NCBI RefSeq assembly: GCF_022012295.1
Contig: NZ_JAKLTN010000001.1
Span: forward strand, 434,001 to 498,000
Length of the DNA stretch: 64,000 nt
Direction: 5' to 3'
Source of the DNA: Dechloromonas hankyongensis
GTDB taxonomy: Bacteria; Pseudomonadota; Gammaproteobacteria; Burkholderiales; Rhodocyclaceae
The notes beneath the pieces are model-generated. The model worked only from the letters and a program-made list of their open reading frames with translations. It did not search any database and was not told where the DNA came from. The translations under genes and the position numbers were made by a program. Shown here piece by piece: positions 1 through 64,000 of this stretch (within the stretch, counting starts at the first letter, position 1; each line of letters begins with the position of its first letter).

Positions 1-143
1 TCAGCCGTTCCGTCGGTACTGCCGTCGACCACCACCCACACCGGCGCCCATTGCGCCCGCGCCGCCCGCACCGTGTCCAGCACGCCGGGACCGGGGTTGT
101 AGCTGGGGATCAGGACGAGATGGGTCGATGAACGGACAGACAT
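1..143 (-). CDS. Glycosyltransferase family 2, N-terminal fragment (runs off the window)
   Basis: Only the first 47 codons are present; the rest lies to the left of the window. The start is the ATG at 143, 11 bases after the stop of the acyltransferase gene, so it is probably the next gene of the same operon. The visible protein begins MSVRSSTHLVLIPSYNPG and ends at VVVDGSTDGT. The pattern IPSYN, then VVVDGS.DGT is the nucleotide-sugar binding start of GT-A (family 2) glycosyltransferases, which transfer a sugar to lipid or polyketide acceptors in the cytoplasm. In an aryl-polyene-type operon it could decorate the lipid-linked pigment, but the acceptor is not visible. Confidence 0.75.
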   Translation of the reverse strand, partial: MSVRSSTHLVLIPSYNPGPGVLDTVRAARAQWAPVWVVVDGSTDGTA

Positions 144-154
144 GGACAAGGATT

Positions 155-937
155 TCAGGCGGGAACGTGAACTGGAGGCCGGCCATTTTCGCCCAGTTCG
201 GCCCGGAAATAGGCTTCGATCTCGGCCGTAAACACCTGGACATTGGTCGGCGGGTCGAAACGCCGGCCCAGCCGGACCCGGCAGCTCAACGGCAAGGCCG
301 GGCGGCGGAACAGCGGCCAGGCCTTGCCCAGGTAAGGCGTCGAGAACTCGATCAGCACGGTCTGCACCGGCACCTTGGCCCGGTTGGCGACCAGCCCGGT
401 GCTCGGCGTGCACGGATCGAGCGGAAAATTCGCAGTGCGCGTCCCTTCCGGGAAAATGACCAGTTTGGCACCGTCCTGCAGAGCCTCACGCGAATTGAGG
501 ATCATCTCGAGCGGCGCATCGTTGCGGATGTAGCGGGCCAGCCGGGCGGCAGCGCCGAACAGCAGGTTGTCCATCAACGACGCCTTCATGACGCACACCG
601 CATTGGGCAGGCGGGAGACGATCATCACCGCATCGAGCAGGGAGGGATGGTTGGCGGCGACGATCAGCGGCCCGGAATCGCGCAGTTGATCGAGCTCCTG
701 CAAATCAAAGCGGCAGGCGCAGAAGATTTCCAGGATGCCCAGGTAGAAGCGGAAACCGTTGGCAATAAAGCCCCGGCCCACCCACTGCGCCCAGCGCCGC
801 GGCAACAAGGGCTTGAAGAGCAGGGCAAAGGGTAGCCAGCCGAGACAGATAAGGGCCAGCGTGCCCAGCCCGACAACCATGGCAAGCGATTCATAGACAA
901 TCCACAGCGGATTGCCGGAAGGGCCACGATCAGTCAT
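155..937 (-). CDS. 1-acyl-glycerol-3-phosphate-type acyltransferase (PlsC family)
   Basis: A 260-residue integral or peripheral membrane acyltransferase. It has a hydrophobic N-terminal helix (about residues 11-45) and the two hallmark PlsC/LPLAT motifs: NHPSLLD with the HX4D pair His97 and Asp102, and FPEGTR at residues 162-167. The family transfers acyl chains from acyl-ACP or acyl-CoA to a hydroxyl on a lipid. The start chosen is ATG 937, which overlaps the stop of the upstream outer-membrane gene by 8 bases; the frame is open further upstream but that would run deep into the neighbour. Aryl-polyene and xanthomonadin loci usually carry one such acyltransferase to attach the polyene to a glycerolipid, which is the likely role here (inference). 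Confidence 0.85.
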   Translation of the reverse strand: MTDRGPSGNPLWIVYESLAMVVGLGTLALICLGWLPFALLFKPLLPRRWAQWVGRGFIANGFRFYLGILEIFCACRFDLQELDQLRDSGPLIVAANHPSLLDAVMIVSRLPNAVCVMKASLMDNLLFGAAARLARYIRNDAPLEMILNSREALQDGAKLVIFPEGTRTANFPLDPCTPSTGLVANRAKVPVQTVLIEFSTPYLGKAWPLFRRPALPLSCRVRLGRRFDPPTNVQVFTAEIEAYFRAELGENGRPPVHVPA

Positions 938-1778
938 CGACCTTAACGCGGGTCGACGATTCTCCAAGAATCCAGCTGATGGCGATGCCGCCGGCGAAGT
1001 AATCCTTCTGGCGAACCAGCGGGCTGTTTTCGAAGGTCGCGCCACTCAGGTTGTCGTAACGCACGAAAGCGCCGACCCAGTATTTCGGGAAGCGCTTGGA
1101 CAGGGCGGCCAGGTACTGCATGCCGGCATAGCCGGCCCCGGCGTCATAGGCCGGGCGGGCGGCGGTCGCATATTGCGGTGCCACCGAATAATAGTAGGCG
1201 TGCTGGCGCTTGTCGCCGAACAGCGGGCCGGCGAGCAAACCGAGATTCCAGCCGGCCATGCCGGGGATGTCAGTAACGTCCATGTTGAGCTTGGGATGGA
1301 AAACCCAGCCGACATCCTTGGGCGATCCCTCGACAGTAAAGGCGGCGCGCAGCGGCAGCAGCACCTTGACGAAGCGGGCGCGGTTCTCGGAGCGCCACAA
1401 GGTGAGGTCGATCTGCGGGCCGATTTCGAAAGTCGCCTTGAGGTCGGGCATGCCGCTACGGGCGGTAATGTCATCGCTGTTGGCCGGTGGCGACAGGGCG
1501 GCCGACACTGTCAGTTCGATACGGTCGGAATCGAAGAAACTGCCGCGGACACCCTGGCGGTCGGCCTTGAGGAAATCGCCGTGGTAGGTGAAATGTGGCA
1601 CCGGCAGCAGGAAATTGTTGGTCTGGTCCGAGCCGCGATAGGACGGAAAGCTAAAGGCGGCGACGCCGGCCCCCACTTCCCACAGCGGCTGGTCCTCGGC
1701 CGCCTGGGCAACGCTCATCGTCCCGAGTAGTGCCGTTGCTACCAAGCCCAGCTTGCCTGTCATCCGCATTCCGGCCAT
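930..1778 (-). CDS. MipA/OmpV family outer-membrane protein
   Basis: A 282-residue secreted beta-barrel protein. From ATG 1778 (GGAG 7 bases upstream, one base after the preceding stop) the protein starts with a basic stretch and a hydrophobic segment ending in SVAQAA, a clear signal peptide. The mature part alternates polar and aromatic residues in strands (for example WEVGAGVAAFSFPSYRGSD, then the closing YFAGGIAISWIL), which matches the MipA/OmpV family. These proteins sit in the outer membrane and have scaffold or small-molecule passage roles. The position between the chorismatase and acyltransferase genes suggests a link to envelope insertion of the operon product. ATG codons at 1769 and 1763 are alternative starts. 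Confidence 0.8.
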   Translation of the reverse strand: MAGMRMTGKLGLVATALLGTMSVAQAAEDQPLWEVGAGVAAFSFPSYRGSDQTNNFLLPVPHFTYHGDFLKADRQGVRGSFFDSDRIELTVSAALSPPANSDDITARSGMPDLKATFEIGPQIDLTLWRSENRARFVKVLLPLRAAFTVEGSPKDVGWVFHPKLNMDVTDIPGMAGWNLGLLAGPLFGDKRQHAYYYSVAPQYATAARPAYDAGAGYAGMQYLAALSKRFPKYWVGAFVRYDNLSGATFENSPLVRQKDYFAGGIAISWILGESSTRVKVDD

Positions 1779-1779
1779 C

Positions 1780-2781
1780 TCAATTCTCCAGCACGTGCGA
1801 GGCAAAGGCCTCGATTTCGAGCAACAAATCATGCCGGCAGATGTCTGCCTGCACATAAACCACCTCGGCCTCGCCGATCAGCGGTTTCAGGGTAGCGCGT
1901 ACCTTGGGGAAGTCGCCGGCGTGGCGGACATAAACCCGGTAGACCAATTCATTCAAGGCAAAGGCCGACGACCGGCACTGCCGGTTGGCCTCATCAACCA
2001 CGGTGGCAATATTGGCCATCGACTCCTGACACTGGCCGACCACGTCGCCCGGATGCACGGTCTGATGGCCGACGATACTCGCCGTACCGGAAATGAAGAG
2101 GATTTCCTGACCTGCCGGATAGACCAGCGCCGCCCGCGAAAAGGTCGGGCTGCGCGGACCGTAGTCGGCAGGGTAGTTGTAGGCGCTGATCTGGCGCGGA
2201 TTCTCGACCGGCACGGCCGGCGTCATGCCGGCCATGAAAGCGATGTTCAGCGCCCCGCCCGACAGGCCGATTGCGCAGGCGGCCGGTACGTTACCGGCCG
2301 CTCCGCGCCGGTATTCGAGAAAGGCGTCCTGGCGGCCGATATTGAATTGCCGATAGCGCTCCAGGCCCTGCATTTCCAGGTTGATGTCGGCCAGGTAGTT
2401 CCACACCCGCCACAGGTGCGGCATGCCCTGGGCGTCGAGCAGCCGGAAAATGCGGCGATAGGCTTCCGCGCTGGCCGCCTGCAGGGAAGAGCAGGCCGGC
2501 GTCGCCGGGAAGTCGGCTTCGCTCAGTTCGAGCACGCCATAGAGCACGCCGTCCGTGCGTTGCCAGGCGATGGCCTCGTCGCGGCCGGACTGCATCGGCA
2601 AAGTGGTCAGCCAGGTTTCATGCAAAGCGGCGGTGGTGGCCCCGAGCAGCGGGGCGAAGATGCGCTGCACCGGCCAGGGCGGCAGGGCGCCGCTCGCCGG
2701 CTCACCGAGCAGGGCACCACCGAATTCGCCGCTGGTTTCACGTGAAACCGCGGACAGCGAGGAAACGAATTGCAGGGACAC
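1780..2781 (-). CDS. Chorismatase of the FkbO/Hyg5/XanB2 family (hydroxybenzoate-forming)
   Basis: A 333-residue protein with conserved chorismatase stretches LWRVWNYLADIN (residues 123-134) and ERYRQFNIGRQDAF (141-154), followed by a RidA-like C-terminal half (FISGTASIVGHQTVHPGDV). Members split chorismate to pyruvate plus a dihydroxy-diene acid or 3-/4-hydroxybenzoate. In Xanthomonas the homologue XanB2 supplies hydroxybenzoate starter units for xanthomonadin. The start is GTG 2781, sharing one base with the TAG of the halogenase-like gene (TAGTG), so translation is coupled. A perfect parS-like palindrome lies inside codons 11-16. The exact product (3-HBA, 4-HBA or a diene diol) cannot be read from sequence. 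Confidence 0.85.
   Translation of the reverse strand: MSLQFVSSLSAVSRETSGEFGGALLGEPASGALPPWPVQRIFAPLLGATTAALHETWLTTLPMQSGRDEAIAWQRTDGVLYGVLELSEADFPATPACSSLQAASAEAYRRIFRLLDAQGMPHLWRVWNYLADINLEMQGLERYRQFNIGRQDAFLEYRRGAAGNVPAACAIGLSGGALNIAFMAGMTPAVPVENPRQISAYNYPADYGPRSPTFSRAALVYPAGQEILFISGTASIVGHQTVHPGDVVGQCQESMANIATVVDEANRQCRSSAFALNELVYRVYVRHAGDFPKVRATLKPLIGEAEVVYVQADICRHDLLLEIEAFASHVLEN
2734..2749. promoter_or_regulatory. parS-like ParB binding site (inside the chorismatase gene)
   Basis: GGTTTCACGTGAAACC is a perfect 16-bp palindrome that differs from the widely conserved parS consensus only in its outermost base pair. It lies within codons 11-16 of the chorismatase gene. Chromosomal parS sites cluster around the origin and are often intragenic. 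Confidence 0.8.
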
Positions 2782-4118
2782 TAGGCGTTATATACGACGT
2801 TCTCGTCAACTTTGCGGATATTGAACTTCCGACGTTTCCAGCCCATGAAAGCGCGCTTCGGCTGGGTGATGTTGGCGATGTAATAGAGCACCTTGAAGGC
2901 CCAGATCGACGACCAGATCGGCGTCTTGCCGAAAATGTCGCCGGCCAGCATGGACAGCACGGCTTCCTTGGTGCGGAACAGGTTGCGCGGCCCCATGAAG
3001 AAATCGCGCATGATCGGATTGGTCACCCGGTAGATGAACCACGAGAATTCCTTCGGCCCATGCTTCATCGCAGCATCGAACTTCTTCAGCGCGGTGGCGG
3101 CCTTGGCCGGGGTCTTCAGGCAGGTGTCGATGGCCTCGGCGGCGACCACGCCGCTGTTCATGGCGAGCAGCACGCCGGACGAAAAAACCGGGTCGATGAA
3201 AGCATAAGCGTCGCCCAGCATCACGTAGTTGTTGCCGTGGTTGCGCTCGGAAACGTAGGAGAAGTTGCCGGTGGCCTCGACTTCGTTGATCAGCTTCGCT
3301 TCGCTCAGGCGATCGGTCAACTTCGGGCACTGAGCAAAACCATCGCGCAGAAATTGTTCGAGGCTGCGCTCGCCCTTGGTCTTCATGTAGTACGGCCAGG
3401 TCACCATGCCGATGCTGGTGATGTCGTTCTGCATCGGGATGAACCAGAACCAGCCGTGCTCGAACCAGAAAATGGTGATGTTGCCTTCGGCCTGGCCTTC
3501 ATGACGCTTGGCGCCGGTGAAATGGCCGTAGATCGCCGAACTGTTGTGCTTGGGATTGCGGTGCTTGATCTGGAAGCGGTTGGCCAGGAAGGTGTCGCGC
3601 CCCGAGGCATCAACCAGGAAACGGGCCTGCCATTCGCTTTCGCTGCCGTCGTCGTGCAGGGCACGCACCAGCACCGTATCGTCGGGCAGGAATTCGACCG
3701 ACTTGGCCTTGCAGCCTTCATGCACCTCGACCCCCTTACGCGCCGCGTTGCGGATCAGGATGGTATCGAACTGGTCGCGCTTGACCTGATAGGCGTGGGG
3801 CATCGACTTGTCCCAGGCTTCGGCGAAGGAGAACACCGACGACATGTCGTGATGCGGCGAAACGAATTCGGCACCCGGTTTATGCATGCCGATGGCTTTC
3901 ACTTCATCGGCGATGCCCATGCGCTCGAACAGCGGCAGGTTGGCCGGCAGCAGCGATTCGCCGATGTGGAAGCGCGGGTGATGCGCCTTTTCCAACATCA
4001 CCACCTGGTGGCCTTGTTCGGCCAGCATCGGGGCCACGGTCGAACCGGCCGGTCCGCCGCCAATCACCAGCACGTCGCATTGCCGACGCTCAATCTTCTG
4101 TGCCTGCTGTTCCATCAT
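2781..4118 (-). CDS. FAD-dependent halogenase-like oxidoreductase (tryptophan/phenol halogenase family)
   Basis: A 445-residue flavoprotein. The FAD-binding GGGPAGS motif is at residues 20-26, the halogenase signature WxWxIP is intact as WFWFIP at 223-228, and LGDAYAFIDPVFSSGV at 301-316 matches the second FAD motif of this family. Lys80 in HKPGAEF lies where the catalytic lysine of phenol/pyrrole halogenases is expected (inference). Such enzymes use FADH2, O2 and halide to make a lysine-bound hypohalite that halogenates aromatic rings. Xanthomonadin-type pigments are halogenated aryl polyenes, so ring halogenation of the hydroxybenzoate-derived head group is the likely role. The start is ATG 4118; ATG 4115 is equally possible. 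A halogenase-like hydroxylase or dehydrogenase is the main alternative. Confidence 0.8.
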   Translation of the reverse strand: MMEQQAQKIERRQCDVLVIGGGPAGSTVAPMLAEQGHQVVMLEKAHHPRFHIGESLLPANLPLFERMGIADEVKAIGMHKPGAEFVSPHHDMSSVFSFAEAWDKSMPHAYQVKRDQFDTILIRNAARKGVEVHEGCKAKSVEFLPDDTVLVRALHDDGSESEWQARFLVDASGRDTFLANRFQIKHRNPKHNSSAIYGHFTGAKRHEGQAEGNITIFWFEHGWFWFIPMQNDITSIGMVTWPYYMKTKGERSLEQFLRDGFAQCPKLTDRLSEAKLINEVEATGNFSYVSERNHGNNYVMLGDAYAFIDPVFSSGVLLAMNSGVVAAEAIDTCLKTPAKAATALKKFDAAMKHGPKEFSWFIYRVTNPIMRDFFMGPRNLFRTKEAVLSMLAGDIFGKTPIWSSIWAFKVLYYIANITQPKRAFMGWKRRKFNIRKVDENVVYNA

Positions 4119-4155
4119 GACAACCCTTTATCGATCTCTGCGGTGGCGATAATTT

Positions 4156-4800
4156 TTATTTACCCTTGTAGGTCATATAGCCCACGGTTTCCGAGTGGCC
4201 ATCGATCTTGCTGACCGAGCCCTTGGCCCAATACACGTAGTACGGGCCGAAACTCGACCACCAGTAACGCCAGTACGGCCCGTCCAGCTTCGGGTTTTCG
4301 TTGGTCTGCGGATGGCCGACCGCCGTGATGACCTGCTCCTTGGTCATCCCCTTCATCAACTGGCCCTTGGCGATGGCGTTACGCACCGCTGGCGCGAACT
4401 TGGCGATCTTCGGCTTGGGGTCCTCGAGGACGACGATCTTGCTCACCCACTGCTCGGTCGTTTCCTCGGCCCGGCCGTAATCGTGGCCGAGGCGCATCGG
4501 CTTGCCGTCGATTTCCACGTAGGCACGATAGCCGTCGATCTTCTTGACGCTGATCGGCGTCCCGGCGGCGATGAAGGGCAGTTGGGCCAGGTTCGAATCG
4601 CTGATCCAGTCGCCGGAATAGTGCAGGTTGCAGCAGGCGTAGCCGTTGCGGATGCCGGATTCCTTCTTCGCCTCGGCTGCAGCCGCCGGTTTTCCTTCCT
4701 CCGGCTTGCTGTCGTTGCTCTTGCAAGCCCCGAGGGCCACCGCCGCGCAACAAACCGCCGCCAGCAGGCGAACCCCGGCAAAATTGGCAAATTCCTTCAT
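4156..4800 (-). CDS. Putative lipoprotein with BamE/SmpA-like C-terminal domain
   Basis: A 214-residue protein with a signal peptide and lipobox LGAC (Cys26), followed by an Ala/Glu/Lys-rich linker. The C-terminal part carries KGMTKEQVITAVGHP, then an aromatic run with YWRYWWSSFGPYYVYW. A helix with MTKEQV..AVG.P followed by an aromatic strand is typical of the BamE/SmpA/OmlA fold, which usually anchors in the outer membrane and helps barrel assembly or binds the wall. It sits 37 bases after the radical SAM gene and 37 before the halogenase gene. A BamE paralogue dedicated to the operon product is an inference; no family beyond the fold resemblance is recognised. Confidence 0.6.
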   Translation of the reverse strand: MKEFANFAGVRLLAAVCCAAVALGACKSNDSKPEEGKPAAAAEAKKESGIRNGYACCNLHYSGDWISDSNLAQLPFIAAGTPISVKKIDGYRAYVEIDGKPMRLGHDYGRAEETTEQWVSKIVVLEDPKPKIAKFAPAVRNAIAKGQLMKGMTKEQVITAVGHPQTNENPKLDGPYWRYWWSSFGPYYVYWAKGSVSKIDGHSETVGYMTYKGK

Positions 4801-4837
4801 GACCGGCCCCCTACTTCCCGCTACGAAAGACCGGCGA

Positions 4838-6484
4838 TTATACCGCCGCCTGAACGGCCGGCGGCGTGCAGCACGCCGAAGCTTCGTATACGACTGGAAT
4901 AATCTGCTTGGCCGCTTCGCGGCGGGTCAATTTGATCGGCGACATCGAAACGATATTGTCGATCTGCAGGTCGGTCGACAACATCGGCTTGAGGCCGACC
5001 GGCTGGCGCGGATGCAGCTTGAATTCGCGCTTGGCCTTTTCCAACTGTTCCTTGTTCGAACTGAAGTAACGGGCGGCAGCGATGGTTTCCGGCAGGTGCT
5101 TGAGCACGTGCCACAGGCTCCAGCGGTGCTGCCACAGGCGTTTGGCGAAGCGGCGGCGATAGCCCTTGCTGTCGTAGAAGCGTTTGACGTGCCAGTTGTA
5201 CAGCGCGTCCATTTCTTCCCGCGTCTCAAAGCCTTCCGGCTTATAGACGAAATTCAGGCAATTCATCAGGCGCCAGTCCTCGACGAAGTCGCCGGTCGGA
5301 TCGTTGACGCATTCCTCCCAGATCGGCGCGCCGTGCAGGGGGCTGAACTTGGTCATGTTCATTTCGTCGAGCCCCAGCGACAGAATGAAATCGCTGGTCG
5401 TGCGCACCGTTTCTGGCGTCTCGCCCGGCATGCCGAAAATGAACAGTCCCTTGGCGCGCAGACCGGCGGCGTGGATCTGGTGCACCGTCTCGCGCACGGC
5501 CTCCAGTGTGACCCCGGCCTTGTGGCGCTCCATCATGTCGGGATCGGCCGATTCGATGCCGATCGACACCATCAGCGCTCCGGCCTTCTTCAGCTTGGCC
5601 AACATCTCGTCCGAGGTATGGCCAGCGCGGATGGCGCAATTGAACTGCATGCCGAGAGGGTTCGCAATCAGCAGTTCGCACAGATCCATGACGCGCTGTT
5701 TCTTGGCGGTGAACAAATCGTCGTACATGTTGATGTGCCAGACGCCGAACTTGTCGCGCAGGTACTTCATGTGATCGTAGATGTACTGCGGCGAATTGGT
5801 CTTGTACTGACGCTCGAACACCGTGCGGTCGCAGAACGAGCAGGTGTAGGGACAGCCGCGCGACGTGATCATCGTCGCGCCATGCTTCTTGGCGTAGGCG
5901 AACAGCGGCAGATGGTAATCGTGCGGAAAACCGGCCAATTTCTCGTAGGCCGGGAAGGGCAGTTCGTCGAGGTCGAGAATGCGGTCGCGGCGCGGATTGA
6001 CGATGATGCGGCCGGTTTCGTTGCGCCAGATCAGATTACCGATGCCGGCCATCGGCTTGCCGTCGGCCAGTTCGAGCATGGCGCCTTCGCCTTCGCCCAT
6101 GACCAGACAGTCAATTTCCGGAAATTTTTCCAGAATAGGCGCCCCGAGCGACGAGACATGCACGTTACCGAAGACGATTTTGACCTCAGGCCGGCGCTCG
6201 CGGATATAGGCGGCAATTTCGAAGGCGTCCATGAAACCGGAGGTTGTGGCCGAAAAACCCACCATTTCCGGATTCGTGGCCAATACGATCTCGGCATTTT
6301 CGGCGGTCGTTGGCGGCGCATAGGGACCCAGGCAATCATGCAGTTGCACACTATGGCCAAACTTCTCCAGCCACGACGCCAACTGCATGATGCCAATGGG
6401 CGGCATCCGATTGGCCAGCACGGAAAAATCCGGCTGTCCCGGCACGAAATTAAAACCAGCAGGATGGACAAGCGTGACGCGCAT
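4838..6484 (-). CDS. B12-binding-domain radical SAM protein (BchE/class B type)
   Basis: A 548-residue protein. The N-terminal 150 residues resemble a cobalamin-binding Rossmann domain (VTLVHPAGF, then MVGFSATTSGF and VFGNVHVSSL), and the central domain has the radical SAM motif RGCPYTCSFC with cysteines 211, 215 and 218. It is followed by SAM-barrel features such as ESADPDMM and GLFIFGMPGET. Family members do methylations or ring formation on unactivated carbons. The C-terminal tail ends with ACCTPP. It is the first visible gene of the co-directional operon, with GGGGAA upstream of ATG 6484. Its substrate is unknown; a polyene or lipid modification is inferred from context. Confidence 0.85.
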   Translation of the reverse strand: MRVTLVHPAGFNFVPGQPDFSVLANRMPPIGIMQLASWLEKFGHSVQLHDCLGPYAPPTTAENAEIVLATNPEMVGFSATTSGFMDAFEIAAYIRERRPEVKIVFGNVHVSSLGAPILEKFPEIDCLVMGEGEGAMLELADGKPMAGIGNLIWRNETGRIIVNPRRDRILDLDELPFPAYEKLAGFPHDYHLPLFAYAKKHGATMITSRGCPYTCSFCDRTVFERQYKTNSPQYIYDHMKYLRDKFGVWHINMYDDLFTAKKQRVMDLCELLIANPLGMQFNCAIRAGHTSDEMLAKLKKAGALMVSIGIESADPDMMERHKAGVTLEAVRETVHQIHAAGLRAKGLFIFGMPGETPETVRTTSDFILSLGLDEMNMTKFSPLHGAPIWEECVNDPTGDFVEDWRLMNCLNFVYKPEGFETREEMDALYNWHVKRFYDSKGYRRRFAKRLWQHRWSLWHVLKHLPETIAAARYFSSNKEQLEKAKREFKLHPRQPVGLKPMLSTDLQIDNIVSMSPIKLTRREAAKQIIPVVYEASACCTPPAVQAAV

Positions 6485-6725
6485 GAATCTTCCCCAGACG
6501 AAGTGCCGAATTTTATTAGAAATATTGCCCTTCGCTCCGGTTCAATAAAGCTTTATCGCCAGGCGTCGATCAGCGGCTCGGGACATCGATCCGAGCTATC
6601 TGAACCATGGAAGCCGGCCATTCCTGCCGACAGCCGGCAAAAAACGGTAACTCCCTAATATTCGTCATATTTTCCCGGTATTTTTATGCCATCATAATGG
6701 CTCGATAACCCACGCCATCGCTGTA
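6485..6725. other. Divergent intergenic region of the pigment operon and the DUF2726 gene
   Basis: This 241-base gap must hold the promoter of the minus-strand operon and that of the plus-strand DUF2726 gene. It is visibly richer in A and T than the flanking coding DNA (for example around 6511-6555). No convincing -35/-10 pair, operator palindrome or terminator was identified by eye. Confidence 0.4.
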
Positions 6726-7340
6726 ATGGACCTATTGATTGTCGCCATCCTCCTTGCCACTGCCATCCTCGCTTTCGTACTGGTGCGCGGTCGCGACCGG
6801 TATACGCCGGGCGGCAAGGGCGGCCAGTCACTGATGCCGCCCATGGCCCGTAGCCGAACCCAGAAATGGGCGCAATCGACCATCGAGACGGAGCCCAAGA
6901 CCCGCTTTGTCGAAAGCGCCAAGCGCAAGCAATACCGCCTGCTCAACGATGCCGAGCAAATCCTTTTTCATCGCCTGTGCGAGGCCATGCCCAATATGCG
7001 GGTATTTGCCCAAGTCGGTGTGGCGCAACTGGCCCAACTCAGAGGGCGTCAGGAAGCCCGTCGTTTGAAGCAAATGCTTGGCCGTGGCGTGGACTTCGTG
7101 ATTTGTGGCGCTGATTTTGCCATCGTGGCAGCCATCGAACTGGCCTGGCCCACCGATGAAGGAAGCGAAAATTCACCCGAAGAGCAAAAGCGCCAAGCAT
7201 TGCAAAGCCTGGGCATTCCACTGATCGTCTATCGCCCCAACGATTTGCCTGACGCCGATACGCTGAGCAGGGAAGTCGCCAGTGCCATCGTTCGGCGCAA
7301 TCGGCTGGAAGCCGACCATGGCCAGGCAGTCTGCAGCTGA
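6726..7340 (+). CDS. DUF2726 domain protein with N-terminal membrane anchor
   Basis: A 204-residue protein. Residues 1-21 form one membrane helix (MDLLIVAILLATAILAFVLV), followed by a basic linker. The C-terminal domain has the DUF2726 pattern: LLNDAEQILFHRLCEAM, then VFAQVGVAQLA, VDFVICGADFAIVAAIEL and a final QSLGIPLIVYRP. The fold is predicted to be restriction-endonuclease-like in other proteins of this family, but no function is established. It is monocistronic, stands alone between the pigment operon and the DnaA-box-rich gap, and has no strong Shine-Dalgarno sequence before ATG 6726. Confidence 0.75.
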   Translation: MDLLIVAILLATAILAFVLVRGRDRYTPGGKGGQSLMPPMARSRTQKWAQSTIETEPKTRFVESAKRKQYRLLNDAEQILFHRLCEAMPNMRVFAQVGVAQLAQLRGRQEARRLKQMLGRGVDFVICGADFAIVAAIELAWPTDEGSENSPEEQKRQALQSLGIPLIVYRPNDLPDADTLSREVASAIVRRNRLEADHGQAVCS

Positions 7341-7599
7341 AAGACTTTTCAGGGCTATGCACAGTTCTATATAAAAACTGTGTACACAGTTACTACTGAG
7401 AATACCTTAGCAACAACTCTGTGTATAACTTATGTTTTGTATTTAAATTCAATTAATTAAAATGCAATTTTGGCGTCCGATATCCTTCTGGATAGCCTGT
7501 GGATGAAATCTGGACAGTTTCGGGGTTTTTGAAAAAACCGGACTTCCCCACATTGCGCCGACAGTTTGTACACAGGTTTATCGACAAGCAGTCGACCGG
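7341..7599. other. AT-rich region with clustered DnaA-box-like 9-mers (candidate oriC or DnaA-binding region)
   Basis: The gap downstream of mnmE contains TGTGTATAA at 7420-7428, an exact match to the reverse of TTATNCACA. One-mismatch copies are at 7355 (CTATGCACA), 7499 (TGTGGATGA), 7566 (TTGTACACA) and 7578 (TTATCGACA), and a 12-bp palindrome CTGTGTACACAG lies at 7378-7389. A very AT-rich stretch follows at about 7429-7470 (runs such as TTAAATTCAATTAATTAAAA), which could serve as an unwinding element. Position next to mnmE and 4 kb from dnaA is compatible with an origin. The dnaA-dnaN gap is a rival candidate. Confidence 0.5.
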
Positions 7600-8958
7600 C
7601 TATTTTCCTATACAGAAACGGCTGAAAATGACGCCGAGCAGGTCGTCGGCGGTAAATTCACCGGTGATTTCGCCCAGTGCCTGCTGCGCCAGGCGGAGCT
7701 CTTCGGCAAACAGTTCGAGTGCCGGAACAAATCCTTCGACGACGCTGCGGGCGGCCGCCACATGCTCCTGAGCGAGCGCCAGCGCCCGCAAATGGCGCTC
7801 GCGGGCAATGAAAACGTCTTCCGCCTGATGCCAGCCGGCGATTCGCAACAGTTCCTGGCGGAGCAGGTCCATGCCCTGATTGGCCTTGGCCGACAAGGAA
7901 ATGGCTACGCCGTCGCTTTCGTCGTGGCGTTCGGCGGCGCGCCCGGCCAGATCAATCTTGTTGTAGATGGTGATGCGCTGCAGCGTTTCCGGCAGCCGTG
8001 ACAGGATTTCCCGGTCGGCATCGCTGACGCCGGTTCGAGCGTCGACCAACAAAAGAACGACATCAGAACGTTCGATTTCCTTCCAGCTACGTTCGATACC
8101 GATTTTCTCTACTTCATCGTCCGTTTCGCGCAGGCCGGCGGTGTCAATGATGTGCAGCGGGATACCCTCGATCTGGATGGTCGAGCGCAGGGCGTCGCGC
8201 GTGGTGCCGGCAATCGGCGTCACGATGGCCAGATCGTCGCCAGCTAGGCGATTGAGCAACGAAGACTTGCCGACATTAGGCTGGCCGGCCAGCACGACGT
8301 GGAGGCCGGATTGCAGCAATTTGCCCTGGCCGGCGCGGTCGAAGATTTCGGCCAGTTTCAGTTGCAAGCGTTCGAGGCGACCGAAGGCATTGGCGGCTTG
8401 CAGGAAATCGATGTCTTCCTCGGGAAAATCCAGCGTCGCTTCGACCAGCATGCGCAGGTTAATCAGCTCGTCGTTCAGTTCGCCGATGGCCCGCGAAAAC
8501 TCGCCCTGCAGCGAACGCACGGCAGAACGGGCGGCGCTCGCCGTGGCGGCGTCGATCAGGTCGGCGACGGCCTCGGCCTGGGCAAGGTCCATCTTGCCGT
8601 TGAGGAAGGCGCGGCGGCTGAATTCGCCGGGTTCGGCCAGCCGGGCGCCGAGATCGAGGCAGCGGGCGAGCAGCATCTTCATGACTACCGGGCCGCCGTG
8701 GCCCTGCAGTTCGAGGACATCTTCGCCGGTGAAGGACTGCGGATTCGGAAAATAGATCAGCAGGCCGCTGTCGATGGTGCTGCCGTCGGCGGCCTTGAAG
8801 TCAGCCAGCGTCGCGTAGCGCGGCTTGGGCGTCTTTCCGGTCAATGCAAAAGCAAAGGGCAGCAAATTGCTGCCCGAGATGCGGATCACACCGACACCAC
8901 CACGGCCGGGGGCCGTGGCGATGGCGGCGATGGTGCCTTCGCGTTTTACAACACTCAC
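7600..8958 (-). CDS. mnmE: tRNA modification GTPase MnmE
   Basis: A 452-residue cytoplasmic GTPase which, with MnmG, installs the 5-(carboxymethyl)aminomethyl group on wobble uridine 34 of certain tRNAs. The N-terminal folate-binding domain starts [20 protein letters not shown]. The G domain has the P-loop GQPNVGKSS (about 226-234), the switch motif [14 protein letters not shown] and NKID. The C-terminus FSRFCIGK carries the conserved catalytic-type CIGK motif. The start is GTG 8958, three bases after the yidC stop, so it is the last gene of the rpmH-rnpA-yidD-yidC-mnmE operon. Confidence 0.98.
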
Positions 8959-8961
8959 ACC

Positions 8962-10605
8962 TTAGGCTTTCGCATCGTTGGCGGCCTTGCCGCCGGCATC
9001 GATCATGCGCGTGATCTGCCATTGCTGGGCGATGGACAGCACGTTGTTGACCACCCAGTAGAGGACCAGACCGGCCGGGAACCAGAAGAACATCACACCG
9101 AAGATCAGCGGCATCATCATCATGACCTTGGCCTGGATCGGGTCCGGCGGGGTCGGGTTCAGCTTGGTCTGCACGAACATCGAGATCATCATGATGACCG
9201 GCAGGATGAAGTAGGGGTCGGCCGAGGCGAGGTCGGTAATCCAGCCCAGCCACGGTGCGCCGCGCATTTCGACGGCGCCGAGCAGCACCCAGTACAGCGC
9301 GATGAAGACCGGAATCTGGATCAGGATGGGCAGGCAGCCGCCGAGCGGATTGACCTTCTCGGTCTGGTACAGCTTCATCATTTCCTGGTTCAGGCGCTGC
9401 TTGTCGTCGCCGAAACGCTCCTTCAGCTGGGCCAGACGCGGCGTCAGTACCTTCATCTTGGCCATCGACTTGTAGGAAGCGGCGGACAGCGGGAAGAACG
9501 CGGCCTTGATCGCGATGGTCAGGACGATGATGGCCCAGCCCCAGTTGCCGACCACCTTGTGGATCGCTTCCAGCGCCCAGAAGATCGGCGAGGCGACGAC
9601 TGTCAGCCAGCCGTAGTCGACCACTAGGTCGAGGCCGGGGGCGACCTGCTTGAGGGTAGCCTGTTCCTGCGGACCGGCGTACAGGGCGACGGAAGTTTCA
9701 CCCTTGGCGCCCGGCGCGATTTCGGCAACCGGCACGATCACGCCGGCCTGGAAGATATTGCCGCCGTCCAACTTGCGCATGTAGAACTCGCGCTGGGTCT
9801 TATCCTTCGGCACCAGGGCAGCGACAAAGTAGTGCTGGACCATGGCCAGCCAGCCGTTGTCGGCCGTCTTGGCAAATTTTGCCTTGTTGTCGGCGATGTG
9901 GCCGAAATCGACCTTCTGGTACTTGTCGGCTTCGGTATAGACGGCCGGACCGGTGAAGGTCGACACCATCTTGCTTTCGCCGGCCGGCGCCACGTCGTCA
10001 CGCTGCAGCTGGACATAGGCGTGCGGCGCGATGGCCTTGTCGCTGGCGTTGGCGATTTCCCAGCTGATATCGATCAGGTAGGAGCCGCGCTTGAAAGTCA
10101 GGATCTTGGCAACCTTGACGCCGTTCTGCTCGGCTTCGAGGCGAACCTTCAGCTCGTTGCTGCCTTCGGCCAGTTCCGTCGGACCGGCAACGTGCTTGAA
10201 AGTCGTGCGGTGGGTGGGCAGGCCTTCGCCGATCAGGCCGGCCTGGGCCAGGTAATGATGCTTGGCATCGAAGAGGACGAAATTCTTGTCCTTCTGATCC
10301 TGTTCCTTGTATTTCAGCAGTTCAAGGCTGACCAGATCGCCACCTTGCGTCGAAATGCTGGCCTTCAGCAGGTCAGTGCTGACCGTGAAGGTTTCGGCGG
10401 TCGGCGCCGGAGCGGCAGCAGTCGGTGCCACCGGAGCGGTCTTGCCCTGCAATCCGGCCGACGGCGTCGGTGCGCCACCGGCGGTCTGGCTGGTAGCCGC
10501 GGCTTCCACAGCGGGCTTCGGCTGGTTATGTTTCTGCCAGTTTTCCCACAGCATGAAGCTGGAGAACGTGAAGATCAAAACCAGGATCAGGCGTCGAGTG
10601 TCCAT
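8962..10605 (-). CDS. yidC: Membrane protein insertase YidC
   Basis: A 547-residue inner-membrane insertase that works alone or with SecYEG. It starts MDTRRLILVLIFTFSSFMLWENW (first membrane helix), then has a Pro/Ala/Thr-rich linker and the large periplasmic beta domain (about residues 60-335). The conserved core of five helices follows, including WGWAIIVLTIAIKAAFFPLS, the cytosolic hairpin with KMKVLTPRLAQLKERFGDDKQRLNQEMM, and the closing FFWFPAGLVLYWVVNNVLSIAQQW. Length and domain order are those of proteobacterial YidC. It lies 26 bases after yidD. Confidence 0.98.
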   Translation of the reverse strand: MDTRRLILVLIFTFSSFMLWENWQKHNQPKPAVEAAATSQTAGGAPTPSAGLQGKTAPVAPTAAAPAPTAETFTVSTDLLKASISTQGGDLVSLELLKYKEQDQKDKNFVLFDAKHHYLAQAGLIGEGLPTHRTTFKHVAGPTELAEGSNELKVRLEAEQNGVKVAKILTFKRGSYLIDISWEIANASDKAIAPHAYVQLQRDDVAPAGESKMVSTFTGPAVYTEADKYQKVDFGHIADNKAKFAKTADNGWLAMVQHYFVAALVPKDKTQREFYMRKLDGGNIFQAGVIVPVAEIAPGAKGETSVALYAGPQEQATLKQVAPGLDLVVDYGWLTVVASPIFWALEAIHKVVGNWGWAIIVLTIAIKAAFFPLSAASYKSMAKMKVLTPRLAQLKERFGDDKQRLNQEMMKLYQTEKVNPLGGCLPILIQIPVFIALYWVLLGAVEMRGAPWLGWITDLASADPYFILPVIMMISMFVQTKLNPTPPDPIQAKVMMMMPLIFGVMFFWFPAGLVLYWVVNNVLSIAQQWQITRMIDAGGKAANDAKA

Positions 10606-10631
10606 GAACGGCCTACGAAAAAATTCTAGAG

Positions 10632-10844
10632 TCAGGGTACAGGATCATACCCGCCAGGATGCCAGGGATGGCAGCGGCAAAGGCGCTTGACGCCCAGCCA
10701 GCCGCCTTTGCAGGCACCATACTTCTGTACTGCTTCGACGGCATATTCCGAACAACTGGGAAAATACCGGCATCGACGCCCGAGATAAGGACTGATCGCA
10801 TATTGATAGATGCGGACCAGACCCACCAGCAGGCGTTTCATCAT
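10632..10844 (-). CDS. yidD: Membrane protein insertion efficiency factor YidD
   Basis: A 70-residue protein with the full family signature: amphipathic N-terminus [19 protein letters not shown], then [16 protein letters not shown] with its conserved cysteines and the end [17 protein letters not shown]. YidD is a small inner-membrane-associated protein that assists YidC-dependent insertion. It overlaps the end of rnpA by four bases (10841-10844). Confidence 0.95.
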
Positions 10845-11209
10845 TCTTCCCGTTTCGGCCGGGGCCGTTGCAGCTTGTCGAACAGGGCGACGATATCTTC
10901 GGCAATTTGCTTGCCATCGAGCGGCAGCGGCTTGACGGCCAGCCGGACGACCAGATCCATCGCCGGCAGGGTAGGTCGGCGCAAGCGGAACTGTTCGCGC
11001 ACGATGCGCTTGAGCCGGTTGCGATCAACCGCATGCTTGAGCAGCTTCTTGCCGACGACCAGACCCAGCCTTGCTTCGGTCATGCCTTCGGGCCGCGGCT
11101 GATAGTGCAACATCAGCAACTTGCCACGAATCGCCCTCCTGAAACCAAAAACGGATGAAAATTCATCCGTTTTGGTTAAACGATAGCGTCTGGCGAAGCT
11201 TTGATTCAC
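10841..11209 (-). CDS. rnpA: Ribonuclease P protein component RnpA
   Basis: A 122-residue basic protein that binds the RNase P RNA and helps mature tRNA 5' ends. The hallmark RNR-type motif is present in [17 protein letters not shown], with the N-terminal [14 protein letters not shown] matching family starts. I chose the GTG at 11209 ([11 protein letters not shown]). The frame is open further upstream but would overlap rpmH completely, and RnpA proteins are about 115-130 residues long. The gene begins 16 bases after the rpmH stop. Confidence 0.93.
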
Positions 11210-11225
11210 CTCGCCGTATTCCGGC

Positions 11226-11360
11226 TTAAACAGCCAGACGCTTGCGGCCCTTGGCGCGGCGAGCGGCGAGAACGGCACGGCCGCCCTTGGTGCGCGAACG
11301 GACCAGGAAGCCATGGGTGCGCTTGCGGCGCACGACCGACGGTTGATACGTGCGTTTCAT
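11226..11360 (-). CDS. rpmH: Large ribosomal subunit protein bL34
   Basis: A 44-residue highly basic protein: [20 protein letters not shown], then [23 protein letters not shown]. This is the canonical L34 sequence and length. It is the first gene of the minus-strand operon that continues with rnpA, yidD, yidC and mnmE, and is divergent from dnaA. Confidence 0.98.
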
Positions 11361-11595
11361 GTCGTAATCCCTTGATGTGCTAAGAAAAACACGCGATTAG
11401 ACTCTGTAAGGTGGGGTTCTGTCAAGATCAATTATTTTGTAAAGCTGTGGATAACTTTTTGGTTGGCAGGTAAAATTGCCGATTCGTCAGCGGCTGACCG
11501 GCTTTTGACGAATTCAAAAAACAGCATTTAAATCAGATATCTAATAACCGCCATCGAATAGTTGTTCGAATGCGCGGGGAGGAGTGTTTTCGTCG
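11361..11595. promoter_or_regulatory. rpmH-dnaA divergent intergenic region with a consensus DnaA box
   Basis: The gap separates the outward-facing rpmH and dnaA genes and must carry both promoters. TGTGGATAA at 11446-11454 is an exact reverse match to the high-affinity DnaA box TTATCCACA, so autoregulation of dnaA is likely. The surrounding sequence (about 11428-11460) is AT-rich. The GGGGAGGAG run ending at 11584 is the ribosome-binding site for dnaA. Confidence 0.7.
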
Positions 11596-12996
11596 ATGGC
11601 CGGTTTTTGGGAATCCTGTTTGCAACGCTTCGAGCAGGAATTGCCCGCGCAGCAATTCAATACCTGGATCAGGCCGCTGCGGCTTGAAGGTGAAACCACG
11701 GCTCTGGAAAATGGCTTGCGCCTGATCGCGCCCAACGGTTTCATCCTGAAATGGGTACGCGACCGTTACCTATCGCGCATCGAGGATTACAGCCGCGCCT
11801 TTTTCTCCGGACCCGTCACCATCGCCCTGGTCATCGGTGCCGGCAAAGTGGCCCCAACGCGGGTCGAGGCCAGCGTCGAGCCGGCTGAAAACGCTCCGGC
11901 CAAACCGACTGCGAGCGGACCGGTCGAACGCAAAGGCAGCGCCCAGGAAAAACCGGGTGCCCGCAAGAACAATTACGAAAAGTCGCGCCTGTTCCCGACC
12001 TTCACCTTCGACAACCTGGTCGTCGGCAAGGCCAACGACCTGGCCCGGGCGGCGGCCGTACAGGTCGCCCACAATCCGGGCGGCGCCTACAACCCGCTAT
12101 TCATCTATGGCGGCGCCGGCCTAGGCAAGACCCACCTGATCCACGCCATCGGCAATACCATCCTGGCGGAAAACCCGGAAAAGGTCGTCCGTTACGTGCA
12201 CGCCGAGGACTATTACTCCGACGTTGTCCGCGCCTACCAGCAGAAGTCCTTCGACACCTTCAAGCGCATGTACCGCTCGCTTGATGTGCTGCTACTCGAC
12301 GACGTGCAGTTCTTCAACGGCAAGAACCGTTCGCAGGAAGAGTTCTTCTTCCTGTTCAACGCGCTGATCGAAGCGCGTAAGCAGATCATCATCACCTGCG
12401 ACACCTATCCGAAGGACATCAACGGTCTGGACGACCGCCTGGTCACCCGTTTCGACTGGGGCTTGACCGTACAGATCGAGCCGCCGGAACTGGAAATGCG
12501 CGTCGCCATCCTGAAAAAGAAGGCCGAGGCGGAAGGCATCCAGCTAGACGACGAAGTCGCTTTCTTTATTGCCAAGCATCTGCGCTCCAACGTGCGGGAA
12601 CTGGAAGGGGCCCTGAAGAAGGTGCTGGCCTATTCGTCCTTCCATGGCCGCGCCATTGCGTTGGACCTGGCCAAGGAGGCGTTGAAAGATGTCATCGGCT
12701 CGGTGCGCAATGTCGGCATCGACAATATCCAGAAGACCGTCGCCGACTATTACAAGATCAAGGTTGCCGATCTGTTCTCCAAGAAGCGGACGCGGGCCAT
12801 CGCCCGACCGCGTCAGGCAGCCATGTGGCTGTGTCGCGAAGTGACTTCGCACAGCTTCCCGGAAATTGGCGATGCCTTCGGCGGCCGCGACCACACGACG
12901 GTCATCCATGCGGTGAAGACCATCGACAGCCTGCGCATCAAGGAAAACGAGTTGAACCACGATCTGCACGTATTGCTGCAAGTATTGAAAGGGTGA
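11596..12996 (+). CDS. dnaA: Chromosomal replication initiator protein DnaA
   Basis: A 466-residue AAA+ initiator that binds DnaA boxes and opens oriC. Domain I begins MAGFWESCLQRFEQELPAQQFNTWIRPL. A variable Ala/Pro-rich linker covers about 82-130. Walker A is GGAGLGKTH (172-180), Walker B is LLLDDVQFF, and domain IV has the DnaA-box helix-turn-helix with GGRDHTTVIHAVKTI near the C-terminus. I chose ATG 11596, about 11 bases after AGGAG; the upstream GTG 11584 overlaps that ribosome-binding site and would add only four residues. Confidence 0.98.
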   Translation: MAGFWESCLQRFEQELPAQQFNTWIRPLRLEGETTALENGLRLIAPNGFILKWVRDRYLSRIEDYSRAFFSGPVTIALVIGAGKVAPTRVEASVEPAENAPAKPTASGPVERKGSAQEKPGARKNNYEKSRLFPTFTFDNLVVGKANDLARAAAVQVAHNPGGAYNPLFIYGGAGLGKTHLIHAIGNTILAENPEKVVRYVHAEDYYSDVVRAYQQKSFDTFKRMYRSLDVLLLDDVQFFNGKNRSQEEFFFLFNALIEARKQIIITCDTYPKDINGLDDRLVTRFDWGLTVQIEPPELEMRVAILKKKAEAEGIQLDDEVAFFIAKHLRSNVRELEGALKKVLAYSSFHGRAIALDLAKEALKDVIGSVRNVGIDNIQKTVADYYKIKVADLFSKKRTRAIARPRQAAMWLCREVTSHSFPEIGDAFGGRDHTTVIHAVKTIDSLRIKENELNHDLHVLLQVLKG

Positions 12997-13205
12997 GGCT
13001 GTCGATAATCCTGTGAACAAGTTGTCGGTGCTTTGTGAGTTATCTGGTGAAACCTCCTTTGTGGGAAAATTATCCGGATTTCATCCACAGGCAATCCAGA
13101 GACTTTCGCAGATAGCCAAATCGATTTCAATGCGTTGAAACAAAATATAAATTTTCAGTTATCCACAGAATTGTTCCCGATATAGTCTATAAAGGAATTT
13201 AATTT
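12997..13205. other. dnaA-dnaN intergenic region with DnaA boxes (alternative oriC candidate)
   Basis: This 209-base gap holds one exact DnaA box, TTATCCACA at 13159-13167, and one-mismatch copies at 13000 (TGTCGATAA), 13012 (TGTGAACAA) and 13081 (TCATCCACA). An AT-rich stretch lies at about 13135-13158 and again just before dnaN. In Pseudomonas and several other bacteria this gap acts as origin or as an accessory DnaA-binding region. It also carries the dnaN promoter, although no clear -35/-10 pair was identified. Confidence 0.5.
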
Positions 13206-16864
<3,659 letters not shown>

Positions 16865-16930
16865 CAGTCGTGTCGGATGGCACAGAATGTGAAAACTGTG
16901 CCAAGTTAGTGAAATACTGCTGACATTGAT

Positions 16931-16962
16931 AATGAAAAGGCTCCGGAAGGAGCCTTTTCATT
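16931..16962. terminator. Strong bidirectional hairpin terminator after gyrB
   Basis: A perfect 14-bp stem, AATGAAAAGGCTCC (16931-16944) against GGAGCCTTTTCATT (16949-16962), encloses the loop GGAA. The A-rich left arm and T-rich right arm allow use from both sides. It is 66 bases after the gyrB stop. Confidence 0.9.
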
Positions 16963-17157
16963 TCGTTGGACCATAAGTCGACCGTTGCTGCTCTTGTTCT
17001 GTGGCCATGAATTGAAAGTCAATTTCACGCCCGGTGATAAACGCGATATTCCTCGCTTTAGAGGCTCAGCATTCCGGAACGATGTGGGCAAATTGCCTAA
17101 TTCTGGCAATAACCGCCTTAAAAATACATCGGCACAACCTGTGCGGCTTTAATTCAG
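16963..17157. other. Intergenic region with no recognised feature
   Basis: The 195 bases between the gyrB terminator and the end of the small secreted-protein gene are visibly less GC-rich than the coding DNA. A short minus-strand open frame here has no ribosome-binding site or recognisable product. No RNA gene or repeat was seen. Confidence 0.4.
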
Positions 17158-17556
17158 CTACCTGATAGGCGTATCTCCGCCAAACCGCCCAGTATTTCCG
17201 TCAGTGCCGGGCCTCTTTTCGCCAGAGCCCTGACCGGCACCATTCGGCGTTGTCGGGCTAGCAGGTTCCGCTGAACCGCCGGGTTTCTCTTTCGAGGTAT
17301 CCCCACCCAAATCGGTTGCCCCGGGCGGGACAGGTGCGGTGCCGGGCGGGGTTCGGGGAATGTAGCCAGGTGGGCAGGGGTTGCCGGGGGGAGTGTCGGC
17401 GGTGGGGATACCCGGTACGCAGAGTCCGGCACCGAAAGTCTGGGCTTGCTGCCGGGTTTTGGGCGTGTCGCCGCGCAGATTCTCGTCGCCGATTGCGGTC
17501 AATGGGCCAGCGATTAGGATGGCTGTGGCGGCTAGGGTGGTCATTTTCGGTTTCAT
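17158..17556 (-). CDS. Small secreted Gly/Pro-rich protein of unknown function
   Basis: A 132-residue protein that I do not recognise. ATG 17556 is preceded by GGAGGA with a seven-base gap. Residues 1-22 (MKPKMTTLAATAILIAGPLTAIG) form a signal peptide. The mature part is rich in Gly, Pro, Thr and Asp, with recurring short motifs such as RGDTP, GGDTS and GGDTP, one possible disulphide pair in LCVPG and NPCPPGY, and little predicted secondary structure. It is divergent from the ChaB-like gene at 17735 across a 178-base gap. It could be a cell-surface or stress-related secreted peptide; no function can be assigned. Confidence 0.65.
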   Translation of the reverse strand: MKPKMTTLAATAILIAGPLTAIGDENLRGDTPKTRQQAQTFGAGLCVPGIPTADTPPGNPCPPGYIPRTPPGTAPVPPGATDLGGDTSKEKPGGSAEPASPTTPNGAGQGSGEKRPGTDGNTGRFGGDTPIR

Positions 17557-17734
17557 TGGATTCCTCCGGATAGCGGTGAGCGTTGCTTTGACCTGGCAGC
17601 AATTGCCGGGACGTCGAAGAAATGCAGCAAACGGTGTTCCGGGAATCCGGCTTGCTTGCGTGGCGGGCAGCCTTTTACGCGGCACCCGGCGGTATGACGG
17701 GCGTTGTGTTCCATTGCCAGTCGAGGAGACGATC

Positions 17735-18124
17735 ATGCCCAGGAAGCAGGTACAGATACCGGAAACCCTCCGTCGCTCGCCGGAGAAGGCGCAGCGAACC
17801 TATGCGAAGGTGAAGGAAAATGCCGAGAAGCAGTACGGCGCAGGGGAAAAAGCGGCGCGGACGGCTATCGCGGCGGTCAAGCACGGCTTCGAAAAGGTCG
17901 GCGACCATTGGGAGGCAAAGGATGAGCCGGGGCCGTCGGACCCGCGGTCCAAGCTGACGACGGCCGAGAAAAGAGCGGGCAAGGGGAAAACCTTCGGCGG
18001 CGTCGATGTCGAGGGGAACAGCAAGCGCGAACTGCTCGAACGCGCAAGGGCATTGCACATCTCCGGCCGCTCGCGGATGAGCAAGGAAGAACTGGCCAGC
18101 GCAATCAGCAAGAAACAAGGCTAG
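17735..18124 (+). CDS. ChaB-like / Rho N-terminal-domain protein
   Basis: A 129-residue highly charged cytoplasmic protein. Residues 5-62 match the ChaB family pattern (LRRSPEKAQRTYAKVKENAEKQYG, then ARTAIAAVKHGFEKVGDHWEAK). Residues about 95-128 (NSKRELLERARALHISGRSRM, then SKEELASAIS) look like the helix-extended-loop-helix of the Rho N-terminal/SAP-like fold. ChaB was named as a regulator of the ChaA cation antiporter, and such ChaB-Rho_N fusions are usually small stress-associated proteins whose role is not settled. GGAGAC precedes ATG 17735. Confidence 0.75.
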   Translation: MPRKQVQIPETLRRSPEKAQRTYAKVKENAEKQYGAGEKAARTAIAAVKHGFEKVGDHWEAKDEPGPSDPRSKLTTAEKRAGKGKTFGGVDVEGNSKRELLERARALHISGRSRMSKEELASAISKKQG

Positions 18125-18355
18125 AAACGAGACTGGAAATAGAACCGGAAAGGGGTCGATTGGCGGCGTGCCGCGTTCGCCTGTTCGGCCGGTAATTTCT
18201 ACAAAAACAATACACTCCCGCAACCTGTTGATGGCCTTACTAATCCTGCCGCCCAAGGTCTATACTTTCCGTTGCAGGTGGCTTGGTGTATCGGCAAAAG
18301 GCAAGTTCTGAAGCAAGAAAATAACAAGAAAAATCAGGGCAGCAGGAGACAGAGA

Positions 18356-20332
18356 GTGCAACATACATTGACGGCCGGACAACACGGCCAGCAATTGCAG
18401 CAAGCAAGGCAATTGTTCTTTGATCGCGGCGAAGTACCTGAAGGTTTGGTTCCGACGACCATCCTGCGTTCCTGGCAACGCTGCCGCCATCTCGGCCTGT
18501 CCGAGAAACGCTTTTTCGAGACCATCGACTGCCTCGGCCGCAAGGCGCTGCAGGCCGAGCGCGAGCGTAACGAGTTGTTGTTGAACCATGGCCGGATGAT
18601 CATGAGCCGCGTCTATGCACAGTTGCGCGACACCAGCAGCATGGTGGTCCTCGCCGATGCCGGAGGCCTGTTGCTCGACACCATGGGCGACGCCGATTTT
18701 GCCGGACGGGCTGGCCGCATCGCGCTGTCGGCGGGGGCTTCGTGGGAGGAGGGGCGGTGCGGGACGAACGCGATCGGCACTGCGCTGGCCGAAGAGTCAG
18801 AACTCCAGGTGCTGGGGGCCGAGCATTTCTTCGAGCACAACCACTTCCTGGCCGGCTGCGCCGGCCCGATTTTCGGCCCGGACGGCAAGCTGCTCGGCCT
18901 GTTCAGCATTTCCGGCGACTATCGCGGCATGGAGCGCCATACGCTGGGCCTGGCCAGCCTGTCGGCGGCGATGGTCGAAAGGCGCCTGTTCGAATCGATC
19001 CATGCCCGCGAGCTGCTGGTCTGCTTCCGCCGCTGCAGCGATGGACCGGGATGTTTCGACGAAGGCCTGGCGGCGGTGTCCGGCGATGGCCAGATCCTGG
19101 CGATCAACCGGGCCGGCCTGGAAATTCTCGGTGTCCGCCGCGTCGATGTGGTGCGCCGGCCTTTTTCGATGGTTTTCGAAAGCAGCCTGTCGGCCGTCAT
19201 TGATCGCCTGCGCACCAATCCGCTGGCCAGCGAGAAATTGGAGGCCAACGGCCGGCGGCTGGAAGTCCGGCTGCGCGGGCAATTGCCGCCGCTGCGCCCG
19301 GCGGCCGGAAACGCTGGTCCGGCCCCCCGCCGCGCTTCCCCCGTACCGGTCACCTTTGATAGCCTGAGCACCGGCGATCTGCGCCTGCAAGCGGCGATCG
19401 ACCGCGCCCGCCGCCTAGTGGACCGCGACATTCCCATCCTGATCCAGGGCGAATCCGGTGCCGGCAAGGAATTGTTCGCCCAGGCCTTCCACCAGGCCGG
19501 TTCGCGCTGCCAGGCGCCGTTCGTCGCGCTGAACTGCGCATCGATCCCGGAAACGCTGATCGAGGCTGAACTGTTCGGCTACGAAGGTGGCGCCTATACC
19601 GGCGCCCGCAAGGAGGGGGCGCCGGGCAAGATTCAGCAGGCGCATGGCGGTACGCTGTTCCTCGACGAAATCGGCGACATGCCGCTGCATCTGCAGACGC
19701 GGCTGCTGCGCGTGCTGCAGGAGCGTTGCGTGACGCCGCTGGGCAGCACGCGTTCCATCCAGGTCGATATCTCGCTGGTCTGCGCCACGCACCGCAAGCT
19801 GCGCGACGAAGTGGCGCGCGGCGCCTTCCGCGAGGATCTCTATTACCGGTTGAACGGCCTGACCGTGACGCTGCCGCCGTTGCGTGAGCGCAGCGACATC
19901 CGCCAGATCGTCGCCAAGCTGGCGGCGGTCGAGAGCGCCGGCCGGGCGCCGGTCGATTTCTCGGCACGGGCGCTGCTGGCCATCGAACGCTATGCATGGC
20001 CGGGCAATTTCCGCCAGCTCATCAACGTGATCCGGCTGGCCGTCGCGCTGCTCGACGACGGCGAAACGCTGATCACCGAAGCCCATTTGCCCGAAGAACT
20101 GTTCGAAACGCCGTCAGGCGGGGAGAACGAGGGTCCTTGGGCGCCGGCGGCGCCGGAATGCGTCTACAGCCTCGACGAAATCGGCCGTGAAGTGACCCGG
20201 CGCACACTTGAAGCGGCCGGCGGCAACGTTTCGGCCGCCGCGCGCCTGTTGGGCATCAGCCGCAACACGCTGTACCGCAAGCTGGGCAAGGCTGGAGGGC
20301 ACCACGGCGCGCCGGACGCGGCCAAGGACTGA
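18356..20332 (+). CDS. AcoR-type sigma-54-dependent transcriptional activator
   Basis: A 658-residue enhancer-binding protein. The N-terminal part has ILRSWQRC and a GAF domain with [14 protein letters not shown], typical of AcoR. A PAS-like segment lies at about 240-310. The AAA+ domain has Walker A GESGAGKE, the sigma-54 loop as GAYTGA instead of the usual GAFTGA, Walker [13 protein letters not shown] and [13 protein letters not shown] Fis-type helix-turn-helix ([21 protein letters not shown]) ends the protein. I chose GTG 18356 because GGAG precedes it by about nine bases; the frame is open to 18272. No sigma-54-type target operon is adjacent, so the regulated genes are unknown. Confidence 0.88.
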
Positions 20333-20420
20333 AGGGCGCGGCCGGGCTGGACGCCCGGCGCCCCAGCCGCTACGCTGCGCGCTTCCGGTTTGCGGCAGAC
20401 AAGGTGGCGAAGGGATTGCG

Positions 20421-20873
20421 ATGAGAGTGGTGGTGCAACGCGTGCGTGCGGCGTCGGTGGCGGTCGACGGCAAAATTTGCGGCGAAATTGGGGCCGGTCT
20501 GCTTGTCCTGGCTGGTTTCGAAGAAGCCGACGGCGACAGTGATCTCGACTGGACGGCCGGCAAGATCGTCCGCACGCGGATTTTCGCCGACGATAACGGC
20601 ACGATGAATCGCAGCGTGCTGGAGGCGGGCGGCGACATTCTGGCCGTTTCCCAATTCACGCTCTATGCCTCGGTCAAAAAGGGCAACCGCCCGTCGTGGA
20701 GCCGGGCAGCGCGCGGTGAGGTCTCCCGGCCGCTGTTCGAGCGCTTTGTCGCAAAACTGGCGGCCGAATTGGGCAAGCCGGTTCCGACCGGCGTGTTCGG
20801 CGCTGATATGCAGGTCCAGCTGGTCAACGACGGGCCGGTGACCCTGAGCATTGATTCGCGCGAACCAGAGTAG
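20421..20873 (+). CDS. dtd: D-aminoacyl-tRNA deacylase
   Basis: A 150-residue homodimeric proofreading enzyme that hydrolyses D-amino acids from tRNA. The start [17 protein letters not shown], the conserved SQFTLYA motif and the C-terminal NDGPVT (equivalent to the NxGPVT active-site loop) are all present and the length is standard. ATG 20421 is chosen because it gives the canonical N-terminus; it lies 88 bases after the regulator stop. Confidence 0.96.
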
Positions 20874-20878
20874 GCGTT

Positions 20879-21706
20879 TCAGCCGGTAGCGAGCGCCTGC
20901 CGCAGGGATTCGAGGCCGGCCAGCCCGCCCAGGGGCAGGGCTATGCCGCGGGCCGGATCGGGAATTTCCGCTTCGTCGGGGTTGATGCGGATCAGCCGTC
21001 CGCCATGCGTTTCCGAAAAATGGCGGACGGTCGCGATGTGGCTGCCGGCGCCGATTTCGATGCAAACCGGGCGTTTGAGTCCGGCCAGCCAGTGCTGTAG
21101 GCGCTGGAATTGCAGTGCCGTGCGCCGGTCCTGCCATCCCCAATCTCCGAACATCAGGATATTGGGCCGGGCCAGGGCGCCGCAATGCGGGCAGCGCGGC
21201 AATTCGCCGAGCAGCCGGCAGTTTTGGCTGTCGATTTCGGGCTGGAAATCGGTTGCCGGCCACAGGGCCTGACGGCAATCCGCTGTGCATTGCAGATGGT
21301 GGATGGAGCCGTGGATTTCACAGATGCGATCAGGAGCGAAGCCGGCTTTCTGGAATTGGCCGTCGACGTTGCTGGTGAATACCCAGGCGGCCAGTGCCAT
21401 GTCGGCGGCGATGTCGAGCAGCGTCCGGAAGCCGGCATGCGGTGTGGTCTGCCGGTAGAGAGCGAGGCGATGGCCGTAGAAACCCCAGGCCAGGCGGGGG
21501 GCACGCTCGAAGGCAGCGGGGTTGGCGATGGACTCGAAAGCGATGTGCGCCCGGCCAAGCGCCGGGTAGGCGGACCAGAAGCCGCCCGGTCCGCGAAAAT
21601 CGGGCAGGCCGGAATCGATGCCCATGCCGGCCCCGGCCGTGATCAGCAGGCCATCGGCGGCACGCAGCCAGTCAGCGGCCGTGCGCAGCCCGGCGTCGTC
21701 GCGCAT
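20879..21706 (-). CDS. Sir2 family NAD-dependent protein deacylase
   Basis: A 275-residue sirtuin. The NAD-binding motif is GAGMGIDSGLPDFRG (25-39), the second motif is TSNVDG in place of the common TQNIDG, the catalytic histidine is in CEIHGS, and two cysteine pairs (CTADC and CPHC) form the zinc ribbon. Sirtuins remove acetyl or other acyl groups from lysines using NAD. The GAGMGxDSGLPDFRG form with FW nearby is seen in a bacterial subgroup distinct from CobB. It is convergent with dtd, whose stop is five bases away, and is separated from the HD-GYP gene by 40 bases. Confidence 0.9.
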   Translation of the reverse strand: MRDDAGLRTAADWLRAADGLLITAGAGMGIDSGLPDFRGPGGFWSAYPALGRAHIAFESIANPAAFERAPRLAWGFYGHRLALYRQTTPHAGFRTLLDIAADMALAAWVFTSNVDGQFQKAGFAPDRICEIHGSIHHLQCTADCRQALWPATDFQPEIDSQNCRLLGELPRCPHCGALARPNILMFGDWGWQDRRTALQFQRLQHWLAGLKRPVCIEIGAGSHIATVRHFSETHGGRLIRINPDEAEIPDPARGIALPLGGLAGLESLRQALATG

Positions 21707-21746
21707 GGCCGAATGCCCGCCGTGACGTCCGGTCAGCTCGCCTTGC

Positions 21747-22883
21747 TCATTCGCTGGTCTCGGTGCTGGAAATATTGGCCGGATAACCGGTCGGGTCGTC
21801 CTTGTGGTCGTAGATTTCCTTTATTTGGAATTCGAGGTCGGTCAGCGCGCCGTTTTCGTCGGCGTAGATTTCCTTGATGCGCAGGATTTCCGGTAGCGCC
21901 TTCTTCAGCGCGACGATCAGGCTGGGGTCGAAATGGCGGCCGGCCTGCTCGTCGAAATACTGCAGAGCGGTGTCGACCGGCACGGCGGCCTTGTAGGGGC
22001 GCACCGAAACCAGCGCGTCGAAAACGTCGGCGATGGCGACGATGCGGCCTTCGAGCGGGATCGCCTCGCCCTTAAGCCCCTTCGGATAGCCGCTGCCATC
22101 CCATTTTTCGTGATGAGTGAGGGCGATGATGCGGGCGGTTTCGAGCAGTTCGTTGTCATGCTTGCCGATGATCTCGGCGCCCATGATCGGGTGCCGGTGC
22201 ATGACGTCCCATTCCGCCGCGTCGAGCTTGCCGGGCTTGAGCAGGATGGCGTCGGGAATGCCGATCTTGCCGATGTCGTGCATCGGTGCGGTATTGAAAA
22301 TGATGTCGGCGGCTTCTTCACCCAGGCCATGGGCGAGGGCGATGAGCCGGGCGTAGTGGCTCATGCGCAGCACATGGTTGCCGGTTTCGTTGTCCTTGAA
22401 TTCGGCGGCGCGACCCAGGCGGCGGATGATCTGCTGGCGAGTGTTGAGCAGTTCAAAGGTGCGCTGGCGGACCATGTGCTCGAGCTCGCGCGACTGGTCG
22501 TAGAGGGCGAGGTGGGTGCGGACGCGGGCTCGGACGATGGGCGGGCTGATCGGCTTGGTGATGTAGTCGACGGCGCCGGTTTCCAGGCCGCGCTGTTCGT
22601 CCTCGGTGCTGCTCATGGCGGTGACGAAAATGATCGGTATGCGCCGTCGGTCGGGATTGGCCTTCAGGCGCCGGCAGATTTCGAGGCCGCTCAACCCGGG
22701 CATCATGATGTCGAGCAGGATGAGGTCCGGCGGTTCATCCGAATAGACAATCTTCAACGCCTTTTCGCCGGAGGTGGCGACCCGGACCCGGTAGTCGTCA
22801 CGCAGCACTTCACTGAGCAGATCGATGTTTTCCGGGCTGTCGTCGACGACCAGGATGCATTGCTTGGGCAGAAGGGTGGGCAT
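21747..22883 (-). CDS. Response regulator with HD-GYP domain (putative cyclic-di-GMP phosphodiesterase)
   Basis: A 378-residue two-domain protein. The receiver occupies about 1-125 (CILVVDDSPENIDLL, phospho-Asp in DLILLDIMMPGLSGLE, Lys in ITKPISPP). The HD-GYP domain has HDIGKIGIPDAILLKPGKL, HHEKWDGSGYP and RIVAIADVFDAL, so the metal-binding residues and the GYP triplet are intact. Such proteins hydrolyse cyclic di-GMP when activated. ATG 22883 (MPTLLPKQ) is chosen; it follows the stop of the large hybrid kinase by 22 bases, so kinase and regulator form an operon and probably a signalling pair. Confidence 0.9.
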   Translation of the reverse strand: MPTLLPKQCILVVDDSPENIDLLSEVLRDDYRVRVATSGEKALKIVYSDEPPDLILLDIMMPGLSGLEICRRLKANPDRRRIPIIFVTAMSSTEDEQRGLETGAVDYITKPISPPIVRARVRTHLALYDQSRELEHMVRQRTFELLNTRQQIIRRLGRAAEFKDNETGNHVLRMSHYARLIALAHGLGEEAADIIFNTAPMHDIGKIGIPDAILLKPGKLDAAEWDVMHRHPIMGAEIIGKHDNELLETARIIALTHHEKWDGSGYPKGLKGEAIPLEGRIVAIADVFDALVSVRPYKAAVPVDTALQYFDEQAGRHFDPSLIVALKKALPEILRIKEIYADENGALTDLEFQIKEIYDHKDDPTGYPANISSTETSE

Positions 22884-22905
22884 GGCATTCAACTTTCTGT
22901 GCGGA

Positions 22906-25900
22906 TCAGATGGCGTGGCGTTGGAGGGGCAGTTGCTCGAGTGTCTCCCTGGCTTCGTCAAAATCGTACTGATTGATCTGGCGAGCCAGTTGGTCGACCA
23001 GCTGCGGGTCGAAGATCTGTCGTAACCGGTCGGATATTTCTTCGAAACAGCGTACTGCAGACGCGTCGTCATTGGCCAGCAGGCTCTGCAGATCGGCCAG
23101 CGCGTGGCGCGACAGTTCGTCCACCGGGCGCGTAGCAGCGGCCGGTGCTTCGGCAGCGAGCTTGCCGGCCTGGGCGACGATGGCCGGCAGGCAGCTCTGC
23201 AGGCGGGCCAGTTGGGCGTCGATGGCCGGATCGTTGGCGGCCAGGCCCTGCTTCAGGCTGTCTTCCAGTTCGCCGGCCAGCCGGGCCAGGTTGCCGGCCC
23301 CGATATTGCCGGCCAGGCCACGCAGCGTGTGGGCCCGCAACACCATGGCGTCGGTGTCGCGGCTGGCCTGGTTGGCCTGCAACTGCTCGGCGGCATCGGC
23401 CTGGTTGTCGCAGAAACGAAGCAGCAGGCGCTGGTACATGGCGCGGTTGCCGCCGAGGCGGGACAGGGCGGCGGCGGTGTCGATGCCGAGCGGCGGCGGT
23501 TCCTGGCTGGCGGCGGGCGTAGCGACCGGGAGGCTGTCGCCGCCGGCCAGCCAGCGCGCCAGGGTGGCGTGCAGGACAGCGACGTCGATCGGTTTGGGAA
23601 TGTGGTCGTTCATGCCGGCCGCCAGGCAGCGCTCGCGGTCGCTGGCCAGGGCGTTGGCGGTCATCGCCACAATGGGCAGTGACGCCCGGCCGGGCAGGCG
23701 ACGGATGGCTTCGCTGGCCGTGTAGCCGTCCATGACCGGCATGTGGCAGTCCATTAGCACCAGATCGTAGGCTTCCCGCTCGACCTTCTCCACCGCCAGC
23801 CGACCGTTTTCCGCCGTGTCGACGCGCAGGCCGATGTTGCCCAGCATTTCCTCGGCCAGTTCGCGATTGACCTCGTTATCCTCGACGAGCAGCACGCGCT
23901 GCCCGGCGAACAGCCCGGAGTGCGCGGCGGCCGGCAGTCCGGGGGCCGGCCGATTGCCGGGGTCGCGATGCAGGGCGAGCATGATGCTGTCGAATAGCGA
24001 CGACGGGGTGGCCGGCTTGTTCAGGATGGCACCGACCGCATGCTTGCCGAGGGCGGCCTGCAGTTCCTCGTGATCGTAGGCGGTGGCCATCACGATGGCC
24101 GCGGTGTTTTCCAGATTGTTCTGGCGTATGCGTTCGACCAGCTCGACGCCGTCCATGCCGGGCATTTTCCAGTCGATGATGAGCAGGCCGTAGCTCCCGT
24201 CCTTGGCCAGTTCGGCCAGCGCGGCCGGGCCGCTGGTCACCGCCTGGCCGGCGATATCGAGCATCTTCAGCATGTGCAGGAAGACTTCGCAGGCCCCGGG
24301 GCTGTCGTCGACGACCAGGGCACGCAGATCGTTGGGCAGGCCGATGCGTTGCGGTGTCGGGTCCTGCATGGTCGCGACGCCGAAGGGCAGGCGGAAGGTG
24401 AAGCGGCTGCCGACGCCGGGCTGGCTGGCGACGCCGATGCTGCCACCCTGCAGCTCGACCAGGCGCTTGCAAATCGACAGCCCGAGCCCGGTGCCGCCGT
24501 ATTTGCGGGTGGTCGAGGTGTCGGCCTGGGCGAAGGCGGAGAAAAGTCTCTCCTGCTGCTCGGCGCTCATGCCGATGCCGGTGTCGATGACTTCGCAGGC
24601 GAGTTCGATACCGTCGTCGCGGCTGCTCAGCGCGTTGAGCGTGACCTTGATTTCGCCGACTTCGGTGAATTTGATGGCATTGCTGACCAGGTTGAGCAGT
24701 ATCTGGCCGAGGCGCAGGGGATCGCCGATCAGGCGGTCGGGGACGTCCGGTGCGATGTCGTAGAGCAGTTCCAGGCCGCGTTCGCGGGCCTTCAGGGCGC
24801 ACATGTCGCTGAGGTGGCGCAGGGTGTCGTCGAGGCTGAACGGCGCGTGTTCGAAGTGCATCATGCCGGCCTCGATCTTCGACAGGTCGAGAATGTCGTT
24901 GATGATGCCGAGCAGGCCCTTGGCGGCGTTGTCCACCTTGCTCAGGTAGTTTTTCTGGCGCGCCGTCAGTTCGGTTTGCAGCGCCAGGTGGGTCATGCCG
25001 ATGATGGCGTTCATCGGGGTGCGGATTTCGTGGCTCATGTTGGCCAGGAAATCGGCCTTGGCGGCGGCGGCCGATTCGGCGACGGCCCGCGCCCGGTCGG
25101 CTTCGCGCTCGGCCTGCTTGAGGGCGGAGATGTCGACGATGACGCCGATCAGCCCGTCCGGCCGGCCGTCCGGCGTGCTGAAGCCGCTCACCGAATACAA
25201 GGTGTCGTGCAAGGTTCCGTCGGCATCGGCCAGTTGCACCTCGCGGCTGATCCGGCCGCCGTTGGCGATGACCTGTTCGTCCTCGGCTTGGTAGGCCTGG
25301 CGGGCCTCCGCGGGCAGGTAGTCGAGATCGAGCACCCGCTTGCCGATGAAATTGCGCCGATGCACGCCGAAAAAGGCCTCGTAGGCCTGGTTGCAGCCGC
25401 GGAAACGGGTATCTGCGCCCTTGTAGAAAATGGGATTGGGAATGGTGTCGAGCAGTGCCTGCAGGAAGGCGAACTGGCGGATCAGCTCGAACTGGATTTC
25501 GTGGCGGTCGGAGACGTCGAGGAGCGTAATCAGCAGCGAATCCAGTTCGCCGTCGGCATTGCGGATGGTGCTGATCTGCACGTCGCCCCAGCGCGACTGG
25601 CCGGCCGGGTCGATGAATTCGAATTCGTTGCGCAGGCTTTGCGGCCCGCTGTGGTCGGGGTGGGCGACGAGGTCGTCGAGGCGGGCCAGCACGTCGGCCG
25701 GCAGGGCGATCTTTTCCGGGTCGGCGAGCAGGTCGCCGATCGGCAGGTTGAGGAAGCGGGCGAAGGCGGGATTGATCAGGATGGGCCGGCGCTCGGGGTC
25801 CAGGCTGATGATGCCGACAGCTGCGTTGTCAAAAATGGCACGGAAGAAGGCTTCCCGTTTCTGCAGGATTTCCTGGTTCTGGCGCAAGGCGTGGGTGCGG

Positions 25901-27198
25901 CTGGCCACCTTGCGTTCCAGTTCGGCATTGGTGTCTTGCGCCGCCTGGGTGGCGCTTGCCAGATGCCGGCGCATGCTTTCAAGTGCAGCCGCCAATTGAG
26001 CCACCTCGCGCCACGGGGCGTCGGTGGTTACCGGCTTGTCCAGTTCCAGGCTGCCGATACGCGAACTGTCCTCGGCCAAGGCGATCAGCGGCTCGCCGAA
26101 GCGGTTGGCGATACGGACGGCGACTGCCATGCCGAGCGCCAGCGCGGACAGCGTGATCAGGCCGAGCAGCAGCAGATCGCTGCCGGTGACCGGCACGAAA
26201 TCGCTTTCCGGGGCGGTTACGCCCAGCCACACGCCGCTGGTATTGCCGTTGATCGGCTTGAACAGGCTGAGCCAAGCGCCGTCGGGCCGGGCATGGCGAT
26301 GCAGGCCGGGTACGGGGTGCGGCTCGGCCTGCCATTTCTGGAACCCGGCGGCGAGTTCCGGCAGGGCCAGTTCGTCGGCCGTTTTCAGCAGGGCGTCGTT
26401 GATCGCCTGCCGGCTGGTGAAGCGAGGATCGCGTGGCGGGGCGATCAGCCGGCCTTCCTTGAGGAACAGGGCGGCCTTGCCCTGCGGGCTGAAGGCCAGG
26501 CGCGAGGTGAATTCGGCAATGTCGATCAGGCGCACGTCGTGGGCGATGACGTACTGGCTGCCGTCCGTGGCCTGCCAGCGCATGCTGGCCGTGATGCCGG
26601 GCTCCTTGGTGGTGAAGAAGATGTAGGGCTCGCTCCAGAACACGCTCCGCTCGTCGGCCAGCGCCATGGCGCCCTTGAACCACGGGCGTTCCCGGGCATC
26701 GTAATTACGTTCGCGCAGCTCGACCTTTTCGATTTCCCGCTGGGCATTCCAGGTGATCCAGTAGGTCTGGTTGCCCCATTCGGCCGGATTCGATATGCGG
26801 TTGAGCCAGCGGCCGTCGTCGGTCATCAGCAGCAGGATTTCGCGTCCCGACTCGTGGGCGAAGATGACCGATGTGATTTCGCCGTGGTTGGCGATGATGG
26901 GGAAGAAAAATTCGTTGAAACGCAGCACCTGGCTCAGGTCGAGCTCGCCGTTCTTGCCCCAGCCCTGGCTGCTGCGCAGGGTCACCTCGACGGTTTTGAT
27001 GAGCAGGCCGAAACGCGCGTCGAGTTGCTCGGCGGCCCGCTCCATCTGCGTTTTGGCCAGACGGTCCACGGTCGGCCGGCCGATCAGGTGATACAGGCCG
27101 AAGGTGAATGCGGCGAGCGCCAGCAGGATCAGCAGGCCGATCCGCGGGATCAGACTTTTGGCAAACCCAGGCTGCTTGAAGGAAACGCTCTTCAGCAT
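22906..27198 (-). CDS. Hybrid sensor histidine kinase (Cache, HAMP, PAS, PAS, HK, REC, REC, HPt)
   Basis: A 1430-residue membrane kinase. It has a first membrane helix at about 17-40, a long periplasmic Cache-type sensor with RPWFKGAMA, a second helix near 350 and a HAMP segment. Two PAS domains follow (AIFDNAAVGIISLDPERRP and LLDTIPNPIFYKGADTRFRG). The kinase H-box is SHEIRTPMNAIIGM (about 720), with ATPase motifs GIGMSAEQQERLF and GTGLGLSI. Receivers have DWKMPGMDG (about 1008) and DCHMPVMDG (about 1149), and the HPt histidine lies in AHTLRGLAGNIGA (about 1288). An extra helical tail of about 80 residues ends the protein. I prefer ATG 27198 with GAGGGAGGAGG upstream; ATG 27216 lacks a ribosome-binding site. 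Confidence 0.92.
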   Translation of the reverse strand: MLKSVSFKQPGFAKSLIPRIGLLILLALAAFTFGLYHLIGRPTVDRLAKTQMERAAEQLDARFGLLIKTVEVTLRSSQGWGKNGELDLSQVLRFNEFFFPIIANHGEITSVIFAHESGREILLLMTDDGRWLNRISNPAEWGNQTYWITWNAQREIEKVELRERNYDARERPWFKGAMALADERSVFWSEPYIFFTTKEPGITASMRWQATDGSQYVIAHDVRLIDIAEFTSRLAFSPQGKAALFLKEGRLIAPPRDPRFTSRQAINDALLKTADELALPELAAGFQKWQAEPHPVPGLHRHARPDGAWLSLFKPINGNTSGVWLGVTAPESDFVPVTGSDLLLLGLITLSALALGMAVAVRIANRFGEPLIALAEDSSRIGSLELDKPVTTDAPWREVAQLAAALESMRRHLASATQAAQDTNAELERKVASRTHALRQNQEILQKREAFFRAIFDNAAVGIISLDPERRPILINPAFARFLNLPIGDLLADPEKIALPADVLARLDDLVAHPDHSGPQSLRNEFEFIDPAGQSRWGDVQISTIRNADGELDSLLITLLDVSDRHEIQFELIRQFAFLQALLDTIPNPIFYKGADTRFRGCNQAYEAFFGVHRRNFIGKRVLDLDYLPAEARQAYQAEDEQVIANGGRISREVQLADADGTLHDTLYSVSGFSTPDGRPDGLIGVIVDISALKQAEREADRARAVAESAAAAKADFLANMSHEIRTPMNAIIGMTHLALQTELTARQKNYLSKVDNAAKGLLGIINDILDLSKIEAGMMHFEHAPFSLDDTLRHLSDMCALKARERGLELLYDIAPDVPDRLIGDPLRLGQILLNLVSNAIKFTEVGEIKVTLNALSSRDDGIELACEVIDTGIGMSAEQQERLFSAFAQADTSTTRKYGGTGLGLSICKRLVELQGGSIGVASQPGVGSRFTFRLPFGVATMQDPTPQRIGLPNDLRALVVDDSPGACEVFLHMLKMLDIAGQAVTSGPAALAELAKDGSYGLLIIDWKMPGMDGVELVERIRQNNLENTAAIVMATAYDHEELQAALGKHAVGAILNKPATPSSLFDSIMLALHRDPGNRPAPGLPAAAHSGLFAGQRVLLVEDNEVNRELAEEMLGNIGLRVDTAENGRLAVEKVEREAYDLVLMDCHMPVMDGYTASEAIRRLPGRASLPIVAMTANALASDRERCLAAGMNDHIPKPIDVAVLHATLARWLAGGDSLPVATPAASQEPPPLGIDTAAALSRLGGNRAMYQRLLLRFCDNQADAAEQLQANQASRDTDAMVLRAHTLRGLAGNIGAGNLARLAGELEDSLKQGLAANDPAIDAQLARLQSCLPAIVAQAGKLAAEAPAAATRPVDELSRHALADLQSLLANDDASAVRCFEEISDRLRQIFDPQLVDQLARQINQYDFDEARETLEQLPLQRHAI

Positions 27199-27575
27199 TC
27201 CTCCTCCCTCATTCACGTTGTCGAGTGCTATCCGCCATCACGGGCTCGGGCCTTTGTTCTTTGTCTGCATTGTAGCGACATATCCGCTGTTTTTGCGGGG
27301 GGCAGCGCGAGCTTCGCCGGATTCCATGGCTGGTGTTTTTCCTGTCGGCGATCTATCTGTATGGCATGTCTCTTTTTAAAGACAAACAAATTATCTATTA
27401 ATCATAAGCTTGGCAGAAAGCCGGATTTTTCTGTCGTCCCTTTACGACAGCGCCGCACCGGGTAATTTATCGCTTAACGATTAAGCCGTTGATTATGAAT
27501 AAATAAATAATTGGCATATTTGCTGCGCTATTTCATTGGCATCACTCGTTTTTGCTACCTACTCAGGAGACTGAA
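27199..27575. promoter_or_regulatory. AT-rich divergent intergenic region with an inverted repeat
   Basis: This 377-base gap separates the hybrid kinase from the unknown two-gene unit. The right half (about 27370-27530) is strikingly AT-rich for this genome. A perfect 7-bp inverted repeat, CTGTCGT at 27431-27437 and ACGACAG at 27444-27450 with a six-base spacer, is a candidate operator. A GG-N10-GC arrangement at 27514-27527 (TTGGCATATTTGCTGC) is a poor match to a sigma-54 promoter. No RNA gene was seen. Confidence 0.4.
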
Positions 27576-28898
27576 ATGAATGCCAATGAAGAACCGATGG
27601 AAGTGCCGTGTTGTCCGGCGCTGACCAAGGATACCGTTTGCGATGTGCTGGATTTCCACTACCGGACGCGCCACACCACCAACGTGGCGGCCGGCGGGCG
27701 CCGCATCCAGGTCGAGGTGCTGATCCACGCCCGCCTGGAGCGCTGCCCGGGGCCGATGACCCTGGGCGACCTGGTGTACAGCACGACCCTGCTACCTGGC
27801 GAGAAGGTCAGGCTGTTCACCTCCGACCGCCGGACGCGATTCAGCATCGATAGCGAAAGCAAGGTCAGCTATCGCCACGAGCAAACCTCGGAGGAGCGCT
27901 ACTACCTGTCGAGCATGCACGACTTCATGTCCGATGTATCGGTGCGCGATTCGGGCAGTGCGAGTTCGAGCAACAAGGGTTCGGCGCGCGGCCACGGCGA
28001 AACGAGCAGCGCCCTCGGCGCACTTTTTTCCGGGCCGTCGGTCGATGTCAGCGGTTCCTACGACGCCTCGTCGACCTCGTCCTTCCTCCGCGAATTGAGC
28101 CAGCACGCCAGTGCCTCCGATCGTCGCTCCGAGTCGGCGACGCGGGCCGCCAGTTCGGTCTCGGTCGGCGAGGTGTCCAGCCGTTCGCATACCCAGGGCG
28201 AGTCGGAGGACCACCAGGAATCGTCGTCGCGCGAGTTTTCGAACCCCAATCGCTGCCACGCCGTCACCTATTTCTTCTACCAGATCAACAAGACCCAGAC
28301 CGTCAAATTCCGGATTGTCGCCATCCAGCGACGGGTCATCGATCCGGCCGCCGATACGCGCGTGTCGAACAATCCCTTTGCCGCCGACGGCGGCGTATCG
28401 GCCATCCCGAGCGCCGTGCTGGCGACCGATGCCAACCGTCTGAAAGTTGAAAAAATCGGCCGTGACAGCGTGCTCGCCCAACAGGGCGCCGACTTTGCCG
28501 CCGGCGCCAGCCGGGAGGCGGCGAACGTCAACCTGGCCCGCCTGTCGGCCCTGGATACCAATGTGCAGCCGATCTCCCCGGCCCTCAAGGCGCGCGCCCT
28601 GCAGGAGGTCGATCAATCGCTGATCAAGGAGCGCCTGATCGACAAGAACGGCAAGGTGGTCGATGAAGTGGTCAGCGAGCTGTCGTTCGAGCGGGTCAGT
28701 TCCCTGCCGACCCCGGGCCTGCTGGTCAAGGGCTGCCTCGACGAGTGCGACACCTGCGAACCGGCGCTGGAAAAGGCGATCGAGCTGGAGCTGGAACACA
28801 AGCAGCTGCAAAACGAGCTGCTCAAAAAGCAGATCGAGCTGCTCGAAAAGTCGCAGGAATATCGCTGCTGCCCGGTGGCCGAAGCTGCTACCCCTTGA
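27576..28898 (+). CDS. Unknown protein: Ser-rich middle, Cys motifs and C-terminal coiled coil
   Basis: A 440-residue protein that I cannot assign to a family. It has no signal peptide. Residues 1-110 look beta-rich (RIQVEVLIHARLERCPGPMTLG, then LLPGEKVRLFTSDRRTRF). Residues about 125-220 are a low-complexity Ser/Ala/Glu stretch, followed by NRCHAVTYFFYQINKTQTVKFRI. Cysteine motifs occur at both ends: CCP at 12-14, CX3CX2C at 387, 391 and 394 (CLDECDTC), and CCP again at 431-433. Residues about 395-428 (EKAIELELEHKQLQNELLKK) form a coiled coil. The start ATG 27576 follows AGGAG by eight bases. It is 60 bases upstream of another unknown gene on the same strand. Confidence 0.8.
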   Translation: MNANEEPMEVPCCPALTKDTVCDVLDFHYRTRHTTNVAAGGRRIQVEVLIHARLERCPGPMTLGDLVYSTTLLPGEKVRLFTSDRRTRFSIDSESKVSYRHEQTSEERYYLSSMHDFMSDVSVRDSGSASSSNKGSARGHGETSSALGALFSGPSVDVSGSYDASSTSSFLRELSQHASASDRRSESATRAASSVSVGEVSSRSHTQGESEDHQESSSREFSNPNRCHAVTYFFYQINKTQTVKFRIVAIQRRVIDPAADTRVSNNPFAADGGVSAIPSAVLATDANRLKVEKIGRDSVLAQQGADFAAGASREAANVNLARLSALDTNVQPISPALKARALQEVDQSLIKERLIDKNGKVVDEVVSELSFERVSSLPTPGLLVKGCLDECDTCEPALEKAIELELEHKQLQNELLKKQIELLEKSQEYRCCPVAEAATP

Positions 28899-28958
28899 GT
28901 TTCTGGTTAGCCCAATTTTGTGTAGCAAACCCGGTATTCAACTCCTGGAGGTTTAGCC

Positions 28959-31070
28959 ATGAATGACGAATTGAAGAAGGCGGTTACCAAGTCGAAAGCC
29001 GTGATGGTCGGCCCCTACGCCAACGAGCGCGAGAAGTACAAGGCGCTCCTGTTGAGCAATCCCAATTACTTCGGCTCGCTGCAAAAGAGCCCGTTCAAAC
29101 CGGTGCTGCCGCTGGCCGGCAATACCTATTACGAAGAACTGGTCTGCGTCGGCTACCAGCCGCAGCAGCAACGGCTGGAAGGCGTCGTGCACATCTACCA
29201 GCCGTCGGGCTACGGCAGCGGCCTGTGCGGCGCCGGCAGCACCGAGTACGTGCGCTTCTACCTGTCGTTCGATCAGGGCGCGACCTGGGTCGATCAGGGC
29301 CTGACCAGCTTCCAGGCCTGGAATGTCCCGCAGGGCACCGACGGCAGCAAGCGGCTGGAGTACGCCGTGCAACTGCCGGTCTCGCCGAGCCGCCACTTCT
29401 GCTTCCTGGGGGCGCACCTGATCCGGGTGCGCGCCATCCTGTCGTGGAGCGCGCCGCCGCCGCCCAACCAGCCCAACTGGAACCCGCCCTGGGGCAATCA
29501 TCGCGACGCGACGATACAGGTCGAGCCGCGCCGCTTCTTTACCGGCAAGGAGATCTTCACCGCCGCTAAGATCAAATTGCCGCCGGTGCTCAAAGAGGTG
29601 CTCGATCTCGATCTGCCGCTACCGTCCAAAACGCCCGGCCTCGCAGCCCCCGAGCTGGCCGTGCACTACAAGGCGGCGGGCATTCCGGCCCACCGCTTCG
29701 CGTTCAAGGAAATGCACGCGCTGACCGCCGGCCCGCAGGCCTTCAGCGGCGAACTGGCCGCCCAGTTGCTGCCCGGCATCGAGATTTCGCCCAATATCGG
29801 CGATCTGCTCTTTCCGAAAACCGACGGCGACACCAGCTATGAAGAGCTCACCTGCATCGGTCTCGATCCGAACAGCCCCGATACCCTGGTCGGCGTCGTC
29901 AAGATCAAACGCAGCCAGGGCTATTCCGGCGGGCCGTGCACGGCGGGCAGCCCCGAGTACGTCTCGTGGTGGGCCGATTTCGACGGCAACGGCAGTTTCG
30001 AAAGCTTCCTCGGCACGGCGCAGGTGACGGTTTACGACCTGGCCAGCACACCGGCCGATGGCGTGCATTACGCGGTACGCCTGCCGGTCGATTTGTCTGC
30101 CCAGCGCAAGCGCTGCCAGGAGGGGCCGGTGGTCGTGCGCGTGCGCGCCATCCTGTCGTGGAACGTCCCGGTGCCGGGCAATGCCCCGAATCAGGTGCCG
30201 GCCTGGGGCAATCGCGAAGAAACGCTGATCCACATCGCGCCGCTCGGGGCAGTGCATGCGCCGGCCGGCAAGATCGCCATCCTCGGCGGCATCCCGGTCA
30301 GCATGATCGACGACGCCAGCGGCATGACCACGCCCGATGCGGTGTTTGCGCTGAACAATGCAGCGGTCGGCGGCGGTTGCCCGTTCGGCGCGGCGGTGAC
30401 CGTGCAGGGGGCGCCTTTGCCGGTCGGCTATACCTACACGATCGAGGTCACGCCTGAGGGGAGTGGCGTCCCGACGCCGGTGCTGACCGAACTGACGCTG
30501 ACCCGCCAGGACGGAACGACCTACAAGCTCAATGCCAATCCGCTGACCCAGCGCTTCCCGTACCAGGCGTTTACCGACAACGTCAATGCCTTGCTCGGGC
30601 ATTGGGATACGGCCGGCGACGCACGCTGGACCGTGGCGCTGAGCAGCTACGACCCGGGCGGCAACTACCTCGGCACCGACACGCAGCTGATCCAGCTCGA
30701 CAACACCGGGCCGAGCACCAGCATCGACATCACGACCGGTACCGGCAATTGCGGCAAATTCCCGACCGGTTCGCTGATCGGCGGCAATTTTGTCGCCCGC
30801 GACCTGCACCTGCTCAGCTATTCGATCGGCGTCAAGCCGCCCGGACTCAACGATCCTGGGGAAGCGGTCACGGTGCCGAGTGCGGGTTACTCGAACACCG
30901 CCGTCACCGGCGATGCCTGGTCGCTAGACACCACCGGCATGGTCAATTGCGGCTATGTGGTCGAACTGGTGGTGCGCGACCGGACCATCGTCGCCAGCCA
31001 GAGTCAGGGGTGGAATGGCTCGGCCAGCGTGGGCTTCTGCCTGGAGTCCGTAGCCGACGGCAACGACTGA
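28959..31070 (+). CDS. Unknown protein with a duplicated Cys-containing module and an Ig-like C-terminal part
   Basis: A 703-residue protein that I do not recognise. Two homologous modules cover about 56-189 and 292-428. Each starts YEEL.C.G, continues with a G..C.AGS.EYV strand followed by an aromatic D-rich strand, and ends with RVRAILSW...WGN. Three cysteines per module correspond (63, 90, 148 and 299, 327, 386). The remaining C-terminal half is beta-rich (YTIEVTPEGSGVPTPVLTELTL; TGPSTSIDITTGTGNCG) and Ig-like. No signal peptide or lipobox is visible, so either it is cytoplasmic or it is exported by a non-Sec route. A good GGAGG lies eight bases before ATG 28959. The strong terminator after it closes the two-gene unit. 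Confidence 0.8.
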   Translation: MNDELKKAVTKSKAVMVGPYANEREKYKALLLSNPNYFGSLQKSPFKPVLPLAGNTYYEELVCVGYQPQQQRLEGVVHIYQPSGYGSGLCGAGSTEYVRFYLSFDQGATWVDQGLTSFQAWNVPQGTDGSKRLEYAVQLPVSPSRHFCFLGAHLIRVRAILSWSAPPPPNQPNWNPPWGNHRDATIQVEPRRFFTGKEIFTAAKIKLPPVLKEVLDLDLPLPSKTPGLAAPELAVHYKAAGIPAHRFAFKEMHALTAGPQAFSGELAAQLLPGIEISPNIGDLLFPKTDGDTSYEELTCIGLDPNSPDTLVGVVKIKRSQGYSGGPCTAGSPEYVSWWADFDGNGSFESFLGTAQVTVYDLASTPADGVHYAVRLPVDLSAQRKRCQEGPVVVRVRAILSWNVPVPGNAPNQVPAWGNREETLIHIAPLGAVHAPAGKIAILGGIPVSMIDDASGMTTPDAVFALNNAAVGGGCPFGAAVTVQGAPLPVGYTYTIEVTPEGSGVPTPVLTELTLTRQDGTTYKLNANPLTQRFPYQAFTDNVNALLGHWDTAGDARWTVALSSYDPGGNYLGTDTQLIQLDNTGPSTSIDITTGTGNCGKFPTGSLIGGNFVARDLHLLSYSIGVKPPGLNDPGEAVTVPSAGYSNTAVTGDAWSLDTTGMVNCGYVVELVVRDRTIVASQSQGWNGSASVGFCLESVADGND

Positions 31071-31088
31071 GGGCCGGCCTGCGGTCCA

Positions 31089-31128
31089 GCCTCCCGGTTC
31101 AGTCAGGACGGAGCCGGGAGGCTTTTTT
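31089..31128 (+). terminator. Rho-independent terminator of the unknown two-gene unit
   Basis: GCCTCCCGG (31089-31097) pairs perfectly with CCGGGAGGC (31114-31122) and is followed by six T residues (31123-31128). It starts 18 bases after the stop of the 703-residue gene. Confidence 0.88.
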
Positions 31129-31176
31129 GCGACCGGGGGGCGCTATATCGGCCGTGCCGACAGATAGGTTGCTAGC

Positions 31177-32217
31177 CTATTCGACGACCGAGATATCCGG
31201 CGTCTGGCCGAGGTATTCGAGGCGCTTGTTCAGCGCCGCGGTGACGAAGATGCGGTTGTCGCGGTCCACGCGTAGGACGAGGCCGACGTCCATCTTGCGC
31301 GCCATGTCGCGCCAGGCGTCCGGCCCGGCGATGAAAATGGGTTTTGAACTGGCGTCGGACAGCGTCCCGGCCTTGGGGCCGGCCGGAATCAGCACGGTGA
31401 CCGCTTGCGTGTGGCTGGCCGGGCGACCGCTGCGCGGGTCGAGCAGGTGCGGGTAGCGCTGGCCGTCGACTTCGAAGTAGCGCTGGTAGTCGCCCGAGGT
31501 GCCAATGGCTTCGCCGTCGTCGAGACTCACGGTGGCGAGCGGGCCGGGCTGGCGCGGGTGCTGGATACCGACCCGCCATTTCTTGCCTTGCTTGCTGCCC
31601 AGCGCCATGACGTTGCCGCCGATGTTGATTAGCGCATTGTGGATGCCCAGTTGGCGCAGGATGGCGGCAGCGCGGTCGAGGGCGACCCCCTTCAGGTAGC
31701 CGCCGAAATCGAGGGCGACCTGGCGGTTGCGGCTCTTTACCGTGTCGCCATCGACGGCGATATCGGCAATCGACGGTTTGCTGGCCAGCCAGGCCTTGAT
31801 GTCGGCGGCGGGCGGCAGTTCCGTCCTGAATTCGTCGGACTGGAATCCCCACAGCTTGATCAGGCGGCCGATGCCGGGATCGAACAGGTAATCGCCCTGC
31901 TTGGACAGCGCCTGGGCTTCGCGGACGAAGCCGGCCAGCTCGGGGCTGACGGTGTGCGGCTGGCCGGCGGCGATGGCGTCGTTGAGGGCGCTCAGTTCCG
32001 ACGGTTGCCAGGCGTGATAGGCGCGGTGCAGGCGATCGAATTCGCGCAGTACGGCGGCGATGGCCTGGCGGCCCTGGGCGGGATCGTCGCCGACGACGAT
32101 GACTTCGACGCGGGTGCCGAAGACGTAGGCCTGCTGCTCCTGCAGCGGCGTGCGGCCGCAGGCGGCCAGGAGCAGGGCGAAGACGCCGAGCAGGACGAGT
32201 TTCAGGCCAGGCCGCAT
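31177..32217 (-). CDS. apbE: FAD:protein FMN transferase ApbE (lipoprotein)
   Basis: A 346-residue lipoprotein that attaches FMN to threonine residues of target flavoproteins such as Nqr/Rnf subunits. The signal peptide ends with LLLAAC (lipid Cys20). ApbE motifs include AYVFGTRVEV near the N-terminus, FDPGIGRLIKLWGF, LDFGGYLKGVALDRA, NIGGNVMALG, IGTSGDYQRYF, LLDPRSGRPA and the metal-site-like LSDASSKPIFI. ATG 32217 is chosen because it gives the lipoprotein signal and overlaps the gshB stop by 16 bases; the frame is open much further upstream, but that part is antisense-quality translation through gshB. No nqr or rnf genes are adjacent. Confidence 0.93.
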   Translation of the reverse strand: MRPGLKLVLLGVFALLLAACGRTPLQEQQAYVFGTRVEVIVVGDDPAQGRQAIAAVLREFDRLHRAYHAWQPSELSALNDAIAAGQPHTVSPELAGFVREAQALSKQGDYLFDPGIGRLIKLWGFQSDEFRTELPPAADIKAWLASKPSIADIAVDGDTVKSRNRQVALDFGGYLKGVALDRAAAILRQLGIHNALINIGGNVMALGSKQGKKWRVGIQHPRQPGPLATVSLDDGEAIGTSGDYQRYFEVDGQRYPHLLDPRSGRPASHTQAVTVLIPAGPKAGTLSDASSKPIFIAGPDAWRDMARKMDVGLVLRVDRDNRIFVTAALNKRLEYLGQTPDISVVE

Positions 32218-33221
32218 GCGTGTTCGAGGGCAGTGATGAAGGCGCCGGCCGCGTCGAAACCCGATTGTTGGCGGATTTCGACCATGCAGGTCGGGCTGGT
32301 GACGTTGATTTCGGTGAGGTGGTTGCCGATCACGTCGAGGCCGACCAGCAGCAGGCCGCGCTTGAACAGCACGGGGCCGAGCGCTTCGGCGATCTGCCGG
32401 TCGCGAGCGGACAGTTCCTGCGCGATGCCGGTGCCGCCGGCCGCCAGGTTGCCGCGCGTCTCGCCGGCCTTGGGGATGCGCGCCAGACACCAGGGGACCG
32501 GCTGGCCGGCGATGAGCAGGATGCGTTTGTCGCCGTGGGCGATCTCGGGCAGGTAGCGCTGCGCCATGATGGTCCGGGCGCCTTCGTGGGTCAGCGTTTC
32601 GAGAATGACGTTGCGGTTGGCGTCGTTGCGGTGCACGCGGAAAATCTGGCTGCCGCCCATGCCGTCGAGCGGCTTGAGGATGACGTCGCGTTCCTCGTCG
32701 ATGAAATGCTGGAGCTGGGCCATGTCCCGGCTGACCAGGGTCGGCGGCGCGAAGTCCGGGAATTCCATAATCGCCAGCTTTTCCGAATGGTCGCGCAGGG
32801 CGCGCGGTCGGTTGAGGACGCGCACGCCGTCGGCTTCGGCCCGTTCGAGCAACCAGGTGGCGGTCAGGTACTCGAAATCGAAGGGCGGGTCCTTGCGCAT
32901 GACTACCGCATCGAAAGCGGTGAGCGGCATCCATTCGCGGCCGGTTTCGCGGTACCAGTCGTGGTCGTCCGGGCGCAGATGCAGGTGCATGGCCTCGCCC
33001 GACACGCCGCCGGCGTGGGCCGCGTCGGCCTTGCGCCAGCCCAGCGTCCGGGCATCGATGGCGTACACCTCGTGGCCGTGCTTTTCGGCGGCGCGCATCA
33101 TGGCCACCGACGAATCCTTCCACGCCTTCAGTTCGGGCAGCGGATCGACGACGAAGGCCAGTTTCAGCGACCGGCTGCTGCCGCCGAGCAGGTGCTTCTC
33201 GAAATGCAGCTGCTGGGCCAT
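32202..33221 (-). CDS. gshB: Glutathione synthetase
   Basis: A 339-residue ATP-grasp enzyme that joins gamma-glutamylcysteine and glycine. The N-terminal domain reads SLKLAFVVDPLPELKAWKDSSVAMM, and the ATP-grasp core has VVMRKDPPFDFEYL, VILKPLDGMGGSQIFR and the C-terminal GLDVIGNHLTEINVTSPT with metal ligands. ATG 33221 shares one base with the gshA TGA (TGATG). The order gshA-gshB-apbE suggests co-expression of thiol and flavin maintenance genes. Confidence 0.96.
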   Translation of the reverse strand: MAQQLHFEKHLLGGSSRSLKLAFVVDPLPELKAWKDSSVAMMRAAEKHGHEVYAIDARTLGWRKADAAHAGGVSGEAMHLHLRPDDHDWYRETGREWMPLTAFDAVVMRKDPPFDFEYLTATWLLERAEADGVRVLNRPRALRDHSEKLAIMEFPDFAPPTLVSRDMAQLQHFIDEERDVILKPLDGMGGSQIFRVHRNDANRNVILETLTHEGARTIMAQRYLPEIAHGDKRILLIAGQPVPWCLARIPKAGETRGNLAAGGTGIAQELSARDRQIAEALGPVLFKRGLLLVGLDVIGNHLTEINVTSPTCMVEIRQQSGFDAAGAFITALEHACGLA

Positions 33222-34513
33222 CAATCCTCGTCGGTTTCGGGGGCCGTGCGTTCGAGTTCGATGGCGGCGGCCAGGCAGGCCAGGCGGCCGACCACGCCGT
33301 AGGCGTAGAAGCGGTTGGGCGCCGAATCGGGATTGCCGCAGCGGTAGTCGGGCAGGTTGCAGCCGGTTTCGAAGGCCAGCGGCTCGAAGTGCATGCCCGG
33401 CGCGTTGAGGTTCTCGTCCTTGCCGCGCCCGGTATGGACGCGATAGAAGCCGCCGACGACATAGCGGTCGATCATGTAGATCACCGGCTCGGCGACCGCA
33501 TCCTTGACCGTCTCGAAGGAATGCACGCCTTCCTGGATCAGCACCTCGGAGACTTCCAGGCCTTCCTTGACCACGCTCATCTTGTTGCGCTGCTTGCGGT
33601 TCAGCGCGATGACCTCGTCGGCGTCGCGCACCGTCATGACGCCCATGCCGTAGGTGCCGGCGTCGGCCTTGACCACCACGTAGGGCGTCTCGTCGATGTC
33701 GTACTCGCGGTATTTTTCCTTGACCAGGTCGAGCACGGCGGCGACGTTGGCGGCCAGGCATTCCTCGCCTTGGCGCTCGTGGAAATTGATGCTGCGGCAC
33801 ACCGAGAAGGCCGGGTTGATGCGCCACGGGTCGATGCCGATGGCCTTGGCGAAATCGTTGGCGACCTGGTCGTAGGCGGCGAAATGGTTGGACTTGCGAC
33901 GCACCGCCCAGCCGGCATGCACCGGTGGCAGCACGACCTGCTCGTTGAGGCCTTGCAGGATGGGCGGGATGCCGGCCGACAGGTCGTTGTTGAGCAGGAT
34001 GGCGCACGGATCGAAGCCGTCCAGCCCGAGCCGGTACGGGGTGCGGATCAGCGGTTCGAGTAGCAGCTGCTGGCCGTTGGCCAGGTCGATGGTCGTCGGC
34101 TTGTCGATTTCCGGCAGCAGCGTGCCGATACGCACGTTCAGACCGGTCTGCTTGAGGATGGCGGCAATCTGCGCCACGTTCTGCAGGTAGAACTGGTTGC
34201 GCGTGTGGTTTTCCGGGATCAGCAGCAGGCTACGCGCATCGGGGCAGAATTTCTCGATGGCGCTCATCGCCGCCTGCACGCACAGCGGCAGGAAGGCCGG
34301 ATTCAGGTTGTTGAAGCCGCCGGGGAAGAGGTTGGTATCGACCGGCGCCAGCTTGAAGCCAGAATTGCGCAGGTCTACCGACGAATAGAAAGGCGGCGTG
34401 TGTTCCAGCCACTGGCCGCGCAGCCAGTGTTCGATTTGCGGACTGGCGGCCAGGAAGCGGCGCTCCAGTTCGAGGAGCGGCCCGGTGAGGGCCGTGGTGA
34501 GGTGGGGAACCAT
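33221..34513 (-). CDS. gshA: Glutamate-cysteine ligase, proteobacterial (GshA_B) type
   Basis: A 430-residue first enzyme of glutathione synthesis, of the distinct ATP-grasp-like proteobacterial type rather than the E. coli type. Characteristic stretches are FYSSVDLRNSGFKLAPVDTN, NLFPGGFNNLNP, LIPENHTRNQFYLQNV and VVVKADAGTYGMGVMTVRD. Length is standard. ATG 34513 begins the gshA-gshB-apbE operon, and its upstream gap (34514-34661) is shared with the divergent ybiT gene. Confidence 0.95.
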   Translation of the reverse strand: MVPHLTTALTGPLLELERRFLAASPQIEHWLRGQWLEHTPPFYSSVDLRNSGFKLAPVDTNLFPGGFNNLNPAFLPLCVQAAMSAIEKFCPDARSLLLIPENHTRNQFYLQNVAQIAAILKQTGLNVRIGTLLPEIDKPTTIDLANGQQLLLEPLIRTPYRLGLDGFDPCAILLNNDLSAGIPPILQGLNEQVVLPPVHAGWAVRRKSNHFAAYDQVANDFAKAIGIDPWRINPAFSVCRSINFHERQGEECLAANVAAVLDLVKEKYREYDIDETPYVVVKADAGTYGMGVMTVRDADEVIALNRKQRNKMSVVKEGLEVSEVLIQEGVHSFETVKDAVAEPVIYMIDRYVVGGFYRVHTGRGKDENLNAPGMHFEPLAFETGCNLPDYRCGNPDSAPNRFYAYGVVGRLACLAAAIELERTAPETDED

Positions 34514-34661
34514 GTGCTGTCTCTTTCCCGGGGAATTTTTATTGTGGCCGCAAATCTTACACCGCAGTGCACAAATAGGGGGCCGTATCCCACGGTCAAC
34601 CCGTTGAAAACAGGTAAAATTCGCCCCTTCGTTTTACGCCAATTCGCAGATCGGAATTCCA

Positions 34662-36284
34662 GTGCTCGTCGCCGCCAATATAACCATGCAGTTCGGGGCC
34701 AAACCCCTGTTCGAGAACGTCAACGTCAAGTTCGGCGAGGGCTATCGCTATGGCTTGATCGGCGCCAACGGGGCGGGCAAATCGACCTTCATGAAAATCC
34801 TGTGCGGCGCGCTCGATCCTTCCGCCGGCAACGTGTCGAAGGACGTGCATGAACGCATGGCCTACCTGCGCCAGGACCAGTTCGCCTACGAGGACATGCG
34901 CGTCCTCGACGTGGTGATGATGGGTCACGAGGAGCTGTGGGCCGCCATCCAGGAACGCGACGCCATCTACGCCAATCCGGAGGCCTCGGAGGACGATTAC
35001 ATGCGCGCCGCCGAACTCGAAGGCAAGGTCGGCGAATACGACGGCTACACCGCCGAATCGCGGGCCGGCGAACTGCTGCTCGGCGTCGGCATCCCGACCG
35101 AACAGCACGACGGCCCGATGAGCCAGGTCGCCCCGGGCTGGAAGCTGCGCGTGCTGCTCTGCCAGGCGCTGTTCGCCAATCCGGACATCCTGCTCCTCGA
35201 CGAACCGACCAACAACCTCGACATCAACACCATCCGCTGGCTGGAAGACGTGCTGAACAATCGTGACTCGACGATGATCATCATCTCGCATGACCGCCAC
35301 TTCCTGAACCAGGTCTGTACCCACATGGCCGACCTGGACTACGGCAAGATCACCACCTACGCCGGCAACTACGACGACTTCATGGAAGCCGCCCAGGCCG
35401 CCCGCGAGCGTCAGCAGAACGCCAACGCCAAAGCCAAGGAACGCATCGCCGAACTGCAGACCTTCGTCCGCCGCTTCTCGGCCAACGCCTCCAAGGCCAA
35501 GCAGGCAACCAGTCGGATGAAGCTGATTGACAAGCTGAAGCCGGAAGACGTCAAGCCGTCGTCGCGCCAGTACCCGTGGATCCGCTTTGATTACGACGAA
35601 AAGGCCAAGCTGCACCGCCAGGCGGTCGAGATCGAAAACCTGTCCTTCGCCTACGAAGGCACCGACCGCAAGATCTTCAACAACCTGACGCTGACCATCA
35701 ACGCCGGTGAAAAGATCGCCGTAATCGGTGAAAACGGCGTTGGTAAAACGACCTTCCTGAAGCTGCTGATGGGCGAACTGGCACCGCAATTCGGCACCAT
35801 CAAGTGGGCAGAAAAAGCCTTCCCCGGCTATTACGCGCAGGACCACAGCGCCGAATTCGCCGGTGAGCAGAGCCTGACCGAGTGGATCGCCGGCTATGCC
35901 CGCGCCACCATCGAGGACGGCGGCGACCTGGAAACCCTGATCCGCGGCACGCTCGGTCGCCTGCTGTTCTCCGGCGACGAGGTCAAGAAGCCGGTCAACG
36001 TCATTTCCGGCGGCGAGCAGGGGCGCATGCTGTTCGGCAAGCTGATGCTGTCCAAGCACAACGTTCTGCTGATGGACGAACCGACCAACCACCTCGACAT
36101 GGAATCGATCGAAGCCCTGAACTCCGGGCTGGAAAAATTCCCCGGCACCCTGGTCTTCGTCTCGCACGACCGCGAATTCGTTTCCTCGCTGGCGACCCGC
36201 GTGTTGGAGGTCAAGGGCGACGGCAAGATCGTCGATTACCTCGGCGGCTACGAAGACTACCTCGCGTCGCAAGGCGTCGAATAA
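34662..36284 (+). CDS. ybiT: ABC-F family ATPase YbiT
   Basis: A 540-residue cytoplasmic protein with two ABC ATPase domains and no membrane segments. It begins [25 protein letters not shown]. Walker A motifs are GANGAGKST and GENGVGKTT, Walker B regions are [13 protein letters not shown] and [13 protein letters not shown], and the second signature is ISGGEQGRM. The linker with [19 protein letters not shown] matches the ABC-F inter-domain helices that reach into the ribosomal E/P region. Overall similarity is to YbiT rather than EttA or Uup. The start is GTG 34662. A terminator follows at 36317. Confidence 0.92.
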
Positions 36285-36316
36285 GGCACTTTATCGGCCG
36301 GCGTCCCGGCTCCAGC

Positions 36317-36348
36317 AAAAAGCCGAAGGTTTTTCCTTCGGCTTTTTT
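36317..36348. terminator. Rho-independent terminator after ybiT
   Basis: AGCCGAAGG (36321-36329) pairs with CCTTCGGCT (36335-36343) around a T-rich loop, flanked by four As on the left and five Ts on the right, so it can act from both directions, including for the minus-strand ATP-grasp gene that ends at 36404. Confidence 0.9.
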
Positions 36349-36403
36349 GTTTCTGTTCAGGCAATGAGTATTGCCTCTCAGTAGTGAAGTCGCTCCAGGT
36401 GTA

Positions 36404-37561
36404 TTACCAGGACCATGCTCTCGGGAAATCGATTTGCCGGGGAGATCGACCCAGTGTCCAACGAATGAAATTTTCTCGGCGCAGACCGTGAGTCAAGTTC
36501 CGGTCGCGAAGCAGCGAGAGAAACCGATCATCGATGAAGCCGACACGGCCGGCATGCTGCGACGTATCGATATCGCCGAATGAATTGACTTCGAGAATCG
36601 AAGGCCCGTCCTCGCAGATGGCGATGTCCCAGCCGGGGCACAAATATCCTGGGAAGGCCAGATGGGCATCACACACCAAGTTCCGAATCTCCCGCCAGTA
36701 TGGGATGACGAACCCTGTTAGCGGTAGTTCGGTGACGGGGTGGTTGGCAACCTGTGTTCGAGTCTTCCGGAAACCCGTGACGACTCTCTTGACGCTTCCG
36801 GACTCGATGTCGAGCTCCGCGATCAGGTTACCGCTGGTACCGAACTTGAAATGGTCATCGTCGTTGTTACCGCCGTTGACTCGCCAGACCGCACGAGTCA
36901 GCGTCGGGCCCTTGCTGCCGAGAAAGCTATGTATTCGGAGACCGGAAATCTTGTCGGTTCCGCAAAGTTCGGCGACGGCATGGTGGGCTTTCAGCGGTTG
37001 CTGTAGAACCCAGCCGAGTCCTCGCCGGTCGTCGAGGTGAGCCACCATCGCATTGGTATCAAGGCAGTTTTTGTTACCCAGAACGAATTTGCCGTCCTCC
37101 CAGCGGTCGACGAGCACATTGCCTCGACCAAACGAGCTGGAGGAAGGTTTGATATAGACGGGCAATCTCCCCGGCTCCAGAAGATATTGAATCAGTTCTT
37201 CCGGATTGTTGAGGCGCGGCGCCCCGTGTATTGGTCGCTGGTTGCCGTAGGTAGCCAGTATTTTGGGAAATGGAAAGCCGTAGCCAGCGAAAATGGCGTA
37301 CATGGTGACTTTGTCTATGGTCATGAATTCCGAATAGACATCGACAAGCATCTTTTCCAGGATGCTTTGACCGCGCCATCCACCAAATGCACGCTTTTCG
37401 GCTTTGGATAGATCGGACTTGTAGAGTTCGTAGTCGAAGTACTCCGAAAAACCAAGCTGCCCGATCCCGAATCGTAGTTCGAGCATTTCCAGAAAAATCG
37501 CGCCCGGGCTACGGCCGCTTTCTCTTGCTGCTTCGAACACGTCTTTCACTATGGTGCCCAT
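36404..37561 (-). CDS. Sugar-transfer-associated ATP-grasp protein (alpha-L-glutamate ligase-related)
   Basis: A 385-residue protein. The N-terminal half contains VYIKPSSSSFGRGNVLV, which looks like the nucleotide-binding strand-loop of ATP-grasp enzymes. The C-terminal half has GLRIHSFL and PGWDIAICEDGPSILEVNSFGDI, matching the metal-binding end of the PF14397 (ATPgrasp_ST) family. Members form amide or ester bonds with ATP, often near surface polysaccharide genes, but none are adjacent here. Base composition is visibly lower in GC than the flanks (33 of 60 bases are G or C at 37021-37080) and the codon use differs, which suggests transfer. Substrate unknown. Confidence 0.75.
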   Translation of the reverse strand: MGTIVKDVFEAARESGRSPGAIFLEMLELRFGIGQLGFSEYFDYELYKSDLSKAEKRAFGGWRGQSILEKMLVDVYSEFMTIDKVTMYAIFAGYGFPFPKILATYGNQRPIHGAPRLNNPEELIQYLLEPGRLPVYIKPSSSSFGRGNVLVDRWEDGKFVLGNKNCLDTNAMVAHLDDRRGLGWVLQQPLKAHHAVAELCGTDKISGLRIHSFLGSKGPTLTRAVWRVNGGNNDDDHFKFGTSGNLIAELDIESGSVKRVVTGFRKTRTQVANHPVTELPLTGFVIPYWREIRNLVCDAHLAFPGYLCPGWDIAICEDGPSILEVNSFGDIDTSQHAGRVGFIDDRFLSLLRDRNLTHGLRRENFIRWTLGRSPRQIDFPRAWSW

Positions 37562-37694
37562 GGATGTCTCCAGGCTGAAATATTTCTTGCCGGTATCTTA
37601 TCTTGGGCGCAATTTAGCATGTTTGCATTTCCGCGACAGGTGAGGGCAATTTTGCAGCGGGGGTATTGGGTGTCCGACCGGAGTTGCTACTTCG
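37562..37694. other. Low-GC gap, no feature recognised
   Basis: This 133-base stretch upstream of the ATP-grasp gene is less GC-rich than its right-hand neighbours and presumably carries that gene's promoter. No attachment-site repeat or transposon end was seen. Confidence 0.3.
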
Positions 37695-38396
37695 TTACGG
37701 CGAACGCACTTGCTCGAAATATGGAAGCAATGCCTTCGCTGCCTCGATTCGTTGTTGTGGGCTGGCTTTGGGGGCGTTCATGACGGCAAGCAGGAAGCTT
37801 TTCGGATCAGCATATGGTCCGGCAAGAGCGAGCGTGTCTGATGCGGAGGACGTGCTTCCTAAAGATTTATCACCGCTTTCCGCGACAGCTGTGTCAAGTT
37901 GAGCAAGGGTACGCTCGAATTCGACGGCTTTGATGCTGGCGAAAGCAGCCAGCAGGTCGGCCTGCTGGTTGCGGTTGGGCGCCATCTCCAGCCAGGGTTC
38001 GGCGGTGAACATGCTGCCCATGCCGGGGTCGATGAAGGCGCCCCAGCGTTCGGCGTCGGCCAACTGACAGGGCGGTAGGTCGCCAGCGATGCCGAATTCC
38101 AGGCGCGAGGCCGGCATGTCGGCCAGGTAGCGGCTGCGCAGTCCGTCGAGAAAGCGCCGGACTTGTTGTGCAGCGACCGGCTCGGCCAGCGAAAACCACA
38201 GGCGGTAGCCTTGCCCATCGACGGACACGGCCGGTGCCGGCAGGTCGAGTTCGTCCTGGACGGCATGCCAGAGCAGGGCGGCCGCTTCCCAGTCGGCAGC
38301 TCGCCGGAAGGCGATGCCCAAGGCCTGCTGGCCGCTATCGGAATGTTGTCCGGGCAGGAAATGCAGGCGCTGCAGTTCGCCGCTCAGCTTGTCCAT
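37695..38396 (-). CDS. Hypothetical protein (233 residues), possibly primase-like small domain
   Basis: I do not recognise this family with confidence. From ATG 38396 (MDKLSGELQRLHFLPGQ) the protein contains ALGIAFRRAADWEAAALLWHAVQDELDLPAPAVSVDGQGYRLWFSLAEPVA, a pattern seen in proteins that combine a small alpha/beta domain with a catalytic-looking Asp/Gly segment, and a Ser/Asp-rich linker near residue 170. The C-terminal 40 residues are helical (FLLAVMNAPKASPQQRIEAAKALLPYF), similar to the tail of many phage/plasmid helper proteins. No signal peptide or membrane helix. It lies 14 bases after the SRPBCC gene and is probably co-transcribed with it. The frame is open further upstream to 38459, but that part overlaps the neighbour. 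Confidence 0.55.
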   Translation of the reverse strand: MDKLSGELQRLHFLPGQHSDSGQQALGIAFRRAADWEAAALLWHAVQDELDLPAPAVSVDGQGYRLWFSLAEPVAAQQVRRFLDGLRSRYLADMPASRLEFGIAGDLPPCQLADAERWGAFIDPGMGSMFTAEPWLEMAPNRNQQADLLAAFASIKAVEFERTLAQLDTAVAESGDKSLGSTSSASDTLALAGPYADPKSFLLAVMNAPKASPQQRIEAAKALLPYFEQVRSP

Positions 38397-38410
38397 GGCA
38401 GGCCCCGGCC

Positions 38411-38881
38411 TTATTGCGGCGAACCGCCGGCGGCCAGCGTCCGGATGATGCGCACGCAATCGATATCGGACTGGTGATAGGCCGACTTGATGTAATCGAT
38501 GTAGGCCCGGTCTTCAGAATTCGGGTTGCTGGCGAAACTGGTGGTGTAGGCGAAGCGCAGGAAGAGGGCGTCCGGCTCCGGCTCCTCGATGGAGATGGTC
38601 AGGCTGCCGCCGGCATGCTGCTCGTTGGGCATGATGTCGAAGCGGACCCATTGCATCTCACTCAGGGTGACGCGGTCCTCGATGACCGCGGGGCCGAAGT
38701 CGAGCTTTCGCAACAGATGGTCGGCATGGCGCTCGACGATGGTGCAGCTTTCCAGGCCGGGCAGGAAAGGGGTGGCATCTTCGACGCGGTGGAGCAGGCC
38801 CTGCCACAGCTGGTCGCGGCTGAGCACGACGATGAGCGGGTTCTGCAGATCGTTGATCTGGATGAGATGTTCGAAATTCAT
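38411..38881 (-). CDS. SRPBCC family protein, DUF1857/AtaL-like
   Basis: A 156-residue single-domain protein. It starts MNFEHLIQINDLQNPLIVVLSRDQLWQGLLHRVEDATPFLPGLE, and the middle has RKLDFGPAVIEDRVTLSEMQWVRFDI, the layout of the DUF1857 (AtaL-like) helix-grip fold that encloses a hydrophobic ligand pocket. Function is unknown in bacteria. It is divergent from the pseudouridine synthase gene with only 23 bases between start codons, and neither start has a clear Shine-Dalgarno sequence. Confidence 0.75.
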   Translation of the reverse strand: MNFEHLIQINDLQNPLIVVLSRDQLWQGLLHRVEDATPFLPGLESCTIVERHADHLLRKLDFGPAVIEDRVTLSEMQWVRFDIMPNEQHAGGSLTISIEEPEPDALFLRFAYTTSFASNPNSEDRAYIDYIKSAYHQSDIDCVRIIRTLAAGGSPQ

Positions 38882-38904
38882 GGCCCGATGTTAGCATCCC
38901 GCCC

Positions 38905-39612
38905 ATGCAACTTGAACGACTCCTCCAGAAACACGGCTTCGGCACGCGCAAGGGCTGCCGGGGGCTGATCCGCAACGAACGGGTCGCCGTCAACGGCGAG
39001 CTGTGCGACGACCCATTTGCCGACATCCCGACCGACAACCTGGTTTTCACGGTTGATGGGGTCGACTGGCCCTATGCCGAGTTCGCCAGCCTGATGCTGT
39101 ACAAGCCAGCCGGCTACGAGTGCTCGCGCAAGCCGCAACACCATCCCTCGGTGCTCGAACTACTCCCTGTCCAGCTGCGCGAACGCGAGGTGCAGCCGAT
39201 CGGCCGCCTCGACGAGGACACCACCGGCCTGCTGCTGATCACCGACGACGGGCAGTTGAACCACCAGTTGTCATCGGCCAAGCGCAAGGTGCCCAAGGTC
39301 TATCTGGCGACCACCAAGCACCTGCTCGACCAGGCGCAGATCGATCAGTTGCTCGCCGGCGTGCTGCTCAACGACGAGCCGGAGCCGATTGCCGCAGCCG
39401 GGGCCGAAATCGTCGGCGAAAACCTGTTGCGCCTAACCGTCACCGAAGGCAAGTACCATCAGGTGAAGCGCATGGTGGCGGCCGCCGGCAACCGGGTCGA
39501 GGCCCTGCATCGCGAGGCGGTCGGCGAACTGGTCCTGCCGGCCGATCTGAAACCCGGTGAATGGCGCTGGCTGTCGGCCGCCGACCTGCAAAAGCTGGGC
39601 TATACCAAATGA
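38905..39612 (+). CDS. RsuA family rRNA pseudouridine synthase
   Basis: A 235-residue enzyme. The N-terminal S4 RNA-binding domain is visible (LERLLQKHGFGTRKGCRGLIRNERVAVNG), and the catalytic motif is GRLDEDTTGLL with Asp103. C-terminal EGKYHQVKRMVAAAGNRVEALHR is typical of RsuA/RluB/E/F. The conversion is uridine to pseudouridine in rRNA; the closest type is RsuA (16S position 516), but the exact site cannot be fixed from sequence. Its stop overlaps the oxyR ATG by four bases. Confidence 0.9.
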   Translation: MQLERLLQKHGFGTRKGCRGLIRNERVAVNGELCDDPFADIPTDNLVFTVDGVDWPYAEFASLMLYKPAGYECSRKPQHHPSVLELLPVQLREREVQPIGRLDEDTTGLLLITDDGQLNHQLSSAKRKVPKVYLATTKHLLDQAQIDQLLAGVLLNDEPEPIAAAGAEIVGENLLRLTVTEGKYHQVKRMVAAAGNRVEALHREAVGELVLPADLKPGEWRWLSAADLQKLGYTK

Positions 39613-40523
39613 CCCTGACCGAAATGCGCTACATCGTGGCCCTGGCCCGCGAGCGGCATTTCGGCAAGGCGGCCGAGGCCTGCCACGTCAGCCAGCCGAC
39701 CTTGTCGGTGGCGCTGAAGAAAGTGGAAGGGCAGATCGGCGCGCCCCTGTTCGAGCGGGGCACCAACGAAATCCGGATCACGCCGCTTGGCGAACGCCTG
39801 GTCGACCAGGCGCGGCGGGTGCTCGACGAGGCGGTCAAGCTGGAAGAGATCGCCGAGGCGACCGGCGATCCGCTGACCGGCCAGTTGCGCGTCGGCATCA
39901 TCTACACCATCGCGCCCTACCTGCTGCCGCAGTTGATCCCGGCCCTCAATCGCGAGGCGCCGAAAATGCCGCTGTTCCTCAAGGAAGATTTCACCGGCAA
40001 CCTGATTCCCGCGCTGAAGGCCGGCGAACTTGACGTCATCGTCATCGCGCTGCCCTTCGCCGAACCCGGGCTGGTCGCGCAGCCAGTCTATGACGAGCCT
40101 TTCCGCATCGTCGTGCCGGCCGGCCATGCCTGGGCCAACCGCCAGGACGTGCATGGCGACGAACTGGACGGCCAGAACCTGTTGCTGCTCGGCCAGGGCA
40201 ATTGTTTCCGCGACCAGGTGCTCGAATCCTGCCCCCGCCTCAATGCGCCGGATGCGCTGGAACACTCGATGGAAGGCAGTTCGCTGGAAACCATACGCTA
40301 CATGGTGGCGAGCGGTGCCGGCGTGGCGGTCATGCCAAGTACGGCGGCCGATCCGCTGGTCGCCAAGGAACCGCTGGTCAAGGTGCTGCCGTTTGCCGGC
40401 GTGCAGCCGAAGCGCACGGTCGGGCTGGTCTGGCGGGTCACCTTCCCGCGGCCGCAGGCCGTCGACGCCGTGCGTGCTGCGCTGCTCTCCTGCCAGTTGC
40501 CGGGAACGATGGCGACGCGCTGA
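39609..40523 (+). CDS. oxyR: Hydrogen-peroxide-responsive regulator OxyR
   Basis: A 304-residue LysR-type regulator. The helix-turn-helix is at MTLTEMRYIVALARERHFGKAAEACHVSQPTLSVALKKVE. The sensor domain keeps the OxyR redox cysteines in GNCFRDQVLESC at positions 199 and 208, the same numbers as in E. coli, so disulphide switching is expected. It activates peroxide-defence genes when oxidised. ATG 39609 overlaps the upstream stop (ATGA). A perfect parS-like palindrome follows directly after its stop. Confidence 0.94.
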   Translation: MTLTEMRYIVALARERHFGKAAEACHVSQPTLSVALKKVEGQIGAPLFERGTNEIRITPLGERLVDQARRVLDEAVKLEEIAEATGDPLTGQLRVGIIYTIAPYLLPQLIPALNREAPKMPLFLKEDFTGNLIPALKAGELDVIVIALPFAEPGLVAQPVYDEPFRIVVPAGHAWANRQDVHGDELDGQNLLLLGQGNCFRDQVLESCPRLNAPDALEHSMEGSSLETIRYMVASGAGVAVMPSTAADPLVAKEPLVKVLPFAGVQPKRTVGLVWRVTFPRPQAVDAVRAALLSCQLPGTMATR

Positions 40524-40539
40524 GGTTCCACGTGGAACC
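40524..40539. promoter_or_regulatory. parS-like ParB binding site downstream of oxyR
   Basis: GGTTCCACGTGGAACC is a perfect 16-bp palindrome with the parS CACGTG core. It begins at the base after the oxyR stop and lies in the 68-base gap between two converging genes, the common place for parS. Confidence 0.8.
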
Positions 40540-40591
40540 GGGGCTGGAATTGATCGGTTAAAGCAGCCCGAAACTGCCTGCCGGCGCAGGG

Positions 40592-44068
<3,477 letters not shown>

Positions 44069-44175
44069 GGGCGGCGCGCTGGCGATGGGTGTGCCTCGGA
44101 GGGTGGGAACTTCCAAGCGTAGGATGCACCGATTCTACAGGCATTCAGCCTGCGCACAATGCCAGCGGCCTAATG

Positions 44176-44201
44176 CGATACGGCCCTTGCGGGCCGTATC
44201 G
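44176..44201. repeat. Stem-loop after topB (terminator without T tract)
   Basis: CGATACGGCCC (44176-44186) pairs perfectly with GGGCCGTATCG (44191-44201) around TTGC. It is 10 bases beyond the topB stop at 44211. Neither side has a T tract, so intrinsic termination is doubtful; transcript-end protection is possible. Confidence 0.45.
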
Positions 44202-44210
44202 TTCAAATGC

Positions 44211-46733
44211 TCAAGTTTCGGTTTTTTTCTTGGCCGGAGCCTTGGTTTTGGCGACCTTCTTTTCGAATTCGAAACCGACCTTGCCGCCCTGGGCTACCAG
44301 ATAGGCCGAGAACTTGCGGCGGGTGCGGTTGGAGACGAATTCCTTGAGTAAATCGGTCTTGCCGTCAGTCAGCAGTTTTTTCATCTGCAGGGCATCGATG
44401 GGCTGCTGCAGGATGATCTTGCCCGAGCGGAAATCGCAGGTCTTGCTCGGGCCGACCGATTTTTCGCAGACATACGACGTGCCGTGCTCGAATACGTTGG
44501 CCGCGCACTTCGGGCATTTACCCAGGCTTTCTTGTCCGGAGAAATCGACTTCCTCGGCATCGCCATCTTCGCCAGCCTTGTCCTGGCCGAAATCGAATTC
44601 CGGCTGCAGGTCGTCGTTCAGCTTGATGGCGGCGGCAAAGCTGCGGCCCATCTTGTTGCGGAAACCGGTGAGCGGGCCGACCTGTTTTTCAGTAAGCAGG
44701 GTTTCGATCTCGGCCGGTTCGTACTGGCGGCCGGCGACAATTTTCCATAGGGCGTAGTCGCAACTGCCGCACTGGAATTTCTTGTAGGTCTCGCGGATCT
44801 GGCCGCCGCACTTGGGGCAGGGGGCTTCGAGCACCCCGAAATCACCGGGGATGGTGTCGGCCTCGTACTGCTTGGCGCGTTCGACCATGTGGCGGGTCAT
44901 TTCGGCGATTTCGCGCATGAATTCGTCGCGCGTAAATTCGCCCTTCTCGATGCGGCCGAGCTTCCACTCCCAGTCGCCGGTCAGTTCCGGCTGGGTCAGC
45001 TCGTTGATGCCGAGGCCGTTCAGCAGGGTCATCAGCGAGAAGGCCTTGGCGGTCGGGATCAACTCGCGGCCTTCGCGGAGCATGTATTGTTCGCCAAGCA
45101 GGTTTTCGATGATCTGGGCGCGCGTGGCCGGCGTGCCGAGGCCGCGGCCGGCCATGGCCGCCTTCAGTTCCTCGTCGTCCACCATCTTGCCGGCGCCTTC
45201 CATGGCGGAAAGCAGAGTGGCTTCCGAGTAGCGTGGTGGTGGCTTGGTGGCATTGGCCTTGACGGTGACCTCGTCGGTCTTGACCTTTTCCTTGGGCTCG
45301 ACGGCGACCAGGTTGCCTTCGTCGCCTTCCTGACCTTCCTTGCCATGCACGGCCAGCCAGCCCGGATTGACCAGCACCTTGCCCTCGGTCTTGAAGGGAT
45401 GGCCCTCGACGCGGGTGATGCGGGTAGTGACCAGGAACTCGGCAGCCGGGAAGAAAACGGACAGGAAGCGGCGGACGACGAAGTCGTACAGCTTCTGTTC
45501 CATCTCGTTCAGGCTCTTCGGGGCCTGCGGCGTAGGAATGATGGCGAAGTGGTCGCTGATCTTGGCGTTGTTGAAAATGCGCTTGTTGGGCAGCACCCAG
45601 TTGCGGGCCAGAATCTGATGGGCGAAGGGCGAGTAGCGTGACAGCAGCACCTCGTCGTGGCCCTTGCCGGCGCCCTGGCCAGTCAGGACGGCCAGCGTTT
45701 CCTTGACCGTCGGCAGGTAGTCTTCCGGCAGGCAGCGCGAATCGGTCCGCGGGTAGGTTAGCACCTTGTGCTTTTCGTACAGCGCCTGGGCCAGCGACAG
45801 CGTGGTCTTGGCCGAGAAGCCAAAGCGGGCGTTGGCTTCGCGCTGCAGGGTGGTCAGGTCGAACAGGCCGGGAGACAGGCGGGTTTCCGGCTTGGATTCC
45901 TCGGTCACCTCGCCGGGCTTGCCGAGGGTGGCAGCGCGGATGGCTTCGGCGCGAGCAACTTCCCACAGACGGTCGGCGCGGGCGTGCTCGTCCTCGTTCT
46001 TCCCCTTGAAGGCCTCGTCGAACCACTTGCCCTTGTAGCTACCAGCCTTGGCGCTGAATTCGGCTTCGACTTCCCAGTAATCGCGCGGCTTGAACTCGCG
46101 GATCTTCTTTTCGCGTTCGACGACGATGGCCAGTGTCGGTGTCTGCACGCGGCCGACGGTGGTCAGGTGGAAACCGCCGGTCTTCGAGTTGAAGGCGGTC
46201 ATCGCCCGTGTGCCGTTGATGCCGACCAGCCAGTCGGACTCGGAACGGCAGACGGCGGCATCGCCGAGGCCTTCCATTTCGCGCCCTGGGCGCAGGCGGG
46301 CAAAGCCGTCGCGGATGGCGCCCTGGGTCATCGACTGCAGCCACAGGCGCTGCACCGGCTTGCCGGACTTGGCGTTCTGGGCGATGTAATTGAAGATCAA
46401 TTCGCCTTCGCGTCCCGCGTCACAGGCGTTCACCAGGCCTTCGACGTCCTTGCGCTTGATCAGCTTGTTGAGCACCTTGAGGCGCGATTCGGTCTTTTCG
46501 ATCGGCTTCAGCGCGAAGTGCGGCGGAATGACCGGCAGGTGGGCGAAGGACCATTTGCCGCGCTTGACCTCGAATTCTTCCGGACAGGCCAGTTCGAGCA
46601 GGTGACCGACGGCCGAGGAGAGCACGAAGTCTTCGCTTTCGAAGTAGTCGTCGTGTTTGGTAAAACCGCCCAGTGCCCGCGCGATATCGGCGGCGACGGA
46701 AGGTTTTTCGGCAATGATCAGCTTTTTGGACAT
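44211..46733 (-). CDS. topB: DNA topoisomerase III
   Basis: An 840-residue type IA topoisomerase. The TOPRIM domain starts MSKKLIIAEKPSVAADIARAL and has NACDAGREGELIF. The catalytic tyrosine lies in the motif LTYPRTDSRCL (about residue 327). The C-terminus has zinc-ribbon-like segments CPKCGGQIRETYKKFQCGSCDYALWK split over two parts and CPKCAANVFEHG, then a basic tail (KTKAPAKKK). It relaxes and decatenates DNA and resolves recombination intermediates. It lies 78 bases from dprA, which precedes it on the same strand, as in many betaproteobacteria. Confidence 0.95.
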   Translation of the reverse strand: MSKKLIIAEKPSVAADIARALGGFTKHDDYFESEDFVLSSAVGHLLELACPEEFEVKRGKWSFAHLPVIPPHFALKPIEKTESRLKVLNKLIKRKDVEGLVNACDAGREGELIFNYIAQNAKSGKPVQRLWLQSMTQGAIRDGFARLRPGREMEGLGDAAVCRSESDWLVGINGTRAMTAFNSKTGGFHLTTVGRVQTPTLAIVVEREKKIREFKPRDYWEVEAEFSAKAGSYKGKWFDEAFKGKNEDEHARADRLWEVARAEAIRAATLGKPGEVTEESKPETRLSPGLFDLTTLQREANARFGFSAKTTLSLAQALYEKHKVLTYPRTDSRCLPEDYLPTVKETLAVLTGQGAGKGHDEVLLSRYSPFAHQILARNWVLPNKRIFNNAKISDHFAIIPTPQAPKSLNEMEQKLYDFVVRRFLSVFFPAAEFLVTTRITRVEGHPFKTEGKVLVNPGWLAVHGKEGQEGDEGNLVAVEPKEKVKTDEVTVKANATKPPPRYSEATLLSAMEGAGKMVDDEELKAAMAGRGLGTPATRAQIIENLLGEQYMLREGRELIPTAKAFSLMTLLNGLGINELTQPELTGDWEWKLGRIEKGEFTRDEFMREIAEMTRHMVERAKQYEADTIPGDFGVLEAPCPKCGGQIRETYKKFQCGSCDYALWKIVAGRQYEPAEIETLLTEKQVGPLTGFRNKMGRSFAAAIKLNDDLQPEFDFGQDKAGEDGDAEEVDFSGQESLGKCPKCAANVFEHGTSYVCEKSVGPSKTCDFRSGKIILQQPIDALQMKKLLTDGKTDLLKEFVSNRTRRKFSAYLVAQGGKVGFEFEKKVAKTKAPAKKKTET

Positions 46734-46811
46734 GGTTCGACCTGTTGGAGTGCCGGGGCATGATAAGTGCCCGGCGCGCGGCTTGGCAAGCCGTCACTAT
46801 ATAGAGAGAGG

Positions 46812-47891
46812 CTAGGCGAGGCGCTGGTAGCGGTTGCCCGGAAGTGTCGCCACGATGCCGCCGAGTTCGAGGGTCAGCAATTCGGGAAGCAGCAGATCGG
46901 CGCTCTGGCCGGTGCGTTCGACCAGATCGTCGAGGGCACAGGGACCGTGGCCGAGGGCAGCCAGCAGGGGCGGTTCGTCCGCCGCCGGAGTGGCTGCTGC
47001 CGGCTCGGTTGTGACCAAGTCGTAATTGCCCAGTTCCTCGAGAATGTCGCTGGCCGTTTCGACCAGCTTGGCCCCTTGCTTGATCAGCTTGTGGCAGCCG
47101 CGGGCGACTGGCGAATGGATGGAGCCGGGGATGGCGAAGACTTCCCGGCCCTGCTCGGCGGCCAGGCCGGCGGTGATCAGCGAGCCGCTTTCCGGAGCGG
47201 CTTCGACGACCAGGACGCCGCGCGCCAGGCCCGAAATGATGCGGTTGCGACGCGGGAAGTTATGGGCGACCGCCGGTGTACCGAGCGGAAATTCGGAAAC
47301 GATGACCCCGCGTTCGGCAATGGAAAGGGCCAGCTCCTTGTTGCGAGCCGGGTAGATGCGATCGGCCCCGGTACCGATGACGGCCACGGTCTGCCCGTGG
47401 ACTGCCAGTGCGCCGCGGTGGGCGGCGGCATCGATGCCGAGGGCGAGACCGCTGATGATGCACTGTCCGCCGGCGGCGAGATGCCGGGCGAAGCTCTCGG
47501 CGGTGTGGATACCTTGCGGCGTGGCGTTGCGGCTGCCGACCATGGCGATCCCGCGTTGCTGGAGCAGGGCCGGGTTGCCGCGCACGTAGAGGACGCAGGG
47601 CGGATCGGCGATTTCCAGCAGGGCCTTGGGATAGCCAGTGTCGGCCAGGGTGGTGATGGTTTGGCCGGGTTGGCCGGCCCATTTTAGGCCGTGTTCGATG
47701 GCTGCGGCCGGGTCGCTGTCGAACAGCAGATCGGCCCGGTCACCGATGATGCGACGTACTTCCAGGCGGCCGGCGGCGAAGATGCCTTCGGGTAAACCGA
47801 AAGCGGCGAGAAGCTTGCGTTGCGTCTCGCCGCCGATGCCCGGGATAAGCGTCAGCCGCAACCAGGCGGCCAGGCTATCGGTATCGCTCAC
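46812..47891 (-). CDS. dprA: DNA-processing protein DprA
   Basis: A 359-residue recombination mediator that loads RecA on single-stranded DNA entering by natural transformation. The Rossmann-like core has VGSRNATPQGIHTAESFARHL, IISGLALGIDAAAHRGAL, VIGTGADRIYP and FPRRNRIISGL. An N-terminal helix-hairpin part (LIPGIGGETQRKLL) and a C-terminal winged-helix-like domain (LDDLVERTGQSADLLLPELLTLELGG) complete the usual layout. Its start overlaps the stop of the LysM gene by four bases. Confidence 0.95.
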   Translation of the reverse strand: MSDTDSLAAWLRLTLIPGIGGETQRKLLAAFGLPEGIFAAGRLEVRRIIGDRADLLFDSDPAAAIEHGLKWAGQPGQTITTLADTGYPKALLEIADPPCVLYVRGNPALLQQRGIAMVGSRNATPQGIHTAESFARHLAAGGQCIISGLALGIDAAAHRGALAVHGQTVAVIGTGADRIYPARNKELALSIAERGVIVSEFPLGTPAVAHNFPRRNRIISGLARGVLVVEAAPESGSLITAGLAAEQGREVFAIPGSIHSPVARGCHKLIKQGAKLVETASDILEELGNYDLVTTEPAAATPAADEPPLLAALGHGPCALDDLVERTGQSADLLLPELLTLELGGIVATLPGNRYQRLA

Positions 47892-48928
47892 GGATTCCGG
47901 GCCGAATCCCCGACGATGACGGATTTGGACGATTCGACGACCAGGGCGTAACAGATGCCGTTGAAAACGCGGAAGACGAAGGCCAGACCATAGCGCTCTT
48001 CGGGAACCGGCGTTTCGATACGGCGACCGCTTTGCTCCACATCCACAGAAACACGCTTGCGGTAGAGAGCGACGACATGGCCGATTTCCATGCCGTTGTT
48101 CTTGCCGGCATTGAGGGCGACGACCGAGTTGGCGCCGCCTTCCCTGAGGCCACCATAAATGCCGAGCACCTTGGCGGCAACCGGCTGTTCCGGCCGATGC
48201 GGCACATAAGAAATGATTTGCGGCTCCGGTGCGGCAATCAGGCGGTCGCCGCGGGCAATCTCTTCCTTGGCCAGGCTGATGCGCAGCAGTGCCGGTTCAC
48301 CTGGTTTGAGTAGACGAGCATTACCGAGGAAGAAGGCTTCGTAGGCAATGGTCTTGCCGGTGTCAGGGTCGGTGAGCGGCTTGCCTTTGCGGAAAATATT
48401 CCATTTCTCGACGGAAGCATCGGGAATGCCGGAGGCGTAGAAGCTGTCGCCGGTGCCGACCAGCATGCGGTCTTCCTGCATGGCGACGATCTTGACCCCG
48501 GTATTCAGTTCGCTACCTTCGATGATCAGCGGCTGCGAGATGAAGGGTTCGATGGCACCCGGCGGGATGCTGGGGATGACCTGCTCGATCGGGGTGCTAT
48601 ATACGGTAGGCTGCAGCTTGCCTGTCCCGGTGCTTGTACCGCGCACTTTCTTGCCCAGCCTCAGGCGCGGCGAGCCGCTGGACATGTCGAGCATGACGAC
48701 ATCGCCCGGGTAGATCCAGTGCGGGTCCTTGATCTGTTCCTTGTTCATCTGCCAGATTTCCGGCCAGCGCCACGGCTGTTTCAGGAATTTTCCGGAGATG
48801 CCCCACAGGGTATCTCCCTTGACCACGACATGGCGATCCGGCGGATTATCGACCAACTGCAGCGGGTCGGCGGCGGATGCGCAGACGGCCGTCACGGCCA
48901 GGATGAGCGCGGATATAATGCGAACCAT
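47888..48928 (-). CDS. Secreted LysM-domain peptidoglycan-binding protein
   Basis: A 346-residue protein with a signal peptide (MVRIISALILAVTAVCASA). A LysM domain at about 33-80 (HVVVKGDTLWGISGKFL, then IYPGDVVML) binds peptidoglycan. The rest is beta-rich and of unknown function. Homologues are typically found beside dprA/def in betaproteobacteria. ATG 48928 is chosen; the gene is divergent from def across a 144-base gap. Confidence 0.88.
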   Translation of the reverse strand: MVRIISALILAVTAVCASAADPLQLVDNPPDRHVVVKGDTLWGISGKFLKQPWRWPEIWQMNKEQIKDPHWIYPGDVVMLDMSSGSPRLRLGKKVRGTSTGTGKLQPTVYSTPIEQVIPSIPPGAIEPFISQPLIIEGSELNTGVKIVAMQEDRMLVGTGDSFYASGIPDASVEKWNIFRKGKPLTDPDTGKTIAYEAFFLGNARLLKPGEPALLRISLAKEEIARGDRLIAAPEPQIISYVPHRPEQPVAAKVLGIYGGLREGGANSVVALNAGKNNGMEIGHVVALYRKRVSVDVEQSGRRIETPVPEERYGLAFVFRVFNGICYALVVESSKSVIVGDSARNP

Positions 48929-49072
48929 AGTCGTAACCTCTTGTGCCGGTGGAACGCAATACCGCCGATACGGTCTCAGTAGCGTCAAGCGATTTGCGTT
49001 TATATACCTCGGAATTGCTTTAGATTCTGCACGTAATAACCTAAGCGAGCAAGCTTTTATTCCATTCCTGAT

Positions 49073-49576
49073 ATGGCTCTTCTACCCATTTTGCGTTTTC
49101 CCGATCCCCGTTTGAAAAAGCTTGCCCGACCCGTTGTCGAGATCGACGACGGCATTCGAAAACTGGCGGCGGACATGGCGGAAACCATGTACGAAGCGCC
49201 GGGTATCGGCTTGGCCGCGACGCAGGTGGATGTGCATCTGCGGGTGGTGGTGATCGATATTTCGGAAGAGAAGAACCAGTTGCTCGTGTTCGTTAATCCG
49301 AGCCTGTCGCGCTGCGAGGGCGAACAGATTGGGGAGGAGGGCTGCCTGTCGGTGCCCGGGATCTACGACAAGGTCGAGCGCGCCGAGCGGGTGACGATCC
49401 ATTACCTCGACCTCGACGGCAAGCAGCGGACGATGGACGCCGATGGCCTGCTGGCGGTGTGCATCCAGCATGAAATCGACCACCTGAACGGCATCGTCTT
49501 TGTCGACCACCTGTCGCAACTGAAACAGGGACGTATCAAGAGCAAGCTGGCCAAGCAGGCGCGCGTCACGGCATGA
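49073..49576 (+). CDS. def: Peptide deformylase
   Basis: A 167-residue metalloenzyme that removes the formyl group from nascent N-terminal formyl-Met. All three motifs are present: GIGLAATQV (44-52), EEGCLSVPG with metal ligand Cys91, and QHEIDHLNG with His133, Glu134 and His137. ATG 49073 gives the standard length. Its stop overlaps the fmt ATG by four bases. Confidence 0.98.
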
Positions 49577-50496
49577 AGCTGATCTTCGCCGGAACGCCGG
49601 AATTTGCCGCCCAGGCCCTGTCGGCCATCGTCGCTGCCGGCCACGAGGTCGCCCTGGTGCTGACCCAGCCGGACCGCCCGGCCGGGCGCGGCATGACGTT
49701 GCAACCGTCGGCGGTCAAGAAAGTAGCGCTGGAACACGGCATCGAAGTCTTCCAGCCGCTGACGCTCAAGAATGAAGAGGCGCAGGCCAAGATCGCCGCC
49801 GTCGGTGCCGAGGTCATGGTCGTCGCCGCCTATGGCCTGATCCTGCCGCAGGCTGTGCTCGACCTGCCGCGTTTCGGCTGCATCAACATCCACGCTTCGC
49901 TGCTGCCGCGCTGGCGCGGTGCGGCGCCCATCCAGCGCGCCTTGCTGGCCGGCGACGCGGCAACCGGCGTCTGCATCATGCAGATGGAAGCCGGGTTGGA
50001 TACCGGTCCGGTATTGTTGCGCGGGGAGTTTCCGATTGCCGCCAGCGACACCACGGCAACGTTGCATGACCGGCTCGCCGCCCTTGGCGCCCAATTGGTC
50101 GTTGAAGCACTCGGCAAGTTGCCTTTGCCGGCCGCTCCGCAGCCAACTGAAGGCGTCACCTATGCGCACAAGATCGAGAAGGCCGAGGCGGCCATCGATT
50201 GGACCAGGAGCGCCACCGAGCTGGATCGCCATATCCGGGCTTTCAATCCCTTTCCAGGGGCGCAGGCGCAGTTCGGCGGGCAAACCGTCAAGCTATGGCA
50301 GGCGGCACCGGTGGCGGGCAAGGGCGAGTGCGGTGCCGTTCTGGCGGTCGACCGTCAGCAGATCGTCATCGCCTGCGGCGATGGCGCGCTGGCCGTCAGC
50401 GAATTGCAGAAGGCCGGTGGCAAGCGCTTGCCGGTGCAGCAATTCCTGGCCGGCCATCCGCTCAAGGTCGGCGATCGCTTCGACATGCCGGCTTGA
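49573..50496 (+). CDS. fmt: Methionyl-tRNA formyltransferase
   Basis: A 307-residue enzyme that formylates initiator Met-tRNA with 10-formyl-THF. Key stretches are [27 protein letters not shown], the active-site [25 protein letters not shown] and [10 protein letters not shown]. Partner of Def in the formylation cycle, with translational coupling through the ATGA overlap. Confidence 0.98.
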
Positions 50497-50555
50497 TTTT
50501 CGGCCCGCCGGCCCTAGTTAACTTGCTGGATTAACGACCTCACGGAGGTAGAGCC

Positions 50556-51407
50556 ATGTTCAACTGGGTCAAGACCGCCATCCTGATGGCCGCCATTATG
50601 GCGCTGTTCGGCATCGTCGGCGGCATGATCGGTGGCAAGTCGGGCATGCTACTGGCGCTGCTTTTCGGCGGCGCGATGAACCTGTTCTCCTACTGGTTCT
50701 CCGACAGCATGGTGCTGAAGATGTACAATGCCCAGCCGGTCGACGAAACCAGCGCCCCGCAGTTCTACGCCATGATCCGAGAACTGGCCGGCAAGGCCGG
50801 ACTGCCCATGCCCAAGGTGTACATCATCAACGAAGCGCAGCCGAACGCCTTCGCCACCGGGCGCAATCCGGCGCATGCCGCGGTGGCGGCGACGACCGGC
50901 ATCATCCAGCTGCTGTCGGCGCGCGAAGTGCGCGGCGTGATGGCGCATGAACTGGCCCACGTCCAGCATCGCGACATCCTGATCTCGACCATCTCGGCGA
51001 CCATGGCCGGCGCCATTTCGGCCTTGGCCAATTTCGCCATGTTCTTCGGCGGTCGCGACGAGGAGGGGCGTTCGGTCAATCCGCTGGTCGGCATCCTGGT
51101 CGCGATTCTCGCGCCGCTGGCCGCCAGTCTGATCCAGATGGCCATTTCCCGGGCCCGCGAATTCGAGGCTGATGCCGGCGGCGCCGCAATCAGCGGCGAC
51201 CCGAATGCCTTGGCCGACGCCCTGGGCAAGATCCAGATGTACGCCGAAGGCCGCATTCCGCTGGGGCCGGCCGAAGCGCACCCGGAAACGGCACAGATGA
51301 TGATCATGAATCCACTGTCCGGCGGCGGCCTGCGCGGCCTGTTCTCGACGCACCCGGATACCGGCGAACGCATTGCCCGCTTGCGTGCGATGGGCGGTTG
51401 GGGCTAG
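50556..51407 (+). CDS. htpX: Membrane zinc metalloprotease HtpX
   Basis: A 283-residue inner-membrane protease for quality control of misfolded membrane proteins. Two membrane helices are at about 5-50, the zinc site is HELAH (131-135) and the third ligand region is [14 protein letters not shown] second hydrophobic pair lies at about 147-195. GGAGGT is seven bases before ATG 50556. Its stop overlaps the convergent speD stop by four bases. Confidence 0.96.
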
Positions 51408-51796
51408 GCCCCGACTGATTCCCCGAGGTGGCCGCGGGCCACCTCTTTTTTTTCCAGCTGGCCGGGGGTGAAGCGGGCGACGGCTTCGTCGAACAGGGCA
51501 CGCGCCCGGGCGCTGTTGTCGCCGCTGAAATTGCAGACGTAGATATCGAGCGTCACGGCGCGGATTTCCGGCCAGGTGTGCAGCGCGAGATGCGATTCGG
51601 CGAGGACGACGGTGCCGGTGACTCCTGCTGGCTCACCGTGGGTATCGCGAAAGGCATGGAACAGGCGGCCGACGACGGTCAGCCCATGGCGCCGGCAGGC
51701 ATCGACGCAATAGCGTTCCAGTTCCGCTGCGTCGAGCAGCAGGACCGGGGCGCAGCGGCAATCGTGCAGGTCGGCGATCAGGTGCAGTCCGTTCAT
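51404..51796 (-). CDS. speD: S-adenosylmethionine decarboxylase proenzyme
   Basis: A 130-residue class 1B proenzyme that supplies decarboxylated SAM for spermidine synthesis. The self-cleavage and pyruvoyl-forming site is in [15 protein letters not shown], with cleavage before Ser68 expected, and His73 and Cys88 are in the usual active-site surroundings. Length matches the Bacillus/Thermotoga class rather than the long E. coli enzyme. speE is not in the window. The last 15 codons carry the antisense hairpin that terminates htpX. Confidence 0.9.
51425..51453 (+). terminator. Terminator of htpX, embedded antisense in speD
   Basis: GAGGTGGCC (51425-51433) and GGCCACCTC (51437-51445) form a perfect 9-bp stem with loop GCG, followed by eight Ts (51446-51453). 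It is 17 bases after the htpX stop and inside the 3' coding end of speD. Confidence 0.88.
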
Positions 51797-51805
51797 GACG
51801 ACATT

Positions 51806-52693
51806 CTATTGCCTGGCGCCTGAAACCGGGACGTCGAAAATGCCGTCGAGCAGGCGGCCGAGGCGGTAGCCGGCGGCGACCAGGCGCCGGTTGGCCGTGT
51901 TGCGGCTGGCGCGCTGGAAGTCCTCATCGATGATCGGAAGCAGGCTGCCCTGTTCGCCCGGATAGGCGGTCGCCAGGAGATCGTGGCTTTCCTGGCGCCA
52001 CAGGCTGGCGTTGCCTTGCTCGGGCGCCGGGTAACGCGCCAGCAGGCGGCTGGCAATGTCGTCGAGCCGCTGGCCCCGTAGCCACGGTGGGCCGGGCAGG
52101 TCGTCCCAATATAGATGCAGGCTGCTGAAGGGCAGGCGCTTGTTGAACGGATTTTCGATTTCGACCTGGTTGCCACCTTCGTCGCCATGCCGCCCGACAT
52201 GCAGCGGCTGGTGGATGTCGCCGACCAGATGCAGCAGCCAGGGCAGGGCATAGGTGATTTGCTCGGCGTTGCGGCTGGTTTTCAGCAGCTTGCTCAGGCG
52301 CTCGATCTGGCGATCCAACTCGCCGCTCTGCACCTTGCCGGCCGCATCCAGGTCGACGTAATGCCAGCGCTTGTGGCGCGCCGTATCGGGAAAGCCGGGC
52401 AAAGCGGGCGTCGGCGGATCGCGATCCTCGTCGAAAAAGCGCGGGTCGTTGCGGATGTCGTCCGGCCAGGTGGCGGCCTCGGCAAATAGTTCGCCGGCAT
52501 CGCTCGAACGGGCACTGGCCTGCCAGCGGGTATGGTCGGGGTGGCGGGCGAGGGCGGCGCTGATGGCGGTACGGGCCGGTGGCGACAGTTGCTGCCAGGC
52601 GATGACGGCGACCAGGCGGTGGCCGGCGGCATTCCAGGCATGGGCGGGCAGGGCGGCAACAAAGAAAATCAAGGCAGTGAGGAAACGGCGCAT
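51806..52693 (-). CDS. Secreted S1/P1-type nuclease
   Basis: A 295-residue exported phosphodiesterase. The signal peptide MRRFLTALIFFVAALPAHA ends before Trp20, which as the first mature residue is a zinc ligand in this family. Other family features are WNAAGHRLVAVIA, HYVDLD and HLVGDIHQPLHVGRHGDEGGN. Three zinc ions cleave single-stranded DNA and RNA in the periplasm. Role may be nutrient scavenging. It is separated by nine bases from speD and divergent from rsmB. Confidence 0.92.
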   Translation of the reverse strand: MRRFLTALIFFVAALPAHAWNAAGHRLVAVIAWQQLSPPARTAISAALARHPDHTRWQASARSSDAGELFAEAATWPDDIRNDPRFFDEDRDPPTPALPGFPDTARHKRWHYVDLDAAGKVQSGELDRQIERLSKLLKTSRNAEQITYALPWLLHLVGDIHQPLHVGRHGDEGGNQVEIENPFNKRLPFSSLHLYWDDLPGPPWLRGQRLDDIASRLLARYPAPEQGNASLWRQESHDLLATAYPGEQGSLLPIIDEDFQRASRNTANRRLVAAGYRLGRLLDGIFDVPVSGARQ

Positions 52694-52727
52694 TGCCCCA
52701 TTATGCCGCGTGCGATAATCGCGGCCT

Positions 52728-53987
52728 ATGTCCAGATTGCCGCCCGATTCCCTCGCCTACGCCCTGCTCCAGGCCGCCCGCATCCATACCGCCGTTATCG
52801 GTGGACAGAGCCTGGCCGACGGTCTGCTCGGTCGGGTCGATCCGGTCGCCCGGCCAGCCGTTCAGGATATCGCCTATGGCAGCCTGCGGGCTTATGGCCG
52901 GGGCGATTTCTTCCTGTCCCGCCTGCTCGACCGGCCGCTGGCGGCCGACGAAGTCCGTGCCTTGCTGCTGGTTGCCATCTACCGGGTTGAAACGCGGCCG
53001 GATGCCGTGCATACCGTGGTCGACCAGGCGGTCTTTGCCGCCGCCGAGGTGGCGGGCGGCAATTTTCGCGGCCTGGTCAATGGCGTATTGCGCAATTTCT
53101 TGCGCCAGCAGGAGGCACTGACGGCGGCGGCTGAAAATGACCCAGTCGCCTCGGCCCAGCACCCGGCCTGGTGGCTGGCCGAATTGCAGGCCGCCTATCC
53201 GGACGCCTGGCAAGGTATCGTGGCGGCCGGCAATACGCCGCCGCCGATGGGCTTGCGGGTCAATCAGCGGCAGACGAGCCGCGACGCTTATCTGGCCCGC
53301 CTGCGGGCGGCCGGGATAGCCGGCCAGCCGATAGATGAATGCGGCGTGGCGCTGGCCCGGCCGGTGGCCGTCGAGGCGCTGCCGGACTTCGCGCAGGGCG
53401 TGGTGTCGGTACAGGACCCGGGCGCCCAGCGGGCGGCCAGCCTGCTCGACCCGGTACCGGGCAGCCGCGTGCTCGATGCCTGCGCAGCGCCGGGCGGCAA
53501 GACGGCGCATCTGCTCGAGCGGGCCGATCTCGATCTGCTGGCGCTCGATTTGAAGGCTTCGCGTTGCCGCCGTATCGAAGAAAACCTGGCCCGCCTCCAG
53601 CTGCAGGCCGCGGTCAAGGTGGCCGATTGCGTCAAGTTGAACCAATGGTGGGACGGTCGCCCGTTCGATGCGGTGCTGGCCGACGTGCCGTGCACGGCGA
53701 GCGGCGTGGTGCGCCGCAATCCGGATACCAAATGGTTGCGCCGTGCCGAGGATATCGCCAGCTTTGCAAAGGCGCAGGCCCGGATTCTCGAAGCTTTGTG
53801 GCAGGTCGTGCGGCCGGGGGGTAAACTGCTTTACGCAACCTGCTCGGTATTTCCGGCCGAAAACGGAGCCCAGATTGGGCGCTTCCTGGAACGCCACCCG
53901 CAGGTCCGTCGTTGTCACGAAGAACAGCTATTACCGACTGCCGATCACGATGGCTTTTTCTACTGTCTGCTTGAAAAGCATGCCTGA
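52728..53987 (+). CDS. rsmB: 16S rRNA (cytosine(967)-C(5))-methyltransferase RsmB
   Basis: A 419-residue enzyme with an N-terminal NusB-like domain (LLLVAIYRVETRPDAVHTVVDQAV) and a C-terminal SAM-dependent methyltransferase. SAM site is LDACAAPGGKT and the catalytic cysteine motif is DVPCTASGVVRRNPDTKW; the final cysteine region is LLYATCSVFPAEN. ATG 52728 gives the usual start. The stop overlaps the DUF4390 start by eight bases. Confidence 0.97.
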   Translation: MSRLPPDSLAYALLQAARIHTAVIGGQSLADGLLGRVDPVARPAVQDIAYGSLRAYGRGDFFLSRLLDRPLAADEVRALLLVAIYRVETRPDAVHTVVDQAVFAAAEVAGGNFRGLVNGVLRNFLRQQEALTAAAENDPVASAQHPAWWLAELQAAYPDAWQGIVAAGNTPPPMGLRVNQRQTSRDAYLARLRAAGIAGQPIDECGVALARPVAVEALPDFAQGVVSVQDPGAQRAASLLDPVPGSRVLDACAAPGGKTAHLLERADLDLLALDLKASRCRRIEENLARLQLQAAVKVADCVKLNQWWDGRPFDAVLADVPCTASGVVRRNPDTKWLRRAEDIASFAKAQARILEALWQVVRPGGKLLYATCSVFPAENGAQIGRFLERHPQVRRCHEEQLLPTADHDGFFYCLLEKHA

Positions 53988-54603
53988 ATGCCGGGCGAGA
54001 CCGGCCGACCGGGTGGCTGGCGTGCTCGTGCTGCTGCGCCGCTGGCTGCTGGCCTTGGTCATGCTGCCGGCCATCGCCCTGGCCGCCGAGATCGAGGTGG
54101 TCAATCCGCAACTGCAGCCGGCTGACGACGGCTACGTGCTGTCAGCCGATTTCAAGTTTGAACTGAATCCGCGCCTCGAAGAAGCGGTCACCAAGGGGGT
54201 CGTGCTGCACTTCGTCGCCGATTTCGAATTGACCCGGGCACGCTGGTACTGGCTGGACGAAAAGCTGGCCACGCGCAGCCAGACCTACCGCCTGTCCTAC
54301 CACGCGCTGACCCGCCAGTACCGCCTGTCGACCGGCGGCCTGCACCAGTCGTTCGCCACCTTGTCGGAAGCGGTGCAGGTGCTGTCCCGCTTGCGCAACT
54401 GGGTGGTCGTCGAGCGCGGCGAGAAGGGCATCCGTTCGGGCGAGCTCTACGATGCGGTGCTGCGCCTGCGGCTCGATGTGACGCAGCTGCCCCGGCCCTT
54501 CCAGATCACGGCGCTGGGCAACAAGGATTGGAGCCTGGCTTCCGACTGGAAGGCCTGGCAGGTCAATCTGCCGCCCTTGCCGGTGCTGGAGGCCGCCAAG
54601 TGA
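53980..54603 (+). CDS. DUF4390 protein (exported, ntrYX-associated)
   Basis: A 207-residue protein with an N-terminal basic segment and membrane helix (VLVLLRRWLLALVMLPAIALAAE), probably a signal peptide or anchor. The mature part matches DUF4390 (VNPQLQPADDGYVLSADFKFELNPRLEEAVTKGVVLHFVADFEL, YRLSYHALTRQYRLSTGG). Members always lie between rsmB and ntrY in betaproteobacteria and may sense or modulate the envelope signal of NtrY (inference). ATG 53980 is the start; the stop TGA overlaps the ntrY GTG. Confidence 0.88.
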   Translation: MPECRARPADRVAGVLVLLRRWLLALVMLPAIALAAEIEVVNPQLQPADDGYVLSADFKFELNPRLEEAVTKGVVLHFVADFELTRARWYWLDEKLATRSQTYRLSYHALTRQYRLSTGGLHQSFATLSEAVQVLSRLRNWVVVERGEKGIRSGELYDAVLRLRLDVTQLPRPFQITALGNKDWSLASDWKAWQVNLPPLPVLEAAK

Positions 54604-56756
54604 AGCGTTTCCTGGCGGCAGGCGGCGCCTTCGCAGCGGCAGTCGGCGGCATCCTGTGGTTCCTGCTGCTGATGTCCACGGCCGCCGATACGGTCATCTT
54701 TTCTCGCAACTACCCGCTGCTCATCGGCCTCAACATCGTGCTGGCGCTCGGCATGCTCGGCCTGGTCGGCTGGCAGTTGCGCACCCTGTGGCGCGACTAC
54801 CAGGCGCAGGTGTTCGGCGCCCGGCTCAAGCTGCGCCTGATGCTGATGTTCGGCGTCATCGCCGTGCTGCCGGGGGCGCTGGTCTACGGCGTGTCGGTGC
54901 AGTTCGTCACCCGCTCGATCGAAAGCTGGTTCGACGTGCGCGTCGAGAAGGCGCTGGAATCCGGCCTGCATCTCGGCCGCTCCGCGCTCGATTCGCTGCT
55001 CGCCGACATGGTGGACAAGGGGCGCAGCATGGCCGCCGAGCTGTCCGACATCCAGGAAGCGTCGCGCCGTTCTGCCCTGTTGCGCCTGCGCGAGGAAAAG
55101 GGCGTACAGACGGCAGCCCTGTTCTCGGTGGGCGGCCAGCTGCTGTCGAGCGCGACCAGCGAACTGGCCGTTCTGATGCCCGATCTGCCCAGTCAGGCGC
55201 AGCTCAAGCAGGCACGCAATACCCGCTCGATCGGTGCGGTGGAAGGCGACGGCGGCAAGCTCTACCTACGCGTGCTGGTCCCGGTGCCAGCGCGCGACAT
55301 GTTCGAGGAGCCGCGCATCCTGCAACTGACGCATCCGGTACCGCCGGCGCTGGCCCATGACGCCGACGCGGTGCAGGGCGTCTATCGCGACTACCAGGAA
55401 TTGCAGCTGGCGCGCGATGGCCTAACCCGCATCTACGCGCTGACCCTGACCCTGACCGTGCTCGTCGCGCTGTTCGGCGCCTTCGCGCTGGCCTACCTGA
55501 TGGCCCGCCGGCTGGCGGCGCCGCTCTACATCCTGGCCGAAGGGACACAGGCCGTGGCGCAGGGCGACTTCTCGCCGCGCCAGGCGATCTACAGCGGCGA
55601 CGAACTCGGCGTGTTGACCCAGTCCTTCAACCGCATGACCCGCCAGCTCGATGATGCGCGCCGCGACACCGAGCGCCATCGGGCCGAACTGGAATCGGCG
55701 CGCGGCTATCTCGAATCGATCCTCGCCAACCTGTCCACCGGCGTGCTCGTTTTCGACCGCCGCTTCGTGTTGCGCACGGTGAACGAGGGGGCGCTGACCA
55801 TTCTCAACGACGAGTTTGACGGCGTGATCAGCGTTGCCGTCGACGAGTGGCCGCGCCAACAGGCGCTCGGTGCCTTCATCCGCGAACAATTTGCGGCGAC
55901 CGAGGAAGTCGAATGGCAAGCACAGCTCGAGCTGGAGCGCCCGAACGGCATGCCGCAGGTGCTGCTGCTGCGTGGTTCCCGCCTGCCCGAGGCGAGCGGC
56001 GGCGGCGACGTGGTGGTGTTTGACGACGTGACCCGGCTGATCGCCGCCCAGCGCAGCGCGGCCTGGGGCGAAGTGGCGCGCCGTCTGGCGCATGAAATCA
56101 AGAATCCGCTGACGCCGATCCAGCTGTCCGCCGAACGCCTGCAGTTCAAGCTCGCCGACAAGCTGACCAACGGCGACGCCGACATGCTGGCCCGCGGCAC
56201 GCAGACCATCATCAACCAGGTGCAGGCCATGAAGCGCATGGTCGACGATTTCCGCGACTATGCCCGGATGCCGGCGCCGGAAGTGGCGCCGCTCGACCTC
56301 AACGAACTGATCCGCGAAGTGCTCGGCCTGTACGAGAGTTCGTCGGCGACCATCGAAACCGAGCTGGCCGACGATCTCGGCGCCATCCTCGGCGACGCCA
56401 CGCAGTTGCGGCAGATCATCCACAACCTGCTGCGCAATTCCGAGGATGCGCTGGAAGGTCGTGAAGGCGCGCGCATCGTCATCCGCACCGAACGCGGCAG
56501 CCGTCATGCCCGCCTGTCGATTGCCGACAACGGCCCGGGTTTCCCGGTCGAGCTGTTGCCGCGCATCTTCGAACCCTATGTCACCACCAAGGCGCGGGGA
56601 ACCGGCCTGGGCCTGCCCATCGTCAGGAAGATCGTCGACGAACACCAGGGCAGCATCGAAATCAGCAATGCACCGGAGGGCGGTGCGCGGATCGATATCC
56701 GCCTGCCCCTGGTGAAAGAGGAGGAAGGCAAAAATGGCCATTATTCTGGTCGTTGA
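54600..56756 (+). CDS. ntrY: Nitrogen-regulation-type sensor histidine kinase NtrY
   Basis: A 718-residue membrane kinase. Hydrophobic helices are at about 6-30 and 38-60, with further helices around 78-100 and 280-305; a periplasmic domain and a HAMP segment (MARRLAAPLYILAEGTQAVAQGDFSPR) follow. A PAS domain is at about 365-480, the H-box is RRLAHEIKNPLTPIQLSAERL, and ATPase motifs are DNGPGFP and GTGLGLPIV. GTG 54600 overlaps the DUF4390 stop (GTGA). It phosphorylates NtrX, whose gene overlaps the 3' end by 23 bases. Confidence 0.92.
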   Translation: MKRFLAAGGAFAAAVGGILWFLLLMSTAADTVIFSRNYPLLIGLNIVLALGMLGLVGWQLRTLWRDYQAQVFGARLKLRLMLMFGVIAVLPGALVYGVSVQFVTRSIESWFDVRVEKALESGLHLGRSALDSLLADMVDKGRSMAAELSDIQEASRRSALLRLREEKGVQTAALFSVGGQLLSSATSELAVLMPDLPSQAQLKQARNTRSIGAVEGDGGKLYLRVLVPVPARDMFEEPRILQLTHPVPPALAHDADAVQGVYRDYQELQLARDGLTRIYALTLTLTVLVALFGAFALAYLMARRLAAPLYILAEGTQAVAQGDFSPRQAIYSGDELGVLTQSFNRMTRQLDDARRDTERHRAELESARGYLESILANLSTGVLVFDRRFVLRTVNEGALTILNDEFDGVISVAVDEWPRQQALGAFIREQFAATEEVEWQAQLELERPNGMPQVLLLRGSRLPEASGGGDVVVFDDVTRLIAAQRSAAWGEVARRLAHEIKNPLTPIQLSAERLQFKLADKLTNGDADMLARGTQTIINQVQAMKRMVDDFRDYARMPAPEVAPLDLNELIREVLGLYESSSATIETELADDLGAILGDATQLRQIIHNLLRNSEDALEGREGARIVIRTERGSRHARLSIADNGPGFPVELLPRIFEPYVTTKARGTGLGLPIVRKIVDEHQGSIEISNAPEGGARIDIRLPLVKEEEGKNGHYSGR

Positions 56757-57999
56757 CGACGAAGTGGGTATCCGCGAACTGCTGTCCGAAATCCTGATCG
56801 ACGAGGGTTACGACGTCCGGCTGGCGGAAAACGCGACCGCGGCCCGGCAGATTCGCAACGAATTGCGCCCCGATCTGGTCCTCCTCGATATCTGGATGCC
56901 GGACACGGACGGCATTTCGCTGCTCAAGGAATGGCACGCCGCCGGGCATCTCAACATGCCGGTGGTCATGATGTCGGGGCACGGCACCATCGACACGGCG
57001 GTCGAAGCCACCCGCTTCGGTGCCTTCGATTTTCTGGAAAAGCCGATTGCCCTGCAGAAGCTGCTGTCCACCGTGCAGAAGGCGCTCAAGCACGACAAGC
57101 CGCTGGCTCGTCCGGCCCTGACGCTGGAATCCTTCACCCGCTCGGCCTTCGTCAAGGAATTCAAGCGGCGCCTCGAACAGGCCGCGGCCAAGGCACCGGT
57201 CCTGCTCGTCAAGGGTGCCCATGGCGGGATGGCGGAAATCTGCGCCCGCACGCTGCAGCCGCCGCGGGCGCCGTGGCTCGACCTGTCGGAAGTGAGCAGC
57301 GCGCTGACCCAGGAAATGCTGGAAAAGATCACCGGCGGCATCCTGTTCGTGCCCGATCTGGCGGTGCTCGGCAAGATGCAGCAGATGAACCTGGCCTTCG
57401 CCGTCGACCGGCTGGAAAAGCTGAATCTGCAACTGGTCGCCGCCACCGTCACGCCGCTGCCGACGCTGGCCGAAGCCGGCTGGGACAGCAAGCTGCTGGC
57501 CCGGATCAGCGAAGTGTGGGTGGCCATGCCCTCGCTGGCCGGCCATGGCGACGAGCTGCCGGAAATCGCCGGCCTGTTGCTGACCAATTTCGTCGAACGC
57601 AGCGAAGTGCCGCTGCGCCGTTTTTCCACGGCGGCGCTCAATACGCTGCGCACCCTGCCCTGGAAGCGGCAGCCGGAATCGAGCTGGAGCGACCTCTATG
57701 CCCTGGTGCGCAATCTGGCGCTGACCGCGCTGGATGAGGAAATCAGCGCTGAGGACGTGCTGCGGGTCATGCCGCAGGAGGGCGGCGACAAGCCGGAAAT
57801 GCAGTCCCTGCTGCCGCTGTTCGATCAGCCGCTGCGCGAGGCCCGCGATGCGTTCGAGAAGCTGTATTTCGAGCATCATCTGCGCCTCGAGGGCGGCAAC
57901 ATGACCAAGCTGGCCGAACGCTCGGGGCTGGAGCGCACCCACCTCTACCGCAAGCTCAAGCAGCTGGACGTCAAGCTCGGCAAGCGCGGCGAGGAGTAA
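56734..57999 (+). CDS. ntrX: NtrX-type response regulator with degenerate AAA+ domain
   Basis: A 421-residue regulator. The receiver has VVDDE and phospho-Asp52 in VLLDIWMPDTDG. The central region corresponds to the sigma-54 activator AAA+ domain but lacks Walker A (VLLVKGAHGGMAE instead of GESGTGKE), has GGILFVPDLAV in place of the Walker B FLDE, and no GAFTGA loop is visible. The C-terminal Fis-type helix-turn-helix is intact (GGNMTKLAERSGLERTHLYRKLKQ). It therefore should bind DNA under NtrY control without ATP-driven sigma-54 activation. ATG 56734 overlaps ntrY. Confidence 0.9.
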   Translation: MAIILVVDDEVGIRELLSEILIDEGYDVRLAENATAARQIRNELRPDLVLLDIWMPDTDGISLLKEWHAAGHLNMPVVMMSGHGTIDTAVEATRFGAFDFLEKPIALQKLLSTVQKALKHDKPLARPALTLESFTRSAFVKEFKRRLEQAAAKAPVLLVKGAHGGMAEICARTLQPPRAPWLDLSEVSSALTQEMLEKITGGILFVPDLAVLGKMQQMNLAFAVDRLEKLNLQLVAATVTPLPTLAEAGWDSKLLARISEVWVAMPSLAGHGDELPEIAGLLLTNFVERSEVPLRRFSTAALNTLRTLPWKRQPESSWSDLYALVRNLALTALDEEISAEDVLRVMPQEGGDKPEMQSLLPLFDQPLREARDAFEKLYFEHHLRLEGGNMTKLAERSGLERTHLYRKLKQLDVKLGKRGEE

Positions 58000-58150
58000 A
58001 CGGCCGGCCGGACAGGAACGAAAGGGCCGGGAAGCCGTCTTTCCAGGCGGGAATCCGGCGGCCCGCCGATTTTTCCTGATTCAGCGCAAGTGACCGCGAG
58101 CGGGGAAAGGCGGATAATGCCGCTTTTCCGATTTTCTGGCGGAGTCCGAC

Positions 58151-59218
58151 GTGAGCCGACCCAAGAACGATACCTTCCTGCGCGCCCTTCTCAAGGAGCC
58201 GACCGAATACACCCCGCTGTGGCTGATGCGCCAGGCGGGCCGCTACCTGCCCGAGTACTGCGAAACCCGCAAACGGGCCGGCAACTTCCTGAACCTGTGC
58301 AAGACGCCGTCGCTGGCCTGCGAAGTCACGCTGCAGCCGCTGGCCCGCTACGACCTTGACGCCGCCATCCTGTTCTCCGACATCCTGACCGTGCCGGACG
58401 CCATGGGCCTCGGCCTCTACTTCGCCGAAGGCGAGGGTCCGAAGTTCGAGCGCCCGCTGCGCGAGGAATGGGCGATCAACAACCTGACCGCGCCGGACCC
58501 CTACGAACACCTCGGCTACGTGATGGACGCCGTGTCGGAGATCCGCCGCGCCCTGGACAACTCGGTGCCGCTGATCGGCTTCTCCGGCAGCCCCTACACC
58601 CTGGCCTGCTACATGGTCGAAGGGCAGGGCTCCAGCGACTTCCGCCACATCAAGGGCATGCTCTACAACCGCCCGGACCTGCTGCACCGCATCCTGTCGG
58701 TGACCGCCGATTCGGTGATTTCCTACCTGAACGCCCAGATCGATTCCGGCGCCCAGGCCGTGATGATTTTCGACACCTGGGGCGGTTCATTGTCCAACGC
58801 GGCCTATGAGGAATTTTCGCTGCAGTACATGCAGCGTATCGTCGCTGGCCTGAAGAAGGACAAGGATGGCCAGCGCATTCCGAGCATCGTGTTCACCAAG
58901 AACGGCGGCCTGTGGCTGGAGAAGATCGCTGCCATCGGCTGTGACGCGGTCGGTCTTGACTGGACCATCGACATCGGTGAAGCGCGCCGCCGCGTCGGCG
59001 ACAAGGTTGCCCTGCAAGGCAACCTCGATCCCAACGTCCTGTTCGCCCAGCCGGAAATCGTTGCTGCAGAAGCGAAGAAGGTGCTCGACAGCTACGGATC
59101 GGGCAATACCGGCCATGTCTTCAACCTGGGCCACGGCATCTCCCAGTTCACGCCGCCGGAGAGCGTGACGGCCCTCGTTGAAACGGTGCATGCCCATAGC
59201 CGGCTATTACGTAAGTAA
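58151..59218 (+). CDS. hemE: Uroporphyrinogen decarboxylase
   Basis: A 355-residue enzyme converting uroporphyrinogen III to coproporphyrinogen III in haem synthesis. Signature [32 protein letters not shown] and the C-terminal [15 protein letters not shown] are intact. The start is GTG 58151, with GGAG nine bases upstream. The gap from ntrX (58000-58150) has no hairpin or other feature that I recognise. Confidence 0.97.
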
Positions 59219-59494
59219 TGCCATAAGAAGGCGGCAAGGCTTGACTTATGCACAGAGTTTTGCCGCCTGTGAAAAAAATGTCCGCAAAAACCCTTGACAG
59301 GTGTGTGTTTGTTCAAGAGTTTGAATTTAAAGCGTTTTGCCGTCTGCCCAATATTTCGGCAGAGTGACGTAATCCTTACCGGACCGTTACCTGGCGCCAA
59401 GCGCCGGAAGTAATTCACAAAGTTATCCACAGCTTTTGTGGACAACTCCAAAAGCCGTCGATTTGGTCGCGATCAAGCCTGTTTTTTCGGAGAA
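59219..59494. promoter_or_regulatory. hemE-priA intergenic region with DnaA boxes
   Basis: Exact DnaA boxes TTATGCACA (59246-59254) and TTATCCACA (59423-59431) are joined by one-mismatch copies at 59411 (TAATTCACA) and 59437 (TGTGGACAA), three of them packed within 35 bases directly upstream of priA. The 59246 box lies in the loop of a 9-bp inverted repeat, AGGCGGCAA (59229-59237) with TTGCCGCCT (59260-59268), which may end hemE transcription. TTGACA at 59293 is a possible -35 element without a good -10. Confidence 0.65.
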
Positions 59495-61501
<2,007 letters not shown>

Positions 61502-61552
61502 CCGGCACGCCCCTTGCAATGAGGCTTACCCACCCATCGCAAGGAGCGCATC

Positions 61553-62536
61553 ATGAAAATCCAGGATTCGAGCGTCCAACTGTCGGCCAGCCACGACGAG
61601 CGCTATGAGCGCTTGACCGAAGCGACCAGTACGAGCAGCTTTCGGCAGGTTTTCAACAGCCTGGCGCAGCCCACCAACGATGATGCCGGCGAGGCCCGCA
61701 AGCGGGTGGAAAAGTTGCTGCAGTCGCTGGTCGATGCCATTCTCGCCGCCCTCGACGGCAAGAAATGCAAGGAAAACTTTGCCGCTGTCGACGCTCTGCC
61801 GGAGCAGCAGACACCGGTCAGCCGCGAGCGGGAAATGACGTGGAGCAGCCATGTCGTGCAGACGGTTAGCGAATCGGAACGCACCAACGTCTGCGGGAAG
61901 GGCTGCGTGCAGACCGAGGACGGGCGGCAGATTCAGTTCGATTACTCGCTGAACCTGAAGCGCGATTACCAGAGCAAGTCCAGCTTCGACGACAGCGCTA
62001 CCATCGCCCTGAAAGATCCGCTGATGATCAGTTTCGACGGCAAGTCGGCTGAGTTGTCGGCCAGCCGTATCAATTTCGATCTCGACGCTGACGGCAAGGC
62101 CGAGGAAATCCCGGGCTTCGGTCAGGGCAGCGGCTTCCTGGTCTTCGACCGCAATGGCAACGGCAAGGCCGATGATGGCCGCGAACTGTTCGGCGTCGCC
62201 AGTGGCAACGGTTTTGCCGACCTGGCCAAACTCGATGACAACCACAATGGCTGGATAGACGAAAACGACGCCGCCTTCAAGCGCCTCGCCGTGTGGTCGG
62301 GCGATGGCTTCCAGTCATTGGCCCAGCGCGGCGTCGGCGCCCTGTACACCGGTGCGGTCGAGGCCCCGTTCTCGCTCAAGACCGACGACAACACCTTGCT
62401 CGGCGAGATACGTGCTGCCGGCATCTACCTGACGGAAGCGGGTGAGGTCGGCCATCTGCAGCAGGTCGACCTCGCTGTGTCAGGACCGACGGGCGGGAAG
62501 CCAGAACCAGACGAGGGCCAGCGCCTGAGCGCCTAG
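61553..62536 (+). CDS. Hypothetical protein with EF-hand-like Asp-rich loops
   Basis: A 327-residue protein without a signal peptide. AGGAG precedes ATG 61553. Three loops resemble calcium-binding repeats: DLDADG (176-181), DRNGNGKADDGRELFG (199-214) and DDNHNGWIDENDAAF (228-242). The pattern FD.NG.GKADDG.ELFG recurs in proteins secreted by type I systems and in VCBS-type surface proteins, but no C-terminal glycine-rich repeat or transporter is adjacent. Its end overlaps the end of the convergent MFS gene by 57 bases. Function unknown. Confidence 0.7.
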   Translation: MKIQDSSVQLSASHDERYERLTEATSTSSFRQVFNSLAQPTNDDAGEARKRVEKLLQSLVDAILAALDGKKCKENFAAVDALPEQQTPVSREREMTWSSHVVQTVSESERTNVCGKGCVQTEDGRQIQFDYSLNLKRDYQSKSSFDDSATIALKDPLMISFDGKSAELSASRINFDLDADGKAEEIPGFGQGSGFLVFDRNGNGKADDGRELFGVASGNGFADLAKLDDNHNGWIDENDAAFKRLAVWSGDGFQSLAQRGVGALYTGAVEAPFSLKTDDNTLLGEIRAAGIYLTEAGEVGHLQQVDLAVSGPTGGKPEPDEGQRLSA

Positions 62537-63697
62537 CAGTGAGAGAAAGGCGGCCCGGTAAGCCGCCGCGGTCGTCCAGCCTTGCGCCTGCAGGCCGTCG
62601 ACGAAGCCGCCGATGCCCCACTGCAGGCCGAAGGCGCCGACGAAGACCATCAGGTTCAGCGCCGTGTTGGCGCGTCCCGACAGCGCCGTCGGGAAGGCCT
62701 GGGCGACCAGCGAATAGGAAATGTTGGACAGCGAGAAGCAGATGCCGAGCAGCGGCCACAGCAGGTCGCCGGCGACGCCGGGGAACAGGCCGATCAGGGC
62801 GAAACTGCCGAGGGCGGCGGACATCGCGCCGCGATAGACGTGTTCCAGCTTGACGCCGCGGTGCACCAGCCGGGTGGCGAAGAATCCCATGACCAGGAAG
62901 CCGGCCAGCATGGCGCCGCTGATCCAGGTCAGGCGGAGCGCGACGGCGGAGCGCTCCATGTCTTCCTGCACCATCATCCAGCGCGACGCCCACAGGCCCT
63001 GCACGGCCATGAAACCGCCGGTCATCAGCAGGCCCATCGGCGCGTAGCGCCAGAAATGGCGGCTCGAGAATACCTCGCGGACGCCGGCCAGCTGCTCGGC
63101 GAAACCGGCGCGCTTGTGGTCGCCATGCGCATCGGGTACGCGCCACCAGATGAGGGCGGCGACCAGCACGGTGGCAACGGCCAGGCCGAGGGCGATGACG
63201 CGCCAACTGGTGAAGCCGATGGCGAATTCCAGCGGCTTGGACGCGGCGAGGGCGCCGAGGCCGCCGGACGCCATCATCCAGCCGGTCAGCGATGCCTGCC
63301 GTTCGGGCGGGAACCACAGCGCAAAGGCCTTGAACGAGGCCATCAGGCAGGCCGAAACGCCGAGGCCGATCAGGGCGCGGCCGATGGCCAGGCCGCCCAG
63401 CGTATCGGACAGCGCAAAGATGGCGACGCCGCTACCGGCCACCAGCAGCAGCGCGGACTCGACCCGGCGCGGGCCGTAGCGGTCGAGCAGCATGCCGAGC
63501 GGCAGCTGGGCGGCGGCGAAGGCGAGGAAATAGGTGCTGGTCAGCAGGCCGAGGGCATTGTCAGGGAGGTCCAGTTCGCGCGCCAGCACCGGCCCGATGA
63601 CGGCATTGACGGTGCGGAACAGGTAGGACAGGAAGTAGCCGGCCGCAAAAGGCAGGAACAGCCTGAGCCAGCCGGCCGGGGGCGGGGCATAACTCAC
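62480..63697 (-). CDS. Major facilitator superfamily transporter
   Basis: A 405-residue inner-membrane protein with about 12 hydrophobic helices. The MFS loop 2-3 motif is present as GMLLDRYGPRRVESALLL, and helix 4-5 contains GRALIGLGVSACLMASFKAF. The N-terminus GYFLSYLFRTVNAVIGPVLARELDLPDNALGLL resembles organic-anion/nitrate-type or hexuronate-type porters. Substrate unknown. The start is GTG 63697 in a GTGA overlap with the MOSC gene stop; the frame is open 57 codons further but would overlap that gene. Confidence 0.88.
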   Translation of the reverse strand: MSYAPPPAGWLRLFLPFAAGYFLSYLFRTVNAVIGPVLARELDLPDNALGLLTSTYFLAFAAAQLPLGMLLDRYGPRRVESALLLVAGSGVAIFALSDTLGGLAIGRALIGLGVSACLMASFKAFALWFPPERQASLTGWMMASGGLGALAASKPLEFAIGFTSWRVIALGLAVATVLVAALIWWRVPDAHGDHKRAGFAEQLAGVREVFSSRHFWRYAPMGLLMTGGFMAVQGLWASRWMMVQEDMERSAVALRLTWISGAMLAGFLVMGFFATRLVHRGVKLEHVYRGAMSAALGSFALIGLFPGVAGDLLWPLLGICFSLSNISYSLVAQAFPTALSGRANTALNLMVFVGAFGLQWGIGGFVDGLQAQGWTTAAAYRAAFLSLLGAQALALVWFWLPARRS

Positions 63698-64000
63698 GGC
63701 TGCTCCGGTTTGGTGTGGAAGGTCTTGACCGCGGGTGGTGCCTCGTTGGCATGCTGGCGCAGCCAATCCAGCCGCTTGACGATTTTCTCCCGCCAGTTGT
63801 CGGCTATCCCGGGCGAGGCGGCCAGCTTTTCCAGGTCGGCCAGCGGCGGGCGGTGTTCCTGCCAGCACAGCATGGCCTCGGCCAGCGTATAGGCGGTAGG
63901 GTCGCTCTGTTCGAGCAGCAGTTCGTCGTCCAGATTGACCGTGCCGGGGGTCAGCACACGCCAGTACCAGCCGGTCAGCCGCTGTTCGGCGATGAATTGC
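63694..64000 (-). CDS. MOSC-domain protein (YiiM-like), C-terminal fragment
   Basis: The gene enters from the right edge; only about 101 C-terminal codons are present. The visible part, QRLTGWYWRVLTPGTVNLDDE, matches the end of a MOSC domain followed by the YiiM-type helical tail (LADLEKLAASPGIADNWREKIVKRLDWL). MOSC proteins bind or transfer sulphur, often in molybdenum-dependent reduction of hydroxylated compounds. The stop overlaps the MFS start, so the two genes form an operon. Confidence 0.8.
   Translation of the reverse strand, partial: QFIAEQRLTGWYWRVLTPGTVNLDDELLLEQSDPTAYTLAEAMLCWQEHRPPLADLEKLAASPGIADNWREKIVKRLDWLRQHANEAPPAVKTFHTKPEQP

Follow-up and report, generated by a model that had tools for sequence, protein, structure and literature searches.

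A two-gene insertion in Dechloromonas encoding a compact member of an unnamed superfamily downstream of a predicted sigma-54 promoter

In the glmY-type sigma-54 regulon of Enterobacteriaceae, the enhancer sites of GlrR/QseF follow the published consensus TGTC-N10-GACA (PMC4987338), and three GlrR sites were reported before glmY. In another type of sigma-54 control, that of PrsK-PrsR/PEP-CTERM in environmental proteobacteria, passages of Haft (2006; PMC1569441) describe an activator motif, sometimes repeated, that is followed by a sigma-54 site; motif 1 of PrsR, as given in those passages, is 17 nt long and has the 3′ end TTTACA. Here we describe a cassette with sites of the first type, found in a window of Dechloromonas hankyongensis DNA (the whole stretch of 64,000 nucleotides that was analyzed). 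Its features are collected in Table 1.

Table 1. Features of the cassette, with positions in the window
Feature	Position	Strand	Basis
Entire inserted cassette, about 3.9 kb	27290..31175	.	Congeneric apbE loci and blastn
Enhancer-like site 1, TGTCTCTTTTTAAAGACA (TGTC-N10-GACA)	27367..27384	+	Match to GlrR consensus
IHF-like site AATCATAAGCTTG, between the two enhancer-like sites	27400..27412	+	WATCAANNNNTTR consensus
Enhancer-like site 2, TGTCGTCCCTTTACGACA	27432..27449	+	Match to GlrR consensus
Predicted sigma-54 -24/-12 promoter TGGCATATTTGCTGCG	27512..27527	+	Sequence pattern
G1, compact stand-alone member of the unnamed superfamily, 440 aa	27576..28898	+	Homologue alignment, profile matches
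G1 core, aa 49-258: LGDLVYS..LLPGE, Ser-rich stretch, NPNRCHAVTY	27720..28349	+	hhalign
G1 second superfamily block, aa 375-396: SLPTPG...GC...C..CE, including the CX3CX2C triplet	28698..28763	+	
G1 C-terminal coiled-coil-like segment, then second CCP	28767..28865	+	Sequence reading
G2, partner of kind A, 703 aa	28959..31070	+	
G2 module 1, aa 45-200	29091..29558	+	
G2 module 2, aa 280-432, GEVED match below the threshold	29796..30254	+	
Intrinsic terminator	31088..31128	+	Fold energy versus shuffles

An inserted cassette of two genes

The cassette holds two adjoining plus-strand open reading frames of unknown function, G1 and G2, separated by 60 bases, as a preliminary description of this DNA had stated. 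Both are real genes under purifying selection, with dN/dS values of 0.07 and 0.08 for G1 and 0.15 and 0.27 for G2 (two pairs per gene; codons with gaps or N left out). The cassette has been inserted between apbE and the gene of a histidine kinase. Of 29 congeneric apbE loci, 25 have these two genes side by side without G1 or G2, with 86 to 192 bp (median 109) from the kinase start to the apbE end. On the left, blastn similarity reaches to about position 27210 in most loci and to about 27285 in three; on the right, it starts again near 31182. The left edge is placed between about 27210 and 27290 and the right edge near 31175-31182. In one genome, G047, the kinase–apbE pair is uninterrupted and the cassette is found at another place. 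The cassette was probably acquired horizontally. Two further points of the preliminary description were borne out: G1 and G2 behave as one insertion, in keeping with a self-contained unit, and the strong terminator folds at -27.5 kcal/mol (z -4.4), with none of 200 shuffles equally good. This terminator is absent from a simple terminator scan because the loop limit of that scan is 3-8.

G1 and its unnamed superfamily

In Pfam and NCBIfam, both proteins stayed below every curated cut-off, and the best of the profile matches to PDB sequences, at E 0.088, was not credible. The sole NCBIfam model touched by G1, the serine-rich protein subfamily NF033849, shares a Ser-rich stretch with it, but G1 scores 9.2 bits (E 0.16) where 650 are required and is not a member. 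No PADLOC model matched at E <= 1, which leaves the earlier option of a defence pair without support. The option of an injection-like or phage-particle part fared no better, as PHROGs listed no match for G1 or G2 and no relative of either was found in plasmids, phage records or viral contigs; the core of the long proteins described below matches one unverified fecal scaffold (MT835996).

The earlier view that G1 belongs to no known family stands as far as curated cut-offs are concerned, but G1 is no orphan. It is the stand-alone core of a wide superfamily that has no model in the curated libraries searched and that includes 12 long members of 1023-1756 residues from bacteria and haloarchaea. 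The signature of this superfamily consists of a Ser-rich core, LGDLxYS…PGE…NxNxCHA, and a second block, LPTxG…. With an E limit of 1e-3, a profile built from G1 alone matched seven of the 12 long proteins, the best of them at 7e-15. Even at E <= 10 it matched neither the other five nor any of the decoys, which were 252 reversed or locally shuffled sequences. Comparison of the G1 core with the 12 long members by hhalign gave a probability of 98.4 (E 5.8e-15), and a superfamily model built without G1 recovered G1 at 1.1e-16. Furthermore, G1 carries both the core pattern LGxLxYS..PGE ... NxNxCHA and the second collinear block, which often includes GxCxxCE and was aligned between G1 and L031, L018, L025 and L030; an eye-guided pattern placed this block in 13 long proteins, four of them with a degenerate form. 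What G1 lacks is the length of the long members and the additional domains that they have at both termini. Another short member, L043:8436-9719, has 427 residues, and by eye its layout resembles the coiled coil/CCP end of G1. Across 398 genomes of Pseudomonadota, profile A4 matched in five and profile A1 in one, each count including the genome of the window; in nine other G1 genomes A4 found G1 and no long member. The signature makes recognizable a superfamily that the curated libraries searched do not contain, and expression and structure determination would be much less demanding for the 440-residue G1 than for the long members.

All ten cysteines of G1 (12, 13, 22, 57, 227, 387, 391, 394, 431 and 432) are invariant in an alignment with nine homologues of 70-94% identity, so the CCP motifs (12-14 and 431-433) and the CX3CX2C triplet (387-394) singled out in the preliminary description are conserved and not due to chance. 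The Ser-rich linker also held up, with 31% Ser over residues 120-225. The triplet is real, but it belongs to the recurring LPTxG block, in which its last two cysteines are both present in six of 13 long members, with one in three and neither in four. These cysteines invite another reading: G1 and G2 would form a stress complex in the cytoplasm that works through metal or redox chemistry, with the CCP and CX3CX2C cysteines as its working site and G2 as its client. Such a complex would fit the invariance of the cysteines and the lack of a visible Sec signal, an earlier observation with which a crude hydropathy scan agrees (over the first 60 residues, the highest mean of any 19-residue stretch is 0.57 for G1 and 0.02 for G2), and a bufferin-like gene set, presumably metal-related, is found near the unit in G047 and L005. 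However, because seven of the 13 long members lack one or both of those cysteines, cysteine-based chemistry is not general; moreover, the promoter looks like one of the envelope type and the window's neighbors differ from the bufferin-like set. We consider this reading improbable.

Large proteins encoded after G1

As judged by sequence comparison, G2 is one of three apparently unrelated large proteins encoded after G1. Among the ten genomes in which G1 was found, G2 (kind A) adjoins G1 in three and is unlinked in a fourth (G496), kind B follows G1 in three, and kind C follows it in one, 583 bp downstream. No large partner was seen at two loci, L010 (with 1.8 kb of downstream DNA only) and L012. 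The two genes thus occur together in four of ten G1 genomes, but they are not obligate neighbors. Profile comparison of A with B gave a single 18-column alignment (E 0.18, probability 0.3), that of A with C gave weak alignments (best E 0.084, probability 0.7), and B with C reached a probability of 48. A C-terminal module ("xDN.P" segment) that by eye seemed common to all three was dropped, as these comparisons gave no convincing similarity, and for the same reason a common role for the three partners is an assumption. A DUF1360 gene comes after the partner in L006, in L008 and, as a partial match of 22 residues, in L007, and directly after G1 in L012; since the window's genome has none, these genes were rejected as a component and placed outside the unit.

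Two unrelated accessory genes that travel together with no joint function could give rise to such a pattern, in which G2 is not found in six G1 genomes and the partners are unrelated to one another. The distribution of G2 argues the other way: among 100 relatives, G1 is present in three and full-length G2 in two, both of which also have G1; two further G2 genomes, one of them that with unlinked G2, came from searching eight G1 genomes; and the G2 module (profile A5) was found, among 398 Pseudomonadota genomes, in that of the window alone. The two genes also have a common promoter, a 60-bp junction that is conserved in G047 and a terminator. An absence of joint function thus seems to us a poor prospect.

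The duplicated module noted earlier in G2 is present as residues 45-200 and 280-432, which are 39% identical. The second copy aligns to positions 1-58 of the 78 of the GEVED domain (PF20009) but, at 20.6 bits, does not reach the Pfam gathering score of 24.4, and the modules bear YEExxCxG and RAILSW...P.WGN patterns of their own. Two single-module relatives of G2 have N-termini that by eye resemble signal peptides, and one of them, secreted-looking, has a hydropathy mean of 1.71. These relatives and the sub-threshold GEVED match make plausible the earlier picture of G2 as a beta-rich protein that is secreted or lies at the surface, although G2 itself is without a visible Sec signal.

Could the unit be an antibacterial, polymorphic-toxin-like system, with G1 as the carrier module and the neighboring gene as an effector or accessory? 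The C-terminal parts of the long members are variable, wall-hydrolase-type domains (GH25 and DUF2272) lie there above the Pfam cut-off in only two of nine scanned, and a pre-toxin TG domain protein adjoins an archaeal long member. Against this, no Pfam toxin or immunity domain was found in G1, G2, one B member or one C member, and there is no small immunity-like gene behind G2, because the next gene is apbE on the other strand. Haloarchaea lack bacterial-type murein, so the cells of the haloarchaeal members would themselves offer no such target, and the GlrR-type envelope control described below suits self-directed envelope work better. We regard a toxin-like role as unlikely.

Promoter architecture, proposed model and described systems

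A promoter scan of the region upstream of G1 in the window gave no sigma-70-type match. In this region, seven of the ten G1 loci carry two TGTC-N10-GACA sites 64-66 bp apart, with a sigma-54 site that begins 80-82 bp past the start of site 2. In all seven, an IHF-like site with one mismatch to the IHF consensus, WATCAANNNNTTR, lies 33 bp from the start of site 1. The complete architecture was found in 2 of 30,000 dinucleotide shuffles, a contrast to be read with the spacing windows having been chosen after the loci were inspected and with the seven loci being related; they form one clade (support 100/99), and the architecture is missing from the other three loci (L010-L012). The individual elements are less distinctive. 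Taken by itself, the sigma-54 pattern is no more frequent than chance predicts (one match in the window, 0.92 expected), and single TGTCGN8CGACA sites exceed the control counts by a factor of only about two (14 vs 6 and 9 vs 5). Among the 23 distinct sites of this form in two genomes, a partner at 65-66 bp together with a sigma-54 site occurs only before G1 and before a bactofilin gene, which is divergent from the operon of a GlrR-like regulator; in the window's genome, the cassette and the bactofilin gene have this architecture in common. As the site pair is absent upstream of all nine long superfamily genes examined, GlrR-type control appears to be a trait of the G1 clade and not of the superfamily. 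The predicted envelope-signaling control of G1 and G2 by a GlrR-like regulator and sigma-54 is well supported by sequence and gives a hypothesis that would be cheap to test.

From these features we infer a biochemical role for G1 and G2 as scaffold, oligomer or carrier. We propose, with about even confidence for and against, that this two-gene cassette belongs to the cell-envelope response, with G1 as a scaffold under envelope control and G2 as a partner that can be swapped. First, an envelope signal would lead the GlrR-like activator, aided by IHF bending, to switch on both genes. Second, G1 would serve as a cytoplasmic or envelope-bound scaffold that oligomerizes through its Ser-rich core and coiled coil, and its conserved cysteines may hold the scaffold together or bind metal. 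Third, beta-rich G2 would be carried or anchored by G1, as the C-terminal domains are covalently in the long members. The working or surface-binding function would come from the partner, so that the partner could be swapped while G1 is kept. A bolder version, which we put forward only tentatively, would make G1 the minimal form of an undescribed superfamily, bacterial and haloarchaeal, of envelope-assembled carriers that display or deliver interchangeable payloads, and in this clade the carrier would be switched on together with bactofilin by a GlrR-type regulator; the payload would be a C-terminal fusion in the long members and a swappable neighboring gene in the short ones. The lack of a visible Sec signal in G2 counts against its surface placement in such a carrier.

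Compared to PEP-CTERM genes under PrsK-PrsR, the cassette has a similar arrangement of a repeated activator motif and a sigma-54 site. PrsR control was nevertheless set aside, because the sites end in GACA and not in the TTTACA given for motif 1 in those passages of PMC1569441 and because the regulator beside the matching sites scored 383 bits with the PrsR model (TIGR02915), under the cut-off of 502.6. The GlrR/QseF regulon offers the closer likeness. It shares with the system described here the TGTC-N10-GACA sites above a -24/-12 promoter, the IHF-like site, the gene order kinase/small ORF/NtrC-type regulator and an envelope theme. The differences are several: the regulator near the bactofilin gene has GlrR as its best NCBIfam match at 597.5 bits, under the equivalog cut-off of 763; its kinase has no GlrK/QseE model among the 25 matches listed, and the third ORF of the operon matches no model; and two sites 64-66 bp apart stand in place of the three before glmY. 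A limited literature search found no paper on GlrR together with bactofilin. The predicted targets differ too: in place of glmY or rpoE, they are the G1-G2 cassette and the bactofilin gene. The organism is a betaproteobacterium, and the promoter suggests a GlrR-type regulon beyond the enterobacteria that consists of bactofilin and G1-G2.

An inserted gene pair

In its betaproteobacterial host, the G1–G2 cassette of two adjacent genes is an insertion. Of 76 congeneric genomes, the window's own counted, 69 yielded a match to the neighboring gene apbE. Among the best 30 of these 69 matches, which leave 29 loci besides the window's own, a kinase gene adjoins apbE in 25 (gap 86–192 bp, median 109), a Sir2-like gene lies beside it in three, one is a short contig, and none carries G1 or G2. 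In another genome with the cassette (G047), the kinase–apbE pair is uninterrupted, and the cassette lies at a separate place near what we take to be a bufferin-like operon with DUF692/DUF2063-type genes. Casual inspection of the window revealed neither an integrase nor a transposase gene next to the cassette.

A gene for a small secreted protein that we presume to be bufferin-like, together with an ECF sigma factor gene (sigma domains by Pfam), lies upstream of G1 in G047 (L019:3312-6212) and apparently also at L005:2144-3371. This gene set is absent from the window.

Both genes are under purifying selection, and the ten cysteines of G1 are all invariant in an alignment with nine homologues of 70–94% identity. 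Every motif listed in the preliminary description is present in the sequence, and the strong terminator and the duplicated module that it reported were borne out, with a module of about 150 residues occurring twice in G2 (39% identity between the copies). A crude hydropathy scan, which found no Sec-type N-terminus on either protein, agrees with its remark that no signal peptide can be seen. The claim that neither protein matches a known family stands for the curated cut-offs of Pfam and NCBIfam, for PHROGs and PADLOC (zero matches each), and for PDB sequences (nothing credible); the second module of G2 matched GEVED below threshold (20.6 bits, cut-off 24.4). It calls for one amendment: G1 belongs to a wide, unnamed superfamily.

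Features of the cassette, its promoter region and related loci
Feature	Position	Strand	Remarks
Palindrome 1, TGTC-N10-GACA	27367		upstream of G1
Palindrome 2, TGTC-N10-GACA	27432		65 bp from palindrome 1
-24/-12 promoter	27512		80 bp past palindrome 2
G1	27576-28898	+	440 aa
G2	28959-31070	+	703 aa, 60 bases after G1
Strong terminator	31088-31128		3' of G2; -27.5 kcal/mol, z -4.4
1666-aa long member	L018:5924-10924 (G000:C1)	-	ends in GH25 muramidase domain
Bactofilin + FeeM-type loci	L117:2834-7749, L121:1550-6469		sites paired at 66 bp, sigma-54 promoter

The superfamily of G1

A genome search gave a weak second match to G1 in the window's own genome (E 3.6e-9), a 1666-aa protein encoded near what are presumably cobalamin-type genes (names by eye). 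Searching with a domain of this protein (P0003) returned 31 plasmid records, including those of Streptomyces, Embleya, Nostoc, Ruegeria, Psychrobacter, and haloarchaea. Twelve long proteins (1023–1756 aa) were chosen, including the window genome's own, with three being ORF picks from unannotated records. The G1-only profile matched seven of these proteins at E <= 1e-3 and left the remaining five unmatched even at E <= 10, a level at which none of 252 decoys was matched. Profile–profile comparison of G1 49–258 with the long members gave a probability of 98.4 (E 5.8e-15), and a profile made without G1 recovered G1 in the genome at 1.1e-16. These sequence comparisons show that G1 is a member of the superfamily. 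Among 398 genomes of the phylum, the G1 profile matched only the window's own, while the superfamily model (A4, a 12-row alignment of long members with L023 substituted for L035) matched five, the window's own among them.

A second block, LPTxG..., follows the core collinearly and was aligned in L031, L018, L025, and L030; an eye-guided pattern located it in 13 long proteins, with degenerate forms in L027, L028, L033, and L035. Both cysteines of GxCxxCE are present in six of the 13, one in three, and neither in four. Pfam searches of nine long proteins identified C-terminal domains above cut-off that fit wall hydrolysis in two: GH25 (E 7e-26) and DUF2272 (E 3e-15), the latter presumably having such a role. 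Another of the nine Pfam results was a slightly sub-threshold OmpA domain in one protein, and two others, L029 and L030, have ends that look lysozyme-like on visual inspection alone.

A second short member of 427 aa (genome G191) has, by eye, the same core-plus-coiled-coil layout and different neighbors. It lies on the same strand as three unassigned ORFs (107, 279, and 265 aa; L043:6810-10093), which may be its own partner set. Directly after one haloarchaeal long member (L035:4991-10806) comes a protein carrying a pre-toxin TG domain. A long superfamily core is also encoded on an unverified "Bacteriophage sp." fecal scaffold (L046, MT835996.1), possibly bacterial DNA.

Different partners after G1

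G1 is known in ten genomes, with G023 and L009 taken as one count. Judging by their titles, the eight homologues from genome contigs all come from uncultured or metagenome-assembled records, and misbinning may explain the Chlorobi label of L012. The partner is swapped among these genomes. G2 adjoins G1 in three of the ten (the window, G047, and L005; in L005 it is split in two by the end of a contig). A second partner kind of 712–717 residues lies 84–112 bp after G1 in L006, L007, and L008 and was found in three of 11 genomes searched, exactly those of these loci. A third, of 727 residues, lies 583 bp after G1 in L009. Mutual comparison revealed no recognizable relatedness among the three kinds. 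No large partner was seen after G1 in L010 (1.8 kb of downstream DNA) or L012, and neither G2 nor the 712–717-residue partner was found elsewhere in their genomes. On the G1 tree, G2 accompanies the window's clade and the deep L011 branch, and the other two kinds accompany the sister clade; this distribution suggests that the partner was replaced during evolution.

The preliminary description had proposed surveying whether homologues of the two proteins always co-occur. Besides the three adjacent pairs, both are present in a fourth genome (G496), in which G2 (62% identical) lies on a different contig from G1; adjacency of the two genes is not obligate. Full-length G2 occurs in two of 100 relatives, both with G1; the other two G2 genomes came from searching G1 genomes and are therefore not an independent test of co-occurrence. 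Searching 398 genomes of the phylum yielded the G2 module in just one. Two genomes, G079 and G090, encode secreted-looking proteins with a single G2-type module; G1 was not found in either. By eye, an apbE/gshA-type cluster lies within a few kb of the unlinked G2 of G496 (L061:1-7514), a cluster of the same kind as that bordering the window cassette; this may be coincidence.

Promoter architecture and a putative GlrR-type regulon

Two palindromes and a sigma-54 promoter precede G1. The whole arrangement (64–66 bp, then 80–82 bp, at most one mismatch per site) is present at seven of ten G1 loci and in two of 30,000 dinucleotide shuffles, with the test windows (55–75 and 60–100 bp) having been set after the loci were seen and the loci being related. 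The case rests on the combination, since the sigma-54 pattern by itself is at chance level (one match in the window versus 0.92 expected). All three partner kinds are represented among the seven loci, which group as a single clade (100/99), and blastn found no alignment of their promoter regions between partner kinds at E <= 0.01. All seven carry an IHF-like site, defined by match to the IHF consensus (without shuffle control), at 33 bp from where palindrome 1 starts. The arrangement is absent from L010–L012 and from the upstream regions of nine long superfamily genes.

The window's genome and G047 together have 23 exact TGTCGN8CGACA sites, all of which were inspected. The counts were 14 and 9 versus 6 and 5 for a reversed control pattern, indicating that many single sites are due to chance. 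A partner at 65–66 bp plus a sigma-54 site was found only before G1 in the window's genome and before a bactofilin gene in both genomes; another site has a partner 75 bp off that carries one mismatch, and no promoter. The pre-G1 sites of G047 are of TGTCT type, outside the 23, and are arranged as in the window. The bactofilin gene is followed by a gene for an N-acyl amino acid synthase of FeeM type and is divergent from an operon that encodes a kinase and an NtrC-type regulator, with an ORF (up to 231 aa) between them.

The published consensus of GlrR/QseF is TGTC(N)10GACA in two reports (PMC8745638, PMC4987338). A report on glmY describes three upstream activating sites with the consensus TGTN12ACA, IHF assistance, and a signal likely of envelope origin (PMC6075780). 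We infer that an envelope signal would act through a GlrR-like system, which would turn on the cassette and bactofilin together. G1 would serve as a scaffold, a role proposed by analogy to the long members with their fused domains and from the constancy of G1 across changing partners, and G2 would be an interchangeable beta-rich partner doing the binding or modifying.

Judged from sequence, the bactofilin/FeeM-type locus is likely a GlrR-type regulon outside enterobacteria. GlrR is the best NCBIfam match of its regulator (597 bits, under the 763 cut-off). Since the kinase's best match, CreC, is far under cut-off and the ORF has no NCBIfam match, the parallel between this kinase/ORF/regulator operon and glrK-qseG-glrR is one of gene order and regulator.
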